Shown here: positions 1-64,000 of the stretch, piece after piece
Position numbering within the stretch: position 1 is the stretch's first letter
Layout of the letters: every line of letters begins with the position of its first letter
From: an uncultured Flavobacteriaceae bacterium
GTDB taxonomy: Bacteria > Bacteroidota > Bacteroidia > Flavobacteriales > Flavobacteriaceae
DNA length: 64,000 nucleotides
NCBI GenBank assembly: GCA_937929935.1
Contig: CALFUL010000003.1
Coordinates: 1 to 64,000 of the forward strand
Direction: 5' to 3'
The notes under the pieces: model-generated
Seen by the model: the letters and a program-made list of their open reading frames with translations, nothing else
What the model was told of the DNA's origin: nothing
The model's database searches: none
Position numbers and translations under genes: made by a program

Positions 1-269
1 TTAAGATGATAAATACTAAAGTGATAATGGCTTTCATAACTTGTGATTTGTTATTATTATAACTCTCACAAGTGTACTTTGAAGGGTGGTCAATCGCTCA
101 AAACCCCTTTATTTTCGGTATCTTACAAAATATCAGACAAAGTGTAAAAAACTATCGATAACGGTATGAATACGCATTTTCATCTTACCGAAACTATTGG
201 TATTTCAACCTTGAAATCAATTCAGAAATGACTTCAAATATTCAAAAAACAGAAAAATTAGATAGTAAC

Positions 270-665
270 TCAGGGTTCTAGTTTGGGTATAAGACCCTTT
301 TTAGGCCTATTTTCTATCAAAAGAACTAAAACAGTACCTAAAGTATAGGCAACCAAATCTTGTATACTAAAACTGTTGCCAAAAATCAGATTCGCCCATT
401 TATTATTTTGAAGCCCTAATACTTCAAGAAATGCGGTTTGTTGCAAAAACTCTACAAAATAGGCAATGGCTAAGGTTATAATTCCAATGATCATTGGTTT
501 TGCTTTTAAAAAGCTTTTGAGAAAACAATAGATTAGTATGACTACTAAAAAATCGCCTATGGTATGACGAATGAATCCTGACTTTAGGTAATACGCAATG
601 GCTACTTCTATAAAGAAGAGTAGCAAAAAGAAGATGAAATATATTTTATTAAATGTAAGCTTCAT
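270..665 (-). CDS. DUF2809-like small membrane protein
   Basis: Hydrophobic ORF with DUF2809/VanZ-like pattern; start trimmed from the 770 ORF start to the internal ATG at 665 (MKLTFNKIYF). Confidence 0.6.
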   Translation of the reverse strand: MKLTFNKIYFIFFLLLFFIEVAIAYYLKSGFIRHTIGDFLVVILIYCFLKSFLKAKPMIIGIITLAIAYFVEFLQQTAFLEVLGLQNNKWANLIFGNSFSIQDLVAYTLGTVLVLLIENRPKKGLIPKLEP

Positions 666-777
666 GATGTATGTTTTGTTAGAAAAGAGCGTTGATTTTA
701 ACATTTTCCCCTCTAGTAAGAGGGGATTAAGGGGTGTGTTATTTAAGGTTATTTCCGTCATCCTAGTCACACTTCCC

Positions 778-1452
778 TTAGGAAGGAAGGCTTTGCCTCT
801 CTTTAATTTTCAAAACCGACTGAAGCACTGAAAACAAAATCCATAGAAAAAATCCGAATGCAAAAGTGATCAACCATACTTTGGGTTCTTTCAAGCTAAA
901 TGCAATTTGATAAAATAGGGTAGCAGGTTTGGTAGTAATATCCCACGAGTTGAAACGTAGAAATCGACCTAAATAAATGCCGTAGCCGCTAAGCAAGCAA
1001 ATGGTTAATAAAGTGATGTTAGCGATTTTGTTTCCGTAATACCTATGAATGATTGAAAACATATCCAACATAGATAACAATCCTAAGAGTAATCCGTTGA
1101 ACGCAAAAACAAAAACTAAAAAAAGGTCATACCACACCAAACTTGAACTGTCATTGTGTAAATGCACTAAATCAGTAATGATATAAGGGCTATTAGGTAA
1201 AAATAGGAGCCATAAAAGAAAACCAAAAAAGTAGAGCAACTTCAAATGTTTAAAATTGGCATAGTACCGTAATACTTGTGTGATGGCAAACGGAATTCCT
1301 GCTAAAAAGAGGTTCCAGACTAAAAAAAGATAGAATCTACTTTCTGTTATTTTAATTCTAAAAAATAATAACAGCAATGCAAACCCTATTGAAAGTGCTA
1401 AGTTTAGGTACAATGTATTGTGCGTGACTCGTTTTATAAAATTAAATTTCAT
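778..1452 (-). CDS. DUF1361-like multi-pass membrane protein
   Basis: ORF with several TM segments and LLFLPNSPYIITDLVHL motif typical of DUF1361. Confidence 0.7.
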   Translation of the reverse strand: MKFNFIKRVTHNTLYLNLALSIGFALLLLFFRIKITESRFYLFLVWNLFLAGIPFAITQVLRYYANFKHLKLLYFFGFLLWLLFLPNSPYIITDLVHLHNDSSSLVWYDLFLVFVFAFNGLLLGLLSMLDMFSIIHRYYGNKIANITLLTICLLSGYGIYLGRFLRFNSWDITTKPATLFYQIAFSLKEPKVWLITFAFGFFLWILFSVLQSVLKIKERQSLPS

Positions 1453-1455
1453 GTC

Positions 1456-1746
1456 TTAAAGAATTTCTAAATAGATTGCTGATATAGGTATGTTGATGAT
1501 GATAAGACAAATAGCCTTTAGGTGTTCTTGTAAATCTTTTCGTCTTCTAAGTGTATTTATCAAGAGCGGCAGTAGCATTAAGCCATTGGTAACACTAATA
1601 ACCATGGCTAGAAAATAGCCAATGGCAACGAAGCCTGAATCGCTACTATTTTTAAAAACAAAAAGACAAAGTGTACCAATTATGATGCTGGGTAATGCTA
1701 GTTGAATAGCGATTTGATTAATTAAATGTTTGTATGTGGTTTTCAT
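1456..1746 (-). CDS. small membrane protein of unknown function
   Basis: ORF, three predicted hydrophobic segments, packed next to the DUF1361 gene. Confidence 0.5.
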   Translation of the reverse strand: MKTTYKHLINQIAIQLALPSIIIGTLCLFVFKNSSDSGFVAIGYFLAMVISVTNGLMLLPLLINTLRRRKDLQEHLKAICLIIINIPISAIYLEIL

Positions 1747-1757
1747 ATATGTGGGCT

Positions 1758-2210
1758 TTATTGAATTAAAAAAGTGTTTTTTATTCGCGCCAAGGGTTGA
1801 TTTAAAAGTTTTTGAAAGTCAAGTTGATGAAAAGGCAATGACGTTTTACCTTGGCGATACTTTGACAAGAACATCTTCAAATAGTCAGGAAAGAGTAGTG
1901 CGCCCAAGAAGATTACAGAAAACAAATAGGCACTGCGTTTTCCATTACCCAGTAAATAAAATTGCATGCTGATTTCTTCTGGCACCGTAATGCCTGTTCC
2001 AGTAAGTACATGAAAGACATCATGACTCTCGAGCTTTTCTTGAAGGTCAAAGTTGTTTTTAAGTAAAAAGAACCCCATTTGATAGCCTAAGGTTTCTTTG
2101 GGGTAATGCAGCAAATCTTCGATACCAACAGTCCATGCTTCATTCTTTTTAAATGATTGATACGGGATCAAACTCCATTCGTATAACTTTTCTAAAATAA
2201 TTGCTCTCAT
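1758..2210 (-). CDS. Coq4-like family protein
   Basis: ESHDVFHVLTG resembles the Coq4 HDxxHxxxG metal-binding motif. Confidence 0.6.
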   Translation of the reverse strand: MRAIILEKLYEWSLIPYQSFKKNEAWTVGIEDLLHYPKETLGYQMGFFLLKNNFDLQEKLESHDVFHVLTGTGITVPEEISMQFYLLGNGKRSAYLFSVIFLGALLFPDYLKMFLSKYRQGKTSLPFHQLDFQKLLNQPLARIKNTFLIQ

Positions 2211-2267
2211 AATAATATTTTAAAAGTACTTTGATATTCAAAGTAAAATGATAAAAAAATATAGATA

Positions 2268-2558
2268 CTACTTTCCTATTAGTTTTTCAAGGGCATTAAT
2301 ATGCTTTTTGAACTGTAACTTACCCAATTTGGTTGCTGAATATCGTGTGTTCGGTTTTCTGCCTATAAATTGCTTTTCAACCAAGATGTATTCTTCTTTT
2401 TCTAGCGCTTTAGTGTGACTGGCGAGATTTCCGTCAGTAGCACCTAAGAGCTCCTTTAGCATTTTAAAATCGGCATAATCATTGACCATTAGAACTGACA
2501 TAATGCCCAATCTAATGCGATGATCGAATGCTTTATTTATGTTGTTAATTATGCTCAT
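2268..2558 (-). CDS. winged-helix transcriptional regulator
   Basis: Small ORF with wHTH pattern (RLGIMSVLMVNDYADFKMLKELLGATDGNLASHTKALEKEEYI). Confidence 0.75.
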   Translation of the reverse strand: MSIINNINKAFDHRIRLGIMSVLMVNDYADFKMLKELLGATDGNLASHTKALEKEEYILVEKQFIGRKPNTRYSATKLGKLQFKKHINALEKLIGK

Positions 2559-2600
2559 TTGTCTTCATTCCTGGGAAGGCAGGAATCTATTTGTTTTAAA

Positions 2601-2630
2601 AGTTCAAGTTCAAGTTCAAGTTCAAGTTCA
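2601..2630. repeat. hexanucleotide microsatellite (AGTTCA)5
   Basis: Read directly: agttcaagttcaagttcaagttcaagttca. Confidence 0.95.
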
Positions 2631-2666
2631 AAAAAGTGTGGATTCGTTGATTTTAAAAAATTAGCT

Positions 2667-3305
2667 TTACTTATTACGATCATACTTAAAATGCATCAAA
2701 GCGCCGTATACGATATGGCAAACACCGAAGCCTAAGGCCCAAAAATACAATCCGTATCCTATAAACTGGGTTGAAATTAATCCTAATATAATAAAAGCGA
2801 TACCCATGTATCGAATATCTCTCATGGTGTATTTACTAGCGTTGATACAAGCTAAGCCATAAAATATCAAAGTAGCAGGTGCAACCAAGCCAACAACACC
2901 ATACTGAAGCAGTACTAAACAGAATAAGCCACCAGTGAGTAAGGGTAGTGCAAAGTTTAAAACAAGACGTTTACTTGAAACATCCCACATTTTTTCGCCA
3001 CTTTTCTTTGCCTTTTTTATCGTTAAAATGATGCCCGTGATTACAGCCAGTGCAACAACTGAAACGGCTATGAGTATCAAATCATTAAATAAATCATTAC
3101 CCCAAATATTTGAAGTGCGGCCTGAAAAACCACTATAGTTATCGCTAGAAAAAGTTTTCAATCGCATGTAGGCTAGTGCGGCACCTATCAAAGCATAACA
3201 GCCAGCAAGAATACCAGAAATGCCACTTAATGAGATAAATCGTGATGAGCGGCTCATCATATTTTTGATTTCAGAGATGTCGTCTAAATATTTATTTGAA
3301 TCCAT
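2667..3305 (-). CDS. multi-pass membrane protein of unknown function
   Basis: ORF with multiple hydrophobic segments, upstream of the wHTH gene on the same strand. Confidence 0.6.
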   Translation of the reverse strand: MDSNKYLDDISEIKNMMSRSSRFISLSGISGILAGCYALIGAALAYMRLKTFSSDNYSGFSGRTSNIWGNDLFNDLILIAVSVVALAVITGIILTIKKAKKSGEKMWDVSSKRLVLNFALPLLTGGLFCLVLLQYGVVGLVAPATLIFYGLACINASKYTMRDIRYMGIAFIILGLISTQFIGYGLYFWALGFGVCHIVYGALMHFKYDRNK

Positions 3306-3382
3306 ATTAAAAGTACTTTGAAATACAAAGTTAAATTAAATATTTGAATTGATTACAAAAATGTGGCAAAAAAGTTAAGAAT

Positions 3383-4498
3383 TTACTTTTCAACCGAAAT
3401 TTTCCACGAGACAACGGGAGATTGTTTAGGAGCAGTGAATGCTCCAATCGCTTTTAGTTTTAAATCGATGTTTTCTTTTTCATCTAAAGTCTTGATGCGT
3501 AGGGTGTAGGTGCCCAAAGCAGGAATCTCAAAAACAGGCGAACTGCTGTAAAAACCATATTCCATAGCATTTTTAAATAGTAACGGGCTACTAGAAACAT
3601 TTTTTAAATGCACCTCTAAGACTTGGGTGTTCTTAAAATACTTCGCTGAAGTCACTACAATGCTAGAATGAATTAATGGATTAAGATATTCCTCTTTTCC
3701 CACTAACAGTGCATTGTAAACGGCAACAGTTCGACCTTCAAATAAGGCTTCTTGCATACTTTCTAAGGTCTTTTCTTTTGCAAAAACTAAAGTTATGGGG
3801 CGGTCATTTCCTTTTTCGGTATAATCCCAATCAATAAGACCGTGAATATCACTAGTGCCCATGATGGTTAAATTCTGTTCTAAAGCAAGTGCTAAGGATT
3901 CCTCATTGTAATCTATAGAATTGATTACTTCGATACCGTGTAACTCCCCCTTTTTGATGCGCTCTTTTTGAAAATCACTTAAAATAGGATTTCCTTGCGG
4001 GTTTTGAGCATGCCAAGCTGGGTGATTCCAAAACACAAAAGCGTTTTGTTTTTTAGCTTCCGAAAAGGCCTTTTCGCCCTTGTCTTGTAATAACGGATTC
4101 GCATCTTTTATAAAAACAGCATTGCTATGCCCCATAGGTGCGGAGCGTGTTATTTCAGAACCGTGAACAATAATGAGGTCATGTTCTTTTGCTTCAGCAA
4201 GTGCTATATCATAAGATCGGTTTCTATTAGGGTGCGGAATGTCATTTTTATGTGGTTGGTATTCTAAATGTTCAGTTAACGAGATAGCATCTAAATTTTC
4301 GCGCAGTGCCTCTTGAACTCGAATAGTGGGCCACACATCTCCATCTGAAAAAACGGTATGAATGTGTAGGTCTGTTTTTAAGGTCACATAACCTTCAATA
4401 TCAGGGTAGGTTAGGGCATGTTGGCTTTTGTGTGAATGTTGCGCAGTAACTTGCGATATGCCACAGCATAGAACGAAGAGGAAAAATATATTTTTCAT
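3383..4498 (-). CDS. secreted PHP-domain metal-dependent phosphoesterase-like protein
   Basis: Signal peptide; KTDLHIHTVFSDGDVWP, LTEHLEY, FWNHPAWH motifs of PHP proteins. Confidence 0.8.
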   Translation of the reverse strand: MKNIFFLFVLCCGISQVTAQHSHKSQHALTYPDIEGYVTLKTDLHIHTVFSDGDVWPTIRVQEALRENLDAISLTEHLEYQPHKNDIPHPNRNRSYDIALAEAKEHDLIIVHGSEITRSAPMGHSNAVFIKDANPLLQDKGEKAFSEAKKQNAFVFWNHPAWHAQNPQGNPILSDFQKERIKKGELHGIEVINSIDYNEESLALALEQNLTIMGTSDIHGLIDWDYTEKGNDRPITLVFAKEKTLESMQEALFEGRTVAVYNALLVGKEEYLNPLIHSSIVVTSAKYFKNTQVLEVHLKNVSSSPLLFKNAMEYGFYSSSPVFEIPALGTYTLRIKTLDEKENIDLKLKAIGAFTAPKQSPVVSWKISVEK

Positions 4499-4596
4499 TT
4501 GAGGTTGGTTTTAATCCCTTGAAATTAAGAAAATGGATTTGATTTAAGTTAATAAATAGTATTTTGTAATTGTTAACTAGAAATCAATAATTCGCT

Positions 4597-4968
4597 ATGA
4601 ACCCAGCAGAAGAATACATATTAAATCAACATGAACCTTTTCGCTCTGTTCTGTTGCACCTTAAAGCTGTTATAGAGGTGGTCATGCCTGGGGTTGACAT
4701 GAAATATAAATGGAGAATTCCGTGCTTCTATGACGGTAAAAGACCTATTTGCTACTTGAATGTATCTCAAAAAAAAGGCTATGTAGATATTGCTTTCTGG
4801 AATTCAGAACATTTAACCGTTCACTTAGAACATTTGATAACCGAAAAAAGAAAAGTAGTTAAATCTTTGAGGTATACGTCACTCGAAGAAATTGATACTA
4901 CTGTTTTAACTGAAGTACTTCAGAATGCTTATGCGCTCAAAGAGAAAGGTTTTTATAAAAGAAAATAG
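4597..4968 (+). CDS. DUF1801-like protein
   Basis: ORF with KWRIPCFYDGKRPICYLN pattern of DUF1801/YdhG-like proteins. Confidence 0.65.
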   Translation: MNPAEEYILNQHEPFRSVLLHLKAVIEVVMPGVDMKYKWRIPCFYDGKRPICYLNVSQKKGYVDIAFWNSEHLTVHLEHLITEKRKVVKSLRYTSLEEIDTTVLTEVLQNAYALKEKGFYKRK

Positions 4969-4977
4969 TTATTGCAT

Positions 4978-5799
4978 CTAGCTTAAAGAATTGATAGTTT
5001 TTCGAAGAGCGACCAAATTTGTCAATAAACGTTCTAAATGATCTATATGTAACATATTTGCTCCATCACTTTTTGCAGTACTTGGGTCAAAATGAGTTTC
5101 AATAAATAGACCGTCAACACCAGTGGCAATTCCTGCCCTGGCAATGGTTTCAATCATGTCAGGTCTTCCGCCGGTAACCCCTGAAGTTTGATTGGGCTGT
5201 TGTAGCGAATGGGTAACATCTAAGACCACCGGAGCGTATTGCTTCATAGTAGGAATTCCTCTAAAATCAACCACCATATCTTGATACCCAAACATAGTAC
5301 CGCGATCGGTAACCATGACTTGTTCATTTTGAGTATCGGTCACTTTTATAACGGCATGCTGCATGCTTTCCGGACTCATAAATTGTCCTTTTTTGAGGTT
5401 AACCACTTTTCCTGTTTTTGCTGCGGCCACTACTAAATCAGTCTGTCTCACTAAAAAGGCAGGTATCTGAAGTACATCAACATATTCTGCAGCTTTTGCT
5501 GCATCTTCAACTTCGTGAATATCAGTAACCGTAGGTACATTAAAAGTTTCAGAAACTTTTCTAAGAATCTTCAAGGCTTTTTCATCGCCAATACCCGTAA
5601 AAGAATCAATTCTGCTGCGGTTTGCCTTTTTGAAACTACCTTTAAAAACATAGGGTATTTCAAGTTTGTCAGTTAGGGTTATTATTTTTTCAGCAATACG
5701 TAAAGCCATTTCTTCGCCTTCTATGGCACAAGGGCCAGCAAGTAGAAAGAAGTTATCACTTTGGGTATGTTGAAGTTGTGGTATTAAACTCAGATTCAT
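4978..5799 (-). CDS. kdsA: 3-deoxy-8-phosphooctulonate synthase
   Basis: FFLLAGPCAIEGEEMA, FKGSFKKANRSRIDSFTGIG, LDVTHSLQQPN motifs. Confidence 0.95.
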   Translation of the reverse strand: MNLSLIPQLQHTQSDNFFLLAGPCAIEGEEMALRIAEKIITLTDKLEIPYVFKGSFKKANRSRIDSFTGIGDEKALKILRKVSETFNVPTVTDIHEVEDAAKAAEYVDVLQIPAFLVRQTDLVVAAAKTGKVVNLKKGQFMSPESMQHAVIKVTDTQNEQVMVTDRGTMFGYQDMVVDFRGIPTMKQYAPVVLDVTHSLQQPNQTSGVTGGRPDMIETIARAGIATGVDGLFIETHFDPSTAKSDGANMLHIDHLERLLTNLVALRKTINSLS

Positions 5800-5873
5800 T
5801 TCTTAAAGTTTACACAAAGATACTATATATCTCTAGTATCCTTTTTAGATTTAAGCAATCAAAACAGAATCAC

Positions 5874-6470
5874 ATGGCTAGAAAATTATTCTTAATTTCT
5901 ATATTTTCAATGCTTTTCGTCGCTTCAATTCAGGCGCAATCTGTAATTGAAAAGAATGAAGGTAGCCCCTTCGCATTATTAAATTTAGAACGCCATCAAT
6001 TTAAATTGAACCTTTTGAGCCCTGGTTTTAGTTATGAATTGGGTATTTTCAAAAACGTAACGGCTTCAACAAGTTTTGGTTTGGCTGTTGCCAGCTATCA
6101 AGAAGGCTATACCTTCGGCTTTGCATGGCATACTAGAATACGCTACTATCATAATTTAAACCGCAGAAATCGTTTAGACAAAAATGTTACTGGTAATTCT
6201 GGCAATTATTTTGCCCCTGCGAGAAGTATTTTTTGGGGTCCGTTACAACTCAAGAAAACTATTGAAGGACCTAAAGACTTCGCCATTGCGGTTGATGGTA
6301 TTGTTTATGGAATTCAGCGTACCTATGCAAAGGGCTTCAATTTTAATGCAGAAATAGGAGCTGGGTATTACAGAGGCGATGGGGTACCCAATGGTTATGG
6401 CCCTTTGGTTAATTTTACCTTCGGATGGGTGGCTACCAAAAGAAAATCAAGAAAACCCGTATTTAACTAA
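5874..6470 (+). CDS. secreted/outer membrane hypothetical protein
   Basis: Signal peptide MARKLFLISIFSMLFVASIQAQ; beta-rich; ATG at 5874 preferred over the longer ORF. Confidence 0.6.
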   Translation: MARKLFLISIFSMLFVASIQAQSVIEKNEGSPFALLNLERHQFKLNLLSPGFSYELGIFKNVTASTSFGLAVASYQEGYTFGFAWHTRIRYYHNLNRRNRLDKNVTGNSGNYFAPARSIFWGPLQLKKTIEGPKDFAIAVDGIVYGIQRTYAKGFNFNAEIGAGYYRGDGVPNGYGPLVNFTFGWVATKRKSRKPVFN

Positions 6471-6546
6471 TACATTTTTGTCAACTACTTGAAAATCAGT
6501 AACATAATTTTAATACTACTTTGTGCTTTACTGAAAGAATTCGGCG

Positions 6547-6554
6547 TATCTTTG
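6547..6554 (+). promoter_or_regulatory. Bacteroidota -7 box TATCTTTG upstream of typA
   Basis: Matches TAnnTTTG, 20 nt before ATG; TTG at 6521-6523 as possible -33. Confidence 0.5.
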
Positions 6555-6573
6555 CAGGCTGAAAATAACAAGT

Positions 6574-8373
6574 ATGTCTACGACAAAAAATATTGCCATT
6601 ATTGCTCACGTTGACCACGGTAAAACAACCTTGGTTGATAAAATTATGTATCACTGTCAATTGTTTCGTGAGAATCAAAATACAGGAGATTTAATTTTAG
6701 ATAACAATGATCTTGAAAGAGAAAGAGGTATTACCATTACCTCGAAGAATGTTTCTGTTGTTTACAAAGGCACTAAGATTAATATTATTGATACCCCTGG
6801 TCACGCCGATTTTGGCGGAGAAGTAGAGCGTGTATTGAACATGGCTGATGGCGTATTGTTATTGGTTGATGCTTTTGAAGGTCCAATGCCACAAACGCGT
6901 TTTGTACTCCAAAAAGCGATCGATTTAGGGCTGAAACCTTGTGTGGTTATTAATAAAGTAGATAAGGAAAATTGTACACCTGAAGAGGTACATGAAAAGG
7001 TTTTTGATTTGATGTTCGAATTAGAAGCAGAAGAATGGCAGTTAGATTTTCCGACGGTATACGGTTCTGCAAAGCACAATTGGATGAGTGATGACTGGAA
7101 GAATGAAACCGATAATATCGAACCTTTGTTAGATATGGTTCTAGAGCATGTACCCACTTTCGAAGCTACTGAAGGAAATACGCAAATGTTGATTACCTCT
7201 TTAGATTTCTCTTCGTTTACCGGAAGAATTGCCATCGGAAGATTAACAAGAGGTTCATTGAAAGAAGGCCAACAGATTGCGTTAGTGAAAAGAGATGGTA
7301 GCATTGTAAAATCAAAAATTAAAGAACTTTTTGTATTTGAAGGTTTAGGCCGTAAAAAAGTACAGGAAGTTGTAACAGGAGATATATGTGCTTTGGTTGG
7401 TGTTGAAGGATTTGAAATTGGCGATACGGTTGCTGATTTAGAAAACCCTGAAGGGTTAAAAACTATCGCAATTGATGAGCCTACAATGAGTATGTTGTTT
7501 ACCATTAATGATAGTCCGTTTTTTGGTCAAGATGGTAAATTTGTAACCTCAAGACATATTAAAGAACGTTTAGAGCGTGAATTAGAAAAGAATTTAGCGC
7601 TGCGCGTTAATGAAACTGATAGTGCTGATAAATTTATGGTCTTTGGTCGTGGAGTATTGCATTTATCTGTTTTAATTGAAACCATGCGCCGTGAAGGGTA
7701 TGAATTGCAAATAGGGCAACCTCAAGTAATCATCAAAGAAATTGATGGTGTAAAATGTGAGCCTGTTGAAGCATTGACTATTGATCTACCAGAAACAGTT
7801 TCAGGTAGAGCAGTTGAAATGGTGTCTATTCGAAAAGGAGAGATGACCAGTATGGAAGCCAAAGGCAATCGAATGGTTTGTGAATTTTTGATTCCTTCAA
7901 GAGGAATTATTGGTTTGCGTAATCAATTGTTGACTGCTACCGCTGGTGAGGCAATTATGGCACACCGCTTTTTAGAATACCAACCTATGAAAGGCGATAT
8001 TCCGCAAAGACAAAATGGTTCTTTGGTTTCTATGGAAAGAGGAAAAGCGATTCCTTATTCAATCGATAAGCTTCAGGATCGTGGTAAGTTTTTTGTTGAT
8101 CCAGGAGAAGATATTTATGAAGGTCAAGTGATTGGCGAAAATTCTCGTGGCGATGATATGACTATCAACATCACTAAAACCAAAAAACTATCTAATGTTC
8201 GTTCTTCTGGTGCAGATGATAAGGCTAAAATTGTTCCGGCAATTAAGTTTTCTTTAGAAGAAGCATTAGAATATATTCAGAAAGATGAGTATGTTGAAGT
8301 AACACCTGCACACTTAAGGTTGCGAAAAATATATTTGACTGAAAATGAACGTAAGCGTAATAAGATAGCTTAG
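6574..8373 (+). CDS. typA: translational GTPase TypA/BipA
   Basis: AHVDHGKTTLVDKI, DTPGHADFGGEVERVL, NKVD and C-terminal BipA domain. Confidence 0.97.
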   Translation: MSTTKNIAIIAHVDHGKTTLVDKIMYHCQLFRENQNTGDLILDNNDLERERGITITSKNVSVVYKGTKINIIDTPGHADFGGEVERVLNMADGVLLLVDAFEGPMPQTRFVLQKAIDLGLKPCVVINKVDKENCTPEEVHEKVFDLMFELEAEEWQLDFPTVYGSAKHNWMSDDWKNETDNIEPLLDMVLEHVPTFEATEGNTQMLITSLDFSSFTGRIAIGRLTRGSLKEGQQIALVKRDGSIVKSKIKELFVFEGLGRKKVQEVVTGDICALVGVEGFEIGDTVADLENPEGLKTIAIDEPTMSMLFTINDSPFFGQDGKFVTSRHIKERLERELEKNLALRVNETDSADKFMVFGRGVLHLSVLIETMRREGYELQIGQPQVIIKEIDGVKCEPVEALTIDLPETVSGRAVEMVSIRKGEMTSMEAKGNRMVCEFLIPSRGIIGLRNQLLTATAGEAIMAHRFLEYQPMKGDIPQRQNGSLVSMERGKAIPYSIDKLQDRGKFFVDPGEDIYEGQVIGENSRGDDMTINITKTKKLSNVRSSGADDKAKIVPAIKFSLEEALEYIQKDEYVEVTPAHLRLRKIYLTENERKRNKIA

Positions 8374-8394
8374 AAATTAATAAAGCCTAAAAGT

Positions 8395-8429
8395 AATCCT
8401 CAAATTGAATTCAATTTGAGGATTTTTTG
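8395..8429 (+). terminator. rho-independent terminator after typA
   Basis: Perfect palindrome AATCCTCAAATTGAATTCAATTTGAGGATT followed by a T run. Confidence 0.85.
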
Positions 8430-8449
8430 TTCATACCCTTTTTGCTCTT

Positions 8450-8606
8450 GTCATTTCGAGGTACGACGAATCTAACGGCTAGTAGTATAAACTAGTTATT
8501 TTTCTTCATGGATAAAAATCGAGGTAAGTATAAAGTATTTCGCATTAAAGCACCCGTATAGAGTGATTCAATTTTACTTGAGATTCCTCACTTTGTTCGG
8601 AAAGAC
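8450..8606. repeat. MITE-like intergenic element with imperfect terminal inverted repeats
   Basis: gtcatttcgaggtacgacgaatct at the left end versus agattcctcactttgttcggaaagac at the right end; a near copy of the right end occurs inverted at 31504-31529. Confidence 0.5.
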
Positions 8607-8637
8607 AAAAAGAAAAAGAATGACCAAGAGGAATCAA

Positions 8638-9372
8638 CTATCTTATTGATGCCGCTGCCGCGCCAATAATTCCGGCATGATTTCTAAGTATAGCTGGTTC
8701 AATAGGCGTCTTTATTTTGATGAACTCTTTAAATTCATCAAAATCTTTTGAAGCGCCACCTCCAATAATTATAAAATCAGGGCAGACAATAAGTTCAACA
8801 AGTTTTAAAAATTTATTAAAACGTTTTGCCCATTTTTTATAAGTGAGTCCTTCGCGTTCTTTTGCAGAATCAGCGGCCCAGAGTTCAATTTTCTTGTATT
8901 TTTTATAAGGTATTTGTCCTAATTCAAAATTAGGAATGAGTTTGCCATTCAAAAAAGCCCCACTTCCTAAACCGGTACCAATAGTAATCATCAATACGAG
9001 TCCGTCTTTACCCTTACCAACACCGTAATTCATGCTAGCGAAGCCAGCAGCATCAGCATCATTGACAACGGTAACATCTTGCCCAATAGCTTCACTAAAA
9101 AGTTCTTCTACATTGGTATTTAACCATTTTTTATGAAGGTTGCCTGGTGATTTACACACTCCGTTTTTAATAACTGTGGGGAAACCAACACCAATAGGAC
9201 CTTTATGCTCAAAATGTGCAACGATTTGCGCCACTACTTGGGCCATATCTTTTGGTTTTCTTCCTTCAGGTGTGGGAATTCGGTGGCGCTTGGTCAACAT
9301 TTCGCCTGTTTCAGAATCAACGAGAGCGCCTTTAATGCCTGACCCACCAATATCAATACCAAGAAGTTTCAT
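8638..9372 (-). CDS. ppgK: polyphosphate glucokinase (ROK family, PpgK-like)
   Basis: LGIDIGGSGIKGALVD, GVGFPTVI, VVNDADAAG, TIGTGLGSG motifs. Confidence 0.85.
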   Translation of the reverse strand: MKLLGIDIGGSGIKGALVDSETGEMLTKRHRIPTPEGRKPKDMAQVVAQIVAHFEHKGPIGVGFPTVIKNGVCKSPGNLHKKWLNTNVEELFSEAIGQDVTVVNDADAAGFASMNYGVGKGKDGLVLMITIGTGLGSGAFLNGKLIPNFELGQIPYKKYKKIELWAADSAKEREGLTYKKWAKRFNKFLKLVELIVCPDFIIIGGGASKDFDEFKEFIKIKTPIEPAILRNHAGIIGAAAASIR

Positions 9373-9394
9373 GTACTTAATTTTATTTTTTAAC

Positions 9395-10078
9395 TTAAAC
9401 CGCTCTTTGAACTACTTCGAAGACTTTATTGCCATCACATTTTAACGTTTTTGATGGGTACTTTAGTATGAGCGCGTAATCATGGGTTGCCATTAAAATA
9501 GTTCGCCCTGATTTATTAATGTCTTGAAGTACTTTCATGACTTCAACACTTGTTTGAGGATCCAGATTTCCTGTAGGTTCGTCAGCTAAAATTAATTCAG
9601 GATCATTTAACAAGGCACGCGCAATGGCAATACGCTGTTGCTCGCCACCTGATAATTCATGCGGAAATTTAAAACCTTTAGTTTTCATTCCTACCTTTTC
9701 TAAAACCTCATTAATTTGAGTTTTCATTTTATCATAATCGCGCCAACCTGTAGCTTTGAGCACAAATTGAAGGTTCTTTTCAATGGTGCGATCAGGTAAT
9801 AATTGAAAATCTTGAAATATAATGCCCAGTTTACGTCTGAGATAAGGAATGTCTTTTTCGCGCAGTTTTTTCAGGTCAAAACCAACAATAGTACCAACCC
9901 CTTTTTTAAGGGGTAAATCGCCATATAGCGTTTTCATGAAGCTACTTTTGCCGCTGCCAGTTTTACCTATTAAATAAACAAATTCGCCTTCATTGACTTC
10001 TAGGGTAACATCATTTAAAATGAGGCTTTCTCTTTGAAAAATGGAAGCATCAGTAAGTTCTAGAATTTTTTCAGCCAT
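9395..10078 (-). CDS. ftsE: FtsE-like ABC transporter ATP-binding protein
   Basis: Walker [43 protein letters not shown]; start trimmed to ATG at 10078. Confidence 0.85.
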
Positions 10079-10316
10079 AGCGTACTTGTTGTTATAAAAG
10101 TAATAAGTAAATAAGCTCGGGGCAAGCATACGATACATTAAAAGAAAAATCAATTTTAAATTCAATGAAGGTGTCAGCGTATTTGAATCTAGATGATCGT
10201 ATAAATGGTTTGTCAAGAATTCTTGAATTGAGTTCTTTTTTACTTTGTAAAACAAATACCTTTATACTTAGGTATAATATTTGACGTTATAGCTTCTAGT
10301 AAATAGTCTGAACACT

Positions 10317-13300
10317 ATGGTTAAAAAAATGAACACATTGATTCCTGTACTTCTAGGGATGCTATTTTTTGGCTTTTCTCAAGAGACCAAAATTTATACA
10401 CACGATCAAAAAGAATATCAAGATGCCTTGGCACTCTACAACAATGAGCAGTATCAAGCTGCACAAACCATTTTTGCACGTGTTAAAAACACTACTGATA
10501 ATTTAGAAATCAAAGCAAATAGTGCCTATTATGAGGCCAATGCTGCGGTGCGTCTCAATCAATTAGGTGCCGACTATTTAATGGAAGATTTTGTTGCCAA
10601 ATATCCGACCTCAACAAAAAAGAATTCGGCTTTTGCTGACGTAGCAGAATATTATTTCGAAACCGGAAAGTATCCATATGCCTTGAAATGGTATAAGAAG
10701 GTAAATCAAACAGCACTCTCTCGAAAAGAGATGGATAAGTTTAATTTCAACTATGGCTATTCGCTGTACGCATCCAAAAAAACAAAACAAGCTGAAAATT
10801 ATTTAAAAAAAGTAACTGATTCGCCCATTTACGGGTCGCAGGCTAAGTACTATCTTGGGTATATTTCATATCAAGAAGATGATTATGAAGAAGCAAATGA
10901 ACGTTTTGATGAAATTACGGATCCAGAGATTTTAGAGGAGAAAATGAACTATTACCAAGCTGATTTGAATTTTAAGCTGGGTAATTTTGAAAAAGCAATT
11001 GCGCTGGCCAAAAAGCAAATGCCAATAAGTAACCGAAGCGAAAAATCAGAATTGAGTAAAATTATTGGCGAAAGTTATTTTCAATTAAAACAATATGATA
11101 ATGCCATTGCTTACCTAGAAGATTATCAGGGTAAAAGAGGAAAATGGAGCAATACAGATCATTATATCTTAGGGTATTGCCACTATAAAAAGAATGATTA
11201 CGAGAATGCGATTCAAGAGTTTAATAAAATAATAGGAGGCACCAATAGTGTTTCACAAAACGCGTATTACCATTTGGCTGAATGTTATTTAAAACAGAAT
11301 AAAAAACCAGAAGCCTTGAATGCATTTAGAAATGCTTCTCAAATGATTTTTTCTGCAGATATAGAAAAAGATGCTTTTCTAAATTATGCCCGTCTAAGCT
11401 ATGAGATTGGTAATGCCTATGAGCCGGTGCCTGAGGTCATCGCATCTTTTCTTGAAAAATATCCGAATGATTCTCATGCAAATGAGATGAAAGAACTGCT
11501 GGTAGATTCTTATATAACGTCTAAAAACTTTGAAGGCGCGATGACATTACTCGAAAAGAATAGAGGTTATGCCAGTAATACCGTTTATCAAAAAGTAGCC
11601 TATTACCGTGGATTAGAATTATTTTTAGAAACCGATTATGCTGCAGCCGCTGAGAATTTTGGCAAGTCGTTGGCTAATGCAGAAGATGCACTTTTTGAAG
11701 CTAGAGCAAACTATTGGAAGGGAGAATCACTTTTTGAATTGAACCAATTTGATGAAGCCTTGTCAAATTATTCAAGTTTTAAAAATAGTCCGCTAGCGAG
11801 TTCAATGAGCGAGTATAAGGATATTGATTATAATTTAGGGTACACCTATTTCAAAAAACGTGATTACGCTAATGCCATTACCGCGTATACCAACTTTACC
11901 AATGCTTCAAATGCTGCTATAGAAAAGAAAAATGATGCCTATTTACGCATGGCTGATAGTTATTTTGTAACCAATAAATTTTGGCCAGCCTTAGAAACGT
12001 ATAACAAAGCAAGTAATAGTAGAGAAAAAGATTATGCCGCTTTTCAAAAGGCATTATGCTATGGTTTTGTAGATCGCCGAGAAAGTAAGATTGAAGTATT
12101 GAGCGGTTTTGTAAACACTTATCCGCAGTCCTCGTTAAAAGATGATGCCTTGTTTGAACTAGGAAACACGTATATAGGTAGCGGTCAAGAGCAAAGCGGT
12201 TTGCAAGCCTATGATAGACTAATTCAGGGGTATAGAGCTAGTTCTCTCGTGCCACAAGCCATGATTAGGCAAGGTTTGGTGCATTATAATGCGAGTAGAA
12301 ATGAACGTGCTTTAGAAAAGTTCAAAACTGTAGTTCGCGATTATCCTAAAACACAAGAAGCTATTCAAGCAGTAGCAACAGCAAAATTGATTTATGTTGA
12401 TTTAGGTCGGGTAGATGAATATGCAGCTTGGGTTGAAAATCTCGATTTTGTTGAGGTAACTGATAGTGAATTAGACAATGCCACTTTTGAATCTGCAGAA
12501 AAACAAAACCTTGAAGGAAAAACTGATGCTGCTATACGGGGTTATGAAAACTATATCAAGCGTTTTTCAAATGGCTTGCATATTGTTAAAGCGAATTTCA
12601 AATTAGCACAACTTTATTTTGGCAAGGGAGAAAAAAACAACGCCTTATCAAACTATCAATATGTGGCTGATCGTGGTGCATCTGAATATGCAGAGCAGTC
12701 TTTGACAAGGGTTTGTGAAATTTATATAGCTAATAAAGACTACACTTCAGTATTGCCATACCTTGAGCGATTAGAACAACAGGCTGATATTCAGCAAAAC
12801 AAAACCTTTGCGCAGTCAAATTTAATGAAAGGCTATTACGAGCAAAAGAACTATGAACGCACCATTACATATGCTGAAAAAGTTCTGGCAACCCCATCAA
12901 TAGATAATCGAATTAAAGCTGATGCTAAAATCATGATTGCCCGATCTGCAATAGCTACTGGTGATGAAGCAAAAGCTGAAATAGCGTATGCTGAGGTTTT
13001 AAAAATTGCTACTGGAATTACGGCCGCTGAGGCACTGTATTATGATGCCTATTTTAAAAATAAGGCGTCTGATTTTAAGAATTCAAATACCTCAGTACAA
13101 AAATTAGCAAAAGACTATTCTAGTTATAAAGAGTGGGGTGGTAAGGGCCTTATTATTTTGGCTAAAAATCACTACGCTTTAGGCGATTCATATCAGGCAA
13201 CCTATATACTTGAAAGTGTAAAGACCAACTTTGAAGATTACCCTCAAATTGTTTCAAACGCACAAAAAGAATTGAGTATTATTAAGGCGCAAGAATCGAA

Positions 13301-13328
13301 AATCAATTCTTCTGTGAACCCAAATTAA
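10317..13328 (+). CDS. large tetratricopeptide repeat protein
   Basis: 1003 aa with signal peptide and many degenerate TPRs. Confidence 0.85.
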   Translation: MVKKMNTLIPVLLGMLFFGFSQETKIYTHDQKEYQDALALYNNEQYQAAQTIFARVKNTTDNLEIKANSAYYEANAAVRLNQLGADYLMEDFVAKYPTSTKKNSAFADVAEYYFETGKYPYALKWYKKVNQTALSRKEMDKFNFNYGYSLYASKKTKQAENYLKKVTDSPIYGSQAKYYLGYISYQEDDYEEANERFDEITDPEILEEKMNYYQADLNFKLGNFEKAIALAKKQMPISNRSEKSELSKIIGESYFQLKQYDNAIAYLEDYQGKRGKWSNTDHYILGYCHYKKNDYENAIQEFNKIIGGTNSVSQNAYYHLAECYLKQNKKPEALNAFRNASQMIFSADIEKDAFLNYARLSYEIGNAYEPVPEVIASFLEKYPNDSHANEMKELLVDSYITSKNFEGAMTLLEKNRGYASNTVYQKVAYYRGLELFLETDYAAAAENFGKSLANAEDALFEARANYWKGESLFELNQFDEALSNYSSFKNSPLASSMSEYKDIDYNLGYTYFKKRDYANAITAYTNFTNASNAAIEKKNDAYLRMADSYFVTNKFWPALETYNKASNSREKDYAAFQKALCYGFVDRRESKIEVLSGFVNTYPQSSLKDDALFELGNTYIGSGQEQSGLQAYDRLIQGYRASSLVPQAMIRQGLVHYNASRNERALEKFKTVVRDYPKTQEAIQAVATAKLIYVDLGRVDEYAAWVENLDFVEVTDSELDNATFESAEKQNLEGKTDAAIRGYENYIKRFSNGLHIVKANFKLAQLYFGKGEKNNALSNYQYVADRGASEYAEQSLTRVCEIYIANKDYTSVLPYLERLEQQADIQQNKTFAQSNLMKGYYEQKNYERTITYAEKVLATPSIDNRIKADAKIMIARSAIATGDEAKAEIAYAEVLKIATGITAAEALYYDAYFKNKASDFKNSNTSVQKLAKDYSSYKEWGGKGLIILAKNHYALGDSYQATYILESVKTNFEDYPQIVSNAQKELSIIKAQESKINSSVNPN

Positions 13329-13335
13329 AATTAAA

Positions 13336-15111
13336 ATGTTGAGAACACATAAAATAAATAAACGGTTGCTTTTGAGCTTGGTATTTGTAATAAGCTTTTT
13401 AAATTACGCCGTTGCCCAAGATACTGATGAAGATATAGGCACAGAGACTGTAACCGTAACAAAAGCCTATACGCCAACTATAGCTGATGCGTTCAAAATT
13501 AAATCTGTTCCTGATTTAAATGATTCTATAGCGCTGCAAAAGAAATCAATAGAATACAGTATTTTTTCAGTACCCGTAGCCTCAACCTTTACGCCAGCGA
13601 AAGGGCAGGCATCAAAGGTTAAAAAAAGACCGCCGCCAAATTTATATAATTCATATGCTTCAGCCGGCGGAGGTAACCCAGCTAATTTGATGGCTAAATT
13701 TTATACAAGCCGTACTATTAGTAGAGAGTCAAGTTATACGCTAGGCTTAAGTCATAATTCATCACATTTAGATGTTGAGGGTGTTCAACTTGACAGTAAA
13801 TTTTCTAATTCAAAATTAGACGCGTCATACAAGAAAAGAGACCGTGATCTTGACTGGGGGGCTGATGCTGCTTTTCAACACCAATTGAGTAATTGGTACG
13901 GTTTGCCGTTAGGTGTTTTTGATGAAGCTTTAATAACGGGCATTGATTCGCAACAAACCTATTTTATGGCTGAGGCAGGTGCGCATATTAATATAGAGGA
14001 TGCCTATTTTGAGAAAGCAGCTGTGAAATATCGTCGTTTCTGGGATGCAACTGGATCTGCAGAAAATAGAGTAATTTTTGAACCGAGCTTTCAGTTTCCG
14101 CTTGTTGATGAAAATTTAGGAATCAATTTCAAAGTTGACTATGTCAACGGATCTTTTGAAAATGCAGACGTTAACAATACTCAAAATAATGCAGGTATTG
14201 AATATAGTCATTTGCAAGCAGGGGTAAACCCTAGTTTGACCATGTTGCGTGATGATTTATCAGTAGAATTAGGACTCAAATTTGTGTACGGTCTTGATAC
14301 TGATGCCAATAATAGTACTAACAATTTTTACATATACCCGGCCATTACAGCATCCTACAGGCTACTCAATAATTTTGCCATTGCCTATGCAGGTATTGAA
14401 GGCGACTTGGTACAAAATACCTACTATAATTTAGTAGAAAAAAACCCTTTTGTATCTCCTACATTAAACATTCAACCTACTGATAAACAATATGATTCTT
14501 ATATAGGTTTACGAGGTCAAATTTTTGCTAATTTGAGTTATAATATTAAGGGGTCATATACGGCTGAAAACCGTAAACCATTATTTAATTTGAATCCGCA
14601 GAATGTATCAAGAACTGATGAAAAGGGCTATAATTTTGGCAACTCATTTGAAGTGTTTTATGATGATATAAAAACCTTGGGCGTTTTTGGTGAATTGAAT
14701 ATTGATGTGAATCGTAATTTTACCCTAAGCCTTAATGGAGAGTATTATAATTACAATACTGAAACTGGTAACTCTGCCTGGAATTTACCTGAGCTCAAAG
14801 GTTCATTATTTCTAGATTATCAAATAGGAGAGCAATGGTATTTGGGTGCTAATTTATTCTATATTGGTGAACGACAAGATTTTTCTCAAATCGCACAATT
14901 GGGGGTGCAGCAAGCTGATTTTTTAAATACCATTATTACTCTTGATAGTTATTTTGATGCTAATGCACATTTAGGATATCGAGTTAATGATCAATTGTCA
15001 TTTTTTATAAAAGCAGCAAACATAGCTAATAATAATTATCAACGTTGGGCGAACACTCCGGTTCAGGGGTTTCAGCTTTTAGGGGGAGCTACTTATAAAT
15101 TTGATTTTTAA
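13336..15111 (+). CDS. TonB-dependent receptor-like outer membrane beta-barrel protein
   Basis: Signal peptide, VTVTKAYTPTIADAFKI N-terminal region, beta-barrel strands, C-terminal aromatic (FDF); 7 bp after the TPR gene. Confidence 0.7.
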   Translation: MLRTHKINKRLLLSLVFVISFLNYAVAQDTDEDIGTETVTVTKAYTPTIADAFKIKSVPDLNDSIALQKKSIEYSIFSVPVASTFTPAKGQASKVKKRPPPNLYNSYASAGGGNPANLMAKFYTSRTISRESSYTLGLSHNSSHLDVEGVQLDSKFSNSKLDASYKKRDRDLDWGADAAFQHQLSNWYGLPLGVFDEALITGIDSQQTYFMAEAGAHINIEDAYFEKAAVKYRRFWDATGSAENRVIFEPSFQFPLVDENLGINFKVDYVNGSFENADVNNTQNNAGIEYSHLQAGVNPSLTMLRDDLSVELGLKFVYGLDTDANNSTNNFYIYPAITASYRLLNNFAIAYAGIEGDLVQNTYYNLVEKNPFVSPTLNIQPTDKQYDSYIGLRGQIFANLSYNIKGSYTAENRKPLFNLNPQNVSRTDEKGYNFGNSFEVFYDDIKTLGVFGELNIDVNRNFTLSLNGEYYNYNTETGNSAWNLPELKGSLFLDYQIGEQWYLGANLFYIGERQDFSQIAQLGVQQADFLNTIITLDSYFDANAHLGYRVNDQLSFFIKAANIANNNYQRWANTPVQGFQLLGGATYKFDF

Positions 15112-15429
15112 GTTCGATCATGAACCTTATATTTTAGTGCACCACAAATTAGGTTGTATTGAAAGGCTAAATAATGAAAAAGAATGAACATCTCGTCAAA
15201 CCTTAGTAGCACCCTAGCAAAAGGGTAACTTCATTTACTCATCATGAAAATACAGTTCGCATAAAAGACTACTAGAATAGCCTAAACTAAAAGTGAATGA
15301 AATTCGCCCTTAGTTACTATTAATCAAAACCTTCAGGCCTACCGTTCATCGAAAAATTCAAATTTTTTAAATAAATCGTCGTTTCTATTCAATATAAAGT
15401 AAGTTATTTCTTACAAATTTGAATATATA

Positions 15430-16533
15430 ATGAAAACTTCTTATTTATTTAAACTGCGTAGTATACTATTTTGTACCGCTATTTTTTGTGGTCAGCTTAT
15501 AGTAGCTCAAAACTTGGTTAAGAACCCAAGTTTTGAAGAATATAATGATTGTCCATCTGATTTTGGTAATCTTATGAAAGACGTACCTGGTTGGTATCAA
15601 CCCTCTTTTGGTACCAGTGATTATTTTAATGTATGCAGTAAAAAAATGGGTACTGTTGATAATTTTATTGGCAGTCAACCACCTTTTGAGGGCGAAGGCT
15701 ATGCAGGTTTATACATGTACGCTCAAAAAGATTATCGCGAATATCTTACTGTAGAATTAGATGAAAAATTAGTCAAAGGACAAAAATATGTTTTCTCATT
15801 TCAGATAAGTCTTGCTGATAAATCATCATATAGTGTTAATGAGTTCGGCATTATGTTTTCTAGAAATACCATGAATTTTAAGACGAATCGAAATATTCCG
15901 GCAGAATTAATGCGCCGTAGCGGATTCAGAAATTATGTCGTTGCCAGAGATCATCGGTTTTTTTCTGATTCAAATGAGTGGACCAAAGTAACGGGAATTT
16001 ATGTAGCTGACGGAAGCGAAAAATTTATGAGTATCGGAAACTTTAAAGACAATAATGACACTAAAATTGAACTACTCAATAATCAATTTAGAAAGTCAGC
16101 TTACTATTACGTTGATACTGTAAGTTTAACTGAATTAGGGGGCAATTACATTGCAAATAAAATGTATAAGTTTGAAGATTTAAAGTTTGAAACAGATGGT
16201 TATACTGTTGATAAAGAAAAAAATGAACAACTAGCTGTTTTGATTAATTATTTAAAAGCACATCGTGGTTATGTAGTAACCATTTACGGTCATACTGATG
16301 ATATTGGTTCTAAAGAATATAACAAATCACTTTCTGACAAACGCGCAAAATCAGTAGCTCAATATTTGGCAGATAACGGCTTGGCTAGCCACCGAATTAG
16401 TTATTTGGGGTTCGGGTATGCGAATCCGTTAGAAAAGAATAAAACCACTGAAGCGCGTAAACAAAATAGAAGAGTTGAATTTAAAGTGTCAAGAAAAAAA
16501 GATGGCTACGCATCGAGTCTTTTTGAAGATTAG
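15430..16533 (+). CDS. OmpA-family protein with N-terminal NLVKNPSFE domain
   Basis: Signal peptide; C-terminal YGHTDDIGSKEYNKSLSDKRAKSVAQYL OmpA-like peptidoglycan-binding domain. Confidence 0.85.
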   Translation: MKTSYLFKLRSILFCTAIFCGQLIVAQNLVKNPSFEEYNDCPSDFGNLMKDVPGWYQPSFGTSDYFNVCSKKMGTVDNFIGSQPPFEGEGYAGLYMYAQKDYREYLTVELDEKLVKGQKYVFSFQISLADKSSYSVNEFGIMFSRNTMNFKTNRNIPAELMRRSGFRNYVVARDHRFFSDSNEWTKVTGIYVADGSEKFMSIGNFKDNNDTKIELLNNQFRKSAYYYVDTVSLTELGGNYIANKMYKFEDLKFETDGYTVDKEKNEQLAVLINYLKAHRGYVVTIYGHTDDIGSKEYNKSLSDKRAKSVAQYLADNGLASHRISYLGFGYANPLEKNKTTEARKQNRRVEFKVSRKKDGYASSLFED

Positions 16534-16668
16534 GTTTCATTTTGTGCTAAATCGATTCAAAAAATTTATCATTCTAACCCAACATTTCCACATTTTATCG
16601 ATGACCAACTAAAGAATGCCACGGGTTCGGCATAATTTTCTATTTTAGAGGCTGTTAATCTGCCCGCT

Positions 16669-17772
16669 ATGCGAAATCGCATGAAACTGTTTAAAATAGT
16701 GCATCTTCTATGTGTGCTAAGTGTTACATTAGCCAGCGCTCAAAACTTGATTAAAAATCCGAGTTTTGAAGATTTCGTTTCGTGCCCTATGAAACTGGGG
16801 TCATTCAATACTGATGTGCAGCATTGGTCAACCCCCACTGAAGGATCAAGTGACTATTTCAATGGGTGTAGTAAGGTAATGGGCACACCAAAGAATTTTA
16901 ATGGCTCGCAACCCTCTGATTTTGGGGTTGGTTATGCAGGGTTATACTTATATGCCCCTAATGATTATCGAGAATATCTTCAAGCTGAATTATCACAACC
17001 CTTAGTAAAAGGAAAAAAATACCGTGTGTCTTTCTATGTTAGTTTGGCAGAAAGATCTGATTTTGCCATAAAAGAGTTCGGCGTTCTTTTCTCTAAGGAT
17101 AAAATGCAGTTTGAAGGCAAAAATGAGCTTTCGGCTAAAAAGCGTTACTCGAAAAAAGGAAATTCTTTCAATTACATGGAAATAGGGTACAGCAATTTTT
17201 ATGATGATACCAATGATTGGGTTTTAGTTTACACCCAGTTTGAAGCACGAGGAAATGAGCGTTTTATGACCATCGGAAACTTTAAAAATAATCCGCGAAC
17301 GCGATTATTTAAAACAAAAAGAAACGCAAAACAAGGTGCTTATTATTATGTAGATATGGTGCTGGTTGAAAATGTTGAGAAAAAATCAGCAGTGGCTGTT
17401 TCAAAACAATCTTTCGAATTAGAAAAAACGCATGTTTTTAGTAATGTTCTTTTTGCATTCGACAAGTTTACCATTAAAAAAGAGGCACAATCTGAATTGA
17501 AAAGATTATATAATCATTTTTCAAAAAATAAATCATTGACCATTACAATTAAAGGTCATACTGATAGTGTTGGTTCAAAAACGTATAATCAACGACTATC
17601 AAGTAAACGAGCAGCTGCGGTAGCCAATTATCTTCAAAAATTGGGCGTACCAAAAGATCGTATTAAATGGCAAGGCCTTGGTGGCGAGAAACCCATAGCG
17701 ACCAATGATACTGAAAACGGGCGCCAAAAAAATAGGCGCGTAGAGTTTATTATTTCAAAGGCATCTTTGTGA
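16669..17772 (+). CDS. OmpA-family protein, tandem paralogue of the preceding gene
   Basis: NLIKNPSFEDF N-terminal domain and KGHTDSVGSKTYNQRLSSKRAAAVANYL OmpA domain. Confidence 0.85.
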   Translation: MRNRMKLFKIVHLLCVLSVTLASAQNLIKNPSFEDFVSCPMKLGSFNTDVQHWSTPTEGSSDYFNGCSKVMGTPKNFNGSQPSDFGVGYAGLYLYAPNDYREYLQAELSQPLVKGKKYRVSFYVSLAERSDFAIKEFGVLFSKDKMQFEGKNELSAKKRYSKKGNSFNYMEIGYSNFYDDTNDWVLVYTQFEARGNERFMTIGNFKNNPRTRLFKTKRNAKQGAYYYVDMVLVENVEKKSAVAVSKQSFELEKTHVFSNVLFAFDKFTIKKEAQSELKRLYNHFSKNKSLTITIKGHTDSVGSKTYNQRLSSKRAAAVANYLQKLGVPKDRIKWQGLGGEKPIATNDTENGRQKNRRVEFIISKASL

Positions 17773-17840
17773 TTTACCTATGTAATTATTGAGGTAATAC
17801 CCATTAATTATAATTGTACTTTTACAAAAAACCTTACATC

Positions 17841-18602
17841 ATGGATCTAAATTTGGCAGTACTTATTGATGGCGATAATATTCCCTCAGCCTATATAAAA
17901 GAAATGATGGAAGAAATAGCCAAATACGGTAATCCAACCGTAAAAAGAATTTATGGCGACTGGACAAATCCGCGATTAAATAAGTGGAAAAATCTTCTAT
18001 TAGAAAATGCAATTACCCCCATTCAACAGTATGGCTATACCAAAGGTAAAAATGCCACTGACTCTGCCATGATTATTGATGCTATGGATATTTTATATTC
18101 AGGAAAAGTAAACGGATTCTGCATAGCGAGTAGTGATAGTGATTTTACCAGATTGGCAATAAGAATGCGTGAAGCCGGAATGCAGGTTTTTGGAATAGGT
18201 GAAAAAAAGACACCTAACCCTTTTATTGTAGCATGTGATAAATTTATTTACCTCGAAATATTAAAGAATCAATCAGAAGAGGAAAACAATGACAGCGAGG
18301 GCAGTGTGAAAAAGCCCAAGAATAATTTTGATAAAATAACCTCAAAAGAAATAAGATTAATTGCATCAACAATTGAAGATCTTACTGATGATGATGGGTG
18401 GGCCTTTTTAGGCGATGTAGGTAGTTTGTTGTTAAAAAAGCAACCTAATTTTGATAGTAGAAACTATGGGTTTCAAAAACTAACACCTTTATTAAGTTCA
18501 ATCGATCAGTTTGAATTAGAAAGAAGAGAAGATTCAAAAGGACGAAATAAATTAATTTACGTTAAAAGAAAGTCGAGAAAAAACGCTAAACCTAAACAAT
18601 AA
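17841..18602 (+). CDS. NYN-domain (putative RNase) protein with C-terminal OST-HTH/LOTUS-like domain
   Basis: LAVLIDGDNIPSAYIK, DSAMIIDAMDILYSG, IASSDSDFTRLAIRMREAG motifs. Confidence 0.85.
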   Translation: MDLNLAVLIDGDNIPSAYIKEMMEEIAKYGNPTVKRIYGDWTNPRLNKWKNLLLENAITPIQQYGYTKGKNATDSAMIIDAMDILYSGKVNGFCIASSDSDFTRLAIRMREAGMQVFGIGEKKTPNPFIVACDKFIYLEILKNQSEEENNDSEGSVKKPKNNFDKITSKEIRLIASTIEDLTDDDGWAFLGDVGSLLLKKQPNFDSRNYGFQKLTPLLSSIDQFELERREDSKGRNKLIYVKRKSRKNAKPKQ

Positions 18603-18724
18603 AGCATTCAATGTTTTTCTTGTTTAAAACAGTGTATTAACGGCATGGTATTTGAATCTTTTTAAAAAATAATTGATTAAATTTATTTTCAATTAAATTC
18701 TAACACAATATTAATTCAGTAAAA

Positions 18725-19141
18725 ATGCAAAATTCAACAAAAAAATTAGGTGTTCTTTTAATGATTGTTTTCTCTTTTGTTTTCATGCCAACACATGGGG
18801 CCAATACAATAGATCACACCTTACCCACCACAATAGTTAAAGACCACTTATCAGGTGGATGGACGTACACTGCAGCGGATGCTCCAGAAGGTTTTGATAA
18901 AGGTTTCATACTTATTGTAAAATCTGGTGATACGTATAAAGTTCAGGTACAAACGGCAGGTGGCGTTTTTAATGCTACCAACGTTGAAGGTAAAGGACAT
19001 AAAATTAAATTCAATCTTTCAGTAGAAGGTGAAAGCGTAGCTGTATCGTTAACGGCTAGTGGCGACAAAATTACGGGTACAAGTACATCCTCAACTGGAG
19101 TAATTAATATTACAGGTGTCAAAAGCCTTTCGGCTGACTAA
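18725..19141 (+). CDS. small secreted protein of unknown function
   Basis: ORF with signal peptide; beta-rich mature part. Confidence 0.55.
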   Translation: MQNSTKKLGVLLMIVFSFVFMPTHGANTIDHTLPTTIVKDHLSGGWTYTAADAPEGFDKGFILIVKSGDTYKVQVQTAGGVFNATNVEGKGHKIKFNLSVEGESVAVSLTASGDKITGTSTSSTGVINITGVKSLSAD

Positions 19142-19168
19142 GCAGCTTATTAAAATATAGAAGTAACT

Positions 19169-19196
19169 AACTCCTCTGAAAAGAGGAGTTTTTTTA
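19169..19196 (+). terminator. rho-independent terminator
   Basis: AACTCCTCTGAAAAGAGGAGTTTTTTT. Confidence 0.85.
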
Positions 19197-19288
19197 TCCT
19201 TAAAAATTACCTTACTCAAGTTCTAGTCATATAAAATGCTGATGGTCAACAATAAAATGCTATTTTTAGAGGATTAATTTTTGAACAG

Positions 19289-20917
19289 ATGAAAAAGCTA
19301 GCGATTCTTTTAGTTATTCTTTTAAATGGTTGCGATTTATTAAAAGAAAAAGTTGATTTGGTAATTCTCAACGCCAATGTTTATACTGTTGATACTGAAT
19401 TTTCAAAGGCAGAAGCATTCGCCGTGCATGACGGTAAATTTGTTGCCGTGGGTACTAATGATGAAATAAGTGGGGCATATACTTCAAATCAATTACTTGA
19501 TGCTGATGGGCGAACCATTACGCCAGGTTTAATTGATGCGCATTGTCATTTTTATGGTTTGGGCTTGACCCAACAAATTGTTGATTTGCGCGGTACAAAG
19601 AGTTTTGAAGAAGTGCTAGTGAAAGTGAAGAACTTTCAAGATGAAAACCCAAGTGAGTTTATTCGTGGGCGCGGATGGGATCAAAATGATTGGGAGGTTA
19701 AAGAGTTTCCGGTTAAAACTGAGTTAGATAAACTTTTTCCTGACACACCTGTAGCGCTTGAGCGTATTGATGGCCATGCTTATTTGGTCAATCAAAAGGC
19801 TCTTGACATGGCGGGTATTAAATGGGATACAAAGGTAAAAGGAGGTGAAATAGTTAAAAAATGGAAAAATGGTTACTCCGGCATTACAGGTGTTTTAATT
19901 GATAACCCCATGCAATTGATTGATGCTGTTATACCTGAACCTTCATTAAGTGAAAAAATAAAAGCATTAAAAGATGCTGAAAGAACGTGTTTGAATTACG
20001 GGCTTACCACAGTTAATGACGCGGGTTTAAATCGTGAGACCATTGAACTGATTGATAGTCTGCAACAAGCAAACGAGTTATCGATTCGATTGTATGCTAT
20101 GGTAAGTAATACCAAAGAAAACTTAGACCATTATCTCAAAAACGGAATACTTAAAACAGATCAATTAAATGTTCGATCAGTAAAAGTATATGGCGATGGT
20201 GCTTTGGGTTCACGTGGGGCGGCCTTAAAAGAAGCGTATTCAGATCAACCTAATCATTTTGGTGCCATGATTACGCCTGTTGATGAAATAGGTATGCTTG
20301 CTGAAAGAATTGCCAAAACTGAATTTCAAATGAATACACACGCAATAGGCGATTCAGCAAATGCAGTGGTTCTTAGGGCTTATCAAAAGGCGTTGCAGGG
20401 CAAAAATGACAGAAGATGGAAAATAGAACATGCTCAAGTTGTTTCTTCTGATGATTTTATTCATTTTGAAAATGGTATTATACCTTCAATTCAGCCAACA
20501 CATGCCACTAGTGATATGTATTGGGCAAAAGATCGTATAGGAGCTGAAAGAGAAAAAGGGGCATATGCGTATAAAACATTACTGAACAAAGCTGGTATGG
20601 TTGTTTTAGGTACTGATTTTCCGGTTGAAAAAGTGAGTCCGTTTTTAACCTTTTACGCAGCCGTTACAAGACAAGATTTAGAAGGATACCCAGAAGGAGG
20701 TTATCAAAACCATCAGGCGCTAACAAGAGAAGAAGCCTTACGCGGTATGACCATTTGGGCTGCCTATTCTAATTTTGAAGAAGGTGAGAAAGGAAGTATT
20801 GAAGTAGGTAAGTTTGCTGATTTTGTAATACTTAGTGATGATATTTTAAAAGTGCCAGCCAAGACCATACCTAATATATCAGCAGAATTAACATATATAG
20901 GTGGTGTGGTTAAATAA
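19289..20917 (+). CDS. amidohydrolase family protein (YtcJ-like lipoprotein)
   Basis: Lipobox LLNGC; GLIDAHCHFYGLG, VYGDGALGSRGA, GTDFPVE motifs. Confidence 0.85.
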   Translation: MKKLAILLVILLNGCDLLKEKVDLVILNANVYTVDTEFSKAEAFAVHDGKFVAVGTNDEISGAYTSNQLLDADGRTITPGLIDAHCHFYGLGLTQQIVDLRGTKSFEEVLVKVKNFQDENPSEFIRGRGWDQNDWEVKEFPVKTELDKLFPDTPVALERIDGHAYLVNQKALDMAGIKWDTKVKGGEIVKKWKNGYSGITGVLIDNPMQLIDAVIPEPSLSEKIKALKDAERTCLNYGLTTVNDAGLNRETIELIDSLQQANELSIRLYAMVSNTKENLDHYLKNGILKTDQLNVRSVKVYGDGALGSRGAALKEAYSDQPNHFGAMITPVDEIGMLAERIAKTEFQMNTHAIGDSANAVVLRAYQKALQGKNDRRWKIEHAQVVSSDDFIHFENGIIPSIQPTHATSDMYWAKDRIGAEREKGAYAYKTLLNKAGMVVLGTDFPVEKVSPFLTFYAAVTRQDLEGYPEGGYQNHQALTREEALRGMTIWAAYSNFEEGEKGSIEVGKFADFVILSDDILKVPAKTIPNISAELTYIGGVVK

Positions 20918-20939
20918 AACTAAAAGTAGTATAGAAAAT

Positions 20940-21356
20940 TTAATTTTGATAGTTTTTAATTACCTCTAAGACGGCTTCTAGATTACCCCAGTTTTCTTTC
21001 TTTCTATATTTTGCAGATTTGTTTCTAATAGCTTCAATTGCCTGTATTTCTTCTTTAGTTACATATTTAAGTAACATTGACCATTTAGCAAATTTTCTAT
21101 GAGTGGTATACCCTTTATCTATAACCACAAGTGAATGATGTCTTTTATCACGTAATATTTCTTCATATAACTCGGTGATAGTTGTTTTATCTCCCTCTAA
21201 GTATTGAATAAATCCTTTAGTTTTTCTGATTAATAGACCAGTTACATCAAGTTTGAAGTTCTTTTTTTTAGCCGATGATGCCATTTCTTCTATTTCAGAA
21301 ATCGACATTTTATGGGTTTCTGAGCTTACGTACAAGAGATAAAAAAACGGAGACAA
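20940..21356 (-). CDS. BLUF-domain (FAD blue-light sensor) protein
   Basis: LLYVSSET, KKNFKLDVTGLLI, GFIQYLEGDK, DKRHHSLVV, RKFAKWSM: BLUF pattern with conserved Tyr, Asn, Gln and Trp/Met positions. Confidence 0.88.
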   Translation of the reverse strand: MSPFFYLLYVSSETHKMSISEIEEMASSAKKKNFKLDVTGLLIRKTKGFIQYLEGDKTTITELYEEILRDKRHHSLVVIDKGYTTHRKFAKWSMLLKYVTKEEIQAIEAIRNKSAKYRKKENWGNLEAVLEVIKNYQN

Positions 21357-21493
21357 GTTGGTGGTAAATTAAATTATAACACACAAAAGTACGTAAATTA
21401 CTACAAAAATATGGATTTTTACAACAAAAATTATATAAAAGTAAGAAAATACCTATTAATTTGCATTGTAATTATTTAACCAAAAACGAAGTA

Positions 21494-21889
21494 ATGAAAA
21501 CAAAAAAAAATAGTTCTAAAGCTGATCTAAAGTTATTGATTGATATCAGTTGCATGGACAAAAGTAATATGGCGGTATTTGAATCATTTCATAAAATGAT
21601 AATAGCATATACGTACAAGGCCACTGATATTGAATTCGATTATAAACGTAAAAGAATACATTTAAATCTTCTTGAAGACGAAATCAAAGGCGTATATCTG
21701 AGAAAATTTGACGATTTATCAACCTATAGAATGTCGGTAAATTTGAAATACAAGAATTTAGATGACTTTTTAAATAGGTGCATCTCCGATTCTGAAGATA
21801 TTTCTAAGTTCTATCCTAATTTGAAATATTGCTTTTTCAAGGGTCGCGCTTCTCAAATGCAAAATACTGCTATTTTAGAAGAAGTTTAA
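21494..21889 (+). CDS. hypothetical protein divergent from the BLUF gene
   Basis: ORF with ATG at 21494 (MKTKKNSSKADLK); no recognised domain. Confidence 0.55.
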   Translation: MKTKKNSSKADLKLLIDISCMDKSNMAVFESFHKMIIAYTYKATDIEFDYKRKRIHLNLLEDEIKGVYLRKFDDLSTYRMSVNLKYKNLDDFLNRCISDSEDISKFYPNLKYCFFKGRASQMQNTAILEEV

Positions 21890-21891
21890 AC

Positions 21892-21930
21892 AAAATTAAA
21901 CCGAAACCTAAAAAGCATCGGTTTAATTTT
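21892..21930. terminator. bidirectional terminator-like hairpin
   Basis: AAAATTAAACCGA ... TCGGTTTAATTTT between convergent genes. Confidence 0.75.
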
Positions 21931-21945
21931 ATAAGTTTTAAACTG

Positions 21946-22491
21946 CTACATAGATACCATTATTGGTACTGCAACTCTAACTGTGCCCCATGCCATGATC
22001 ATGTGTAAGCCAGTTTCAGCATCATCAAAAACTATTGAGAATTCCTCAATTGAATTTGAATCACTTTTTGAAGTTACTCTTACTCTAGCAACATCTGCCT
22101 CCTCATCATAAGAGTATGAGCCCCATTGATTTAAATTACTGTTCAAAATTATTGTCCATTCCTTGTCTCCAGGAATGGTATATAATGCATAGGTTCCTGC
22201 TTTGATAGCACCGCCACCAATGGTAACATCTTTGTAAAAAGTTATTTCAGGTGCCTCATTAGCACCTGTTCTCCAAACTTTTCCGTTCGGCGCTAAATCA
22301 GAAATAGCTCTTCCTTTTAATTGTGGTCGGCTATAAATAACACGTACGGCTTTGTCTGAAATTTTATAACTAGACGGGTAAGAAGCCGCATCCATCGGGC
22401 TTTTATCTAATCCTGGCATTTTTTGAGCGTTGGCTTCCATTGAAAAAATCAATGCGAATGCCATTATAGCAATAGTAAGTACATCTTTCAT
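21946..22491 (-). CDS. DUF2911 secreted protein
   Basis: Signal peptide; VIYSRPQLKGRAI, GKVWRTGANEAPEITF, AGTYALYTIPG motifs. Confidence 0.85.
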   Translation of the reverse strand: MKDVLTIAIMAFALIFSMEANAQKMPGLDKSPMDAASYPSSYKISDKAVRVIYSRPQLKGRAISDLAPNGKVWRTGANEAPEITFYKDVTIGGGAIKAGTYALYTIPGDKEWTIILNSNLNQWGSYSYDEEADVARVRVTSKSDSNSIEEFSIVFDDAETGLHMIMAWGTVRVAVPIMVSM

Positions 22492-22709
22492 AAGTGTGTT
22501 TTATTAAAAGTGAATAGTATAGTAAAGGTCGTAAAATTAATTGATGCTTACAGAATGCTTTATTTCTTATAAATGCATTATAGAATAGTTTAAATAATTT
22601 ATTAATTCATTTCATATAATTACAATATGTAAGTCATAAATGCTTTTATATTGTATTATTGAAAGTATATGATCATTTTTGTAGTATAATTGAAATAAAC
22701 CTATTTATT

Positions 22710-24374
22710 ATGTGTGGAATTGTATGTGCCTTTGATTTGAAAGAAAATGCAGAAGTTTTAAGGCCTAAGCTTCTTGAAATGTCTAAAAAAGTGAGACATA
22801 GAGGGCCAGATTGGAATGGAATTTATGCCGATGAAAAAGCTATTCTAGCTCATGAACGTTTGGCAATTGTTGATCCAGCATCAGGAAAACAACCTTTATT
22901 GAGTCCGGATGGTAAATTGATTTTAGCTGCCAATGGCGAAATATATAACCATAGAGAATTAAGAAAAGAATTTGAAGGTTCCTATGATTTTCAAACCGAA
23001 TCTGATTGCGAAGTTATTTTGGCATTATATAAGAAAAAGGGTGTTTCATTTTTAGATGAGATGAACGGAATTTTCGGTTTTGCGATTTATGACTCAGAAA
23101 ATGATGAGTATTTTATTGCTAGAGATCACATGGGTATTATTCCACTATATATGGGGTGGGATCAGAATGGCACTTTTTATGTTGCTTCTGAATTAAAAGC
23201 TTTAGAAGGTACTTGTTCAAGAATTGAATTATTTCCTCCAGGTCATTTTTTACAAAGTAAAAGTGGCGAATTAAAACGTTGGTATAAGCGTGATTGGATG
23301 GACTATGAAGCCGTTAAAGAAAACGAAACTAGTATTGCCAAAATCAAAGATGCCCTAGAAGCTGCTGTACGCAGACAATTAATGTCAGATGTGCCTTATG
23401 GTGTTTTACTTTCGGGGGGGTTAGATTCTTCAGTGACTTCTGCAATTGCCAAAAAATTTGCACAAAAGAGAATAGAGTCTGATGATACTAAAGATGCTTG
23501 GTGGCCTCAATTGCACTCTTTTTCAGTAGGCCTTGAAGGTTCTCCTGATTTAGCGGCAGCTCAAAAGGTGGCTGACCACATTGGTACAGTTCATCATGAA
23601 ATTAAATTTACCATTCAAGAAGGTTTAGATGCTATAAAAGATGTGGTTTACAATTTAGAAACTTATGATATTACAACCATCAGAGCTTCAACGCCTATGT
23701 ATTTAATGGCAAGAGTTATTAAATCAATGGGTATTAAAATGGTATTATCAGGTGAAGGTGCTGACGAGCTGTTCGGAGGCTATTTGTACTTTCATAAGGC
23801 ACCCAACGCACAAGAATTTCATGAAGAAACGGTTCGTAAATTAAGTAAACTACATATGTATGATTGTTTAAGGGCGAACAAATCTTTAGCGGCTTGGGGT
23901 ATTGAAGGTCGCGTTCCGTTTTTAGATAAAGAGTTTATTGATGTTGCGATGAGTATCAATCCACAAGATAAAATGATCAACGGTGAGCGCATGGAAAAAT
24001 GGGTATTGCGTAAGGCTTTTGAAGATATGCTTCCTGAAAGTGTGGCATGGCGTCAAAAAGAACAATTTTCAGATGGGGTAGGCTATAGTTGGATTGATAC
24101 CTTGAAAGAAGTGGTCAATACCGCCGTTAGCGATGAACAATTAGCAAACGCTAAGTTTAGATTTCCTATTCAAACACCAACTTCGAAAGAAGAATTTTAT
24201 TATCGCTCAATATTTGAAGAACATTTTCCTTCTGATGCAGCTGCATTATGCGTACCACAAGAAGCATCGGTGGCCTGTAGTACACAAATAGCCTTAGACT
24301 GGGATGAAGCCTTCAAAAACATGAATGACCCTTCAGGAAGAGCTGTAGCTAATGTTCACGAAGAAGCGTATTAG
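22710..24374 (+). CDS. asnB: asparagine synthase B (glutamine-hydrolysing)
   Basis: MCGIVCAFD N-terminal nucleophile Cys; VLLSGGLDSS PP-loop; GEGADELFGGY. Confidence 0.95.
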   Translation: MCGIVCAFDLKENAEVLRPKLLEMSKKVRHRGPDWNGIYADEKAILAHERLAIVDPASGKQPLLSPDGKLILAANGEIYNHRELRKEFEGSYDFQTESDCEVILALYKKKGVSFLDEMNGIFGFAIYDSENDEYFIARDHMGIIPLYMGWDQNGTFYVASELKALEGTCSRIELFPPGHFLQSKSGELKRWYKRDWMDYEAVKENETSIAKIKDALEAAVRRQLMSDVPYGVLLSGGLDSSVTSAIAKKFAQKRIESDDTKDAWWPQLHSFSVGLEGSPDLAAAQKVADHIGTVHHEIKFTIQEGLDAIKDVVYNLETYDITTIRASTPMYLMARVIKSMGIKMVLSGEGADELFGGYLYFHKAPNAQEFHEETVRKLSKLHMYDCLRANKSLAAWGIEGRVPFLDKEFIDVAMSINPQDKMINGERMEKWVLRKAFEDMLPESVAWRQKEQFSDGVGYSWIDTLKEVVNTAVSDEQLANAKFRFPIQTPTSKEEFYYRSIFEEHFPSDAAALCVPQEASVACSTQIALDWDEAFKNMNDPSGRAVANVHEEAY

Positions 24375-24454
24375 TTTAAGAATACATTAAGACAGTAGAA
24401 CTGTCAACCAATATAAATTCTGTTACATTCAGTTTTTATTTTAATTAGTCAATT

Positions 24455-24481
24455 GACCCTACTTTTTAGTAGGGTCTTTTT
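24455..24481 (+). terminator. rho-independent terminator after asnB
   Basis: GACCCTACTTTTTAGTAGGGTCTTTTT. Confidence 0.8.
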
Positions 24482-24651
24482 GATATAAATTTCTTGAGTT
24501 TAATCATTGATTTGAATAACAGTTGTTTAGGTTTTTTAGGGCTATATTTTTTCCACAATTATTGTTAATAACTTCATGCTATCAAAATCATCAAAAGACT
24601 ATATCTCATAGGCTATTGACTATATTTGTTAGATTGCAAAATTTGAATTAA

Positions 24652-26673
<2,022 letters not shown>

Positions 26674-26691
26674 ATTCAAATAGTCTTAAAA

Positions 26692-26732
26692 CTAAAAAAA
26701 AACCTGTTCAAATTTTGAACAGGTTTTTTTTG
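26692..26732 (+). terminator. rho-independent terminator after gyrB
   Basis: AAAAAACCTGTTCAAATTTTGAACAGGTTTTTTTT. Confidence 0.88.
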
Positions 26733-26748
26733 GTATTTGAGGGGCGTA

Positions 26749-27120
26749 TTAATTTTGTCGATAGGCTAAAATTTTACCTTCAATGTTTTTGAGTAATATA
26801 CCATTTTCTGAGTCAGTTATTGTAACTACATCATTGGTTTTGTTTTCTAAGCCAGGGTAAGATATGGTGTAAACTCCATCTTCCTCATCCCATCTAAAAT
26901 CAGTAATTACATCTAATCTTTCATTTTGGTATGAATGAAAACGGCCTAAGTAAACGTCATTGAAAATCCATTCATTCTTTGTTTTTGAATTTTGTGATGT
27001 GGTTTGAGTATCGGCTTTTATCCATTTTCCTATAACAGGATCGTTATTCTCAGGTATGCGAGAACAGTTGCTAACAAAAATGATTGTCAATATGGCGATA
27101 AACGAAAATAATCTTTTCAT
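26749..27120 (-). CDS. small lipoprotein of unknown function
   Basis: N-terminal hydrophobic stretch with lipobox-like VSNC; short ORF. Confidence 0.55.
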   Translation of the reverse strand: MKRLFSFIAILTIIFVSNCSRIPENNDPVIGKWIKADTQTTSQNSKTKNEWIFNDVYLGRFHSYQNERLDVITDFRWDEEDGVYTISYPGLENKTNDVVTITDSENGILLKNIEGKILAYRQN

Positions 27121-27352
27121 CTGGTAGGTTTTAGATGCTTGCCTGTAACAAATTGATTTGGGGTTACTTCTGTATAATTTAACGGCAGGTTTACTTCGTG
27201 TATTGCTAAAATTCGATGTATGGTAACCAATTATCGATTTCTTCGTTGAATTGCATCTATTTTTAACAAGAGATGCATTTTGTCGATGTATTTTTTGCGA
27301 TAACCATATGAATTTGAGTCTATTTCATCAAGTAAAATCTTTTGAAAATTTG

Positions 27353-27360
27353 TATTTTTG
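27353..27360 (+). promoter_or_regulatory. -7 box TATTTTTG upstream of mdh
   Basis: Matches TAnnTTTG, 24 nt before the mdh ATG. Confidence 0.45.
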
Positions 27361-27384
27361 AGTAAATATTAAAAACACATTTTC

Positions 27385-28311
27385 ATGAAAATTACTGTTG
27401 TAGGTGCAGGAGCTGTAGGGGCTAGTTGTGCTGAATATATCGCTATTAAAAATTTTGCTTCTGAAGTAGTTTTATTAGATATCAAAGAAGGCTATGCAGA
27501 AGGAAAAGCTATGGATTTGATGCAAACCGCATCTTTAAATGGTTTTGACACAAAAATAACAGGTTCAACAAGTGACTATTCGAAAACTGCAGGAAGCGAC
27601 ATAGCAGTAATCACATCAGGTATTCCAAGAAAACCGGGTATGACACGTGAAGAATTAATAGGTATTAATGCCGGAATTGTAAAGTCAGTTTCTTCAAGTT
27701 TAATTGAACATTCGCCAAATGTGACCCTAATAGTGGTAAGTAACCCAATGGATACGATGACCTATTTAGTTCACAAAACAACAAACCTACCAAAACACAA
27801 AATAATTGGTATGGGTGGGGCACTTGATAGTGCTAGATTTAAATACCGTTTGGCTGAAGCAATGGAAGCACCAATTTCAGATATTGATGGTATGGTAATT
27901 GGCGGTCATAGTGATAAGGGTATGGTACCTTTAGCATCTCACGCTACAAGAAATAGTATTCAAGTATCTGAATTTTTAACGGCTGACAGACTTCAAAAGG
28001 TAGTAGAAGACACTAAAGTTGGTGGGGCAACCTTAACAAAACTATTAGGCACAAGTGCTTGGTACGCACCAGGTGCCGCAGTTTCTGGGTTGGTACAAGC
28101 AATTGCTTGTGACCAGAAAAAAATGTTTCCATGTTCAACCTATTTAGAAGGAGAATATGGTCTAAATGATATTTGTATTGGTGTGCCCGTAATATTAGGT
28201 AAAAACGGAATCGAAAAGATTGTCGACATTCCTTTAAGTGATGCTGAAAAGGCAAAAATGCAAGAGAGTGCAGCAGGTGTAACCAAAACAAATGGTCTGT
28301 TAGAGTTGTAA
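27385..28311 (+). CDS. mdh: malate dehydrogenase
   Basis: KITVVGAGAVGASCAEYI, SGIPRKPGMTREEL, VSNPMDTMTYL, GGHSDKGMVPL. Confidence 0.95.
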   Translation: MKITVVGAGAVGASCAEYIAIKNFASEVVLLDIKEGYAEGKAMDLMQTASLNGFDTKITGSTSDYSKTAGSDIAVITSGIPRKPGMTREELIGINAGIVKSVSSSLIEHSPNVTLIVVSNPMDTMTYLVHKTTNLPKHKIIGMGGALDSARFKYRLAEAMEAPISDIDGMVIGGHSDKGMVPLASHATRNSIQVSEFLTADRLQKVVEDTKVGGATLTKLLGTSAWYAPGAAVSGLVQAIACDQKKMFPCSTYLEGEYGLNDICIGVPVILGKNGIEKIVDIPLSDAEKAKMQESAAGVTKTNGLLEL

Positions 28312-28336
28312 TCTAGTAAGCGTTTAGAATTCATAA

Positions 28337-28364
28337 AAACATCCCGCCATCGTGCGGGATGTTT
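28337..28364 (+). terminator. rho-independent terminator after mdh
   Basis: AAAACATCCCGCCATCGTGCGGGATGTTTT. Confidence 0.85.
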
Positions 28365-28415
28365 TCATTTCTTACATTAACTACTAAATAAATTGCCATT
28401 TCTTTACGTAAATCC

Positions 28416-28423
28416 TATATTTG
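28416..28423 (+). promoter_or_regulatory. -7 box TATATTTG upstream of secDF, with TTG at 28393
   Basis: TTG-N20-TATATTTG matches the Bacteroidota sigma-ABfr promoter pattern. Confidence 0.55.
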
Positions 28424-28461
28424 CACGCTGTTAAGAAAACCATCAAAAAATAACATAATCC

Positions 28462-31419
28462 ATGCAAAATAAAGGACTTGTAAAGCTATTCGCTTTTTTA
28501 TTTGCTCTAGTTAGTATTTACCAATTGTCATATACTTTCATAGCAGATAAAGTTGAAACAGAAGCCGCGGCGTTTGCCTCAAAAAAAATATCAGGTACAG
28601 CATCAGAAGATACTGATGCAAGAGAAGTACTAACTGCGAATTATCTTGATTCAGTTGGGCAAAATTCAATTTTTGGCTACGCCACCTACAATACTGCCAA
28701 GAAAAATCAGTTAAATAAAGGGCTTGATTTAAAAGGCGGTATAAACGTTACCCTTCAAATATCTGTAAAAGATATTCTAAAAGGTCTTGCCAATAATTCA
28801 AAGAGTCCAATTTTCACAAAGGCCCTAGCAGATGCTGATGCAGCCTCTAGAGATAGTGATGATACTTATGTAGACCTCTTTTTTGAAGCTTTTGAAAACA
28901 TTAAAGGAGACACCAAATTAGCCTCTCCAGATATTTTTGCTAACAAGGGCTTAAGTGATGTGATAAACTTTCAAATGAGTGATAATGAGGTTAAGCCCAT
29001 TATCAGAACTAAAATTGATGAGTCAATTGTATCTGCTTTTGAAGTTTTAAGAAAACGTATTGACGGTTTCGGAGTAACACAACCTAATATTCAAAGAATT
29101 GGTACTTCAGGTCGTGTTTTGGTTGAATTGCCAGGTGCACGAGATATTGAAAGAGCTCAAGACTTATTATCTAGTACAGCACAATTAGAATTTTGGGAAA
29201 CGTATCAAGAAACAAACCCTAGCTTTAGTACTTTTTATCGCTTAGCAAATGAAAAACTTAAAGAGTTAGTAGATGTTAAAGAAGTAAAAGAGGAGCAACC
29301 TGAGCAAGAAATAGACTCACTTTTATCAAGTATTGATGATGTTGCTAGTATTGTAAACCCTTTAGATATTTTACAATTTGCACCACAAGGTAACAATGCT
29401 GTTTTCAGAGCAGCTATAAAAGATACCGCGCAAGTTGGTGAATACCTTAGAATGCCGCAGATTAGACGATTATTACCAAATGACGTTCAATTTGCCAAAT
29501 TTGTATGGGGACGACCTGAAACTGAAGAAAGCGAAGTAGTTAATTTATATGCCTTAAAATCAAATAGAGATAACAAGCCAAGAATGAGTGGTGATGTGGT
29601 AAGTGATGCTCGTGATCAATTTGATCAGTTCAATAAGCCTGCCATTGGCATGACTATGAATACTAAAGGGGCTAAAGACTGGCAAAAATTAACAAGTGAT
29701 GCAAACTTGAATGATACAGGTATTGCAGTTGTTCTCGATAACAAAGTGTATACGGCACCCGGGTGTTCTGTAGCTGGGGGTATTTCTGGTGGAAGCACAG
29801 AAATCACAGGTTCTTTCGCTTTAGAAAAAACAAAAGATATAGCGAACGTTTTAAGAGCAGGTAAACTTCCTGCAAGAGCAGAAATAATTCAATCTGAGAT
29901 TGTGGGCCCTTCTTTAGGTCAAGAAGCAATTGACAATGGTTTCATGTCTTTCATGATTGCCATGGCGATTGTTTTAATATGGATGGTCTTTTATTATGGT
30001 AAAGCTGGTTTATTTGCCGATGTCGCATTGTTATTAAACATCTTATTAATATTCGGAGCATTAACAAGCGCCAAAGCTGTTTTAACCTTACCGGGTATTG
30101 CAGGTATTGTTTTAACTATAGGTATGTCAGTTGATGCGAACGTACTGATCTTTGAACGTATTAAAGAAGAATTGGCAAAAGGTAAGGGTAAGAGTCTTGC
30201 TGTTGCTGATGGTTTCAAGAATGCGTTATCTTCAATTTTAGATGCAAATATTACAACCGGTTTAACAGCGATTATTTTATTCCTTTTTGGATCAGGACCA
30301 ATTAAAGGATTCGCAACTACCTTAATTATAGGTATTCTTACTTCTTTATTTACAGCAATCTTTGTAACAAGATTATTGGTTGATTGGTATTTGAGTGGTA
30401 AAGGAAGAAACCTTGATTTCTCAACAGCCTTGACAAAGAACTTATTTACAGGTACTAAAATCAAATTCTTAAAAAAGCGCACCATTGCATTTGTTATTTC
30501 AGGTGTCTTGATAGCAGCTGGTTTATTTTCATTATTAGCCGGACCTGGTTTACAACAAGGTGTTGATTTTATTGGAGGAAGATCGTATCAAGTAAGATTC
30601 GAAAAGCAAGTAAATTCTTCTGAGATAGCCTCAGAATTAAATACTGTATTTGGTAGTGGTACTAATGTAAAACGATTTGGTGATGTCAATCAAATTAAAA
30701 TAACCACGCCTTACAAGGTTGATGTTGAAGGTACTGAGGTTGACAAAGAGATTCAAGATATGCTCTTTACTTCTTTACAAAAGTATTTACCTGACGGAAC
30801 AACAAAATCAGATTTCATTGTTGGTAGCGACGAAAAAGAAGTAGGTATTATGCAGTCTAGTAAAGTCGGGCCTACCATAGCAGATGATATTAAGAAAAAT
30901 GCACTTTGGGCTATTCTTGGTTCATTAGTGGTCGTTTTCTTATACATTTTAATTCGTTTTAGTAAGTGGCAATACTCACTTGGGGCTGTAATTGCAGTTG
31001 TACATGATGTTTTAATTGTACTAGGAGTTTTCTCAATATTTGGTACCATAATGCCTTTTAATATGGAAATTGACCAAGCTTTTATTGCAGCAATACTGAC
31101 AGTAATTGGGTACTCACTAAATGATACGGTTGTTGTATTTGACCGTATTCGTGAGATTATTGGTGAGAAAGGATGGCGCGGTGGTGCTAATGTAGATTTA
31201 GCATTAAACAGCACCTTGAGTAGAACCTTGAATACTTCTTTAACCACCTTGGTGGTGTTGTTAGCCATATTTACTTTTGGTGGTGAGTCATTAAGAGGAT
31301 TTATGTTCGCGATGATTATAGGTGTTATTATTGGTACATATTCTTCATTGTTTATTGCAACACCTATTATGTTTGGTTTCTTGAATAAAAGCGTGAAATC
31401 AGGCGAGGATAAAGAATAA
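28462..31419 (+). CDS. secDF: fused protein translocase subunit SecDF
   Basis: 985 aa with SecD (GLDLKGGINVTLQI) and SecF (GVDFIGGRSYQVRF, GYSLNDTVVVFDRIRE) halves. Confidence 0.95.
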   Translation: MQNKGLVKLFAFLFALVSIYQLSYTFIADKVETEAAAFASKKISGTASEDTDAREVLTANYLDSVGQNSIFGYATYNTAKKNQLNKGLDLKGGINVTLQISVKDILKGLANNSKSPIFTKALADADAASRDSDDTYVDLFFEAFENIKGDTKLASPDIFANKGLSDVINFQMSDNEVKPIIRTKIDESIVSAFEVLRKRIDGFGVTQPNIQRIGTSGRVLVELPGARDIERAQDLLSSTAQLEFWETYQETNPSFSTFYRLANEKLKELVDVKEVKEEQPEQEIDSLLSSIDDVASIVNPLDILQFAPQGNNAVFRAAIKDTAQVGEYLRMPQIRRLLPNDVQFAKFVWGRPETEESEVVNLYALKSNRDNKPRMSGDVVSDARDQFDQFNKPAIGMTMNTKGAKDWQKLTSDANLNDTGIAVVLDNKVYTAPGCSVAGGISGGSTEITGSFALEKTKDIANVLRAGKLPARAEIIQSEIVGPSLGQEAIDNGFMSFMIAMAIVLIWMVFYYGKAGLFADVALLLNILLIFGALTSAKAVLTLPGIAGIVLTIGMSVDANVLIFERIKEELAKGKGKSLAVADGFKNALSSILDANITTGLTAIILFLFGSGPIKGFATTLIIGILTSLFTAIFVTRLLVDWYLSGKGRNLDFSTALTKNLFTGTKIKFLKKRTIAFVISGVLIAAGLFSLLAGPGLQQGVDFIGGRSYQVRFEKQVNSSEIASELNTVFGSGTNVKRFGDVNQIKITTPYKVDVEGTEVDKEIQDMLFTSLQKYLPDGTTKSDFIVGSDEKEVGIMQSSKVGPTIADDIKKNALWAILGSLVVVFLYILIRFSKWQYSLGAVIAVVHDVLIVLGVFSIFGTIMPFNMEIDQAFIAAILTVIGYSLNDTVVVFDRIREIIGEKGWRGGANVDLALNSTLSRTLNTSLTTLVVLLAIFTFGGESLRGFMFAMIIGVIIGTYSSLFIATPIMFGFLNKSVKSGEDKE

Positions 31420-31439
31420 GTTTTATAGTTATATAATAA

Positions 31440-31472
31440 TAAAAAGAGCCACTGCAAAGTGGCTCTTTTTTT
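31440..31472 (+). terminator. rho-independent terminator after secDF
   Basis: AAAAAGAGCCACTGCAAAGTGGCTCTTTTTTT. Confidence 0.88.
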
Positions 31473-31503
31473 ATGGCTTCTTTTCGTCATTTCAGTCTAA
31501 CTT

Positions 31504-31529
31504 GTCATTCCGAACAAAGTGAGGAATCT
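31504..31529. repeat. dispersed repeat arm, inverted near copy of 8581-8606
   Basis: gtcattccgaacaaagtgaggaatct versus the reverse complement of agattcctcactttgttcggaaagac. Confidence 0.6.
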
Positions 31530-31701
31530 TATGTTTTAGTGATGTTTCTAGAAAATTCTTTGTTATTTACCACTGTTACAACGGCCGGGGAGAAATTTTA
31601 ATATTTTTTACTTTTTAAAATACAAATGAATTTTTAAAAAAGAAGTTAACGCTTAGGTTTCTTAATGGGAATAAAAACATGGCAACTAATATGGGGGTAA
31701 A

Positions 31702-33225
31702 CTATTTCAACGAAAATTTATGTATTAGCAGTTTTTCATTATTCTCAGGTTTCACAACTGTAATAATTCCGTTTTCGGTGAAGTGACTTAATAAGGTGTA
31801 ACCGTCTTCTGAATCAGAAATTTTTTCAATAAATTCTTTATAATTACTATCATACAAGCAGGCTAAATATGAATTTTTATCTAGGGTTAATTTTTCAGAA
31901 AACTCTTCTTTCAAAATCATACCTGAGTATTCATTGGTTTTTGTATTTAAAAATCGATTTACTCTTTTGTTCTTATACGTTCCTATCTCTTTTTGGTTAA
32001 TTATTTCTCCTGTATTTTTGTCTATTACATAAAATTTTAGGTGTTCTTGGGTGCTATATGGATAAAGTGATAAGGCTACAAAATTTTTGGTGATATCTAC
32101 AAAAACATGTACCAGATTTCTGTTAAAATTATGAAGCTTAAAATCGGGTAAGTTTTGAAAGGTATTCCATAATAGTGTACCATTAGTATCAAATTTTTGC
32201 AACATAAAGGCATCATCTTTTTCTTCTAGTTTCAATATTGAATGCGAATAAAACGCATCCTCATTTTTACTGTAATTCAATTGGGCCATTGATTCAGTAG
32301 TAAATAGTGTCGAGCCAGCATGGTTTAAATCGGCTCCGCGTTCACCATGATAATAAGTTGAATTATCTCCAAGTCGAGCGACACGAAATGCTTCGCTTTT
32401 GCTAGGGCGTTTAATTTCGACTATTCTATCCCCAAGAACTTCGGCCTTATAATTATATGTAATTACGCGGTATACTTTTATTTTCTCTTTTGAACGTTTA
32501 ATGATATCTGGTATGGCATCCTCATGCAAGGCGTATGATAATAAAAACCTATTTTCATCAAAATATAAAAGCTTTGGATCACTAATAAAATCACAGCAAT
32601 CATCATTAATCACTAGTTTATGATAGTCTTCTTTTAAGGTTTCTAATTCTTTATGGTACAAAAAGAAATCAGTATCAGCATAATTGCGCCTATTGAAATT
32701 TGACCAACCTTCTTTTCTACCAATAGATAAAAAGTGTTTATCAGTTACAAACTCTTTTGATAAAAAATCTATAGAACTTGAAAATTCTGAAAGTTTTCTA
32801 ATTGGATTTTCCTCTATGTCGCCATTAATATCCATATCGCTGAACTCAAACTCCTTAGTATTCCAAATAAAATAATTCCTTAATTTTTTATACAAAATGT
32901 TCTTTCCGGTATGTGAAAAAAACATTGATAGATTAGACGCAGTTCTGGGTGCAGTATCTGCAGTCAATGGGTTGCTCAAATACTCATCAGGAACTTTCAT
33001 TTTCTCAGCACTTGTATAGGTCAGTATATCTAAATTATCATCAACTATGGTATATACTGAAGTGTTCTCTTTTTTACCCTTTTTAAAAACTGAGAATGCC
33101 CCTGTTTGATGAAATCTATAATCAATAACTTTTAGCCCATCTGAAAGTGATATTTCAATGGTTTTTTCTTGTGATATTGCCAAACCAGTGTTGAACAAAA
33201 ACAGTAAGCCTAATAAGTATTTCAT
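31702..33225 (-). CDS. secreted hypothetical protein
   Basis: 507 aa ORF with signal peptide MKYLLGLLFLFNTGLAISQ; no recognised domain. Confidence 0.6.
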   Translation of the reverse strand: MKYLLGLLFLFNTGLAISQEKTIEISLSDGLKVIDYRFHQTGAFSVFKKGKKENTSVYTIVDDNLDILTYTSAEKMKVPDEYLSNPLTADTAPRTASNLSMFFSHTGKNILYKKLRNYFIWNTKEFEFSDMDINGDIEENPIRKLSEFSSSIDFLSKEFVTDKHFLSIGRKEGWSNFNRRNYADTDFFLYHKELETLKEDYHKLVINDDCCDFISDPKLLYFDENRFLLSYALHEDAIPDIIKRSKEKIKVYRVITYNYKAEVLGDRIVEIKRPSKSEAFRVARLGDNSTYYHGERGADLNHAGSTLFTTESMAQLNYSKNEDAFYSHSILKLEEKDDAFMLQKFDTNGTLLWNTFQNLPDFKLHNFNRNLVHVFVDITKNFVALSLYPYSTQEHLKFYVIDKNTGEIINQKEIGTYKNKRVNRFLNTKTNEYSGMILKEEFSEKLTLDKNSYLACLYDSNYKEFIEKISDSEDGYTLLSHFTENGIITVVKPENNEKLLIHKFSLK

Positions 33226-33499
33226 AGTACTGATTTCAAATTATTTTAAATTTCAAGCGAAGTTGTCATTAAATTATTGACCTTCTAAAAATACACCTAA
33301 GAACTTGGCTATCAAAATTTGTATTTTAAAAGGTAATTTTCATAGTCAAACTACGCATTTTAATACCTGTTTTTAGTTGTTAAGGCTTTTCAAAAAACAC
33401 AATTTTACGCATAACCGTGCACTAAAAGTTGCTAGTCTATTCGTCACAAAATGAAACTATTACAGGTATTAGGTAGAATGTAACTACTATCCCTTTGGT

Positions 33500-34501
33500 A
33501 TGTTGCAACCTAACCGCAATTTTGACTCGCAAGAATACCGCTATGGGTTTCAGGGGCAAGAAAAAGATAGCGAGCTGAAGGGAGAAGGTAATTCTTTGAA
33601 TTATAAGTACCGTATGCATGATCCAAGAATTGGAAGGTTTTTTGCTGTGGATTTAATGACCGCTAAATATCCTTTTTATAGTCCATATGCATTCAGTGGA
33701 AATAGAGTGATCGATGCAATCGAACTGGAAGGTCTTCAACCTGGCAGTTCAAGACTTGTGAATAAAGTAAAAATAAGAAAGCATAGTGGTGATGTTAAAG
33801 AAAAGATGGATTTAATTTCAGTTGATAGACATGGTAAGGAAAGGACCGAACGTAATGTAACACCTGGTGTTCAAGTATTAAGAGAAGGTGAGATTGGTGG
33901 CGGAGAAATAATGAAAAGAATTACTTATGAACAAATGGATGTTGCATCTGAAAATGGTTTATGGAAGTTTAAAAAGAGAGAATTGTATATAAAAGTTGTA
34001 TTACCAGATATTGGATTTGTATCAAGCCATACTAACAATATAGCCGTTGATGAGGATAATAGTTTTGGAGTAGGTGGAAAAAAACTAAAACCTGGAGAAT
34101 CGACTTCTCAAGATGTACATAACCCTTGGTCTCTTTTTGCCACTGTTAATACCACTCCTTTTACTGGCACACTTTATATCGATGATTATATCCTGAATTC
34201 AGATTCAGAAATTCTAGAGTCTTTGAAAATATTTAGTACTATCAAGAAAGCTTTGAAAGAAAATGCAAATGCAAGAGTTATAATTTACTATCCTTCAGAT
34301 CGAGAAGTTAATAAAAGGTTTAGAGGAGAACATAAATATAAGGTTTTTGATGAAATTTATAAAAATGCACATAGACTCATGGAGCAATATTTTGGAAGGA
34401 AAATACCCTCTGTGAAAAATTCAGATAGAGTAAGGGTCCAAATAACGAATACATCTAAAAAATCCAAAAAAACTGACGAAGCTGTCGAAGAAGAAAAATA
34501 G
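33500..34501 (+). CDS. orphan Rhs core/tip ORF 1 (Rhs-associated core fragment with variable C-terminal tip of unknown activity)
   Basis: MLQPNRNFDSQEYRYGFQGQEKDSELKGEGNSLNYKYRMHDPRIGRFFAVD Rhs core; in-frame stop about 9 codons upstream of the ATG; no YD repeats. Confidence 0.8.
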   Translation: MLQPNRNFDSQEYRYGFQGQEKDSELKGEGNSLNYKYRMHDPRIGRFFAVDLMTAKYPFYSPYAFSGNRVIDAIELEGLQPGSSRLVNKVKIRKHSGDVKEKMDLISVDRHGKERTERNVTPGVQVLREGEIGGGEIMKRITYEQMDVASENGLWKFKKRELYIKVVLPDIGFVSSHTNNIAVDEDNSFGVGGKKLKPGESTSQDVHNPWSLFATVNTTPFTGTLYIDDYILNSDSEILESLKIFSTIKKALKENANARVIIYYPSDREVNKRFRGEHKYKVFDEIYKNAHRLMEQYFGRKIPSVKNSDRVRVQITNTSKKSKKTDEAVEEEK

Positions 34502-34541
34502 TATAAAGCCTTTTGGCATATTATTTGTAAATTATACAATT

Positions 34542-35156
34542 ATGAAAATAACTATGATAATCTTTTTTTTAGTAAGCTTTGTTTGTTTTTCACAAGAGAC
34601 TTCAGTTGGAGCAGATTACTTTTCATTTGAGAATGTTGAATATATAGTCGTGGATGAGCAGAAAAATGAAAATGTTTTTTATCAAAGAGTTTATTCCAAT
34701 AAGTTCATTAATCAAAACAAAGATTTGCTTAAGGAAGGAATGGCAGAAATTTTAGGAGATTTTTCGTTTTCAGACGATAGTTTTGAATATTCTTATTTTA
34801 TAAAAACAATTTTACGCTATGATAATGATTCTTTTGATAAAGAACTATTGGTAAATCTAGACACATCAAAATTAATACCCAAGGATGAATTCCTTTCAGA
34901 ATATGATTATATTGAGCAAGTTGAATGTAATTCTTCGATTGAACTAGCTAAGCTAGAAAATTCTTTAAATTTGATCCGATATGATGATTATGCTATGGTT
35001 ATAGATGCCAATTGTAATGATATTATTTTTCACGAATTTAATTTTACTTGGAAGTATAAGTTACATTTGAGTAAGGACAAATCAAGACTTTTATTGAATT
35101 GCAATAATGACTATTTATATATTTGGAACTTACCTAACGAAAGTACTCAAAATTGA
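34542..35156 (+). CDS. hypothetical protein with signal peptide, candidate partner of Rhs tip 1
   Basis: ORF 40 bp downstream on the same strand; MKITMIIFFLVSFVCFSQ signal peptide; role inferred from position only. Confidence 0.45.
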   Translation: MKITMIIFFLVSFVCFSQETSVGADYFSFENVEYIVVDEQKNENVFYQRVYSNKFINQNKDLLKEGMAEILGDFSFSDDSFEYSYFIKTILRYDNDSFDKELLVNLDTSKLIPKDEFLSEYDYIEQVECNSSIELAKLENSLNLIRYDDYAMVIDANCNDIIFHEFNFTWKYKLHLSKDKSRLLLNCNNDYLYIWNLPNESTQN

Positions 35157-35313
35157 AAAGGGTTATAATTTATAATGGTTGTATATTTTAAAAATAAAGT
35201 GAAAAAGAGAATTCAAAAGTTGAGCGTTAAATTCACTTTATTGACTGCATAGTAGCAAGCATTTATCTCTATGTTACTGGCGGTATTTCCTTTTCATTTA
35301 TTTCTTATAAAAT

Positions 35314-36360
35314 TCAAAAAACCTCTAACTGATTATGCACTTTTTCAATTTCTTTGTCTAGATATGGTTGGGCGAAATGCACATAGCGGTAGAAAGAATT
35401 ACTATTTGTACTATGTCCGCTAATATTACGAACCAAATGTTCAGGCATACCCAAAATGAGCATTGTAGTTATTGCTGTGCGGCGCATCATATGTGAACTC
35501 ATTTTATCGCAAAAACGAATGCCATTAGTATTGTTTTTTGGGTTAATTTTTATTGATTTGCCATGACGTTCTCGAACTAAATCAATAGGTTGCGTAAAAT
35601 TTGCTTTTTCACCAATACACTTCAATTTTTTATTAAAACTAGAAATGCTGATAGGTGTAAATAACATTTTTTTTGCATTTGTTCTATGAGTCTTTTTTAT
35701 GATTTCAACCGCATAAGTCGGTAACTTTATGGTACTAAGAGTTTTTGTTTTTTTACTTTTTATGGTCAAATAGTATGAACCATTTAGTTTTTGAATGTTT
35801 CTATTTGTCAATCTAAAAATATCTGAAAAACGAAGGCCGGTACTACAGCCAAATACAAAGATGTCTTTTACTCTTTTCTCACTCATTGTCAGCTTGGTGT
35901 CAAAATTTTGGTCGTGAATTAAAAACTTTAGTTGACTTGGGTTTAAAACCAGCACTTCAATTGACTCTTTTCGAACATAAAAGAGTTTATAAAATACACC
36001 CACATCAATATTTTTATCATGCCTTAGGTAAAGAAAAAATGTGCGTATTTGTTTTAATGTATTGCCTACATAATTATCATAGCAACCATTTTTGTACATG
36101 AATTGTGTAAATTTTCGATAGAACTTTTTCCAGTAATTCTTTTCAGAGGTCAGTTCTCTTTGGGTCATTTTTCGAACATCACAAATGCGTAATTCAAATT
36201 CATTAGTTTCAGAAAACCGCACTAAATTTTTTAATGCATAAGTATAGTTGTCAATCGTACCTGAAGCTAAACGGCTACCATCTTTTTTTAAGCGTTTACC
36301 CGTTTTAGACTCTGAAATAAATTGTTCAAATAGCGGCACCAATGGTCTTGTTTTTTTCAT
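35314..36360 (-). CDS. tyrosine recombinase/integrase
   Basis: Catalytic pattern GCSTGLRFSDI, HMMRRTAIT, GHSTNSNSFYRYVHF; N-terminal SAM-like domain; start trimmed to ATG at 36360. Confidence 0.85.
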   Translation of the reverse strand: MKKTRPLVPLFEQFISESKTGKRLKKDGSRLASGTIDNYTYALKNLVRFSETNEFELRICDVRKMTQRELTSEKNYWKKFYRKFTQFMYKNGCYDNYVGNTLKQIRTFFLYLRHDKNIDVGVFYKLFYVRKESIEVLVLNPSQLKFLIHDQNFDTKLTMSEKRVKDIFVFGCSTGLRFSDIFRLTNRNIQKLNGSYYLTIKSKKTKTLSTIKLPTYAVEIIKKTHRTNAKKMLFTPISISSFNKKLKCIGEKANFTQPIDLVRERHGKSIKINPKNNTNGIRFCDKMSSHMMRRTAITTMLILGMPEHLVRNISGHSTNSNSFYRYVHFAQPYLDKEIEKVHNQLEVF

Positions 36361-36469
36361 AATCAGTTTTTGGTTCTGGGTAAAATACAAAAACCATTGC
36401 TTTCGCAATGGTTAAGTCATTTTTATGTGATATGGTCTTACCTATAGGGTTAAGCCAACGATTGTAAGA

Positions 36470-37057
36470 CTAACGATTCTTACTTTTCCATTCTTCTAGC
36501 ATTTTTATAAATTCTTTTGTACTATTCTTTTTTACACTTTCAGGCATACGCCAATTCTTAACATTTTGAGGTTCATCTGTCTGAATTATCAATTCGTCCA
36601 AAAATTCTTTAAAAGAACTATTTATTTTGATTAAGTTTTCATTTTTGGCTTCATGATGAAAGTAGTAAATTTCACCATACTTATCAGCATTCAAACAAAT
36701 GCAAATTAAATCCCCAGATTCACCATCGCAAAATGGGATAAAACCATAAGGTATTTGCTGTTCATGCACAGCTAACAATTTTTGAATGGACTGTTTTGAT
36801 TCTACATTGAAAGAATAAAAATAATCAACAGTTAAATTTCCATCTATGAAACTACTTATTCTATTTTTCACTGACTTCTTAACTAATTTATTAAATGAAA
36901 AAGGAGCATACTTAATAATGAAATTTCTAAAAAAATCAGGAAATAATACATCATTTGATTTCTCAAAAAAGACAATATCAGATTCTAGGTTTTTTTCCTC
37001 ATCTAAGTAATCTCTTATACCTCCTAAATTCTTGAATATTTTTTCGACTTCTTTCAT
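36470..37057 (-). CDS. SUKH (SMI1/KNR4)-like immunity protein
   Basis: IPYGFIPFCDGESGDLICICLNADKYGEIYYFHHE matches the SUKH signature; 2 bp downstream of the Rhs nuclease tip ORF. Confidence 0.75.
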   Translation of the reverse strand: MKEVEKIFKNLGGIRDYLDEEKNLESDIVFFEKSNDVLFPDFFRNFIIKYAPFSFNKLVKKSVKNRISSFIDGNLTVDYFYSFNVESKQSIQKLLAVHEQQIPYGFIPFCDGESGDLICICLNADKYGEIYYFHHEAKNENLIKINSSFKEFLDELIIQTDEPQNVKNWRMPESVKKNSTKEFIKMLEEWKSKNR

Positions 37058-37059
37058 CT

Positions 37060-38115
37060 TTATTGATTTCTTAATTGTGAAGCTCCACCAGTGTGAGGTA
37101 TGTTATTCAAAGTAGTAGGTACTAACTGAATTGTCTCACCTCCACTATGATGAGGAGTCAAATTATTTTCTTTTAAGAATGTTTGGGCCTCTTTCTGTGT
37201 TTTAAAACCATAAATTTCTTTCATTTTATTTAGAATTTTACCAGTATCACTGCTTGTACCTTGAAGGCCTGGTATATCAAATTCTGAAACTTTCCATTTA
37301 CTAAAATCGGCTTGACCATTTTTGTATGGAATACCTTCTCCTTTTGTAATTTCCAATACTTCATCGCTAGTAGAATACCAAGTACTATTACCTCTTTCAC
37401 CAGACCACTTTCCATTATTAATGGGTGTATGCTTGACATTAAATTTATAACTAAGTTTGGTCTTAAATAAAATTTTGTATGATTTTAACAATGTTCCAAG
37501 TGCCAACTCACTAGCTGCCAACTCTATGGCTACATCTTTTGAATCACCGGGAGTGCCATATTCACCGTACCAAATTGTTTGCCAAAAACTTCTATCTATG
37601 GGTCTAAGAAAATGTACATTCTTTTTTTCCGTATAAAATTTCCCAGATGCTCTACTTTCGTAATTATTAATGTCAAAATGAGAATAATATATTTCAAAAT
37701 TATAGAAAACAGCTCGATATCTATTCATATCACCATCCTCAATAATTGTTTTTATTTTAGTAACATTTGGAGCAAAAAATAAATCAAGAGTTCCTTTCCC
37801 GAGTCCATATTCATTGTCTGATGCGACATCAATTACAGGTTCCGATGCAGTTTCATAGAAAATTCTAATACGTTCTTCTAAACCATCTAAATCATCAGCA
37901 ATCACGGGTTTGTTTCCTGCAAATTGATAAGGTGTATAGTGTGGATAAGAACTTGTTAAAGGGTCTTCACTAAGAAACTTGCCTAACCTTGCATCATAAA
38001 TTCTAAACCCGTAATCATATTGAACACCTTGCCCTTTTACCTCATCATCTTTCTCTTTACCGTTGAACCCATATCTATACTCTTGGCTATCAAAGTTGCG
38101 GTTTGGTTGCAACAT
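37060..38115 (-). CDS. orphan Rhs core/tip ORF 2 with C-terminal HNH/Endo VII-type nuclease toxin domain
   Basis: MLQPNRNFDSQEYRYGFNGKEKDDEVKGQGVQYDYGFRIYDARLGKFLSEDPL core; C-terminal LTPHHSGGETIQLVPTTLNNIPHTGGAS resembles HNH-family toxin domains. Confidence 0.8.
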   Translation of the reverse strand: MLQPNRNFDSQEYRYGFNGKEKDDEVKGQGVQYDYGFRIYDARLGKFLSEDPLTSSYPHYTPYQFAGNKPVIADDLDGLEERIRIFYETASEPVIDVASDNEYGLGKGTLDLFFAPNVTKIKTIIEDGDMNRYRAVFYNFEIYYSHFDINNYESRASGKFYTEKKNVHFLRPIDRSFWQTIWYGEYGTPGDSKDVAIELAASELALGTLLKSYKILFKTKLSYKFNVKHTPINNGKWSGERGNSTWYSTSDEVLEITKGEGIPYKNGQADFSKWKVSEFDIPGLQGTSSDTGKILNKMKEIYGFKTQKEAQTFLKENNLTPHHSGGETIQLVPTTLNNIPHTGGASQLRNQ

Positions 38116-38159
38116 ACCAAAGGCCTATTGAATGGTGCGTTTTCAAAGAATGCCTTTAA

Positions 38160-38196
38160 CTTAAAAACCACGACCGTTATGGTCGTGGTTTTTAAG
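38160..38196 (-). terminator. perfect 16-bp-arm hairpin between two Rhs cassettes
   Basis: CTTAAAAACCACGACC-GTTAT-GGTCGTGGTTTTTAAG read directly; function as terminator inferred. Confidence 0.65.
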
Positions 38197-38211
38197 CTAA
38201 TTACTATGCCA

Positions 38212-38239
38212 GTAGACACTCGTTACAAACGAGTGCTAG
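38212..38239. repeat. REP-like element: GTAG followed by bulged hairpin
   Basis: GTAG-A-CACTCGT-TACAA-ACGAGTG-CTAGC; 7-bp perfect stem extended by TAG/CTA with a bulged A. Confidence 0.5.
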
Positions 38240-38251
38240 CGGGTGGATAAT

Positions 38252-38725
38252 CTATTCTATTCCTAGATCACTTATTATTGAACCTATGTCTAAATCATCA
38301 TTTTGGTCGTCATATAAATAATCGTCATTATTTAATACAATAATCTCAATCTTTGATTTCAACTTATCCACTTCAGATGCTTCAATATCATAAATTCTTA
38401 AAAAATCGGTTAAGATAAGAAAGATAGAATTTATATACGATTTGATACTATCCTTTGAGTAAACTATTTCTTCATAAGGTAACCAAAATCTATAAGTAGT
38501 AAAATTATTTTTTTTATCGAAAATAGGCTCAGATAAAAACGCCTTTTTTACACTTTTGCCAGTAGTTATTTCAATGCACACAAAATCAACATCTGTTTTC
38601 CTATAAATATTTCTAGGTTTAAGAATATCTTCAATAATTAAATCTCTAATCAAATTATCTACTTTATGAGATATTTTAAAACTGAACTTGGGTTCATTAT
38701 ACCAACTACTCATTACTAATTTCAT
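38252..38725 (-). CDS. hypothetical protein, candidate immunity to Rhs tip 3
   Basis: Acidic C-terminus (NNDDYLYDDQNDDLDIG); directly downstream of Rhs ORF 3; role inferred from position. Confidence 0.5.
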   Translation of the reverse strand: MKLVMSSWYNEPKFSFKISHKVDNLIRDLIIEDILKPRNIYRKTDVDFVCIEITTGKSVKKAFLSEPIFDKKNNFTTYRFWLPYEEIVYSKDSIKSYINSIFLILTDFLRIYDIEASEVDKLKSKIEIIVLNNDDYLYDDQNDDLDIGSIISDLGIE

Positions 38726-38733
38726 AATTTCAT

Positions 38734-39717
38734 CTATTCTTTTGGAATGGTTACTCCTGGATGGTTTTGATTCCCTTTCGGAAATTTCCCATTTTTATTA
38801 ACATAATTCTGGACTGCTTTTGTTTCAATTTTTTTCACGTCTAAAGTACTTATATTTTTATTCTCATAAATAACATTACCTGAGACTCTTTTAGTTGGAT
38901 TTTCTTTTATGAGAGTATTTATTTGGCTTTGTAATCGATTAGGCTTGCCCGTTGTTTTTGATAAATCTGTCATATCCGCTTTACCATATTTATAAAGTTT
39001 ACCGTCAATTTTGATTTGATAAACTGCCTGATAGCCAACATAGTTATTATCATTTTTATGCAAAACGGTATAAACCGGGTTTTTAGGCGTAGTGTTTTTG
39101 TATGTGGTACTACTTACTTTTTTACTTAGAACCAGATTTGCAATTACCTCTATCGTCCTCATATCGGTCAATATTTCGGCAGTGTCTTCTAGTTGTTGTA
39201 AGGCAGGGGTCTCAAGATGATAATCAATATTATCGGTAAAATATGCAGCAGTAGGAGAAACTAAATCATTATGAAGATCGTATTGCTTCTGTCCAGTAAA
39301 CATCCAATATGTATTATTGATTATTCCACTTGAGGCATTATAAGCATCAACTCCTAGATTCGGAATTACACTTAAAATGTTATACGAAGCATTATCCAAA
39401 CGTTGCAAAAACGAACCTGAGCCCTTCTTAAATACAGGTTTGTAATCATTTTTTTCAAGGTAAGGAGAAATCTGTTCTTCTAATCCTTCCAACTCAACGA
39501 ATCTTATGACCTTGTTACCAGCAAATTGATATGACGAATACCATGGGTATTGATGTGCCAACGGATCCACCGCAAAGAACCTACCCACTCTCGGGTCATG
39601 CATACGGTACTTATAGTTCACAGAATTACCCTCGCCTTTCAGCTCGCTATCTATCTCTTGCCCTTGAAACCCATAGCGGTATTCTTGAGAATCAAAGTTA
39701 CGGTTTGGTTGCAACAT
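38734..39717 (-). CDS. orphan Rhs core/tip ORF 3 with putative URI/GIY-YIG-like nuclease tip
   Basis: MLQPNRNFDSQEYRYGFQGQEIDSELKGEGNSVNYKYRMHDPRVGRFFAVDPL core; C-terminal YQAVYQIKIDGKLYKYGKADMT...RLQSQINTLIKENPTKRV...VKKIETKAVQNYVNKNGKFPKGNQNHP. Confidence 0.7.
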   Translation of the reverse strand: MLQPNRNFDSQEYRYGFQGQEIDSELKGEGNSVNYKYRMHDPRVGRFFAVDPLAHQYPWYSSYQFAGNKVIRFVELEGLEEQISPYLEKNDYKPVFKKGSGSFLQRLDNASYNILSVIPNLGVDAYNASSGIINNTYWMFTGQKQYDLHNDLVSPTAAYFTDNIDYHLETPALQQLEDTAEILTDMRTIEVIANLVLSKKVSSTTYKNTTPKNPVYTVLHKNDNNYVGYQAVYQIKIDGKLYKYGKADMTDLSKTTGKPNRLQSQINTLIKENPTKRVSGNVIYENKNISTLDVKKIETKAVQNYVNKNGKFPKGNQNHPGVTIPKE

Positions 39718-39761
39718 ACCAAAGGGATAGTAGTAATGTTGAACCCCTAAACCACTACAAT

Positions 39762-40994
39762 CTACACCACAACACCCGTTGATCCATCATTTGTAGTCAT
39801 TTGTAATTCATAAACGAAATCAGGTTTTAAATGTGGTTCGTCACGATGTGAAACAAAGAGAATAGCTGTATTGCTTTCTGTTGAAATTTTGTTGACAAGG
39901 GTAACTAGTAATGCTGCCGAAGCATCATCAAGGGCAGCAGTGGCTTCATCAAGAATCAAAAGCAAGGGTTTTTTTATCATTGCCCGTGCGGTCATTACCA
40001 ACCTTTGTTGGCCCCTTGAAAGCGTACAAAATTGGGTGTCTTTTATTGACCACATACCTATCAATTCTAACCATTTTTTAGCCAGACCTAGCTGCGCTTC
40101 TGAGGGTTTTATATAAAGACCAATAGAATCATTAAGACCAGAAATCAGCATATGTTCTATGGTATGATAGCCTTTAAATTTATCGGTCATTGAAGGTGTG
40201 AAGTACCCAATATGTTTTTTGATGTCCCAAATGCTTTCGCCAGAACCCTTTTTAAATCCGAAGAGGAAAATATCTTGTCCGTATCCTTTTGGGTTTTCCC
40301 CTGTTAGCATAGAAATCAGGGTGGTTTTGCCGCTTCCGTTTTTACCAATAAGCTGCCAAAATTCGCCAACTTTAATTTCCCAGTTGACTGCATTTAGAAT
40401 CGGCTTTTCATTAAACTGAACATTTACATTTTTGAGTTTAATTAGAATTTCTTCTGTATAGCCATTAATGTTTATGGGTTGCGGTATTTTTCCTTTAAAC
40501 ACAATTTCATCCGTAGCATTAAAAAAAGCATCTAGGTTTTGAATTGGCTCTAGTGTTGCATTTTTCAAGAAAAAATAATCGGTCATAAAAGGCAATACAT
40601 CTCTCTTACGGTTTATCAATTGTATAAAGTGTATATGACTGGCTTTTTGAGAAAGTTGCTCAACTAATGTGATTTGAGAGCTCTTATCTAAATTATCAAA
40701 CGGATTATCAAGAATGATACTCAACGCATCACTTTTTAATAAATAATCAAGCAGTGCTTTTTTCTGTTCGCCACTAGACATTGATTTTAGTGTTTGGTTT
40801 CTATTTTGTGCTATTTTTTTAGTGCCATGTTTTTCTTCTTCGTCAATTAAAACTTCTAAAGTGGCTTTTGAAAACAATTGAATACTAGTACCAGTTAAGG
40901 TGGTAAAGGGTGCACTTATTTGACCATTTAAAAGGTTTTGAATGAATTCCTTTTTTTTAGAATTGTTATCGATGAATATAGCCCAATGTTTCAT
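39762..40994 (-). CDS. ABC-type ATP-binding protein with two ATPase halves (ModF-like)
   Basis: GKNGSGKTTLISMLTG, LSRGQQRLVMTARAMIKKPLLLILDEATAALD; first half degenerate. Confidence 0.8.
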   Translation of the reverse strand: MKHWAIFIDNNSKKKEFIQNLLNGQISAPFTTLTGTSIQLFSKATLEVLIDEEEKHGTKKIAQNRNQTLKSMSSGEQKKALLDYLLKSDALSIILDNPFDNLDKSSQITLVEQLSQKASHIHFIQLINRKRDVLPFMTDYFFLKNATLEPIQNLDAFFNATDEIVFKGKIPQPININGYTEEILIKLKNVNVQFNEKPILNAVNWEIKVGEFWQLIGKNGSGKTTLISMLTGENPKGYGQDIFLFGFKKGSGESIWDIKKHIGYFTPSMTDKFKGYHTIEHMLISGLNDSIGLYIKPSEAQLGLAKKWLELIGMWSIKDTQFCTLSRGQQRLVMTARAMIKKPLLLILDEATAALDDASAALLVTLVNKISTESNTAILFVSHRDEPHLKPDFVYELQMTTNDGSTGVVV

Positions 40995-41509
40995 AGATCT
41001 ATTCTATAAATATGAACCCTATTTGAATCATAAACTGTTGTTTTATCGAGATGCATTCCGTTGTTCAGCGCCACTTTTTGCGAACCTAAATTATCAACTT
41101 GAATGATTGATATTAATGATGTTGCATACTTATTTTCACGAGCAAATTCTTTACATTTTTGAGCCGCTTCAGTTGCATAGCCGTTACGCCAAAACTTTGG
41201 TAGTATAGAATACCCAATTTCTAGTTCTTCAACGTCATCAACTGTTTGCACCAATAAGCCGCACTGGCCAATGAATTGTTGGGTATCTTTTTCGATTAAT
41301 ACATTCATACCACCCAAGTTATTCTCATAGCGATGAAAGGCCTTTTTAAACCAATGCTGACATGCTTTTAAAGGGTCTTGGGGTATGCCTTTCCAAAACT
41401 GATTGGCTTCTGGGTTTTGATGAAAGCGCAGCCAAGTATCAAAATCATTTTGTTCAAGTTTTCTGAACTTCAATCGCGCTGATTCTTGACCTTCTAATAA
41501 ATAGTTCAT
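40991..41509 (-). CDS. GNAT family N-acetyltransferase
   Basis: ELEIGYSILPKFWRNGYATEAAQKCKEFA and VALNNGMHLDK. Confidence 0.85.
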   Translation of the reverse strand: MNYLLEGQESARLKFRKLEQNDFDTWLRFHQNPEANQFWKGIPQDPLKACQHWFKKAFHRYENNLGGMNVLIEKDTQQFIGQCGLLVQTVDDVEELEIGYSILPKFWRNGYATEAAQKCKEFARENKYATSLISIIQVDNLGSQKVALNNGMHLDKTTVYDSNRVHIYRIDL

Positions 41510-42372
41510 TATTCAAGAGAATTGGTAAGAATCCAGTTTACGTTTTGTTTCCAGAGCAACTCTTTAAAAGGCGGTTTGAAAAAGCCAAAATGTCCGGGTT
41601 GCTTTTTGTTTTCTGACGGATAATGAATTCTGGTTACTTGGGCATTGGTGTATTGTTTTGCCAACCAATCTACCGCAGCTTTAGGGGCAAAGGTGTCTTT
41701 AGGAAAACTCCATGCCAAAATAGGAAGCTTTATTTGGTCAAAATGATAGTGTTTATTTTTAAAGTGCATCATGTACTCTTTTTGTTTACCCCAAGATGCC
41801 CATTCATATATCATCTTTTTAGGTAAGTTTTCAAACAGGCCTAATTTCTTTGCTGGGAAGTATCCAAAAAGAGTTGTAAACAAAGGGGCTATAACATACC
41901 AAAACAACCACATTTTTAAGCCATGAAGGCCTTTAAATGTTTTCCAGTATCCGGTTTGCGAAGCGACCATGATTATTTTATCAAGTAAATGATGGTTGGT
42001 GTTAAAACCTACTAATTGCCCACCAATACTGTGCGTGATTAAGGTTAATTTTGCATTTGGGTTTTCTTCTTTTGCAAGTCTAACTACCGCTGACTGATCT
42101 TGTTTACCCCAAGAGGTAAGATTACCGGTATGCTTTTTTATTGCTTTTATTGAGGCATTTGATTGACCTATACCTGAATAATCAAAACTATATACTGTAA
42201 GACCTTTTGAGGCGCAGTATGTCGCAAATTTTGAATAGTATTGTTGAACTACCCCCGTTGCAGATGAAATGATAATAGCGTGAGTAGAATTGGTTTGAGA
42301 AAAGAATCTAGTGACGGCTATTACGTTGCCTTCATCAGTGCTCAGCAGTAATTCTTTTACTTGTACGTGCAA
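41509..42372 (-). CDS. alpha/beta hydrolase
   Basis: YSFDYSGIGQSNAS, LITHSIGGQ nucleophile elbow, terminal PGHFGFF. Confidence 0.8.
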   Translation of the reverse strand: MHVQVKELLLSTDEGNVIAVTRFFSQTNSTHAIIISSATGVVQQYYSKFATYCASKGLTVYSFDYSGIGQSNASIKAIKKHTGNLTSWGKQDQSAVVRLAKEENPNAKLTLITHSIGGQLVGFNTNHHLLDKIIMVASQTGYWKTFKGLHGLKMWLFWYVIAPLFTTLFGYFPAKKLGLFENLPKKMIYEWASWGKQKEYMMHFKNKHYHFDQIKLPILAWSFPKDTFAPKAAVDWLAKQYTNAQVTRIHYPSENKKQPGHFGFFKPPFKELLWKQNVNWILTNSLE

Positions 42373-42375
42373 AAT

Positions 42376-42864
42376 TTAGTTTTTTTGAAACACTATTTTA
42401 TCGCCTATTTCAAGCAGCCATTTTTGAGCTAAACCGGCATTAACCTCAAGCACATATTTGATTGGTACTTGTGAAGAGAGCCCTCTTTCATCATAAGGTA
42501 CAGTATTTTCTTGAAAGCTGGCGATGGTTAAATCTTTTTTGATGTAAATTATATCAAGTGCTATTGCTGTGTTTTTCATGTAAAAGTTATGAATTTGTTC
42601 ATCAGGAAAAATAAAAAGCATTGCCTGATTATCATTCATGCTTTCGCGATACATTAAACCTGTTTGAGTTTCATAAGGCGTTTCAGCGATTTCAATGTCA
42701 AGGCTAGTGATGAGTGTATCAACCTTTTGTTTTCTAATGGTTAGTTCTCCTTCTTTTTTGAAAACTATAGGTTCAGTTTTGACAGTTCTTTTCGGCTCAT
42801 TTTTACATGCTAATGATACAAATAAACTTAGTGCTAATAGAATTGATGCTAGTGTTTTAACCAT
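42376..42864 (-). CDS. DUF192 lipoprotein
   Basis: Lipobox SLAC; EIAETPYETQTGLMYRESMNDNQAMLFIFPDEQIHNFYMKNT. Confidence 0.85.
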   Translation of the reverse strand: MVKTLASILLALSLFVSLACKNEPKRTVKTEPIVFKKEGELTIRKQKVDTLITSLDIEIAETPYETQTGLMYRESMNDNQAMLFIFPDEQIHNFYMKNTAIALDIIYIKKDLTIASFQENTVPYDERGLSSQVPIKYVLEVNAGLAQKWLLEIGDKIVFQKN

Positions 42865-42873
42865 CAGAATAAT

Positions 42874-43812
42874 TTAATTTTGAACCGTCTTGTTTTTTCT
42901 AAACATAAAGTATAATCCAATGATAATGAAAGGGATACTGAGCCATTGACCAGTTGAGAGCAGCCCCCACGATTCTTCAAAACCACCTTGACTTTTCTTT
43001 ACGTATTCAACTAAAAATCTAACAGACCAAAGTAACACTAGAAATAGGCCAAAAAGATACCCTGCTTTATTTTTTTTATCTGTTTTCCAATAGAGAAAAT
43101 ACAATATTGCGAAAACAAAAATATAAGCTAATCCCTCATACAATTGTGCCGGGTGACGATACGGTATATTAACTAATTCTTGTGAAAATTCTGAATTGTT
43201 CTCGATAGCTTTGTATGCAGCATTCAGTGACTTTTCTTTGGTAATGGCAAGTGCTTTTGAAGGAAGCATATCATCAGTATCTCTGATAAATTTTACCGCT
43301 AGAGGAAATGATTCATCAGTAATTTTACCGTTGATTTCAGAATTGAAAAAGTTGCCTAATCGAACGCAAAAGGCACCTATGGCTGACGGAATTACAAGTC
43401 GGTCTAATATCCATAGAATTTTCATTTCAGAATATTTACGAACATAGAGAAACATGCCAATGATGATGCCAATTGTAGCTCCGTGACTAGCTAAGCCAGC
43501 AAAACCAGTGAATTTGAATTCTGGTACTGTTTTAATGGGGAGTAATATTGATAATGGATCATCAATAAAGAGTTCTGACTGATAAAAAAGCACATGACCT
43601 AAACGTGCACCAAGCATTGTTCCTAACACTGTGTATATGAATAAGGCATCAAGTTGTTCGATACTTTTTTTCTCATGCGTAAATATACGTTTCATAATAA
43701 ACCAACCTATTGCAAAGGCTGATATCCATAAAAGATTGTAATATTTTATTTGAAGCGGACCGAGACTAAAGAGGGTTTCGTTTGGGTTCCAGATAATACC
43801 TAAGAAGTACAT
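42874..43812 (-). CDS. lgt: prolipoprotein diacylglyceryl transferase
   Basis: YTVLGTMLGARLGHVLFY, GAFCVRLGNFFNSEINGK, YRHPAQLYEGLAY. Confidence 0.93.
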   Translation of the reverse strand: MYFLGIIWNPNETLFSLGPLQIKYYNLLWISAFAIGWFIMKRIFTHEKKSIEQLDALFIYTVLGTMLGARLGHVLFYQSELFIDDPLSILLPIKTVPEFKFTGFAGLASHGATIGIIIGMFLYVRKYSEMKILWILDRLVIPSAIGAFCVRLGNFFNSEINGKITDESFPLAVKFIRDTDDMLPSKALAITKEKSLNAAYKAIENNSEFSQELVNIPYRHPAQLYEGLAYIFVFAILYFLYWKTDKKNKAGYLFGLFLVLLWSVRFLVEYVKKSQGGFEESWGLLSTGQWLSIPFIIIGLYFMFRKNKTVQN

Positions 43813-43935
43813 AAATTTTAATTTAGAAAGGCTAAGATAGTGAAAGCCCCCTAGCCCCCAAAGGGAGATTTTAAATGAAATTAGGGAATAATTTAATTTG
43901 GCTCTATATAATGAAAGGTTCGAAGTATTTTGAAC

Positions 43936-44157
43936 TTAAGGTACGGGGTCATATCCTTTGCCGCCCCATGGGTTACAGCTCAAAATGCGTTTAAGAGATA
44001 ACCAACCACCTTTAAATAGGCCGTGTTTTTTTAAAGCTTCTAGTGAGTAATGTGAACAAGTAGGGGAGTATCTGCAGGCTGATGGAGTATAAGGCGAAAT
44101 CGCTAATTGATAGAACTTGATGATTAAAACAAAGGGGGTTATCAATACTTTTTTCAC
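43936..44157 (-). CDS. yidD: membrane protein insertion efficiency factor YidD
   Basis: [60 protein letters not shown]. Confidence 0.95.
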
Positions 44158-44211
44158 GAATCATTATTTTCTTAATTTCCTGCGAAGGCAAGAAACTCAA
44201 TAATCAATATT

Positions 44212-45693
44212 TTAAGCAACACTAAATGTTGTGCCGTCTTTACCATCTTTTAACTGAATGCCTAAAGCCATGAGTTCATCTCTAATTTTATCAGAAGTAG
44301 CAAAATCTTTATTATCTCTAGCTTGTTTTCTTAACTGAATCAATAATTCAACCACGCCAGATAATTTGCCTTCGTCATTTTGACTTTCATTTTTCACTTG
44401 CAAGCCTAAGACATCAAAAACAAAGGTATACATTGTATTTTCTACGAGTGTCTTGTCTTCTGCGGTAATCGTTTCTTTCTGTTCTTTGATGAGATTAATA
44501 TATTTTACTGCATCAAACAATTGTGCAATAAGAATAGGCGAATTAAAATCGTCATTCATTGCATCATAGCATTTTTGTTTCCATGCTTTTACATCAAAAC
44601 TTGAGGCCGTGTCTGTATCAAGTTTTGGTAAAAATGCAAGGGCATCGAGTAAGCGATTAAATCCTTTTTCAGAGGCTAGAAGCGCATCATTACTCAAGTC
44701 TAATATACTTGTGTAATGCGCCTGCATCATAAAAAACCGTACTACTGATGGCGAAAACGCTTTACTTAAAATAGTATTATTGCCAGAAAAAATCTCTTCA
44801 GGTAGTAAACTGTTTCCAGTTGACTTTGCCATTTTTTTACCGTTTAAAGTCAACATATTGGCATGCATCCAAAAGTTAACTGGCGACACGCCATTGCTAG
44901 CCTCAGCTTGCGCTATTTCGCATTCGTGATGCGGAAATTTAAGATCCATACCGCCCCCATGAATATCAAATGTTTCTCCTAAGTATTTGGTGCTCATTGC
45001 GGTACATTCTAAATGCCAACCCGGAAAACCATCGCCCCATGGCGAAGGCCATCTCATAATATGTTGCGGTTCAGCTTTTTTCCAAAGTGCAAAATCTTGA
45101 GAATTTTTCTTTTCATCTTGTGCCGTAAGTGTTCTTGTATTGGCAATCATGTCTTCAAGCTTTCTGCCGCTTAATTTGCCATATTCATTGGTCTTGTTGA
45201 ATTTAACCACATCAAAGTATACTGAGCCGTTCTTTTCATAAGCGAAGCCTTTTTCAATAATATCTTTGATAATTTCAATCTGCTCAATTATATGACCAGT
45301 TGCTGTTGGCTCAATACTGGGTGGTAAAAAATTGAATTTTTGTAAAACGTTATGAAAATCAACGGTGTAGCGTTGAACTACTTCCATTGGCTCTAACTTT
45401 TCTAAACGTGCTTTTTTTGCAATTTTATCTTCTCCTTCTTCAGCATCATCAACCAAATGACCTGCATCAGTAATATTTCGAACATATCGAACTTTGTAAC
45501 CAAGGTGTTTGAAATACCTAAATATCATGTCAAAAGACATGAATGTACGGCAGTTTCCTAAATGCACATTGCTATACACAGTGGGGCCGCAAACATACAT
45601 TCCAATATGACCTTCATTTATTGATGTGAAGTTTTCTTTTTTGCCCGAAAGAGAATTTTGAATTTTTAAATTTTGACTTTGGTACAAGTTCAT
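44212..45693 (-). CDS. cysS: cysteinyl-tRNA synthetase
   Basis: [36 protein letters not shown] (KMSKS). Confidence 0.95.
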
Positions 45694-45937
45694 TGTATTA
45701 CTAAACTATTAGAAATTTGTAGTTGAATTAAGTGCTTTTAAAACTCAAGATTCACGGTTGTACCTGCGAATTTTGATTACTTACTTTTTAATTGACCAAT
45801 ACTATACACTTAAAATCTGTGTTTTATAGGGCTTAAAGATATACATTAAATGCCACTTTATATTAGAATTTGGGCATTTCACAACATAATTTAGAAGGTG
45901 GTTTTCATTCAACATAAATTTAAGTTTTAACCTAGTA

Positions 45938-47734
45938 ATGAAAACAGCTCAAATCTTAATTCTGTTTGTTTTTGTATGCTGTACAACACATTCATTTGCT
46001 CAAGTGGCAAGTGATTGTGTTGATGCGATACCAATCTGTACCAATACCCCATACAATGGCGGTGTTAATGGTTTTGGTGTCGATGATTTTAATGGCCAGC
46101 GAGTAGATTGTAACGGATTTGAAGCTGCCGTTGGTGAAAGCAATTCAGCATGGTATCGATTCAGAACTGCGGCTGCAGGTCAATTAGGATTTAATATTAG
46201 TGCGAATGTTAATGAAGATTGGGATTTTGCTCTGTATCAAAGCAATGATTGTGATAATTTAGGACTACCTGTTCGTTGTAATTTCTTTTCAAATTCAAAA
46301 CAAAATAATTTTATTGGTATTGGTGAAGACCCTTCTGGTGATTGGGCTAATTTTCAGTATGAAGATTGGCTAGAAGTTGCCCCAGGTCAAGATTACTATT
46401 TGTACATCAATAATTTTAGTAATAGTGATTCTGGTTTCTCGATACAATTTACAGGTCATATTTTTGTAACGAATCCTAATGATGCCCTTGATTGTACAAT
46501 CATCAGTCAATTGTTAGGTGGGCCAGTGGCTGCTTGTGAAAATGACACTGTTGTTTTAGATGCCTTTACCCAAGATGCTTCTTATACTTGGTATCGAAAT
46601 GATGGTACGGGTAACCAAGAAATTTTAGGTGAAACTTCCTCGCAATTAGAAGTCACTGACTCATCACAATATAGTGTTCGTGTCGCTATTGATGGCGAAG
46701 ATGATATTTATAGTGCAGTTCAAGTTTCTTTTTCAGCTGTACCCATTGCAAATGAAGTTTCAAATGCGGTGGTGTGTTCAGCAGAGGAACTATTTGATCT
46801 TTCTCAAAAAGATAGTGAAGTTTTAGGTAATCAAAACCCTAGTCTTGTAACTATTAGTTATCATGAATCTTTTATAGACGCGCTTGAAGGTATCAACTTT
46901 TTGCCAAGAGAATTATCAACCCCTCAAAATTCTAGAACCATTTTTGTTAGAGCAGCATCGGCTGAAAACCCCGCTTGTTTTGATGCGCCACAGCAATTCG
47001 ACCTCAAACGAATCGAATCTCCTGAATTGAATTTTCCTGAAGAAGCATTTTTATGTGAAAACCTTAATTCAGTGCGTATAGGAGCAGAGACCACCACACC
47101 AGGATATACCTATTCATGGAATACGGGTCAAAAAAGCTCTTTTATTGATGTTACTCAAGTAGGCGAGTATGTAATTACAGTTACCAATATACAAGACGGT
47201 TTTAGTTGCCCGTTATCTAAAACTATTACTGTTTTAAACGTATTGCCATCACAAATTTCAGATATAGAAATAAATGATTTTGAAAACAATAATACAGTAA
47301 AAGTAATAGCTGATACTGAAGGTGATTGGTTGTATCAATTAGATGAACTTGAACCGCAAACGTCTAATTTTTTTTCTAACGTCTTTCCGGGTGAACACCA
47401 GGTTAAATTAATAGATAATCGGGGTTGTGGTTATTTTTCTGAAAATATTTTAGTGGCAGGATTTCCTAAATTTTTCTCACCTAATGGAGATAATATAAAT
47501 GATGAGTGGCGTATAACAGGACTTTCTAAATTAGACAATCCTAGTATTAGAATTTTTGATCGTTATGGTAGATTATTGGCACAACTTTATGGTGCAAATC
47601 CTTCTTGGGATGGAACCTCAAATGGTCTTCTAATGCCTTCAACTGATTATTGGTTTCAGATAAGCTACACAGATTCTAGCGGTCAAACCGTTACCGCTCA
47701 ATATATCAACAATCACTTTGCTTTACGCCGTTAA
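45938..47734 (+). CDS. T9SS type B sorting-domain surface protein
   Basis: Signal peptide; C-terminal GFPKFFSPNGDNINDEWRITGLSKLDNPSIRIFDRYGRLLAQL...STDYWFQI. Confidence 0.88.
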   Translation: MKTAQILILFVFVCCTTHSFAQVASDCVDAIPICTNTPYNGGVNGFGVDDFNGQRVDCNGFEAAVGESNSAWYRFRTAAAGQLGFNISANVNEDWDFALYQSNDCDNLGLPVRCNFFSNSKQNNFIGIGEDPSGDWANFQYEDWLEVAPGQDYYLYINNFSNSDSGFSIQFTGHIFVTNPNDALDCTIISQLLGGPVAACENDTVVLDAFTQDASYTWYRNDGTGNQEILGETSSQLEVTDSSQYSVRVAIDGEDDIYSAVQVSFSAVPIANEVSNAVVCSAEELFDLSQKDSEVLGNQNPSLVTISYHESFIDALEGINFLPRELSTPQNSRTIFVRAASAENPACFDAPQQFDLKRIESPELNFPEEAFLCENLNSVRIGAETTTPGYTYSWNTGQKSSFIDVTQVGEYVITVTNIQDGFSCPLSKTITVLNVLPSQISDIEINDFENNNTVKVIADTEGDWLYQLDELEPQTSNFFSNVFPGEHQVKLIDNRGCGYFSENILVAGFPKFFSPNGDNINDEWRITGLSKLDNPSIRIFDRYGRLLAQLYGANPSWDGTSNGLLMPSTDYWFQISYTDSSGQTVTAQYINNHFALRR

Positions 47735-47831
47735 TTGCTGATAACAAGGTTATTCATCGAATTCACTACTAATTTTCATTAGTGACCATACTAAATCTAA
47801 AGGGTTAGAGTTATACTTTTATATTGAAGGT

Positions 47832-49289
47832 ATGCCTCAAGTCCCTTTCCTTATGTCAAAACTTTTCTTTTCGTTTTTATTTAGTTTCCTTTTTTATCAA
47901 GGGTTACTGGCGCAAATGTCAAATTCTGGTGATTGCAGAACTGTAATTCCTGTTTGTGCAGATGCTCCAATTTTATCGCAGGCTGAGGGTTCAGGTGATA
48001 TTGACGATTTTGATCCCGAAAACATTGCTCAAATTGGTTGCTTAGAAAAGGGTAGCAATGCCTCATCGAATATTGAGAATAGTACATCTTGGTTTGTTTT
48101 TAGAGCGGGTACAAGTGGTCAAGTAGGTTTTGATATTCAGGCCTTACCTTCAGCTTCAAATACAAGCCCAACTGCCGAGTGGGATTTTGCTGTTTTTGGC
48201 CCTGATGTAAATTGTACAGAAATTTCGAGTGGTACGCTTCAACCAATTCGTTGCAACTATGAAGTTAATGAAACTGATTATACGGGTATAGGCGTGAACC
48301 CAGAAAACGGAAACGTTGGCGAGCCCTTTGTTGTTGGTAGTAAGAATACTTATGATGAATGGTTAGATGTTCAAGAAGGTGAAGTCTATTACATTCTTAT
48401 CAATAATTACAATTTAAATACTGAGCCAGATCCATTTCTTTTAACCTTTACAGGTACTTCAGTGCAAGCAAATCAAAACACGGCCTTAGACTGTACACTT
48501 CGTGATGAGTTTTTAGGATTAGATATAGTTGCATGTGTTGATGATCCTGATATTGATTTAAGTGCGCTCTCTTCGCCAGCAGGTAATGATATCAATGGGG
48601 TAGTACAATGGGCTGTAGACTTTGATGATGATGGTACTATTGATTCAAATTTAACGGGTACAGGTCTTTTTAATGGAGAATTAACAGTAGCGAGCCCTAA
48701 TTCAGGCAGGTATTTTGCCACAATAGTTGCTAATACCGGAGAACAATATATTGATGATATATTGATTACTTTTTTTAGTAGTCCGGTTGTTTCGCCTAAT
48801 GATATTGATATTTTTGAAACGAATCTATCAGAGAATCCTGACCAAAATAATATTGAAGTTGTTGTGAATGGTAATAGCAGTTATGAATATGCCATTAACG
48901 GTGGCGAATTTCAAGATGATGCTATTTTTATAGATGTACCACCAGGATTGAATTCACTAATTGTTAATGATAAAAATGGATGTGGTACCACAGAACCTAT
49001 CGAATTTTTGGTTGTTGGTTACCCTAAATTTTTTACCCCAAATGGGGATGGAAGACATGATGTATGGAGTATTCAAGGTGTAGAAACTTTAAATAATCCG
49101 GTTACTACTATTTTTGATCGATACGGAAAATTATTAGCACAATTAAGCAATAATTCCACTTGGGATGGTACTTATAATGGTACCCGAATGCCATCTTCAG
49201 ATTACTGGTTCAAATTTGAATATGAAGAAACTGAAAATGCAGTGCTAGTCACTAAAACCAGAAAAGCTCATTTTTCATTGAAACGTTAA
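47832..49289 (+). CDS. T9SS type B sorting-domain surface protein, paralogue
   Basis: C-terminal GYPKFFTPNGDGRHDVWSIQGVETLNNPVTTIFDRYGKLLAQL...SSDYWFKF; start may be ATG 47853. Confidence 0.88.
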   Translation: MPQVPFLMSKLFFSFLFSFLFYQGLLAQMSNSGDCRTVIPVCADAPILSQAEGSGDIDDFDPENIAQIGCLEKGSNASSNIENSTSWFVFRAGTSGQVGFDIQALPSASNTSPTAEWDFAVFGPDVNCTEISSGTLQPIRCNYEVNETDYTGIGVNPENGNVGEPFVVGSKNTYDEWLDVQEGEVYYILINNYNLNTEPDPFLLTFTGTSVQANQNTALDCTLRDEFLGLDIVACVDDPDIDLSALSSPAGNDINGVVQWAVDFDDDGTIDSNLTGTGLFNGELTVASPNSGRYFATIVANTGEQYIDDILITFFSSPVVSPNDIDIFETNLSENPDQNNIEVVVNGNSSYEYAINGGEFQDDAIFIDVPPGLNSLIVNDKNGCGTTEPIEFLVVGYPKFFTPNGDGRHDVWSIQGVETLNNPVTTIFDRYGKLLAQLSNNSTWDGTYNGTRMPSSDYWFKFEYEETENAVLVTKTRKAHFSLKR

Positions 49290-49317
49290 GCGTGCTTTTG
49301 TAATTACCAAAAACTAC

Positions 49318-50826
49318 TTAAAAGTTTACGGTATATGTTAGGGTTGCATTTGTAGAGATTGCATTAACCAATGCAGAACCACTAAGACCAGAATCTATTA
49401 TAGGTTCTTCAATATCACGTTGAACACTATTAATAGCAAAATCTAGTCTACTAGATCCAAAATCAAAACCAAGTCCGCCTGACACAACTTCTAAATCGCC
49501 GTAAGTAGCTAAATTTTTATACGGACTATTTTCAAAGCGATACCCAGCTCTTAGGCTAAATTTATTAATTCGATATTCGCCTCCTAGTCTAATAGAATTT
49601 ACAATGCCAAGATCATTACTAACATCGTTATTTACATTTTGAAAATTTTCGTCATCTGCAGGTCCTAATTTTGCTGTGGCAAAATCTTGATACCCGTAGT
49701 CAATACTTAAAAGACCTTGTTTACCAAAAATCAAGGCCGCGCTGCCTGTTAATTTTTCCGGAGTTTTTAAATTGTATGTTGGAAAAACATTGGTGTTATC
49801 ATGATTAATGAAATTAATATTTTCATTTGCCAAATCAGATGAAATACGCTGTGAGAGTTGATCTTCTATTTGATACCATGTTGGCGATTGATAGCTGCCC
49901 CCAATTCTAACCATATCATTTAATTTAGCAATGGCACCAACGCCAAGAGAAATTCCGGCACCTTGCGAGATCAATCTATTGTCAAAAGTAGTGCGTTGAA
50001 TTTCTGAGTCTGCATCATAATTTGATTCAGTATACTCATCATAGCGATCATAAACTATATTATGTATGTTTACTGAAGCACCTAAGTGCAAAAAATCTTC
50101 ATATTGTGATGCTACTGAAATTCCTAACTTACTATTATAACCACTTACGTATCTATCTAAACTTGTATTCAAATTAGTGTAACTAGCATTACTATTATAG
50201 GTATTTGTTGCATCATCATCAGATGTCGGGCTAATTAAACCACCCACAACGCCTAAAAATGCTTGTTGATCCGCAAAACCAAGGCTTGAACCAATATCGC
50301 GGTATGCATCTTCAATATACTCTCCTTCTTGAATACGTATATCTCCAAATGGCACTCCTTGAGCAAAGTCAAGAAAATAATTGTCAATACCTATATCGCT
50401 GGTATTGCGAATGCTAATTTGATTATTGTAATTTTCTTCTAAATCATAGTTAAAAGCGAGTCCTATTTTCGTCCATTTAGATTCGGGCTTGTTGCTTTTA
50501 AAAACCAAAACTGCCCCTGCTTGATTAATCTCGCCATAATTTGGAAAAGTACCTGTGTTGGGGGCTCCTAAAATTGAAACCGTATTTTCACGTGCATACA
50601 AAGTGCCTGAAATACTCGCTAAATTATTGTTGAAAACTGACGCTCCTGCTGGGTTTTCATTCAACGCTGATAAGTCTCCACCTAGGGCTCCAAAAGCACC
50701 GCCCATTGCTTGAAAGCGAGCTGTACCTTGTAAGTTTTTGGTGCTGTATCGAAGAACATCATTACTATTTTGAGCATTGGTAATTGAACATGCCAATAGT
50801 ATGATGAAAACAAAATATCTTTTCAT
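49318..50826 (-). CDS. outer membrane protein (OmpP1/FadL/TodX-like)
   Basis: Signal peptide, RFQAMGGAFGALGGDLSALNENPAGASVF pattern, beta-barrel, C-terminal F. Confidence 0.75.
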   Translation of the reverse strand: MKRYFVFIILLACSITNAQNSNDVLRYSTKNLQGTARFQAMGGAFGALGGDLSALNENPAGASVFNNNLASISGTLYARENTVSILGAPNTGTFPNYGEINQAGAVLVFKSNKPESKWTKIGLAFNYDLEENYNNQISIRNTSDIGIDNYFLDFAQGVPFGDIRIQEGEYIEDAYRDIGSSLGFADQQAFLGVVGGLISPTSDDDATNTYNSNASYTNLNTSLDRYVSGYNSKLGISVASQYEDFLHLGASVNIHNIVYDRYDEYTESNYDADSEIQRTTFDNRLISQGAGISLGVGAIAKLNDMVRIGGSYQSPTWYQIEDQLSQRISSDLANENINFINHDNTNVFPTYNLKTPEKLTGSAALIFGKQGLLSIDYGYQDFATAKLGPADDENFQNVNNDVSNDLGIVNSIRLGGEYRINKFSLRAGYRFENSPYKNLATYGDLEVVSGGLGFDFGSSRLDFAINSVQRDIEEPIIDSGLSGSALVNAISTNATLTYTVNF

Positions 50827-50866
50827 TTAATAGTATTTAAATAAGTTGCAATTGAATTTGCTTGAT

Positions 50867-52183
50867 TTAGTTGCGATTTCTGCTACCTGATCTACTTGAA
50901 GAAGATCTTGACGATCCAGAACTTCTAGAGCTGCTTGAACTTCTTCCGCTTGAGTAACTTCTAGAACTACTTGAGCTTCTTCCAGTTGAATAATTTCTAG
51001 AACTTCCTGAAGATCTACTTGATCTGGTCGAACTACTGCTTCTGCTAGGCGAAGAACTTCTGTAGCTTCCGCTGCTGCGCGTTCTACTTCCTGAACTACG
51101 GTAAGTTGAGGTTCTAGGTGTTGTTGAACGGGTTGCTCTTGAATTTGTTCTTGAACCTGTGCTACCGCTTCTATAACCACTAGATCTTGGGGTTGTGCTA
51201 CGGTAATATGGGTTGCTTCTTGAAGCACTACTATTACTTCTAGGGGTTGCTCTAGTACTTCTACTAGTTCTATATGCTCTGTTTCTATCTACACCAACTG
51301 TTCTTCTTGAGGCTATTCCTCTAGCTGAAGCGTTGCTTCTTCCAGTTTGTGAAGATCTTGCTGTTCTGTTCGCTAAACTTCTACCTGTAGTACTTCTACC
51401 CCTTGAGGTATTTGCTCGAGATGCGGTTAAATTTGATCTTCCGCGCGAAGTATTAACACGACCATTTGCTGCAATTATGTTGCGACCAGTGTATCCTCTT
51501 CTTGAGTTGTTAAAAGCAAAACCTCTGTTTGCGTAGTAACTGTTGTATCCGAAAGTTGGACACCATCCATATCCGTAGGCATATCCGTATCCACCCCATC
51601 CGTAGCCTCCCCAGCCCCAATTGTTCCATCTATTCCATCGGTTCCATCTATTCCATCCATATCCGTATCCACCCCAACCGTTGCCTCCCCAGCCCCAGTT
51701 GTTAAATCCGTAGCCACCAAAGCCACCAAAACCAAAGCCAGCTCCACCCCAGCCCCAGTTGTTCCAGCCATTGTCATATATGTTGACAACTACATTTTCT
51801 GTATTATCGCCCCAACCAGCGTTGCCTTGATAATCATTATCTGAATCATAGTAATCAGTTAATTGATTGGCGACAGTGCTATCATTTTGAACATCACTTG
51901 CGTATGAATCAATATCAGTAAAAACCTCACTATCTAATATTTCATTGTATTCTTGAGCTTTTTGACCAAAATAATTAGAATATGCACTAGGCTCTACGTT
52001 TTGATTTTGCTGCACTCTTTGAGGCGCGCGTTCAACAGAAACGGTTCTGTTTTGGTTACTGTATATGCCGTCATTATCATAATAAGACGCTTGTTGATAA
52101 GAACCACAAGAAACGGCTAAAAAGCCCACGGCTATAAACAAGAACGCAAGGCGAAATTTGGTGAGGTGTAGAGATTGTGTCAT
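50867..52183 (-). CDS. low-complexity lipoprotein with Gly/Trp/Tyr/Asn-rich and Arg/Ser-rich regions
   Basis: Lipobox AVSCGS; GWGGAGFGFGGFGGYGFNNWGWGG... then long SRSS-rich tail. Confidence 0.7.
   Translation of the reverse strand: MTQSLHLTKFRLAFLFIAVGFLAVSCGSYQQASYYDNDGIYSNQNRTVSVERAPQRVQQNQNVEPSAYSNYFGQKAQEYNEILDSEVFTDIDSYASDVQNDSTVANQLTDYYDSDNDYQGNAGWGDNTENVVVNIYDNGWNNWGWGGAGFGFGGFGGYGFNNWGWGGNGWGGYGYGWNRWNRWNRWNNWGWGGYGWGGYGYAYGYGWCPTFGYNSYYANRGFAFNNSRRGYTGRNIIAANGRVNTSRGRSNLTASRANTSRGRSTTGRSLANRTARSSQTGRSNASARGIASRRTVGVDRNRAYRTSRSTRATPRSNSSASRSNPYYRSTTPRSSGYRSGSTGSRTNSRATRSTTPRTSTYRSSGSRTRSSGSYRSSSPSRSSSSTRSSRSSGSSRNYSTGRSSSSSRSYSSGRSSSSSRSSGSSRSSSSRSGSRNRN
51560..51775. repeat. degenerate tandem repeat coding GWGG/NRWNRW
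   Basis: Recurrent ccaccccatccgtagcctccccagcccc and ccatctattccat units. Confidence 0.7.
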
Positions 52184-52279
52184 CGTTATAATTTAAATTG
52201 TTGAACAATATAAAAATAGTTAGTTTTGCCTTACTATTTTCAATGATATTAACACAATTTCTGTGCCAAAGTATAAATA

Positions 52280-53755
52280 ATGGGTAAAAATTTAACAAAG
52301 CGAAGCGAAGATTATTCTAAATGGTACAATGAATTGGTGGTAAAAGCTGATTTAGCCGAAAACTCAGGGGTTCGTGGCTGTATGGTCATCAAACCATACG
52401 GTTTTGCAATATGGGAAAAAATGCAAGCTCAACTAGATCGGATGTTCAAAGAAACAGGTCATGAAAATGCCTATTTTCCGCTATTTATTCCTAAATCATA
52501 TCTAAGTAAAGAAGCGAGCCATGTAGAGGGTTTTGCAAAAGAATGTGCCGTTGTAACACATTACAGGCTAAAAAATGACGAAAATGGAAAAGGAATTATT
52601 GTAGATCCTGATGCCAAGCTTGAAGAAGAACTTATTGTTAGGCCTACTTCTGAAACTATTATTTGGGACACGTATCGCCGTTGGATTCAGTCATATCGTG
52701 ATTTACCTTTATTAATAAATCAATGGGCAAATGTAGTTCGATGGGAAATGCGCACACGTTTATTTCTGAGAACCACTGAATTTTTATGGCAAGAAGGTCA
52801 TACTGCTCATGCTACTGAAGAGGAGGCTGTTGAGGAAGCAAAGCTAATGATGAATGTATATGCTGAATTTGTTGAGACCTTTATGGCCGTGCCTGTTATA
52901 AAAGGAACAAAAACAGAAAGTGAGCGATTTGCAGGGGCACTTGAAACCTATTGTATTGAGGCATTAATGCAAGACGGTAAAGCTTTACAAGCTGGTACTT
53001 CACACTTTTTAGGTCAAAATTTTGCAAAAGCGTTCGATGTAAAATTTGCGAATAAAGAAGGTAAAAAAGAATATGTTTGGGCAACTTCTTGGGGGGTTTC
53101 AACACGATTGATGGGGGCTTTGGTAATGACTCATAGTGATGATAACGGCCTTGTGCTGCCACCAAAATTGGCTCCAATTCAGGTTGTTATAGTGCCTATA
53201 TACAAAGGTTTAGAGCAATTAGCTATTATTTCTGAAAAAGTAAATCCGTTAGTTAAAGAACTAAAGTCAAAAGGTATCTCTGTTAAATTTGACAATCGAG
53301 ACACCCACAAACCAGGCTTTAAATTCAATGAATATGAGTTAAAAGGGGTGCCTATTCGATTAGCTATTGGTAGTAGAGATTTAGAAAACGGCACGTATGA
53401 AATTGCACGGCGAGATACTTTTGAAAAAGAAACTATTCCTGTGAATGAGGTGGTGTCTAAAATTGAATTTTTGCTAGATGATATTCAAAAGAATATTTAC
53501 CAAAAAGCAATTAACCACCGCTCTGAGCATATTACTGAAGTAGCGTCATATGATGAATTTAAAAAGGTGCTTGCTGAAAAAGGCGGATTTATCTCAGCGC
53601 ATTGGGATGGCACCACAACCACTGAAGACCAAATAAAAGAAGAAACCAAGGCAACTATTAGATGTGTGCCTATTGATGTGAAACATGAAGCAGGTAAATG
53701 CATGGTAACGGGTAACCCCTCGCCTTACCGAGTTTTGTTTGCAAAAGCCTATTAA
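52280..53755 (+). CDS. proS: prolyl-tRNA synthetase (short archaeal/eukaryotic-like type)
   Basis: [46 protein letters not shown]. Confidence 0.95.
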
Positions 53756-53900
53756 AATATATTTATTTTAACGTTAATTATGAAATGCTTTTTACGTAAA
53801 CAAAATAGTCAGTTTTAATTGACCGTTTTTAAAAGCAACGAAAGTTATCTTAAAATTGAAAAAAAATATATAAGGTAGTTGCACTAGTTAAAAATAATTG

Positions 53901-53908
53901 TATTTTTG
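53901..53908 (+). promoter_or_regulatory. -7 box TATTTTTG upstream of tRNA-Glu, TTG at 53879-53881
   Basis: TTG-N19-TATTTTTG. Confidence 0.6.
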
Positions 53909-53960
53909 CAGCCGCCTTAGTAGTATTATTGATATAATATTTTAAAAGGTTTGACATAAT

Positions 53961-54032
53961 GGCCCGTTCGTCTAGGGGTTAGGACGCCAGGTTTTCATCC
54001 TGGTAACAGGGGTTCGATTCCCCTACGGGCTA
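53961..54032 (+). tRNA. tRNA-Glu (anticodon TTC)
   Basis: GGCCCGT...ACGGGCTA acceptor stem, CCAGG-TTTTCAT-CCTGG anticodon arm, GGTTCGATTCC T arm; CCA not encoded. Confidence 0.96.
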
Positions 54033-54110
54033 CAAAAAGTAATTAGTTAATTACAGAATATTAATTTGATGCCATTGACAAACAATGGTAACAAAAATGA
54101 AATAAAAGCA

Positions 54111-54362
54111 ATGGCAAATCACAAGTCAGCATTAAAGAGAATTAGAAGAAACGAAGCGGTACGTTTACGTAATCGTTATCAGCATAAAACAATGCGTAAT
54201 GCCTTGAAAACGTTACGGGGTGAAACTAAAAAGAAAGATGCTGAGAAATTATTGCCCAGTGTAATCAGTATGATTGATCGTTTAGCAAAGCGAAATATCA
54301 TTCACACAAACAAGGCTTCTAATTTAAAGAGCAAATTGTCAAAGCACGTTGCTTCTTTGTAA
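54111..54362 (+). CDS. rpsT: 30S ribosomal protein S20
   Basis: MANHKSALKRIRRNEAVRLRNRYQHKTMRNALKTLR; start trimmed to ATG 54111. Confidence 0.95.
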   Translation: MANHKSALKRIRRNEAVRLRNRYQHKTMRNALKTLRGETKKKDAEKLLPSVISMIDRLAKRNIIHTNKASNLKSKLSKHVASL

Positions 54363-54386
54363 GACAAGGATAACCATATAAATGTA

Positions 54387-54418
54387 AAAGCCCCTTCTAA
54401 ATAGATGGGGCTTTTTAT
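54387..54418 (+). terminator. rho-independent terminator after rpsT
   Basis: AAAAGCCCCTTCTAAATAGATGGGGCTTTTT. Confidence 0.85.
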
Positions 54419-54445
54419 TTGCCTTAGTCTCAAATTATTGGATAT

Positions 54446-54480
54446 AAAAAATCCCAAAGGTAAATGTCTTTGGGATTTTT
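54446..54480 (-). terminator. terminator downstream of rho (bidirectional form)
   Basis: AAAAATCCCAAAGGTAAATGTCTTTGGGATTTTT. Confidence 0.85.
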
Positions 54481-54498
54481 AAATTTATTTAGATTGTT

Positions 54499-56091
54499 TT
54501 ACTGATTCATTGTCAATAAAAACTCTTCGTTGTTTTTGGTTTGTTTGAAACGTTGCTCAATAAACTCCATAGCTTCTACAGGGTTCATATCTGCTAGGTA
54601 TTTACGCATGATCCACATACGTTGAATCGTATCTTTATCAAGCAGTAAATCTTCTCTACGTGTGCTAGAAGAAGTAAGATCAATTGCTGGAAAGATTCTA
54701 CGGTTCGATATTTTACGATCTAATTGTAGTTCCATGTTACCAGTACCCTTGAATTCTTCAAAGATCACTTCATCCATTTTAGAACCAGTATCAGTTAAAG
54801 CTGTTGCAATAATTGATAAAGATCCACCACCTTCAATATTACGAGCCGCACCAAAGAAACGTTTTGGCTTGTGTAATGCGTTGGCATCAACACCACCACT
54901 CAATACTTTACCAGATGCTGGTTGTACCGTATTATATGCTCTTGCTAAACGCGTGATAGAATCTAAAAGAATAACCACGTCGTGACCACATTCAACTAAA
55001 CGTTTTGCCTTCTCCAAAACAATATTCGCTACACGAACGTGCTCTGTTGGTTCTTTGTCGAAAGTTGAAGCAACAACTTCGCCTTGTACATTACGTTGCA
55101 TATCAGTAACTTCTTCAGGGCGTTCATCAATTAATAAGATGATCTGATATACTTCTGGGTGATTTGCTGCGATACCATTGGCAATATCTTTCAACAACAT
55201 TGTTTTACCCGTCTTAGGTTGCGAAACAATCATACCCCTTTGTCCTTTTCCAATAGGTGAGAACAAATCGATGATACGTGTTGAAATTGATGATTGACGT
55301 TCAGCTAAGCGAAAACGCTCTTCAGGAAATAATGGTGTCAAGTGTTCAAAAGAAACACGATCTCTAACAATCTTAGGGTCTATACCGTTTATTCTATTTA
55401 CTTTGATTAAAGGAAAATATTTTTCACCTTCTTTTGGTGGGCGAACATTACCCAAAACTGTATCTCCAGTTTTTAAACCAAATAATCTAATTTGAGATTG
55501 AGACACGTAAATATCATCAGGTGATGAAAGGTAGTTGTAATCAGAAGAGCGCAAGAAGCCATAGCCATCTTGCATGATATCTAAAACCCCTTCGCTTTCA
55601 ATAATACTATCAAATTCAAAATCTGGTGCTTTGTATCGGTTTTTTAAATCTTTATCAAAATTGCTCTTGTCATAAGAACCTTTTGGATTTGGCTTTTTAC
55701 CGTTTTGGTTATGTTGATTTTTGTTGGGACCCTTATTTTGATTTGGACTCTGTGGTCTTGGTCTTGGTCTTGGTCTTTTTTCTTCTTTAGGTGTTGCTTC
55801 TGATGTAGCCTCTACAGGCGTAGCAACATCTGTTTTGGTTTCTGCAACTTCTGCTTTCTCAGGCATTGCGGCCTTAGGGGCTGCTTTTGGAGCCGCCTTA
55901 ACCCTTGGTTTTGGAGCCGCTTTTACAGGCTCTTCAGTCTTGATTGCTTTAGGACTTGCTGCTTGGAGGTCTAAAATTTGATAGACTAAATCTAACTTTT
56001 TTAAACTTTTAAACTTTGGTACATTCAAGCTTTTTGCTATTTCCTGAAGTTCAGGTAGCTTTTTCGCTTTTAAATCTGAAATCTCAAACAT
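54499..56091 (-). CDS. rho: transcription termination factor Rho with long disordered N-terminal insertion
   Basis: [50 protein letters not shown]-terminal SAP-like [13 protein letters not shown] and [28 protein letters not shown]. Confidence 0.96.
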
Positions 56092-56293
56092 TAAAATTGG
56101 ATATAAATTATATTTTTACGAGTATCGTATAGATAAAGAAGTGTATTGTTAGTTGAAAATTACTGGGGGAGAAACCCCTCGTGGTAAGTGTTATAACTAA
56201 GTAACGAAGCAATATTACAAATTATTTTCTTCAATGGCACTATATTTTTCAAAAAGACATGTATTTTTGCTGTTCAATAGGTGAGCAAATATA

Positions 56294-56704
56294 ATGATTC
56301 AAAGAATTCAATCCATTTACATGTTTGTAGTAGTGCTTTTAGCAGGACTACTACCTTTTTTGATTCCGATATGGAATGCAAACGATGGTGTTGAAATTTT
56401 TGCTCAAAATGAACTTTGGATTTCAATTGCATTCTATGCCTCAGCAGCTTTGGCATTGATTGCACTTTTTTTATTTAAAAACAGACAAAATCAATTTGTG
56501 GTAAACAGATTGAATATGATATTAAATCTTTTTTTACTAGGATTTTTCGTTTACCGATCGCTAAACTTATCCGGAGAGGTTTCGACTTCAGAGAAGGGTA
56601 TTGGGATGCTCATTCCTGTATTTTCTATCGTTTTTTTGGTCCTTGCCAATAGGGCTATCAAGAAGGATGAGAATCTTGTAAAATCTGTAGATCGTTTACG
56701 TTAA
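56294..56704 (+). CDS. DUF4293 membrane protein
   Basis: MIQRIQSIYMFVVVLLAGLLPF start and four TM segments. Confidence 0.8.
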   Translation: MIQRIQSIYMFVVVLLAGLLPFLIPIWNANDGVEIFAQNELWISIAFYASAALALIALFLFKNRQNQFVVNRLNMILNLFLLGFFVYRSLNLSGEVSTSEKGIGMLIPVFSIVFLVLANRAIKKDENLVKSVDRLR

Positions 56705-56734
56705 ACCTAACATCTTAGTATTTATTAGTGCGTG

Positions 56735-56763
56735 AAACCCAGAGATAGTTCTCTGGGTTTTTT
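56735..56763 (+). terminator. rho-independent terminator
   Basis: AAACCCAGAGATAGTTCTCTGGGTTTTTT. Confidence 0.82.
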
Positions 56764-56799
56764 ACTTTTTATGTAACCAGTTAGAATACGCATGAAGCA

Positions 56800-58458
56800 T
56801 TAACGTTTTTTTTCAAAAACTTTTTTACCACCAGAGTAGGTTTCTAAAACTTCAATTTGATTCAATTTTGAAGGATCAACTTCAAAGGGGTTATCACTTA
56901 AAATAATAAAATCAGCCAATTTACCCACCGTCAAACTACCTTTCATATTTTCTTCAAAAGACGCGAAGGCGCCATTTATTGTATAGGCCATTAGGGCTTG
57001 TTCTAGAGTGATTTTTTGTTCAGGTACCCAACCATCAGGATTTTTACCATCTAGCGTACGCCGGGTTACAGCGGCATAGATACCAGTTATTGGTGAGCCT
57101 GGAGCAACGGGCCAATCGCTGCCAAAAACAATTTTTGTATTCGCATTTATCAATGAATTGAATGCGTAGGTTGTTTTGATGCGTTCTGACCCAATATAGG
57201 CCTCAGCCCACCTACCATCATCAATAGCATGATACGGCTGCATACTTGCAATAACCCCTAATTTAGCAAAGCGCTCAATATCTTCTGAAGAAATGTGTTG
57301 GGCATGTTCAAGCCTAAGTCTACGATCTTTAAAACCATTTTCTTTGATAATTTTCTCGTAGCAATTGAGCAATTCATGAATGGCATTATCGCCTATGGCA
57401 TGAACCAGAATTTGAAGATTTTCTTTGTCGGCATTTGAAATCCATTGGTATAAGTTTTCTTTGCTAGTAATGAAAAACCCTTTGTCATTAGGTTTGTCTG
57501 AATACCCCTCTTTAAATGCGGCTGTATGTGAGCCAAGTGATCCATCAACAAAACCTTTAACGGCTCCGGTTTTGATCCATTTATCAGTGTGCTTATTTTT
57601 TTGAGCGGCCTCCTTCCATCTTGGTAAAGGATCGATAGCATAAATACGAATGCCTAATTCGTCTTTTTTTAAAGCGCGTTGATAGGCACTCAAACCTTTT
57701 AAACTATCAACATCATGAACAGAAGTTACACCATGAGATAAAAAGTAATCTGTTGCTACTTTTAATGCATTGTCTTTTTGATGTTCAGTTAATGGCGGAA
57801 TTTTATCAAGCACTAGGTTCATGGCGTTGCTTTTAAGAATACCGGTAGGAAAACCTTTTGCATCACGAACAATCTCTCCGTTGGCCACGTCAGCAGTATT
57901 TTGGTCAATACCTGCGTATTTAAGAGCCGCAGAATTGGCTAAAACCATATGACCGTCAAGACGGTATATGACTACAGGATTCTCTTTTGTAAAATCATCT
58001 ATCCATTCTTTTCTAGGTAATTCTCCACCCCATAGTGTATGGTCCCAATTCCCTTCTAAAATCCAAGTGCCAGCTGATAGTGTTTTAGCAAAATCAGCAA
58101 TACGCTTTGTAAATTCTTCGGGGGTAGCAACGTCGCGAAGCGAAACATTAAGTAAACTATTGCCACCCATCATGAGGTGTACGTGGCTGTCAATAAAGCC
58201 AGGCATTAAAAATTTACCCTTAGCATCAACCACGATAGTGTTTTTAGTGTGTAATTTTTGTATTTCTTTGGATGTGCCAATGGCTGCAATAGTATCACTA
58301 GAAATGGCCATAGCTTGAGCAGTTGTAAAAGAATCGGCAGTCCAAATGGTAGCATTAGTAATAATAATATCTGCTTTTGAATCTTGCTTTTTACAGGATG
58401 AAATTATCGTTAATAGACTGTAGACTAAAACGAAGGATGTTCTTTTTAATAACTTCAT
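56800..58458 (-). CDS. amidohydrolase family protein (YtcJ-like lipoprotein)
   Basis: Lipobox ISSC; PGFIDSHVHLMMGG, GFVDGSLGSHTAAFKEGY, GSDWPVAPG; same family as 19289-20917. Confidence 0.88.
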   Translation of the reverse strand: MKLLKRTSFVLVYSLLTIISSCKKQDSKADIIITNATIWTADSFTTAQAMAISSDTIAAIGTSKEIQKLHTKNTIVVDAKGKFLMPGFIDSHVHLMMGGNSLLNVSLRDVATPEEFTKRIADFAKTLSAGTWILEGNWDHTLWGGELPRKEWIDDFTKENPVVIYRLDGHMVLANSAALKYAGIDQNTADVANGEIVRDAKGFPTGILKSNAMNLVLDKIPPLTEHQKDNALKVATDYFLSHGVTSVHDVDSLKGLSAYQRALKKDELGIRIYAIDPLPRWKEAAQKNKHTDKWIKTGAVKGFVDGSLGSHTAAFKEGYSDKPNDKGFFITSKENLYQWISNADKENLQILVHAIGDNAIHELLNCYEKIIKENGFKDRRLRLEHAQHISSEDIERFAKLGVIASMQPYHAIDDGRWAEAYIGSERIKTTYAFNSLINANTKIVFGSDWPVAPGSPITGIYAAVTRRTLDGKNPDGWVPEQKITLEQALMAYTINGAFASFEENMKGSLTVGKLADFIILSDNPFEVDPSKLNQIEVLETYSGGKKVFEKKR

Positions 58459-58485
58459 AATGGGTGTCTGATTATTTATTTGATA

Positions 58486-58980
58486 TCAACGCCTTCCTAA
58501 TTCAATAATATTCAAATCTTTGATATCCTCGCCATCAATAACAAATTTTAGCATAGTGCGCATGTGATGAAAACCGTGTTTACCACATGCTCCGGGGTTC
58601 ATGTGTAGCACCCCTCGAGGTTTGTCCCACATGACTTTTAAAATATGTGAGTGTCCGCATATAAATAGTTTTGGCGGATTGTTTTTGATTACTTCACGTG
58701 TTCTCACATTATATTTAGGTGGGTAGCCACCAATATGGGTCATCAGAACATCAACACTTTCACACATGAATCTGTTGTTTTCCGGAAATTCTTTTTGAAT
58801 AATATGATTATCAATATTGCCATATACCCCACGTACAGGTTTTATGGCTGAAAGGGCATCAGTTACGGCTAGCGTGCCAATATCACCAGCATGCCATATT
58901 TCATCTGCTTGACGGGCATGTTTTAGAATGCTATCATCAATATGAGAATGCGTATCAGAAAGCAACAATATTTTTTTCAT
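58486..58980 (-). CDS. YfcE/MJ0936-family metallophosphoesterase
   Basis: ILLLSDTHSHID, WHAGDIG, VYGNID, CGHSHIL, MNPGACGKH. Confidence 0.9.
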   Translation of the reverse strand: MKKILLLSDTHSHIDDSILKHARQADEIWHAGDIGTLAVTDALSAIKPVRGVYGNIDNHIIQKEFPENNRFMCESVDVLMTHIGGYPPKYNVRTREVIKNNPPKLFICGHSHILKVMWDKPRGVLHMNPGACGKHGFHHMRTMLKFVIDGEDIKDLNIIELGRR

Positions 58981-59040
58981 AAAACTTTTGAATCAAAGCA
59001 ACTTTGTATCTTTGAATTTGCACAAAGCTAAAGAAACCCT

Positions 59041-59793
59041 TTGAGATATTTTGTTCAATTTTCATACTTCGGTAAGGCCTATCATGGTTGGCAAAATCAG
59101 CCTAATGCGATTACCGTACAAGAAATTTTAGAAAAGGCATTCAAAACCCTTTTAAAAAATAAAATTTCACTTATGGGTGCTGGCAGAACAGATGCCGGGG
59201 TTCATGCCAAGCAAATGTTTGCTCATTTTGAAGCTGAAAAAATTACTGATTTTGATGATTTGGTTTTTCGGTTAAATGCGTTGCTTCCTGATGATATTGC
59301 TGTTCAAAGAGTATTTCAAGTTGCTGATGAGGCCCACGCTCGTTTTGATGCTTTAGAACGAACGTATGAATATTGGATATCCCAAGAAAAAAATCCTTTT
59401 TATCAAGATGCAGCGCATTACATTAAAAAACCATTGAACATAGACGCCATGAATCAAGCGGCTAATTTGCTTCTAACATATGAAGATTTTGAATGTTTTT
59501 CAAAATCTAATACTGATGTTCATACCCATTTGTGTACCTTAAAAACGGCAAATTGGCAAATTCAGAATGACCGTTTGGTTTTTACAATTACTGCCAATAG
59601 ATTTCTCAGAAATATGGTGCGGGCTATTGTAGGAACACTACTCGAAGTAGGTACTGGTAAAATTTCATTTGATGATGTAAAAGCTATAATTGAAAGTAAA
59701 GACAGAACCAAAGCAGGACCTTCAGTGCCCGCAAAAGGACTATATTTGATGAACGTAGTATACCCCGAAAAGAGTAGTAAAAAGAATGGATAA
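59041..59793 (+). CDS. truA: tRNA pseudouridine(38-40) synthase
   Basis: YFGKAYHGWQNQPNAITVQEIL, GAGRTDAGVHAKQM; TTG start. Confidence 0.93.
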   Translation: MRYFVQFSYFGKAYHGWQNQPNAITVQEILEKAFKTLLKNKISLMGAGRTDAGVHAKQMFAHFEAEKITDFDDLVFRLNALLPDDIAVQRVFQVADEAHARFDALERTYEYWISQEKNPFYQDAAHYIKKPLNIDAMNQAANLLLTYEDFECFSKSNTDVHTHLCTLKTANWQIQNDRLVFTITANRFLRNMVRAIVGTLLEVGTGKISFDDVKAIIESKDRTKAGPSVPAKGLYLMNVVYPEKSSKKNG

Positions 59794-61555
59794 AGAATCA
59801 TCAGGAAATGCATTTGATTTTTCGCTTTTTAAGCGATTAATGGCGCATACAAAACCCTATAGGACTACTTTTTATGGGGTTGCCATTGTTGCTATATTTT
59901 TGGCTGCCTTTGCTGTATTGACGCCCATTATTTTAAAATTGATAATTGATGAGGCTATTAAGCAGTCAGATGCAGAAAAATTATTGTTTTTAGCCGTAGC
60001 AATGGCGGGCGCATTGTTAGGTCAAGTTTTATGCCAATTAGTGTTTACCTATTATGCCAATTGGTTGGGCGAATCAGTCATAAAAGATGTTCGCATTAAT
60101 TTGTTCAAAAAAATGTTGGGCTTCAAAATGAAGTATTTCGATGATTCTTCATTAGGTGTTTTGGTAACTCGCGCTGTTGCTGATATGCAACGCATTGGAG
60201 AAATTTTCAGTCAAGGCTTTTTTGTCATTGTTGCTGATTTACTGAAAATGCTAGCCGCTGCGATTCTTATGGTTTATATTAACTGGAAGCTTGCCCTTAT
60301 TGTGTTCGCCTTATTACCCATTATTTTATATGCAACGCGTAAATTTCAAAAAGCGATGAAACTCGCATTTATTGAAGTTAGAGCTCAAGTATCAAATTTA
60401 AATTCTTTTGTTCAAGAACGTATTGCCGGTATGAAAATAGTGCAGCTTTTTACCCGAGAGAAAATTGAAAGTGATAATTTCAGAATCATTAATGAGAAAC
60501 ATAAAAAGGCTTGGTTAAAAACAGTGTGGTACAATTCTATTTTCTTTCCAATTGCCGAGATTGTTACCTCAGTGGCTATTGGTTTAGTGGCATGGTACGG
60601 TGGCTTACAAAATGTAGCGAATATTGATGAAGAAATTGCAGGGGCAGTCTTCGCTTATATTTTATGCATTGAAATGTTGTTTAGACCGCTGCGTCAAATT
60701 GCCGATAAGTTTAACACGCTGCAAATGGGTATGGTTGCTGCGAACCGTGTTTTTAAAATTCTAGATACACACAGTATCATTGAAGATAATGGTATGATTG
60801 AAATGCCAAAGGCCAATGGAACTATTGAGTTTTCAGATGTACATTTTGGTTATCTTGAAAACGAAGAGGTTTTACACGGAATTTCATTTAATGTTAAAGC
60901 CGGAGAAACTGTGGCTATAGTAGGAGCAACGGGTGCTGGTAAGTCAACCATTGTCAATTTACTGAATCGTTTTTATGAAATAAATTCAGGAGATATATTA
61001 ATCGATGATATCAATATCAAAGATTTTAAATTAGCGTCACTCAGAAATCAAATTGCCGTAGTGCTACAAGATGTTTTTCTATTTGCTGATACGGTGTTTA
61101 ATAATATTTCTTTGAAGAATGAAAGTATCACTCTAGATGAAATTCAAGAAGCCGCTAAAAAAATAGGAGTTGATGAATTTATCTCAAGTTTACCAGGTGG
61201 CTATCAATACAATGTAAAAGAGCGTGGTTCTATGTTATCAAGTGGTCAACGCCAATTAATTGCATTTTTAAGAGCATATGTTAGCAACCCAAGTATATTG
61301 GTTTTAGATGAGGCAACTTCTTCTGTTGACACCTATTCAGAACAATTAATTCAGCGGGCTACAGAGAAAATTACTGAGGGTAGAACGTCAATAATTATTG
61401 CGCATCGATTGGCAACAATTAAAAAAGCAGATAAAATTATTGTGATGAATGCAGGTCAAATTGTAGAAATAGGCACCCATAATGAACTTCTTCAAAAAGG
61501 GGGGTATTATAATAATTTATATGAGGCTCAGTTTTTGGCTGATGAGGTGGCGTAG
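59786..61555 (+). CDS. ABC exporter, fused permease/ATPase (MsbA-like)
   Basis: Six-TM region; VGATGAGKSTIVNLL, LSSGQRQLIAFLRAYVSNPSILVLDEATSSVD. Confidence 0.92.
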   Translation: MDKESSGNAFDFSLFKRLMAHTKPYRTTFYGVAIVAIFLAAFAVLTPIILKLIIDEAIKQSDAEKLLFLAVAMAGALLGQVLCQLVFTYYANWLGESVIKDVRINLFKKMLGFKMKYFDDSSLGVLVTRAVADMQRIGEIFSQGFFVIVADLLKMLAAAILMVYINWKLALIVFALLPIILYATRKFQKAMKLAFIEVRAQVSNLNSFVQERIAGMKIVQLFTREKIESDNFRIINEKHKKAWLKTVWYNSIFFPIAEIVTSVAIGLVAWYGGLQNVANIDEEIAGAVFAYILCIEMLFRPLRQIADKFNTLQMGMVAANRVFKILDTHSIIEDNGMIEMPKANGTIEFSDVHFGYLENEEVLHGISFNVKAGETVAIVGATGAGKSTIVNLLNRFYEINSGDILIDDINIKDFKLASLRNQIAVVLQDVFLFADTVFNNISLKNESITLDEIQEAAKKIGVDEFISSLPGGYQYNVKERGSMLSSGQRQLIAFLRAYVSNPSILVLDEATSSVDTYSEQLIQRATEKITEGRTSIIIAHRLATIKKADKIIVMNAGQIVEIGTHNELLQKGGYYNNLYEAQFLADEVA

Positions 61556-61557
61556 AT

Positions 61558-61587
61558 TATGATTTACTTATATATAAGTAAATCATA
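61558..61587. repeat. perfect 30-bp AT-rich palindrome
   Basis: TATGATTTACTTATATATAAGTAAATCATA read directly, just after the ABC exporter stop. Confidence 0.9.
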
Positions 61588-61696
61588 TTAATTAATACCC
61601 TTAGTGCTAAAATGAAATAACTGTTGTCAATTATTTAATACATTTTAATTTATAATTCTGTAATGTTTCCATTACTGGTATCCGTTAAACATATTA

Positions 61697-61909
61697 TTAT
61701 TTAAACTTCCTTCTCTTTAAAAAAAACTTCTTGAAAAAATACAAGATGGTAGTGCTAAGAATTGAAAAAAGAATTGCAAAAATTACATAATCGATTAAAA
61801 AATAATTCTCTCCTATATTGATTAGAAGTGAATGTTTTTCAAATGAAAGCATAGTAAACCAGAAGATTATATTAATTGCAATTAAAAACAATATGTCTTT
61901 TTTCTTCAT
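61697..61909 (-). CDS. small two-TM membrane protein
   Basis: Short hydrophobic ORF with basic tail; no family recognised. Confidence 0.4.
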   Translation of the reverse strand: MKKKDILFLIAINIIFWFTMLSFEKHSLLINIGENYFLIDYVIFAILFSILSTTILYFFKKFFLKRRKFK

Positions 61910-61920
61910 AGATTTATTAT

Positions 61921-62526
61921 TTAGCGTGTATCATATTCTCTTTGAAAGAATGCATTATAAAATGTAAATTCCCCTTTTCTAATGTCATTAGTATAAATTT
62001 CAGGAATTTTTTTCTGAACTAAGAAGTCTGGAAATTCATTTAAAAATAAATCAACAGTTAAAATTTTTTTTAACGAATCTATTTCTGATTTGTAAGATTT
62101 TTTTTCAAGCATTATATTTCTAGTAGGAATTCCTGACCACTTGGAAAAATTAGTTTTATTCCTTTTTAATTCAAGGACATGTATATGAAAGTATGGTATT
62201 AGAGTACTTAGGTTAATGCATAATGAATGACTTAAGTTATTAATATGATCATCTTTAATTATTTGCAAGTTGTAGCATATTTCCCCAAGGGCGGTTTTTG
62301 AAAAGTCGTGTACGCAATTAAATTTTTTTTCCAACAATAGTTTATCTAAAAATATCATTACTTTTTTAGCACAATATTCCGCATCAAGCGTCTTACCAAA
62401 ATTTTCAGTTGTTTTATTTTTTAACCATTTTTTAGGATTTCTTATTTCATAAACACCGTTTTGATTCAGGAAATAGAAATCTTTGACTTTATTAAGAAAA
62501 AAAAGTTCTGTAGTCATGTATATCAA
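61921..62526 (-). CDS. hypothetical protein, adjacent to the lipoprotein ORF
   Basis: 201 aa ORF abutting the upstream gene stop; true start may be the internal MTTELFF. Confidence 0.5.
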   Translation of the reverse strand: MIYMTTELFFLNKVKDFYFLNQNGVYEIRNPKKWLKNKTTENFGKTLDAEYCAKKVMIFLDKLLLEKKFNCVHDFSKTALGEICYNLQIIKDDHINNLSHSLCINLSTLIPYFHIHVLELKRNKTNFSKWSGIPTRNIMLEKKSYKSEIDSLKKILTVDLFLNEFPDFLVQKKIPEIYTNDIRKGEFTFYNAFFQREYDTR

Positions 62527-63897
62527 TTAATCACAATTTTCCTTGCCTGTTTCAAACTTATTTGGAGTAATCTGATATGGATTCCCTCGCTGTACCCTTC
62601 CTCCATCAGACAATTTTCTAAATTCTTCTTTCAAATGTTTTTCGAACCATTTGGTGACATCGTATTCAGTAAAATCTGATTGTTCCCTAAAATGATGAAC
62701 AGTTGCACGAGCGGTATTGTCCAAAGCCTTTGCTGATATTTCTGCCGCGAGACCAGCCGTTGTATGATTTCCGAATCTATCGGTAACCCATGTCTCAAAT
62801 GTTAATAGTGGTATTTTTATCCGATACTTTTGAAAATTGTTAAGAGTGTAAACGCCAACACCCATTTCAAAATCTTTAATACAAGCAGCCTGCCATAATG
62901 ATGTTACTGACTGAAATTTAAAACTTTTACAGTTAGGATAGTATTTTTTTGTCAGATTTTCAGGAATTGCTTCTTCGCTATCAGGTGGATTTTCCGAAAA
63001 AGTTGTTTCACCAGAGGTATAACCATCGGGGTTGGAGCTTCCACCTCCAGCGGTTTCAGCGTAGGTCCATGAAATTTGTGAATTATTAGATCCGCTACCT
63101 GGCACCCAAACCCATTCTGTAGTACTGCCATCGTAGGTAGTTCCATTATATGTTGAACTGTCTCCATTTTGATTATACCAGTCCGTATAGTGGTAGGTTG
63201 TTATTGGAACCCAACCAGAACCTCCCGCGGCACTTCCACCTCCACAACTACCACCGCCTTCACCATCGATATTCAAAGCACATTCTAAGGCACTATCACA
63301 TCGGCTCGTATTAGCTTTTTCTGTACAACCGGCTCTAGCAATTAGTCCAAGACTGTTTACTTCCTCTTCTTCAATTTTTATACTTTCTACACTGTTCAGA
63401 GGTTTTCCCTTTTCATAATGAAAAAGATATTCAGCTTCACCTTGCAAGTTATATAAGTAAGTCATTCCGTGATAGCTTCTTTCTTCTATGTTGAAATAAG
63501 TATAGCCCTTACCATTACTAAAAGACAACATTTTGTTTATGAAGTACTTTATTTCATTTTCCCCTTTGTGCGCTAATACCGTAAAAAACTGACCTTTTAT
63601 TCTTCCTTTATTTGAGTAAGTAACTGGCTTATTTTGTTTTACTTTAAATTCATACCACTGCTTATCATTATAGGTTTTGATTTCAAAATAATCCCAGTTT
63701 ACTTCTATGTTCCTATTGATGTGGCCAGAAATATCCTCAAAATTTTCAAGAGTAAATTCAGCTTCAAATGCTTGCGCGACAGTCAATCGTTGTTCTAAGG
63801 TTTGAGTTTGACCTAACGGTTCAGTCTCACAACCAAGAATTAAAGAAAATATTAACGTTACAATCGCTAGGTATTTAAATGGGTGTATGATTTTCAT
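62527..63897 (-). CDS. lipoprotein with Gly-rich hinge and uncharacterised C-terminal domain
   Basis: Lipobox ILGC; GGGSCGGGSAAGGSGWVPITTYHYTDWYNQNGDSSTYNGTTYDGSTTEWVWVPG linker; distinct C-terminal domain. Confidence 0.6.
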   Translation of the reverse strand: MKIIHPFKYLAIVTLIFSLILGCETEPLGQTQTLEQRLTVAQAFEAEFTLENFEDISGHINRNIEVNWDYFEIKTYNDKQWYEFKVKQNKPVTYSNKGRIKGQFFTVLAHKGENEIKYFINKMLSFSNGKGYTYFNIEERSYHGMTYLYNLQGEAEYLFHYEKGKPLNSVESIKIEEEEVNSLGLIARAGCTEKANTSRCDSALECALNIDGEGGGSCGGGSAAGGSGWVPITTYHYTDWYNQNGDSSTYNGTTYDGSTTEWVWVPGSGSNNSQISWTYAETAGGGSSNPDGYTSGETTFSENPPDSEEAIPENLTKKYYPNCKSFKFQSVTSLWQAACIKDFEMGVGVYTLNNFQKYRIKIPLLTFETWVTDRFGNHTTAGLAAEISAKALDNTARATVHHFREQSDFTEYDVTKWFEKHLKEEFRKLSDGGRVQRGNPYQITPNKFETGKENCD

Positions 63898-64000
63898 GAT
63901 TTATGTTTTAATTTGATTTTGAAATTCCATTTAAACTAATCTTGATTGATTTAAATTTTGGTATTTATTCGACGAATGGAACTTTTTTATGTATGTAATA

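Follow-up and report, generated by a model that had tools for sequence, protein, structure and literature searches.

In the shufflon of plasmid R64 (Rci and pilV), the Rci recombinase swaps alternative C-terminal segments of a fixed N-terminal body, and in Bacteroides the recombinase Tsr0667 shuffles SusC/SusD, giving alternative surface-protein alleles (both PMC11852207). Displacement of the C-terminal ends of Rhs proteins, with orphan tips whose core fragments are of variable length, was described in enterobacteria by Jackson et al. 2009 (PMC2935791), who proposed homologous recombination, and arrays of orphan tips have been described in Ornithobacterium hominis (PMC6421346, PMC13183296). 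Where orphan Rhs tips come from, and whether they can be re-expressed, has been a question since their first description. Recombinase-driven switching of Rhs tips was not found in the literature, an earlier mention being possible in NAR 2023 (gkac1166), reportedly a large survey of gene-altering inversions.

The locus analysed here lies in a window of 64,000 nucleotides (positions 1 to 64,000 of contig CALFUL010000003.1, from an uncultured Flavobacteriaceae bacterium). It comprises three headless Rhs tips with a common 5′ core (one, tip 1, on the plus strand and the other two on the minus strand), two candidate immunity genes and a SUKH gene, three copies of a short site and an intact tyrosine recombinase, with no Rhs body. 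As a whole, we hold it highly probable that this is best explained by a recombinase dedicated to Rhs loci, which would invert DNA at a site in the Rhs core, the window carrying a headless version of the system. The features are as follows.

31475-39761, unstranded, approximate extent: DNA absent from five genus mates, in which secDF and the ABC gene are convergent neighbours
33472-33711, plus: left arm of a 240-bp inverted repeat, Rhs core of tip 1 (partner 39506-39745)
33492-33510, plus: putative recombination site copy 1, CCTTTGGTATGTTGCAACC, at the start of tip 1 (exact copy)
33500-34501, plus: headless Rhs tip 1, core fragment and unknown C-terminal domain (TIGR03696, E 5.5e-7, just under cutoff)
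34542-35156, plus: candidate immunity gene of tip 1 (imm1), directly 3′ of tip 1 (no Pfam match)
35314-36360, minus: tyrosine recombinase, Rhs-tip-associated family (PF00589, family alignment, catalytic residues, Foldseek)
36392-36413, minus: terminator-like hairpin after the SUKH gene, before the integrase (fold of 36360-36500, minus strand, z -2.3)
36435-36470, unstranded: 7-bp inverted repeat of the initial annotation (chance level, outside the system)
36470-37057, minus: SUKH-family immunity gene of tip 2 (SUKH_6, 1.4e-13; SMI1_KNR4, 1.9e-12)
37060-38115, minus: headless Rhs tip 2, WHH-type nuclease (TIGR03696, 2e-11; WHH, 1.4e-6)
38105-38123, minus: putative recombination site copy 2, at the start of tip 2 (inverted to copy 1, direct to copy 3)
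38156-38200, minus: hairpin ending the tip 3 cassette, before site copy 2 (20-bp arms, 95% complementary)
38252-38725, minus: candidate immunity gene of tip 3, directly 3′ of tip 3 (no family match)
38734-39717, minus: headless Rhs tip 3 (TIGR03696, 5.6e-9)
39506-39745, minus: right arm of the 240-bp inverted repeat, Rhs core of tip 3 (partner 33472-33711)
39707-39725, minus: putative recombination site copy 3, at the start of tip 3 (inverted to copy 1)

The recombinase reading frame is intact (348 aa, minus strand, start codon ATG 36360) and sits, as the initial annotation had it, between imm1 and the SUKH gene. The frame of 35314-36480 given there captured the right gene but placed its start too far upstream: the alignment of the family begins at ATG 36360, the open frame itself extending to TTG 36408. 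That the gene encodes an integrase with the expected catalytic pattern was borne out by a Pfam match to PF00589 above cutoff (E 3e-11) and by alignment of the window protein with 74 relatives, R177, K204, H290, R293, H316 and Y326 being invariant in 75/75 intact members; it belongs to the tyrosine recombinase/phage integrase family (PF00589, R-K-H-x-x-R-H-Y). The best Foldseek matches of an AlphaFold model (pLDDT 76.5) in the PDB were XerH, Tn1549 Int and Cre, with the tyrosine-recombinase fold; a search of PDB sequences with the family profile gave no match. The window's genome assembly holds a single copy of the gene.

All three headless tips carry, at their first codons, an exact copy of the 19-bp sequence CCTTTGGTATGTTGCAACC, and no further copy was found elsewhere in the window or in the 3.1-Mb assembly at ≤3 mismatches. 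The left flank of copy 2, CATTCTTTGAAAACGCACCATTCAATAG, resembles the left arms of internal cassettes at other loci, and copy 3 lies ~36 bp from the stop codon of the ABC-ATPase gene. Tips 1 and 3 moreover form a 240-bp inverted repeat (78% complementary ungapped, 88% over 170 bp); the initial annotation had missed both this repeat and the site shared by the three tip starts. The tips can be classed as Rhs orphan tip cassettes, having TIGR03696 matches (that of tip 1 slightly under cutoff), a WHH nuclease with its SUKH gene and no body upstream, and the three copies of the site, as in many relatives, provide the repeated short inverted sites at a constant/variable boundary that characterize a shufflon.

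A different sequence had been proposed as an attachment or crossover site, or else as a terminator shared with the end of the SUKH gene, namely a 7-bp inverted repeat just upstream of the recombinase start. Its arms, GTCTTAC (36435-36441) and GTAAGAC (36464-36470), are present as letters, the right one overlapping the SUKH stop codon, but repeats of this kind (7 bp, spacers ≤30) occur at chance level, 36 in the surrounding 5 kb as against 18-31 in shuffles, and the pair is missing from the predicted fold of 36360-36500, minus strand. It was rejected as the crossover, which instead maps to the Rhs core codons at tip starts. The stable local structure is a different hairpin, AACCATTGC/GCAATGGTT at 36392-36413, which is terminator-like, reading from SUKH.

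Among 60 near genomes there was one close relative of the recombinase (58% identity), from another taxonomic family and likewise lying between Rhs tips. An order-level sample and a scan of 84,980 species genomes yielded the loci of 80 relatives, from Flavobacteriaceae and Chitinophagaceae, with 45-66% identity to the window recombinase. Rhs tip cores, detected with an Rhs-core profile, adjoined the recombinase in 71/80 (73/80 at a laxer threshold), and in each of the 7/80 without a tip match a contig end lay no further than 1.3 kb away; no Rhs tip was found within ~8 kb of 20 other tyrosine recombinases of related genomes (0/20). To judge from these sequences, the best explanation would be a Bacteroidota recombinase family devoted to Rhs loci, of which the window protein is a member.

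Individual relatives showed peculiarities of their own. A plasmid record (NZ_CP109997) carries a 62% relative of the recombinase beside pilin and secretion genes. Locus L081 (7660-9995), 91% identical to L139 over 7.7 kb, has a full-length Rhs gene but lacks an orphan tip and retains only a C-terminal remnant of the recombinase; it looks like a decayed relative, as if the switch had been locked. In L074 (8596-11018), repeats of ~100 bp flank the recombinase in inverted orientation and a small ORF looks like a REP-associated transposase; these repeats are probably unrelated to the switch. Repeats of ~100 bp flanking the recombinase in Flavobacterium loci were also considered as att sites and rejected, since they read as terminators and dispersed REP-like repeats. 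In a metagenome-assembled genome (L053), two tips have the same 127-bp head (1-127 and 8410-8536, 100% identical), which implies that a cassette leader was duplicated.

The loci commonly followed one plan, with a full-length Rhs gene (the part ahead of the core mostly measuring 1,200-2,900 aa) carrying tip A and immunity gene A, then the recombinase, then immunity gene B and tip B on the opposite strand, the recombinase thus usually lying between the tip of the full-length gene and an inverted orphan tip. Convergent inverted tips flanked it in 45/72 loci with a tip, the window included, and cassette arrays in direct orientation occurred at L082, L096, L110 and L143. Were inversion to take place at tip starts, a recombinase inside the inverted pair should face either way relative to the Rhs body, and in the 24 loci of this kind the body indeed lay to the left in 12 and to the right in 12; in the eight loci where the recombinase lay outside the pair, where inversion cannot turn the gene, its orientation to the body was fixed (8:0; Fisher p 0.014 for the difference, with loci counted singly and shared ancestry ignored). 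In these relatives (24 inside, 8 outside) the full-length Rhs gene would be the expressed body whose C-terminal end is switched, as in a shufflon; no such body was found in the window genome. At L089 (8493-17876), two inverted headless tips enclose genes that by eye resemble TrkA/TrkH-type housekeeping genes, and inversion there would turn ~9 kb of unrelated genes.

Inversion was seen between genomes. A segment of 4,808 bp, ordered tip-immunity-recombinase-immunity-tip, is 99.96% identical between Flavobacterium sp. P3160 (L115) and F. circumlabens P5626 (L153) and stands in opposite orientations in the two, the flanks (95.8%, 99.9% and 87%) aligning on the opposite strand to the segment. Both breakpoints fall inside the 19-bp sequence CTTTTGGAATGCTGGTACC, the flanks differing one base to its left and the tips one base to its right, and this crossover corresponds to CCTTTGGTATGTTGCAACC of the window. 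The recombinase is also inverted between colinear flanks in L074 compared with L076 (93% flank) and in L090 compared with L091 (88% and 86% flanks), and all these relatives of the window species show, as a shufflon does, a segment in both orientations; a second orientation was not seen in the window's own species. No Rhs body was found within 8 kb in L115/L153, and flipping can therefore occur without an Rhs gene. Compared with its near-identical counterpart in L115, the recombinase frame of L153 (10001-10825) is broken (a single gap in 4,808 bp), which is either real loss or a sequencing error. By eye, the two-tip module of L115 lies beside a second recombinase-like gene and mobilisation-like genes (6887-8098 and 13306-15278), and the flipped module may ride on a mobilizable element.

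The site falls within the Rhs core codons that specify (DYY)PFGM, the starting point of every toxin tip, and part of its conservation may be coding constraint, since it overlaps codons under protein-level selection. In some forty inverted-pair loci, the homology on the left side of paired sites usually ended at (G)ATTACTAT, 7-12 bases before the PFG codons, the shared sequence continuing for a variable length into the tip. Internal array cassettes retain the last bases of the site alone (for example GCCTTTGG, window tip 2), suggesting that exchange occurs at or just to the right of CC. A GTTCTT motif preceded the site, spaced by 17/18 or 34/35 bases, in 66/107 orphans, where shuffles averaged 1.8, and in 12/34 bodies, where they averaged 0.6; it may be an arm site for the recombinase or have a role in transcription. 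Many loci also have, ahead of their tip starts, a GTTCTTTNACATAA-like motif, often after TATATTTG, whose distance from internal cassettes is fixed; it resembles a promoter and boxA-like element as well as an arm site.

Contig ends gave possible signs of ongoing switching, as 26/50 of those ≤10 kb from a recombinase coincided with a tip start or lay no more than 160 bp from one. Two contigs, L088 and L137, begin and end exactly at GATTACTATCC, with exact terminal repeats of 26 and 32 bp. Short-read assemblers normally cross repeats of this length, so that such breaks suggest the presence of both orientations in the sequenced DNA and, read in this way, suggest that both junctions coexisted in the L088 and L137 cultures.

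Comparison of these genomes shows the association of recombinase and tips, the conserved site, sharp junctions and an inversion with breakpoints in 19 bp, and very probably the mechanism of the family is a shufflon-like inversion that swaps Rhs toxin-immunity cassettes. A typical locus would hold a full-length Rhs gene ending in tip A and its immunity gene, accompanied by an inverted, silent cassette of tip B and immunity gene B. The recombinase would act on the short site at the tip starts, within the Rhs core codons, and recombination between two inverted sites would flip the segment, after which the Rhs body would be joined in frame to tip B and immunity gene B, tip A becoming a silent spare. 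Arrays of directly oriented cassettes should also permit excision, and in the window the predicted flips are 33492/39725 or 33492/38123. We infer that it is this recombinase that would catalyse inversion, that it may do so at a useful frequency in culture and that the toxin delivered would change as a result. The suggestion of the initial annotation that the recombinase shuffles Rhs cassettes is thereby strongly favoured at the level of the family, by co-occurrence, orientation and an inversion mapped to 19 bp, though not at the 7-bp site put forward for it. That new cassettes would be acquired, as against residents shuffled, is more speculative; an integron-like trade, in which the recombinase would also excise cassette circles and insert foreign ones at the core site, with headless modules as mobile reservoirs, seems rather unlikely, and would, if true, mean that competing strains and species exchange toxin tips.

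The same arrangements might have been produced by RecA-dependent homologous recombination between repeated Rhs cores, in a displacement of the type that Jackson et al. 2009 proposed for enterobacterial tips (PMC2935791), with the recombinase a bystander. Identical stretches exceed 100 bp in several loci, long enough for RecA, and paired cores share as many as 223 identical bases in some; at the L115/L153 breakpoints, however, identity amounts to just 19 bp, and left junctions end at nearly the same bases across unrelated loci, where Jackson's core fragments vary in length. As such recombination would also leave unexplained the near-universal presence of a single recombinase family and the spaced GTTCTT motif, we consider it improbable. 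Tyrosine recombinases often integrate into conserved genes, and it could be argued from this habit, and from the second recombinase-like and mobilisation-like genes seen by eye beside the two-tip module of L115, that the gene belongs to an independent mobile element landing in Rhs genes, its presence among tips reflecting insertion preference. Most loci, though, have no cargo besides tips and immunity genes, and the tip-start sites are the same whether the recombinase lies inside the tip pair or outside it. Its phage matches are weak (<27% identity), its neighbours in the window are tips, immunity candidates and housekeeping genes, and neither attL/attR of its own nor the phage or conjugation genes of a prophage or ICE accompany it. 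Independent insertion of the integrase with its own att sites, which the initial annotation had named as the outcome that would tell against it, was not what the comparison showed: the entire cluster is missing from five genus mates, and neither a separate att pair around just the integrase nor long direct repeats bounding it were found. An element of this kind is thus very improbable, and inversion by a recombinase dedicated to Rhs loci is preferred.

How the window copy stands to this family is a separate matter. The cluster is inserted between secDF and the ABC-ATPase gene, which in the five genus mates are convergent neighbours with just a terminator between them, and the window genome has ~8.3 kb extra. 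Within this DNA is also an unrelated-looking 507-aa gene of no known family (31702-33225). A search of the window genome assembly (85% complete) for an Rhs body found none: matches on C34 and C13 were rejected as thrombospondin-type low-complexity repeats, and C1:1922 is another tip, more distantly related, before whose core the frame runs for little more than 100 aa. Tip switching therefore cannot be functional in the genome as assembled, where the tips have no body to be expressed through unless one lies in the missing 15%, and the window copy is not classed as a working shufflon, since the expressed body is lacking; it is probably a body-less or displaced derivative of such a locus. It might further be a dead remnant left after loss of the Rhs gene, a reading that is limited to the window copy and can stand beside the family mechanism. 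The lack of a body, the one recombinase copy and the mere three tips speak for this; but the recombinase, tip and immunity frames are all open, the three 19-bp sites are letter-perfect, headless modules elsewhere still flip (L115/L153) and 15% of the genome is missing, and we regard a dead remnant as a serious possibility that is somewhat doubtful on balance.

The recombinase, its mapped 19-bp site and the naturally inverted genomes make toxin-tip switching directly testable. If the reading is correct, clonal flavobacterial populations could carry mixed toxin-immunity types, the 'displaced' tips of many Bacteroidota genomes would count as live spares, not debris, and a recombinase family with a short, coding-compatible site would be added to those described.

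Compared with known systems, the Rhs loci most resemble in layout the R64 shufflon, in which one tyrosine recombinase likewise serves several short inverted and direct sites where the constant part of a coding frame meets the variable one; the likeness is one of layout, and switching at the Rhs loci is deduced from genome comparison. They differ in that what is swapped is a toxin tip, each with an immunity gene, that the recombinase usually lies inside the invertible segment and that the sites are in Rhs core codons. Integrons (IntI, attC) also combine a tyrosine recombinase with direct cassette arrays, as found in some of the present loci (L082, L096, L110, L143), but here cassettes stand in inverted orientation on either side of the recombinase and no attC-like folded site was identified; cassette ends carry terminator-like hairpins, the junction itself being a short linear site. 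The window protein is no integron integrase by model NF040815, scoring 38 bits against a cutoff of 220. Tsr0667 too is a Bacteroidota recombinase generating alternative alleles, although it switches promoters and alleles of outer-membrane proteins rather than toxin tips, and is compared here by function. The orphan tips of Jackson et al. (PMC2935791) and O. hominis (PMC6421346, PMC13183296) share with ours a core fragment, a variable tip and a downstream gene, displaced from a large rhs gene. Whereas those papers invoke homologous recombination or unspecified displacement, the present family has a dedicated recombinase, an inverted arrangement and a fixed 19-bp crossover, and so provides a mechanism for orphan tips of the enterobacterial and Ornithobacterium kind.
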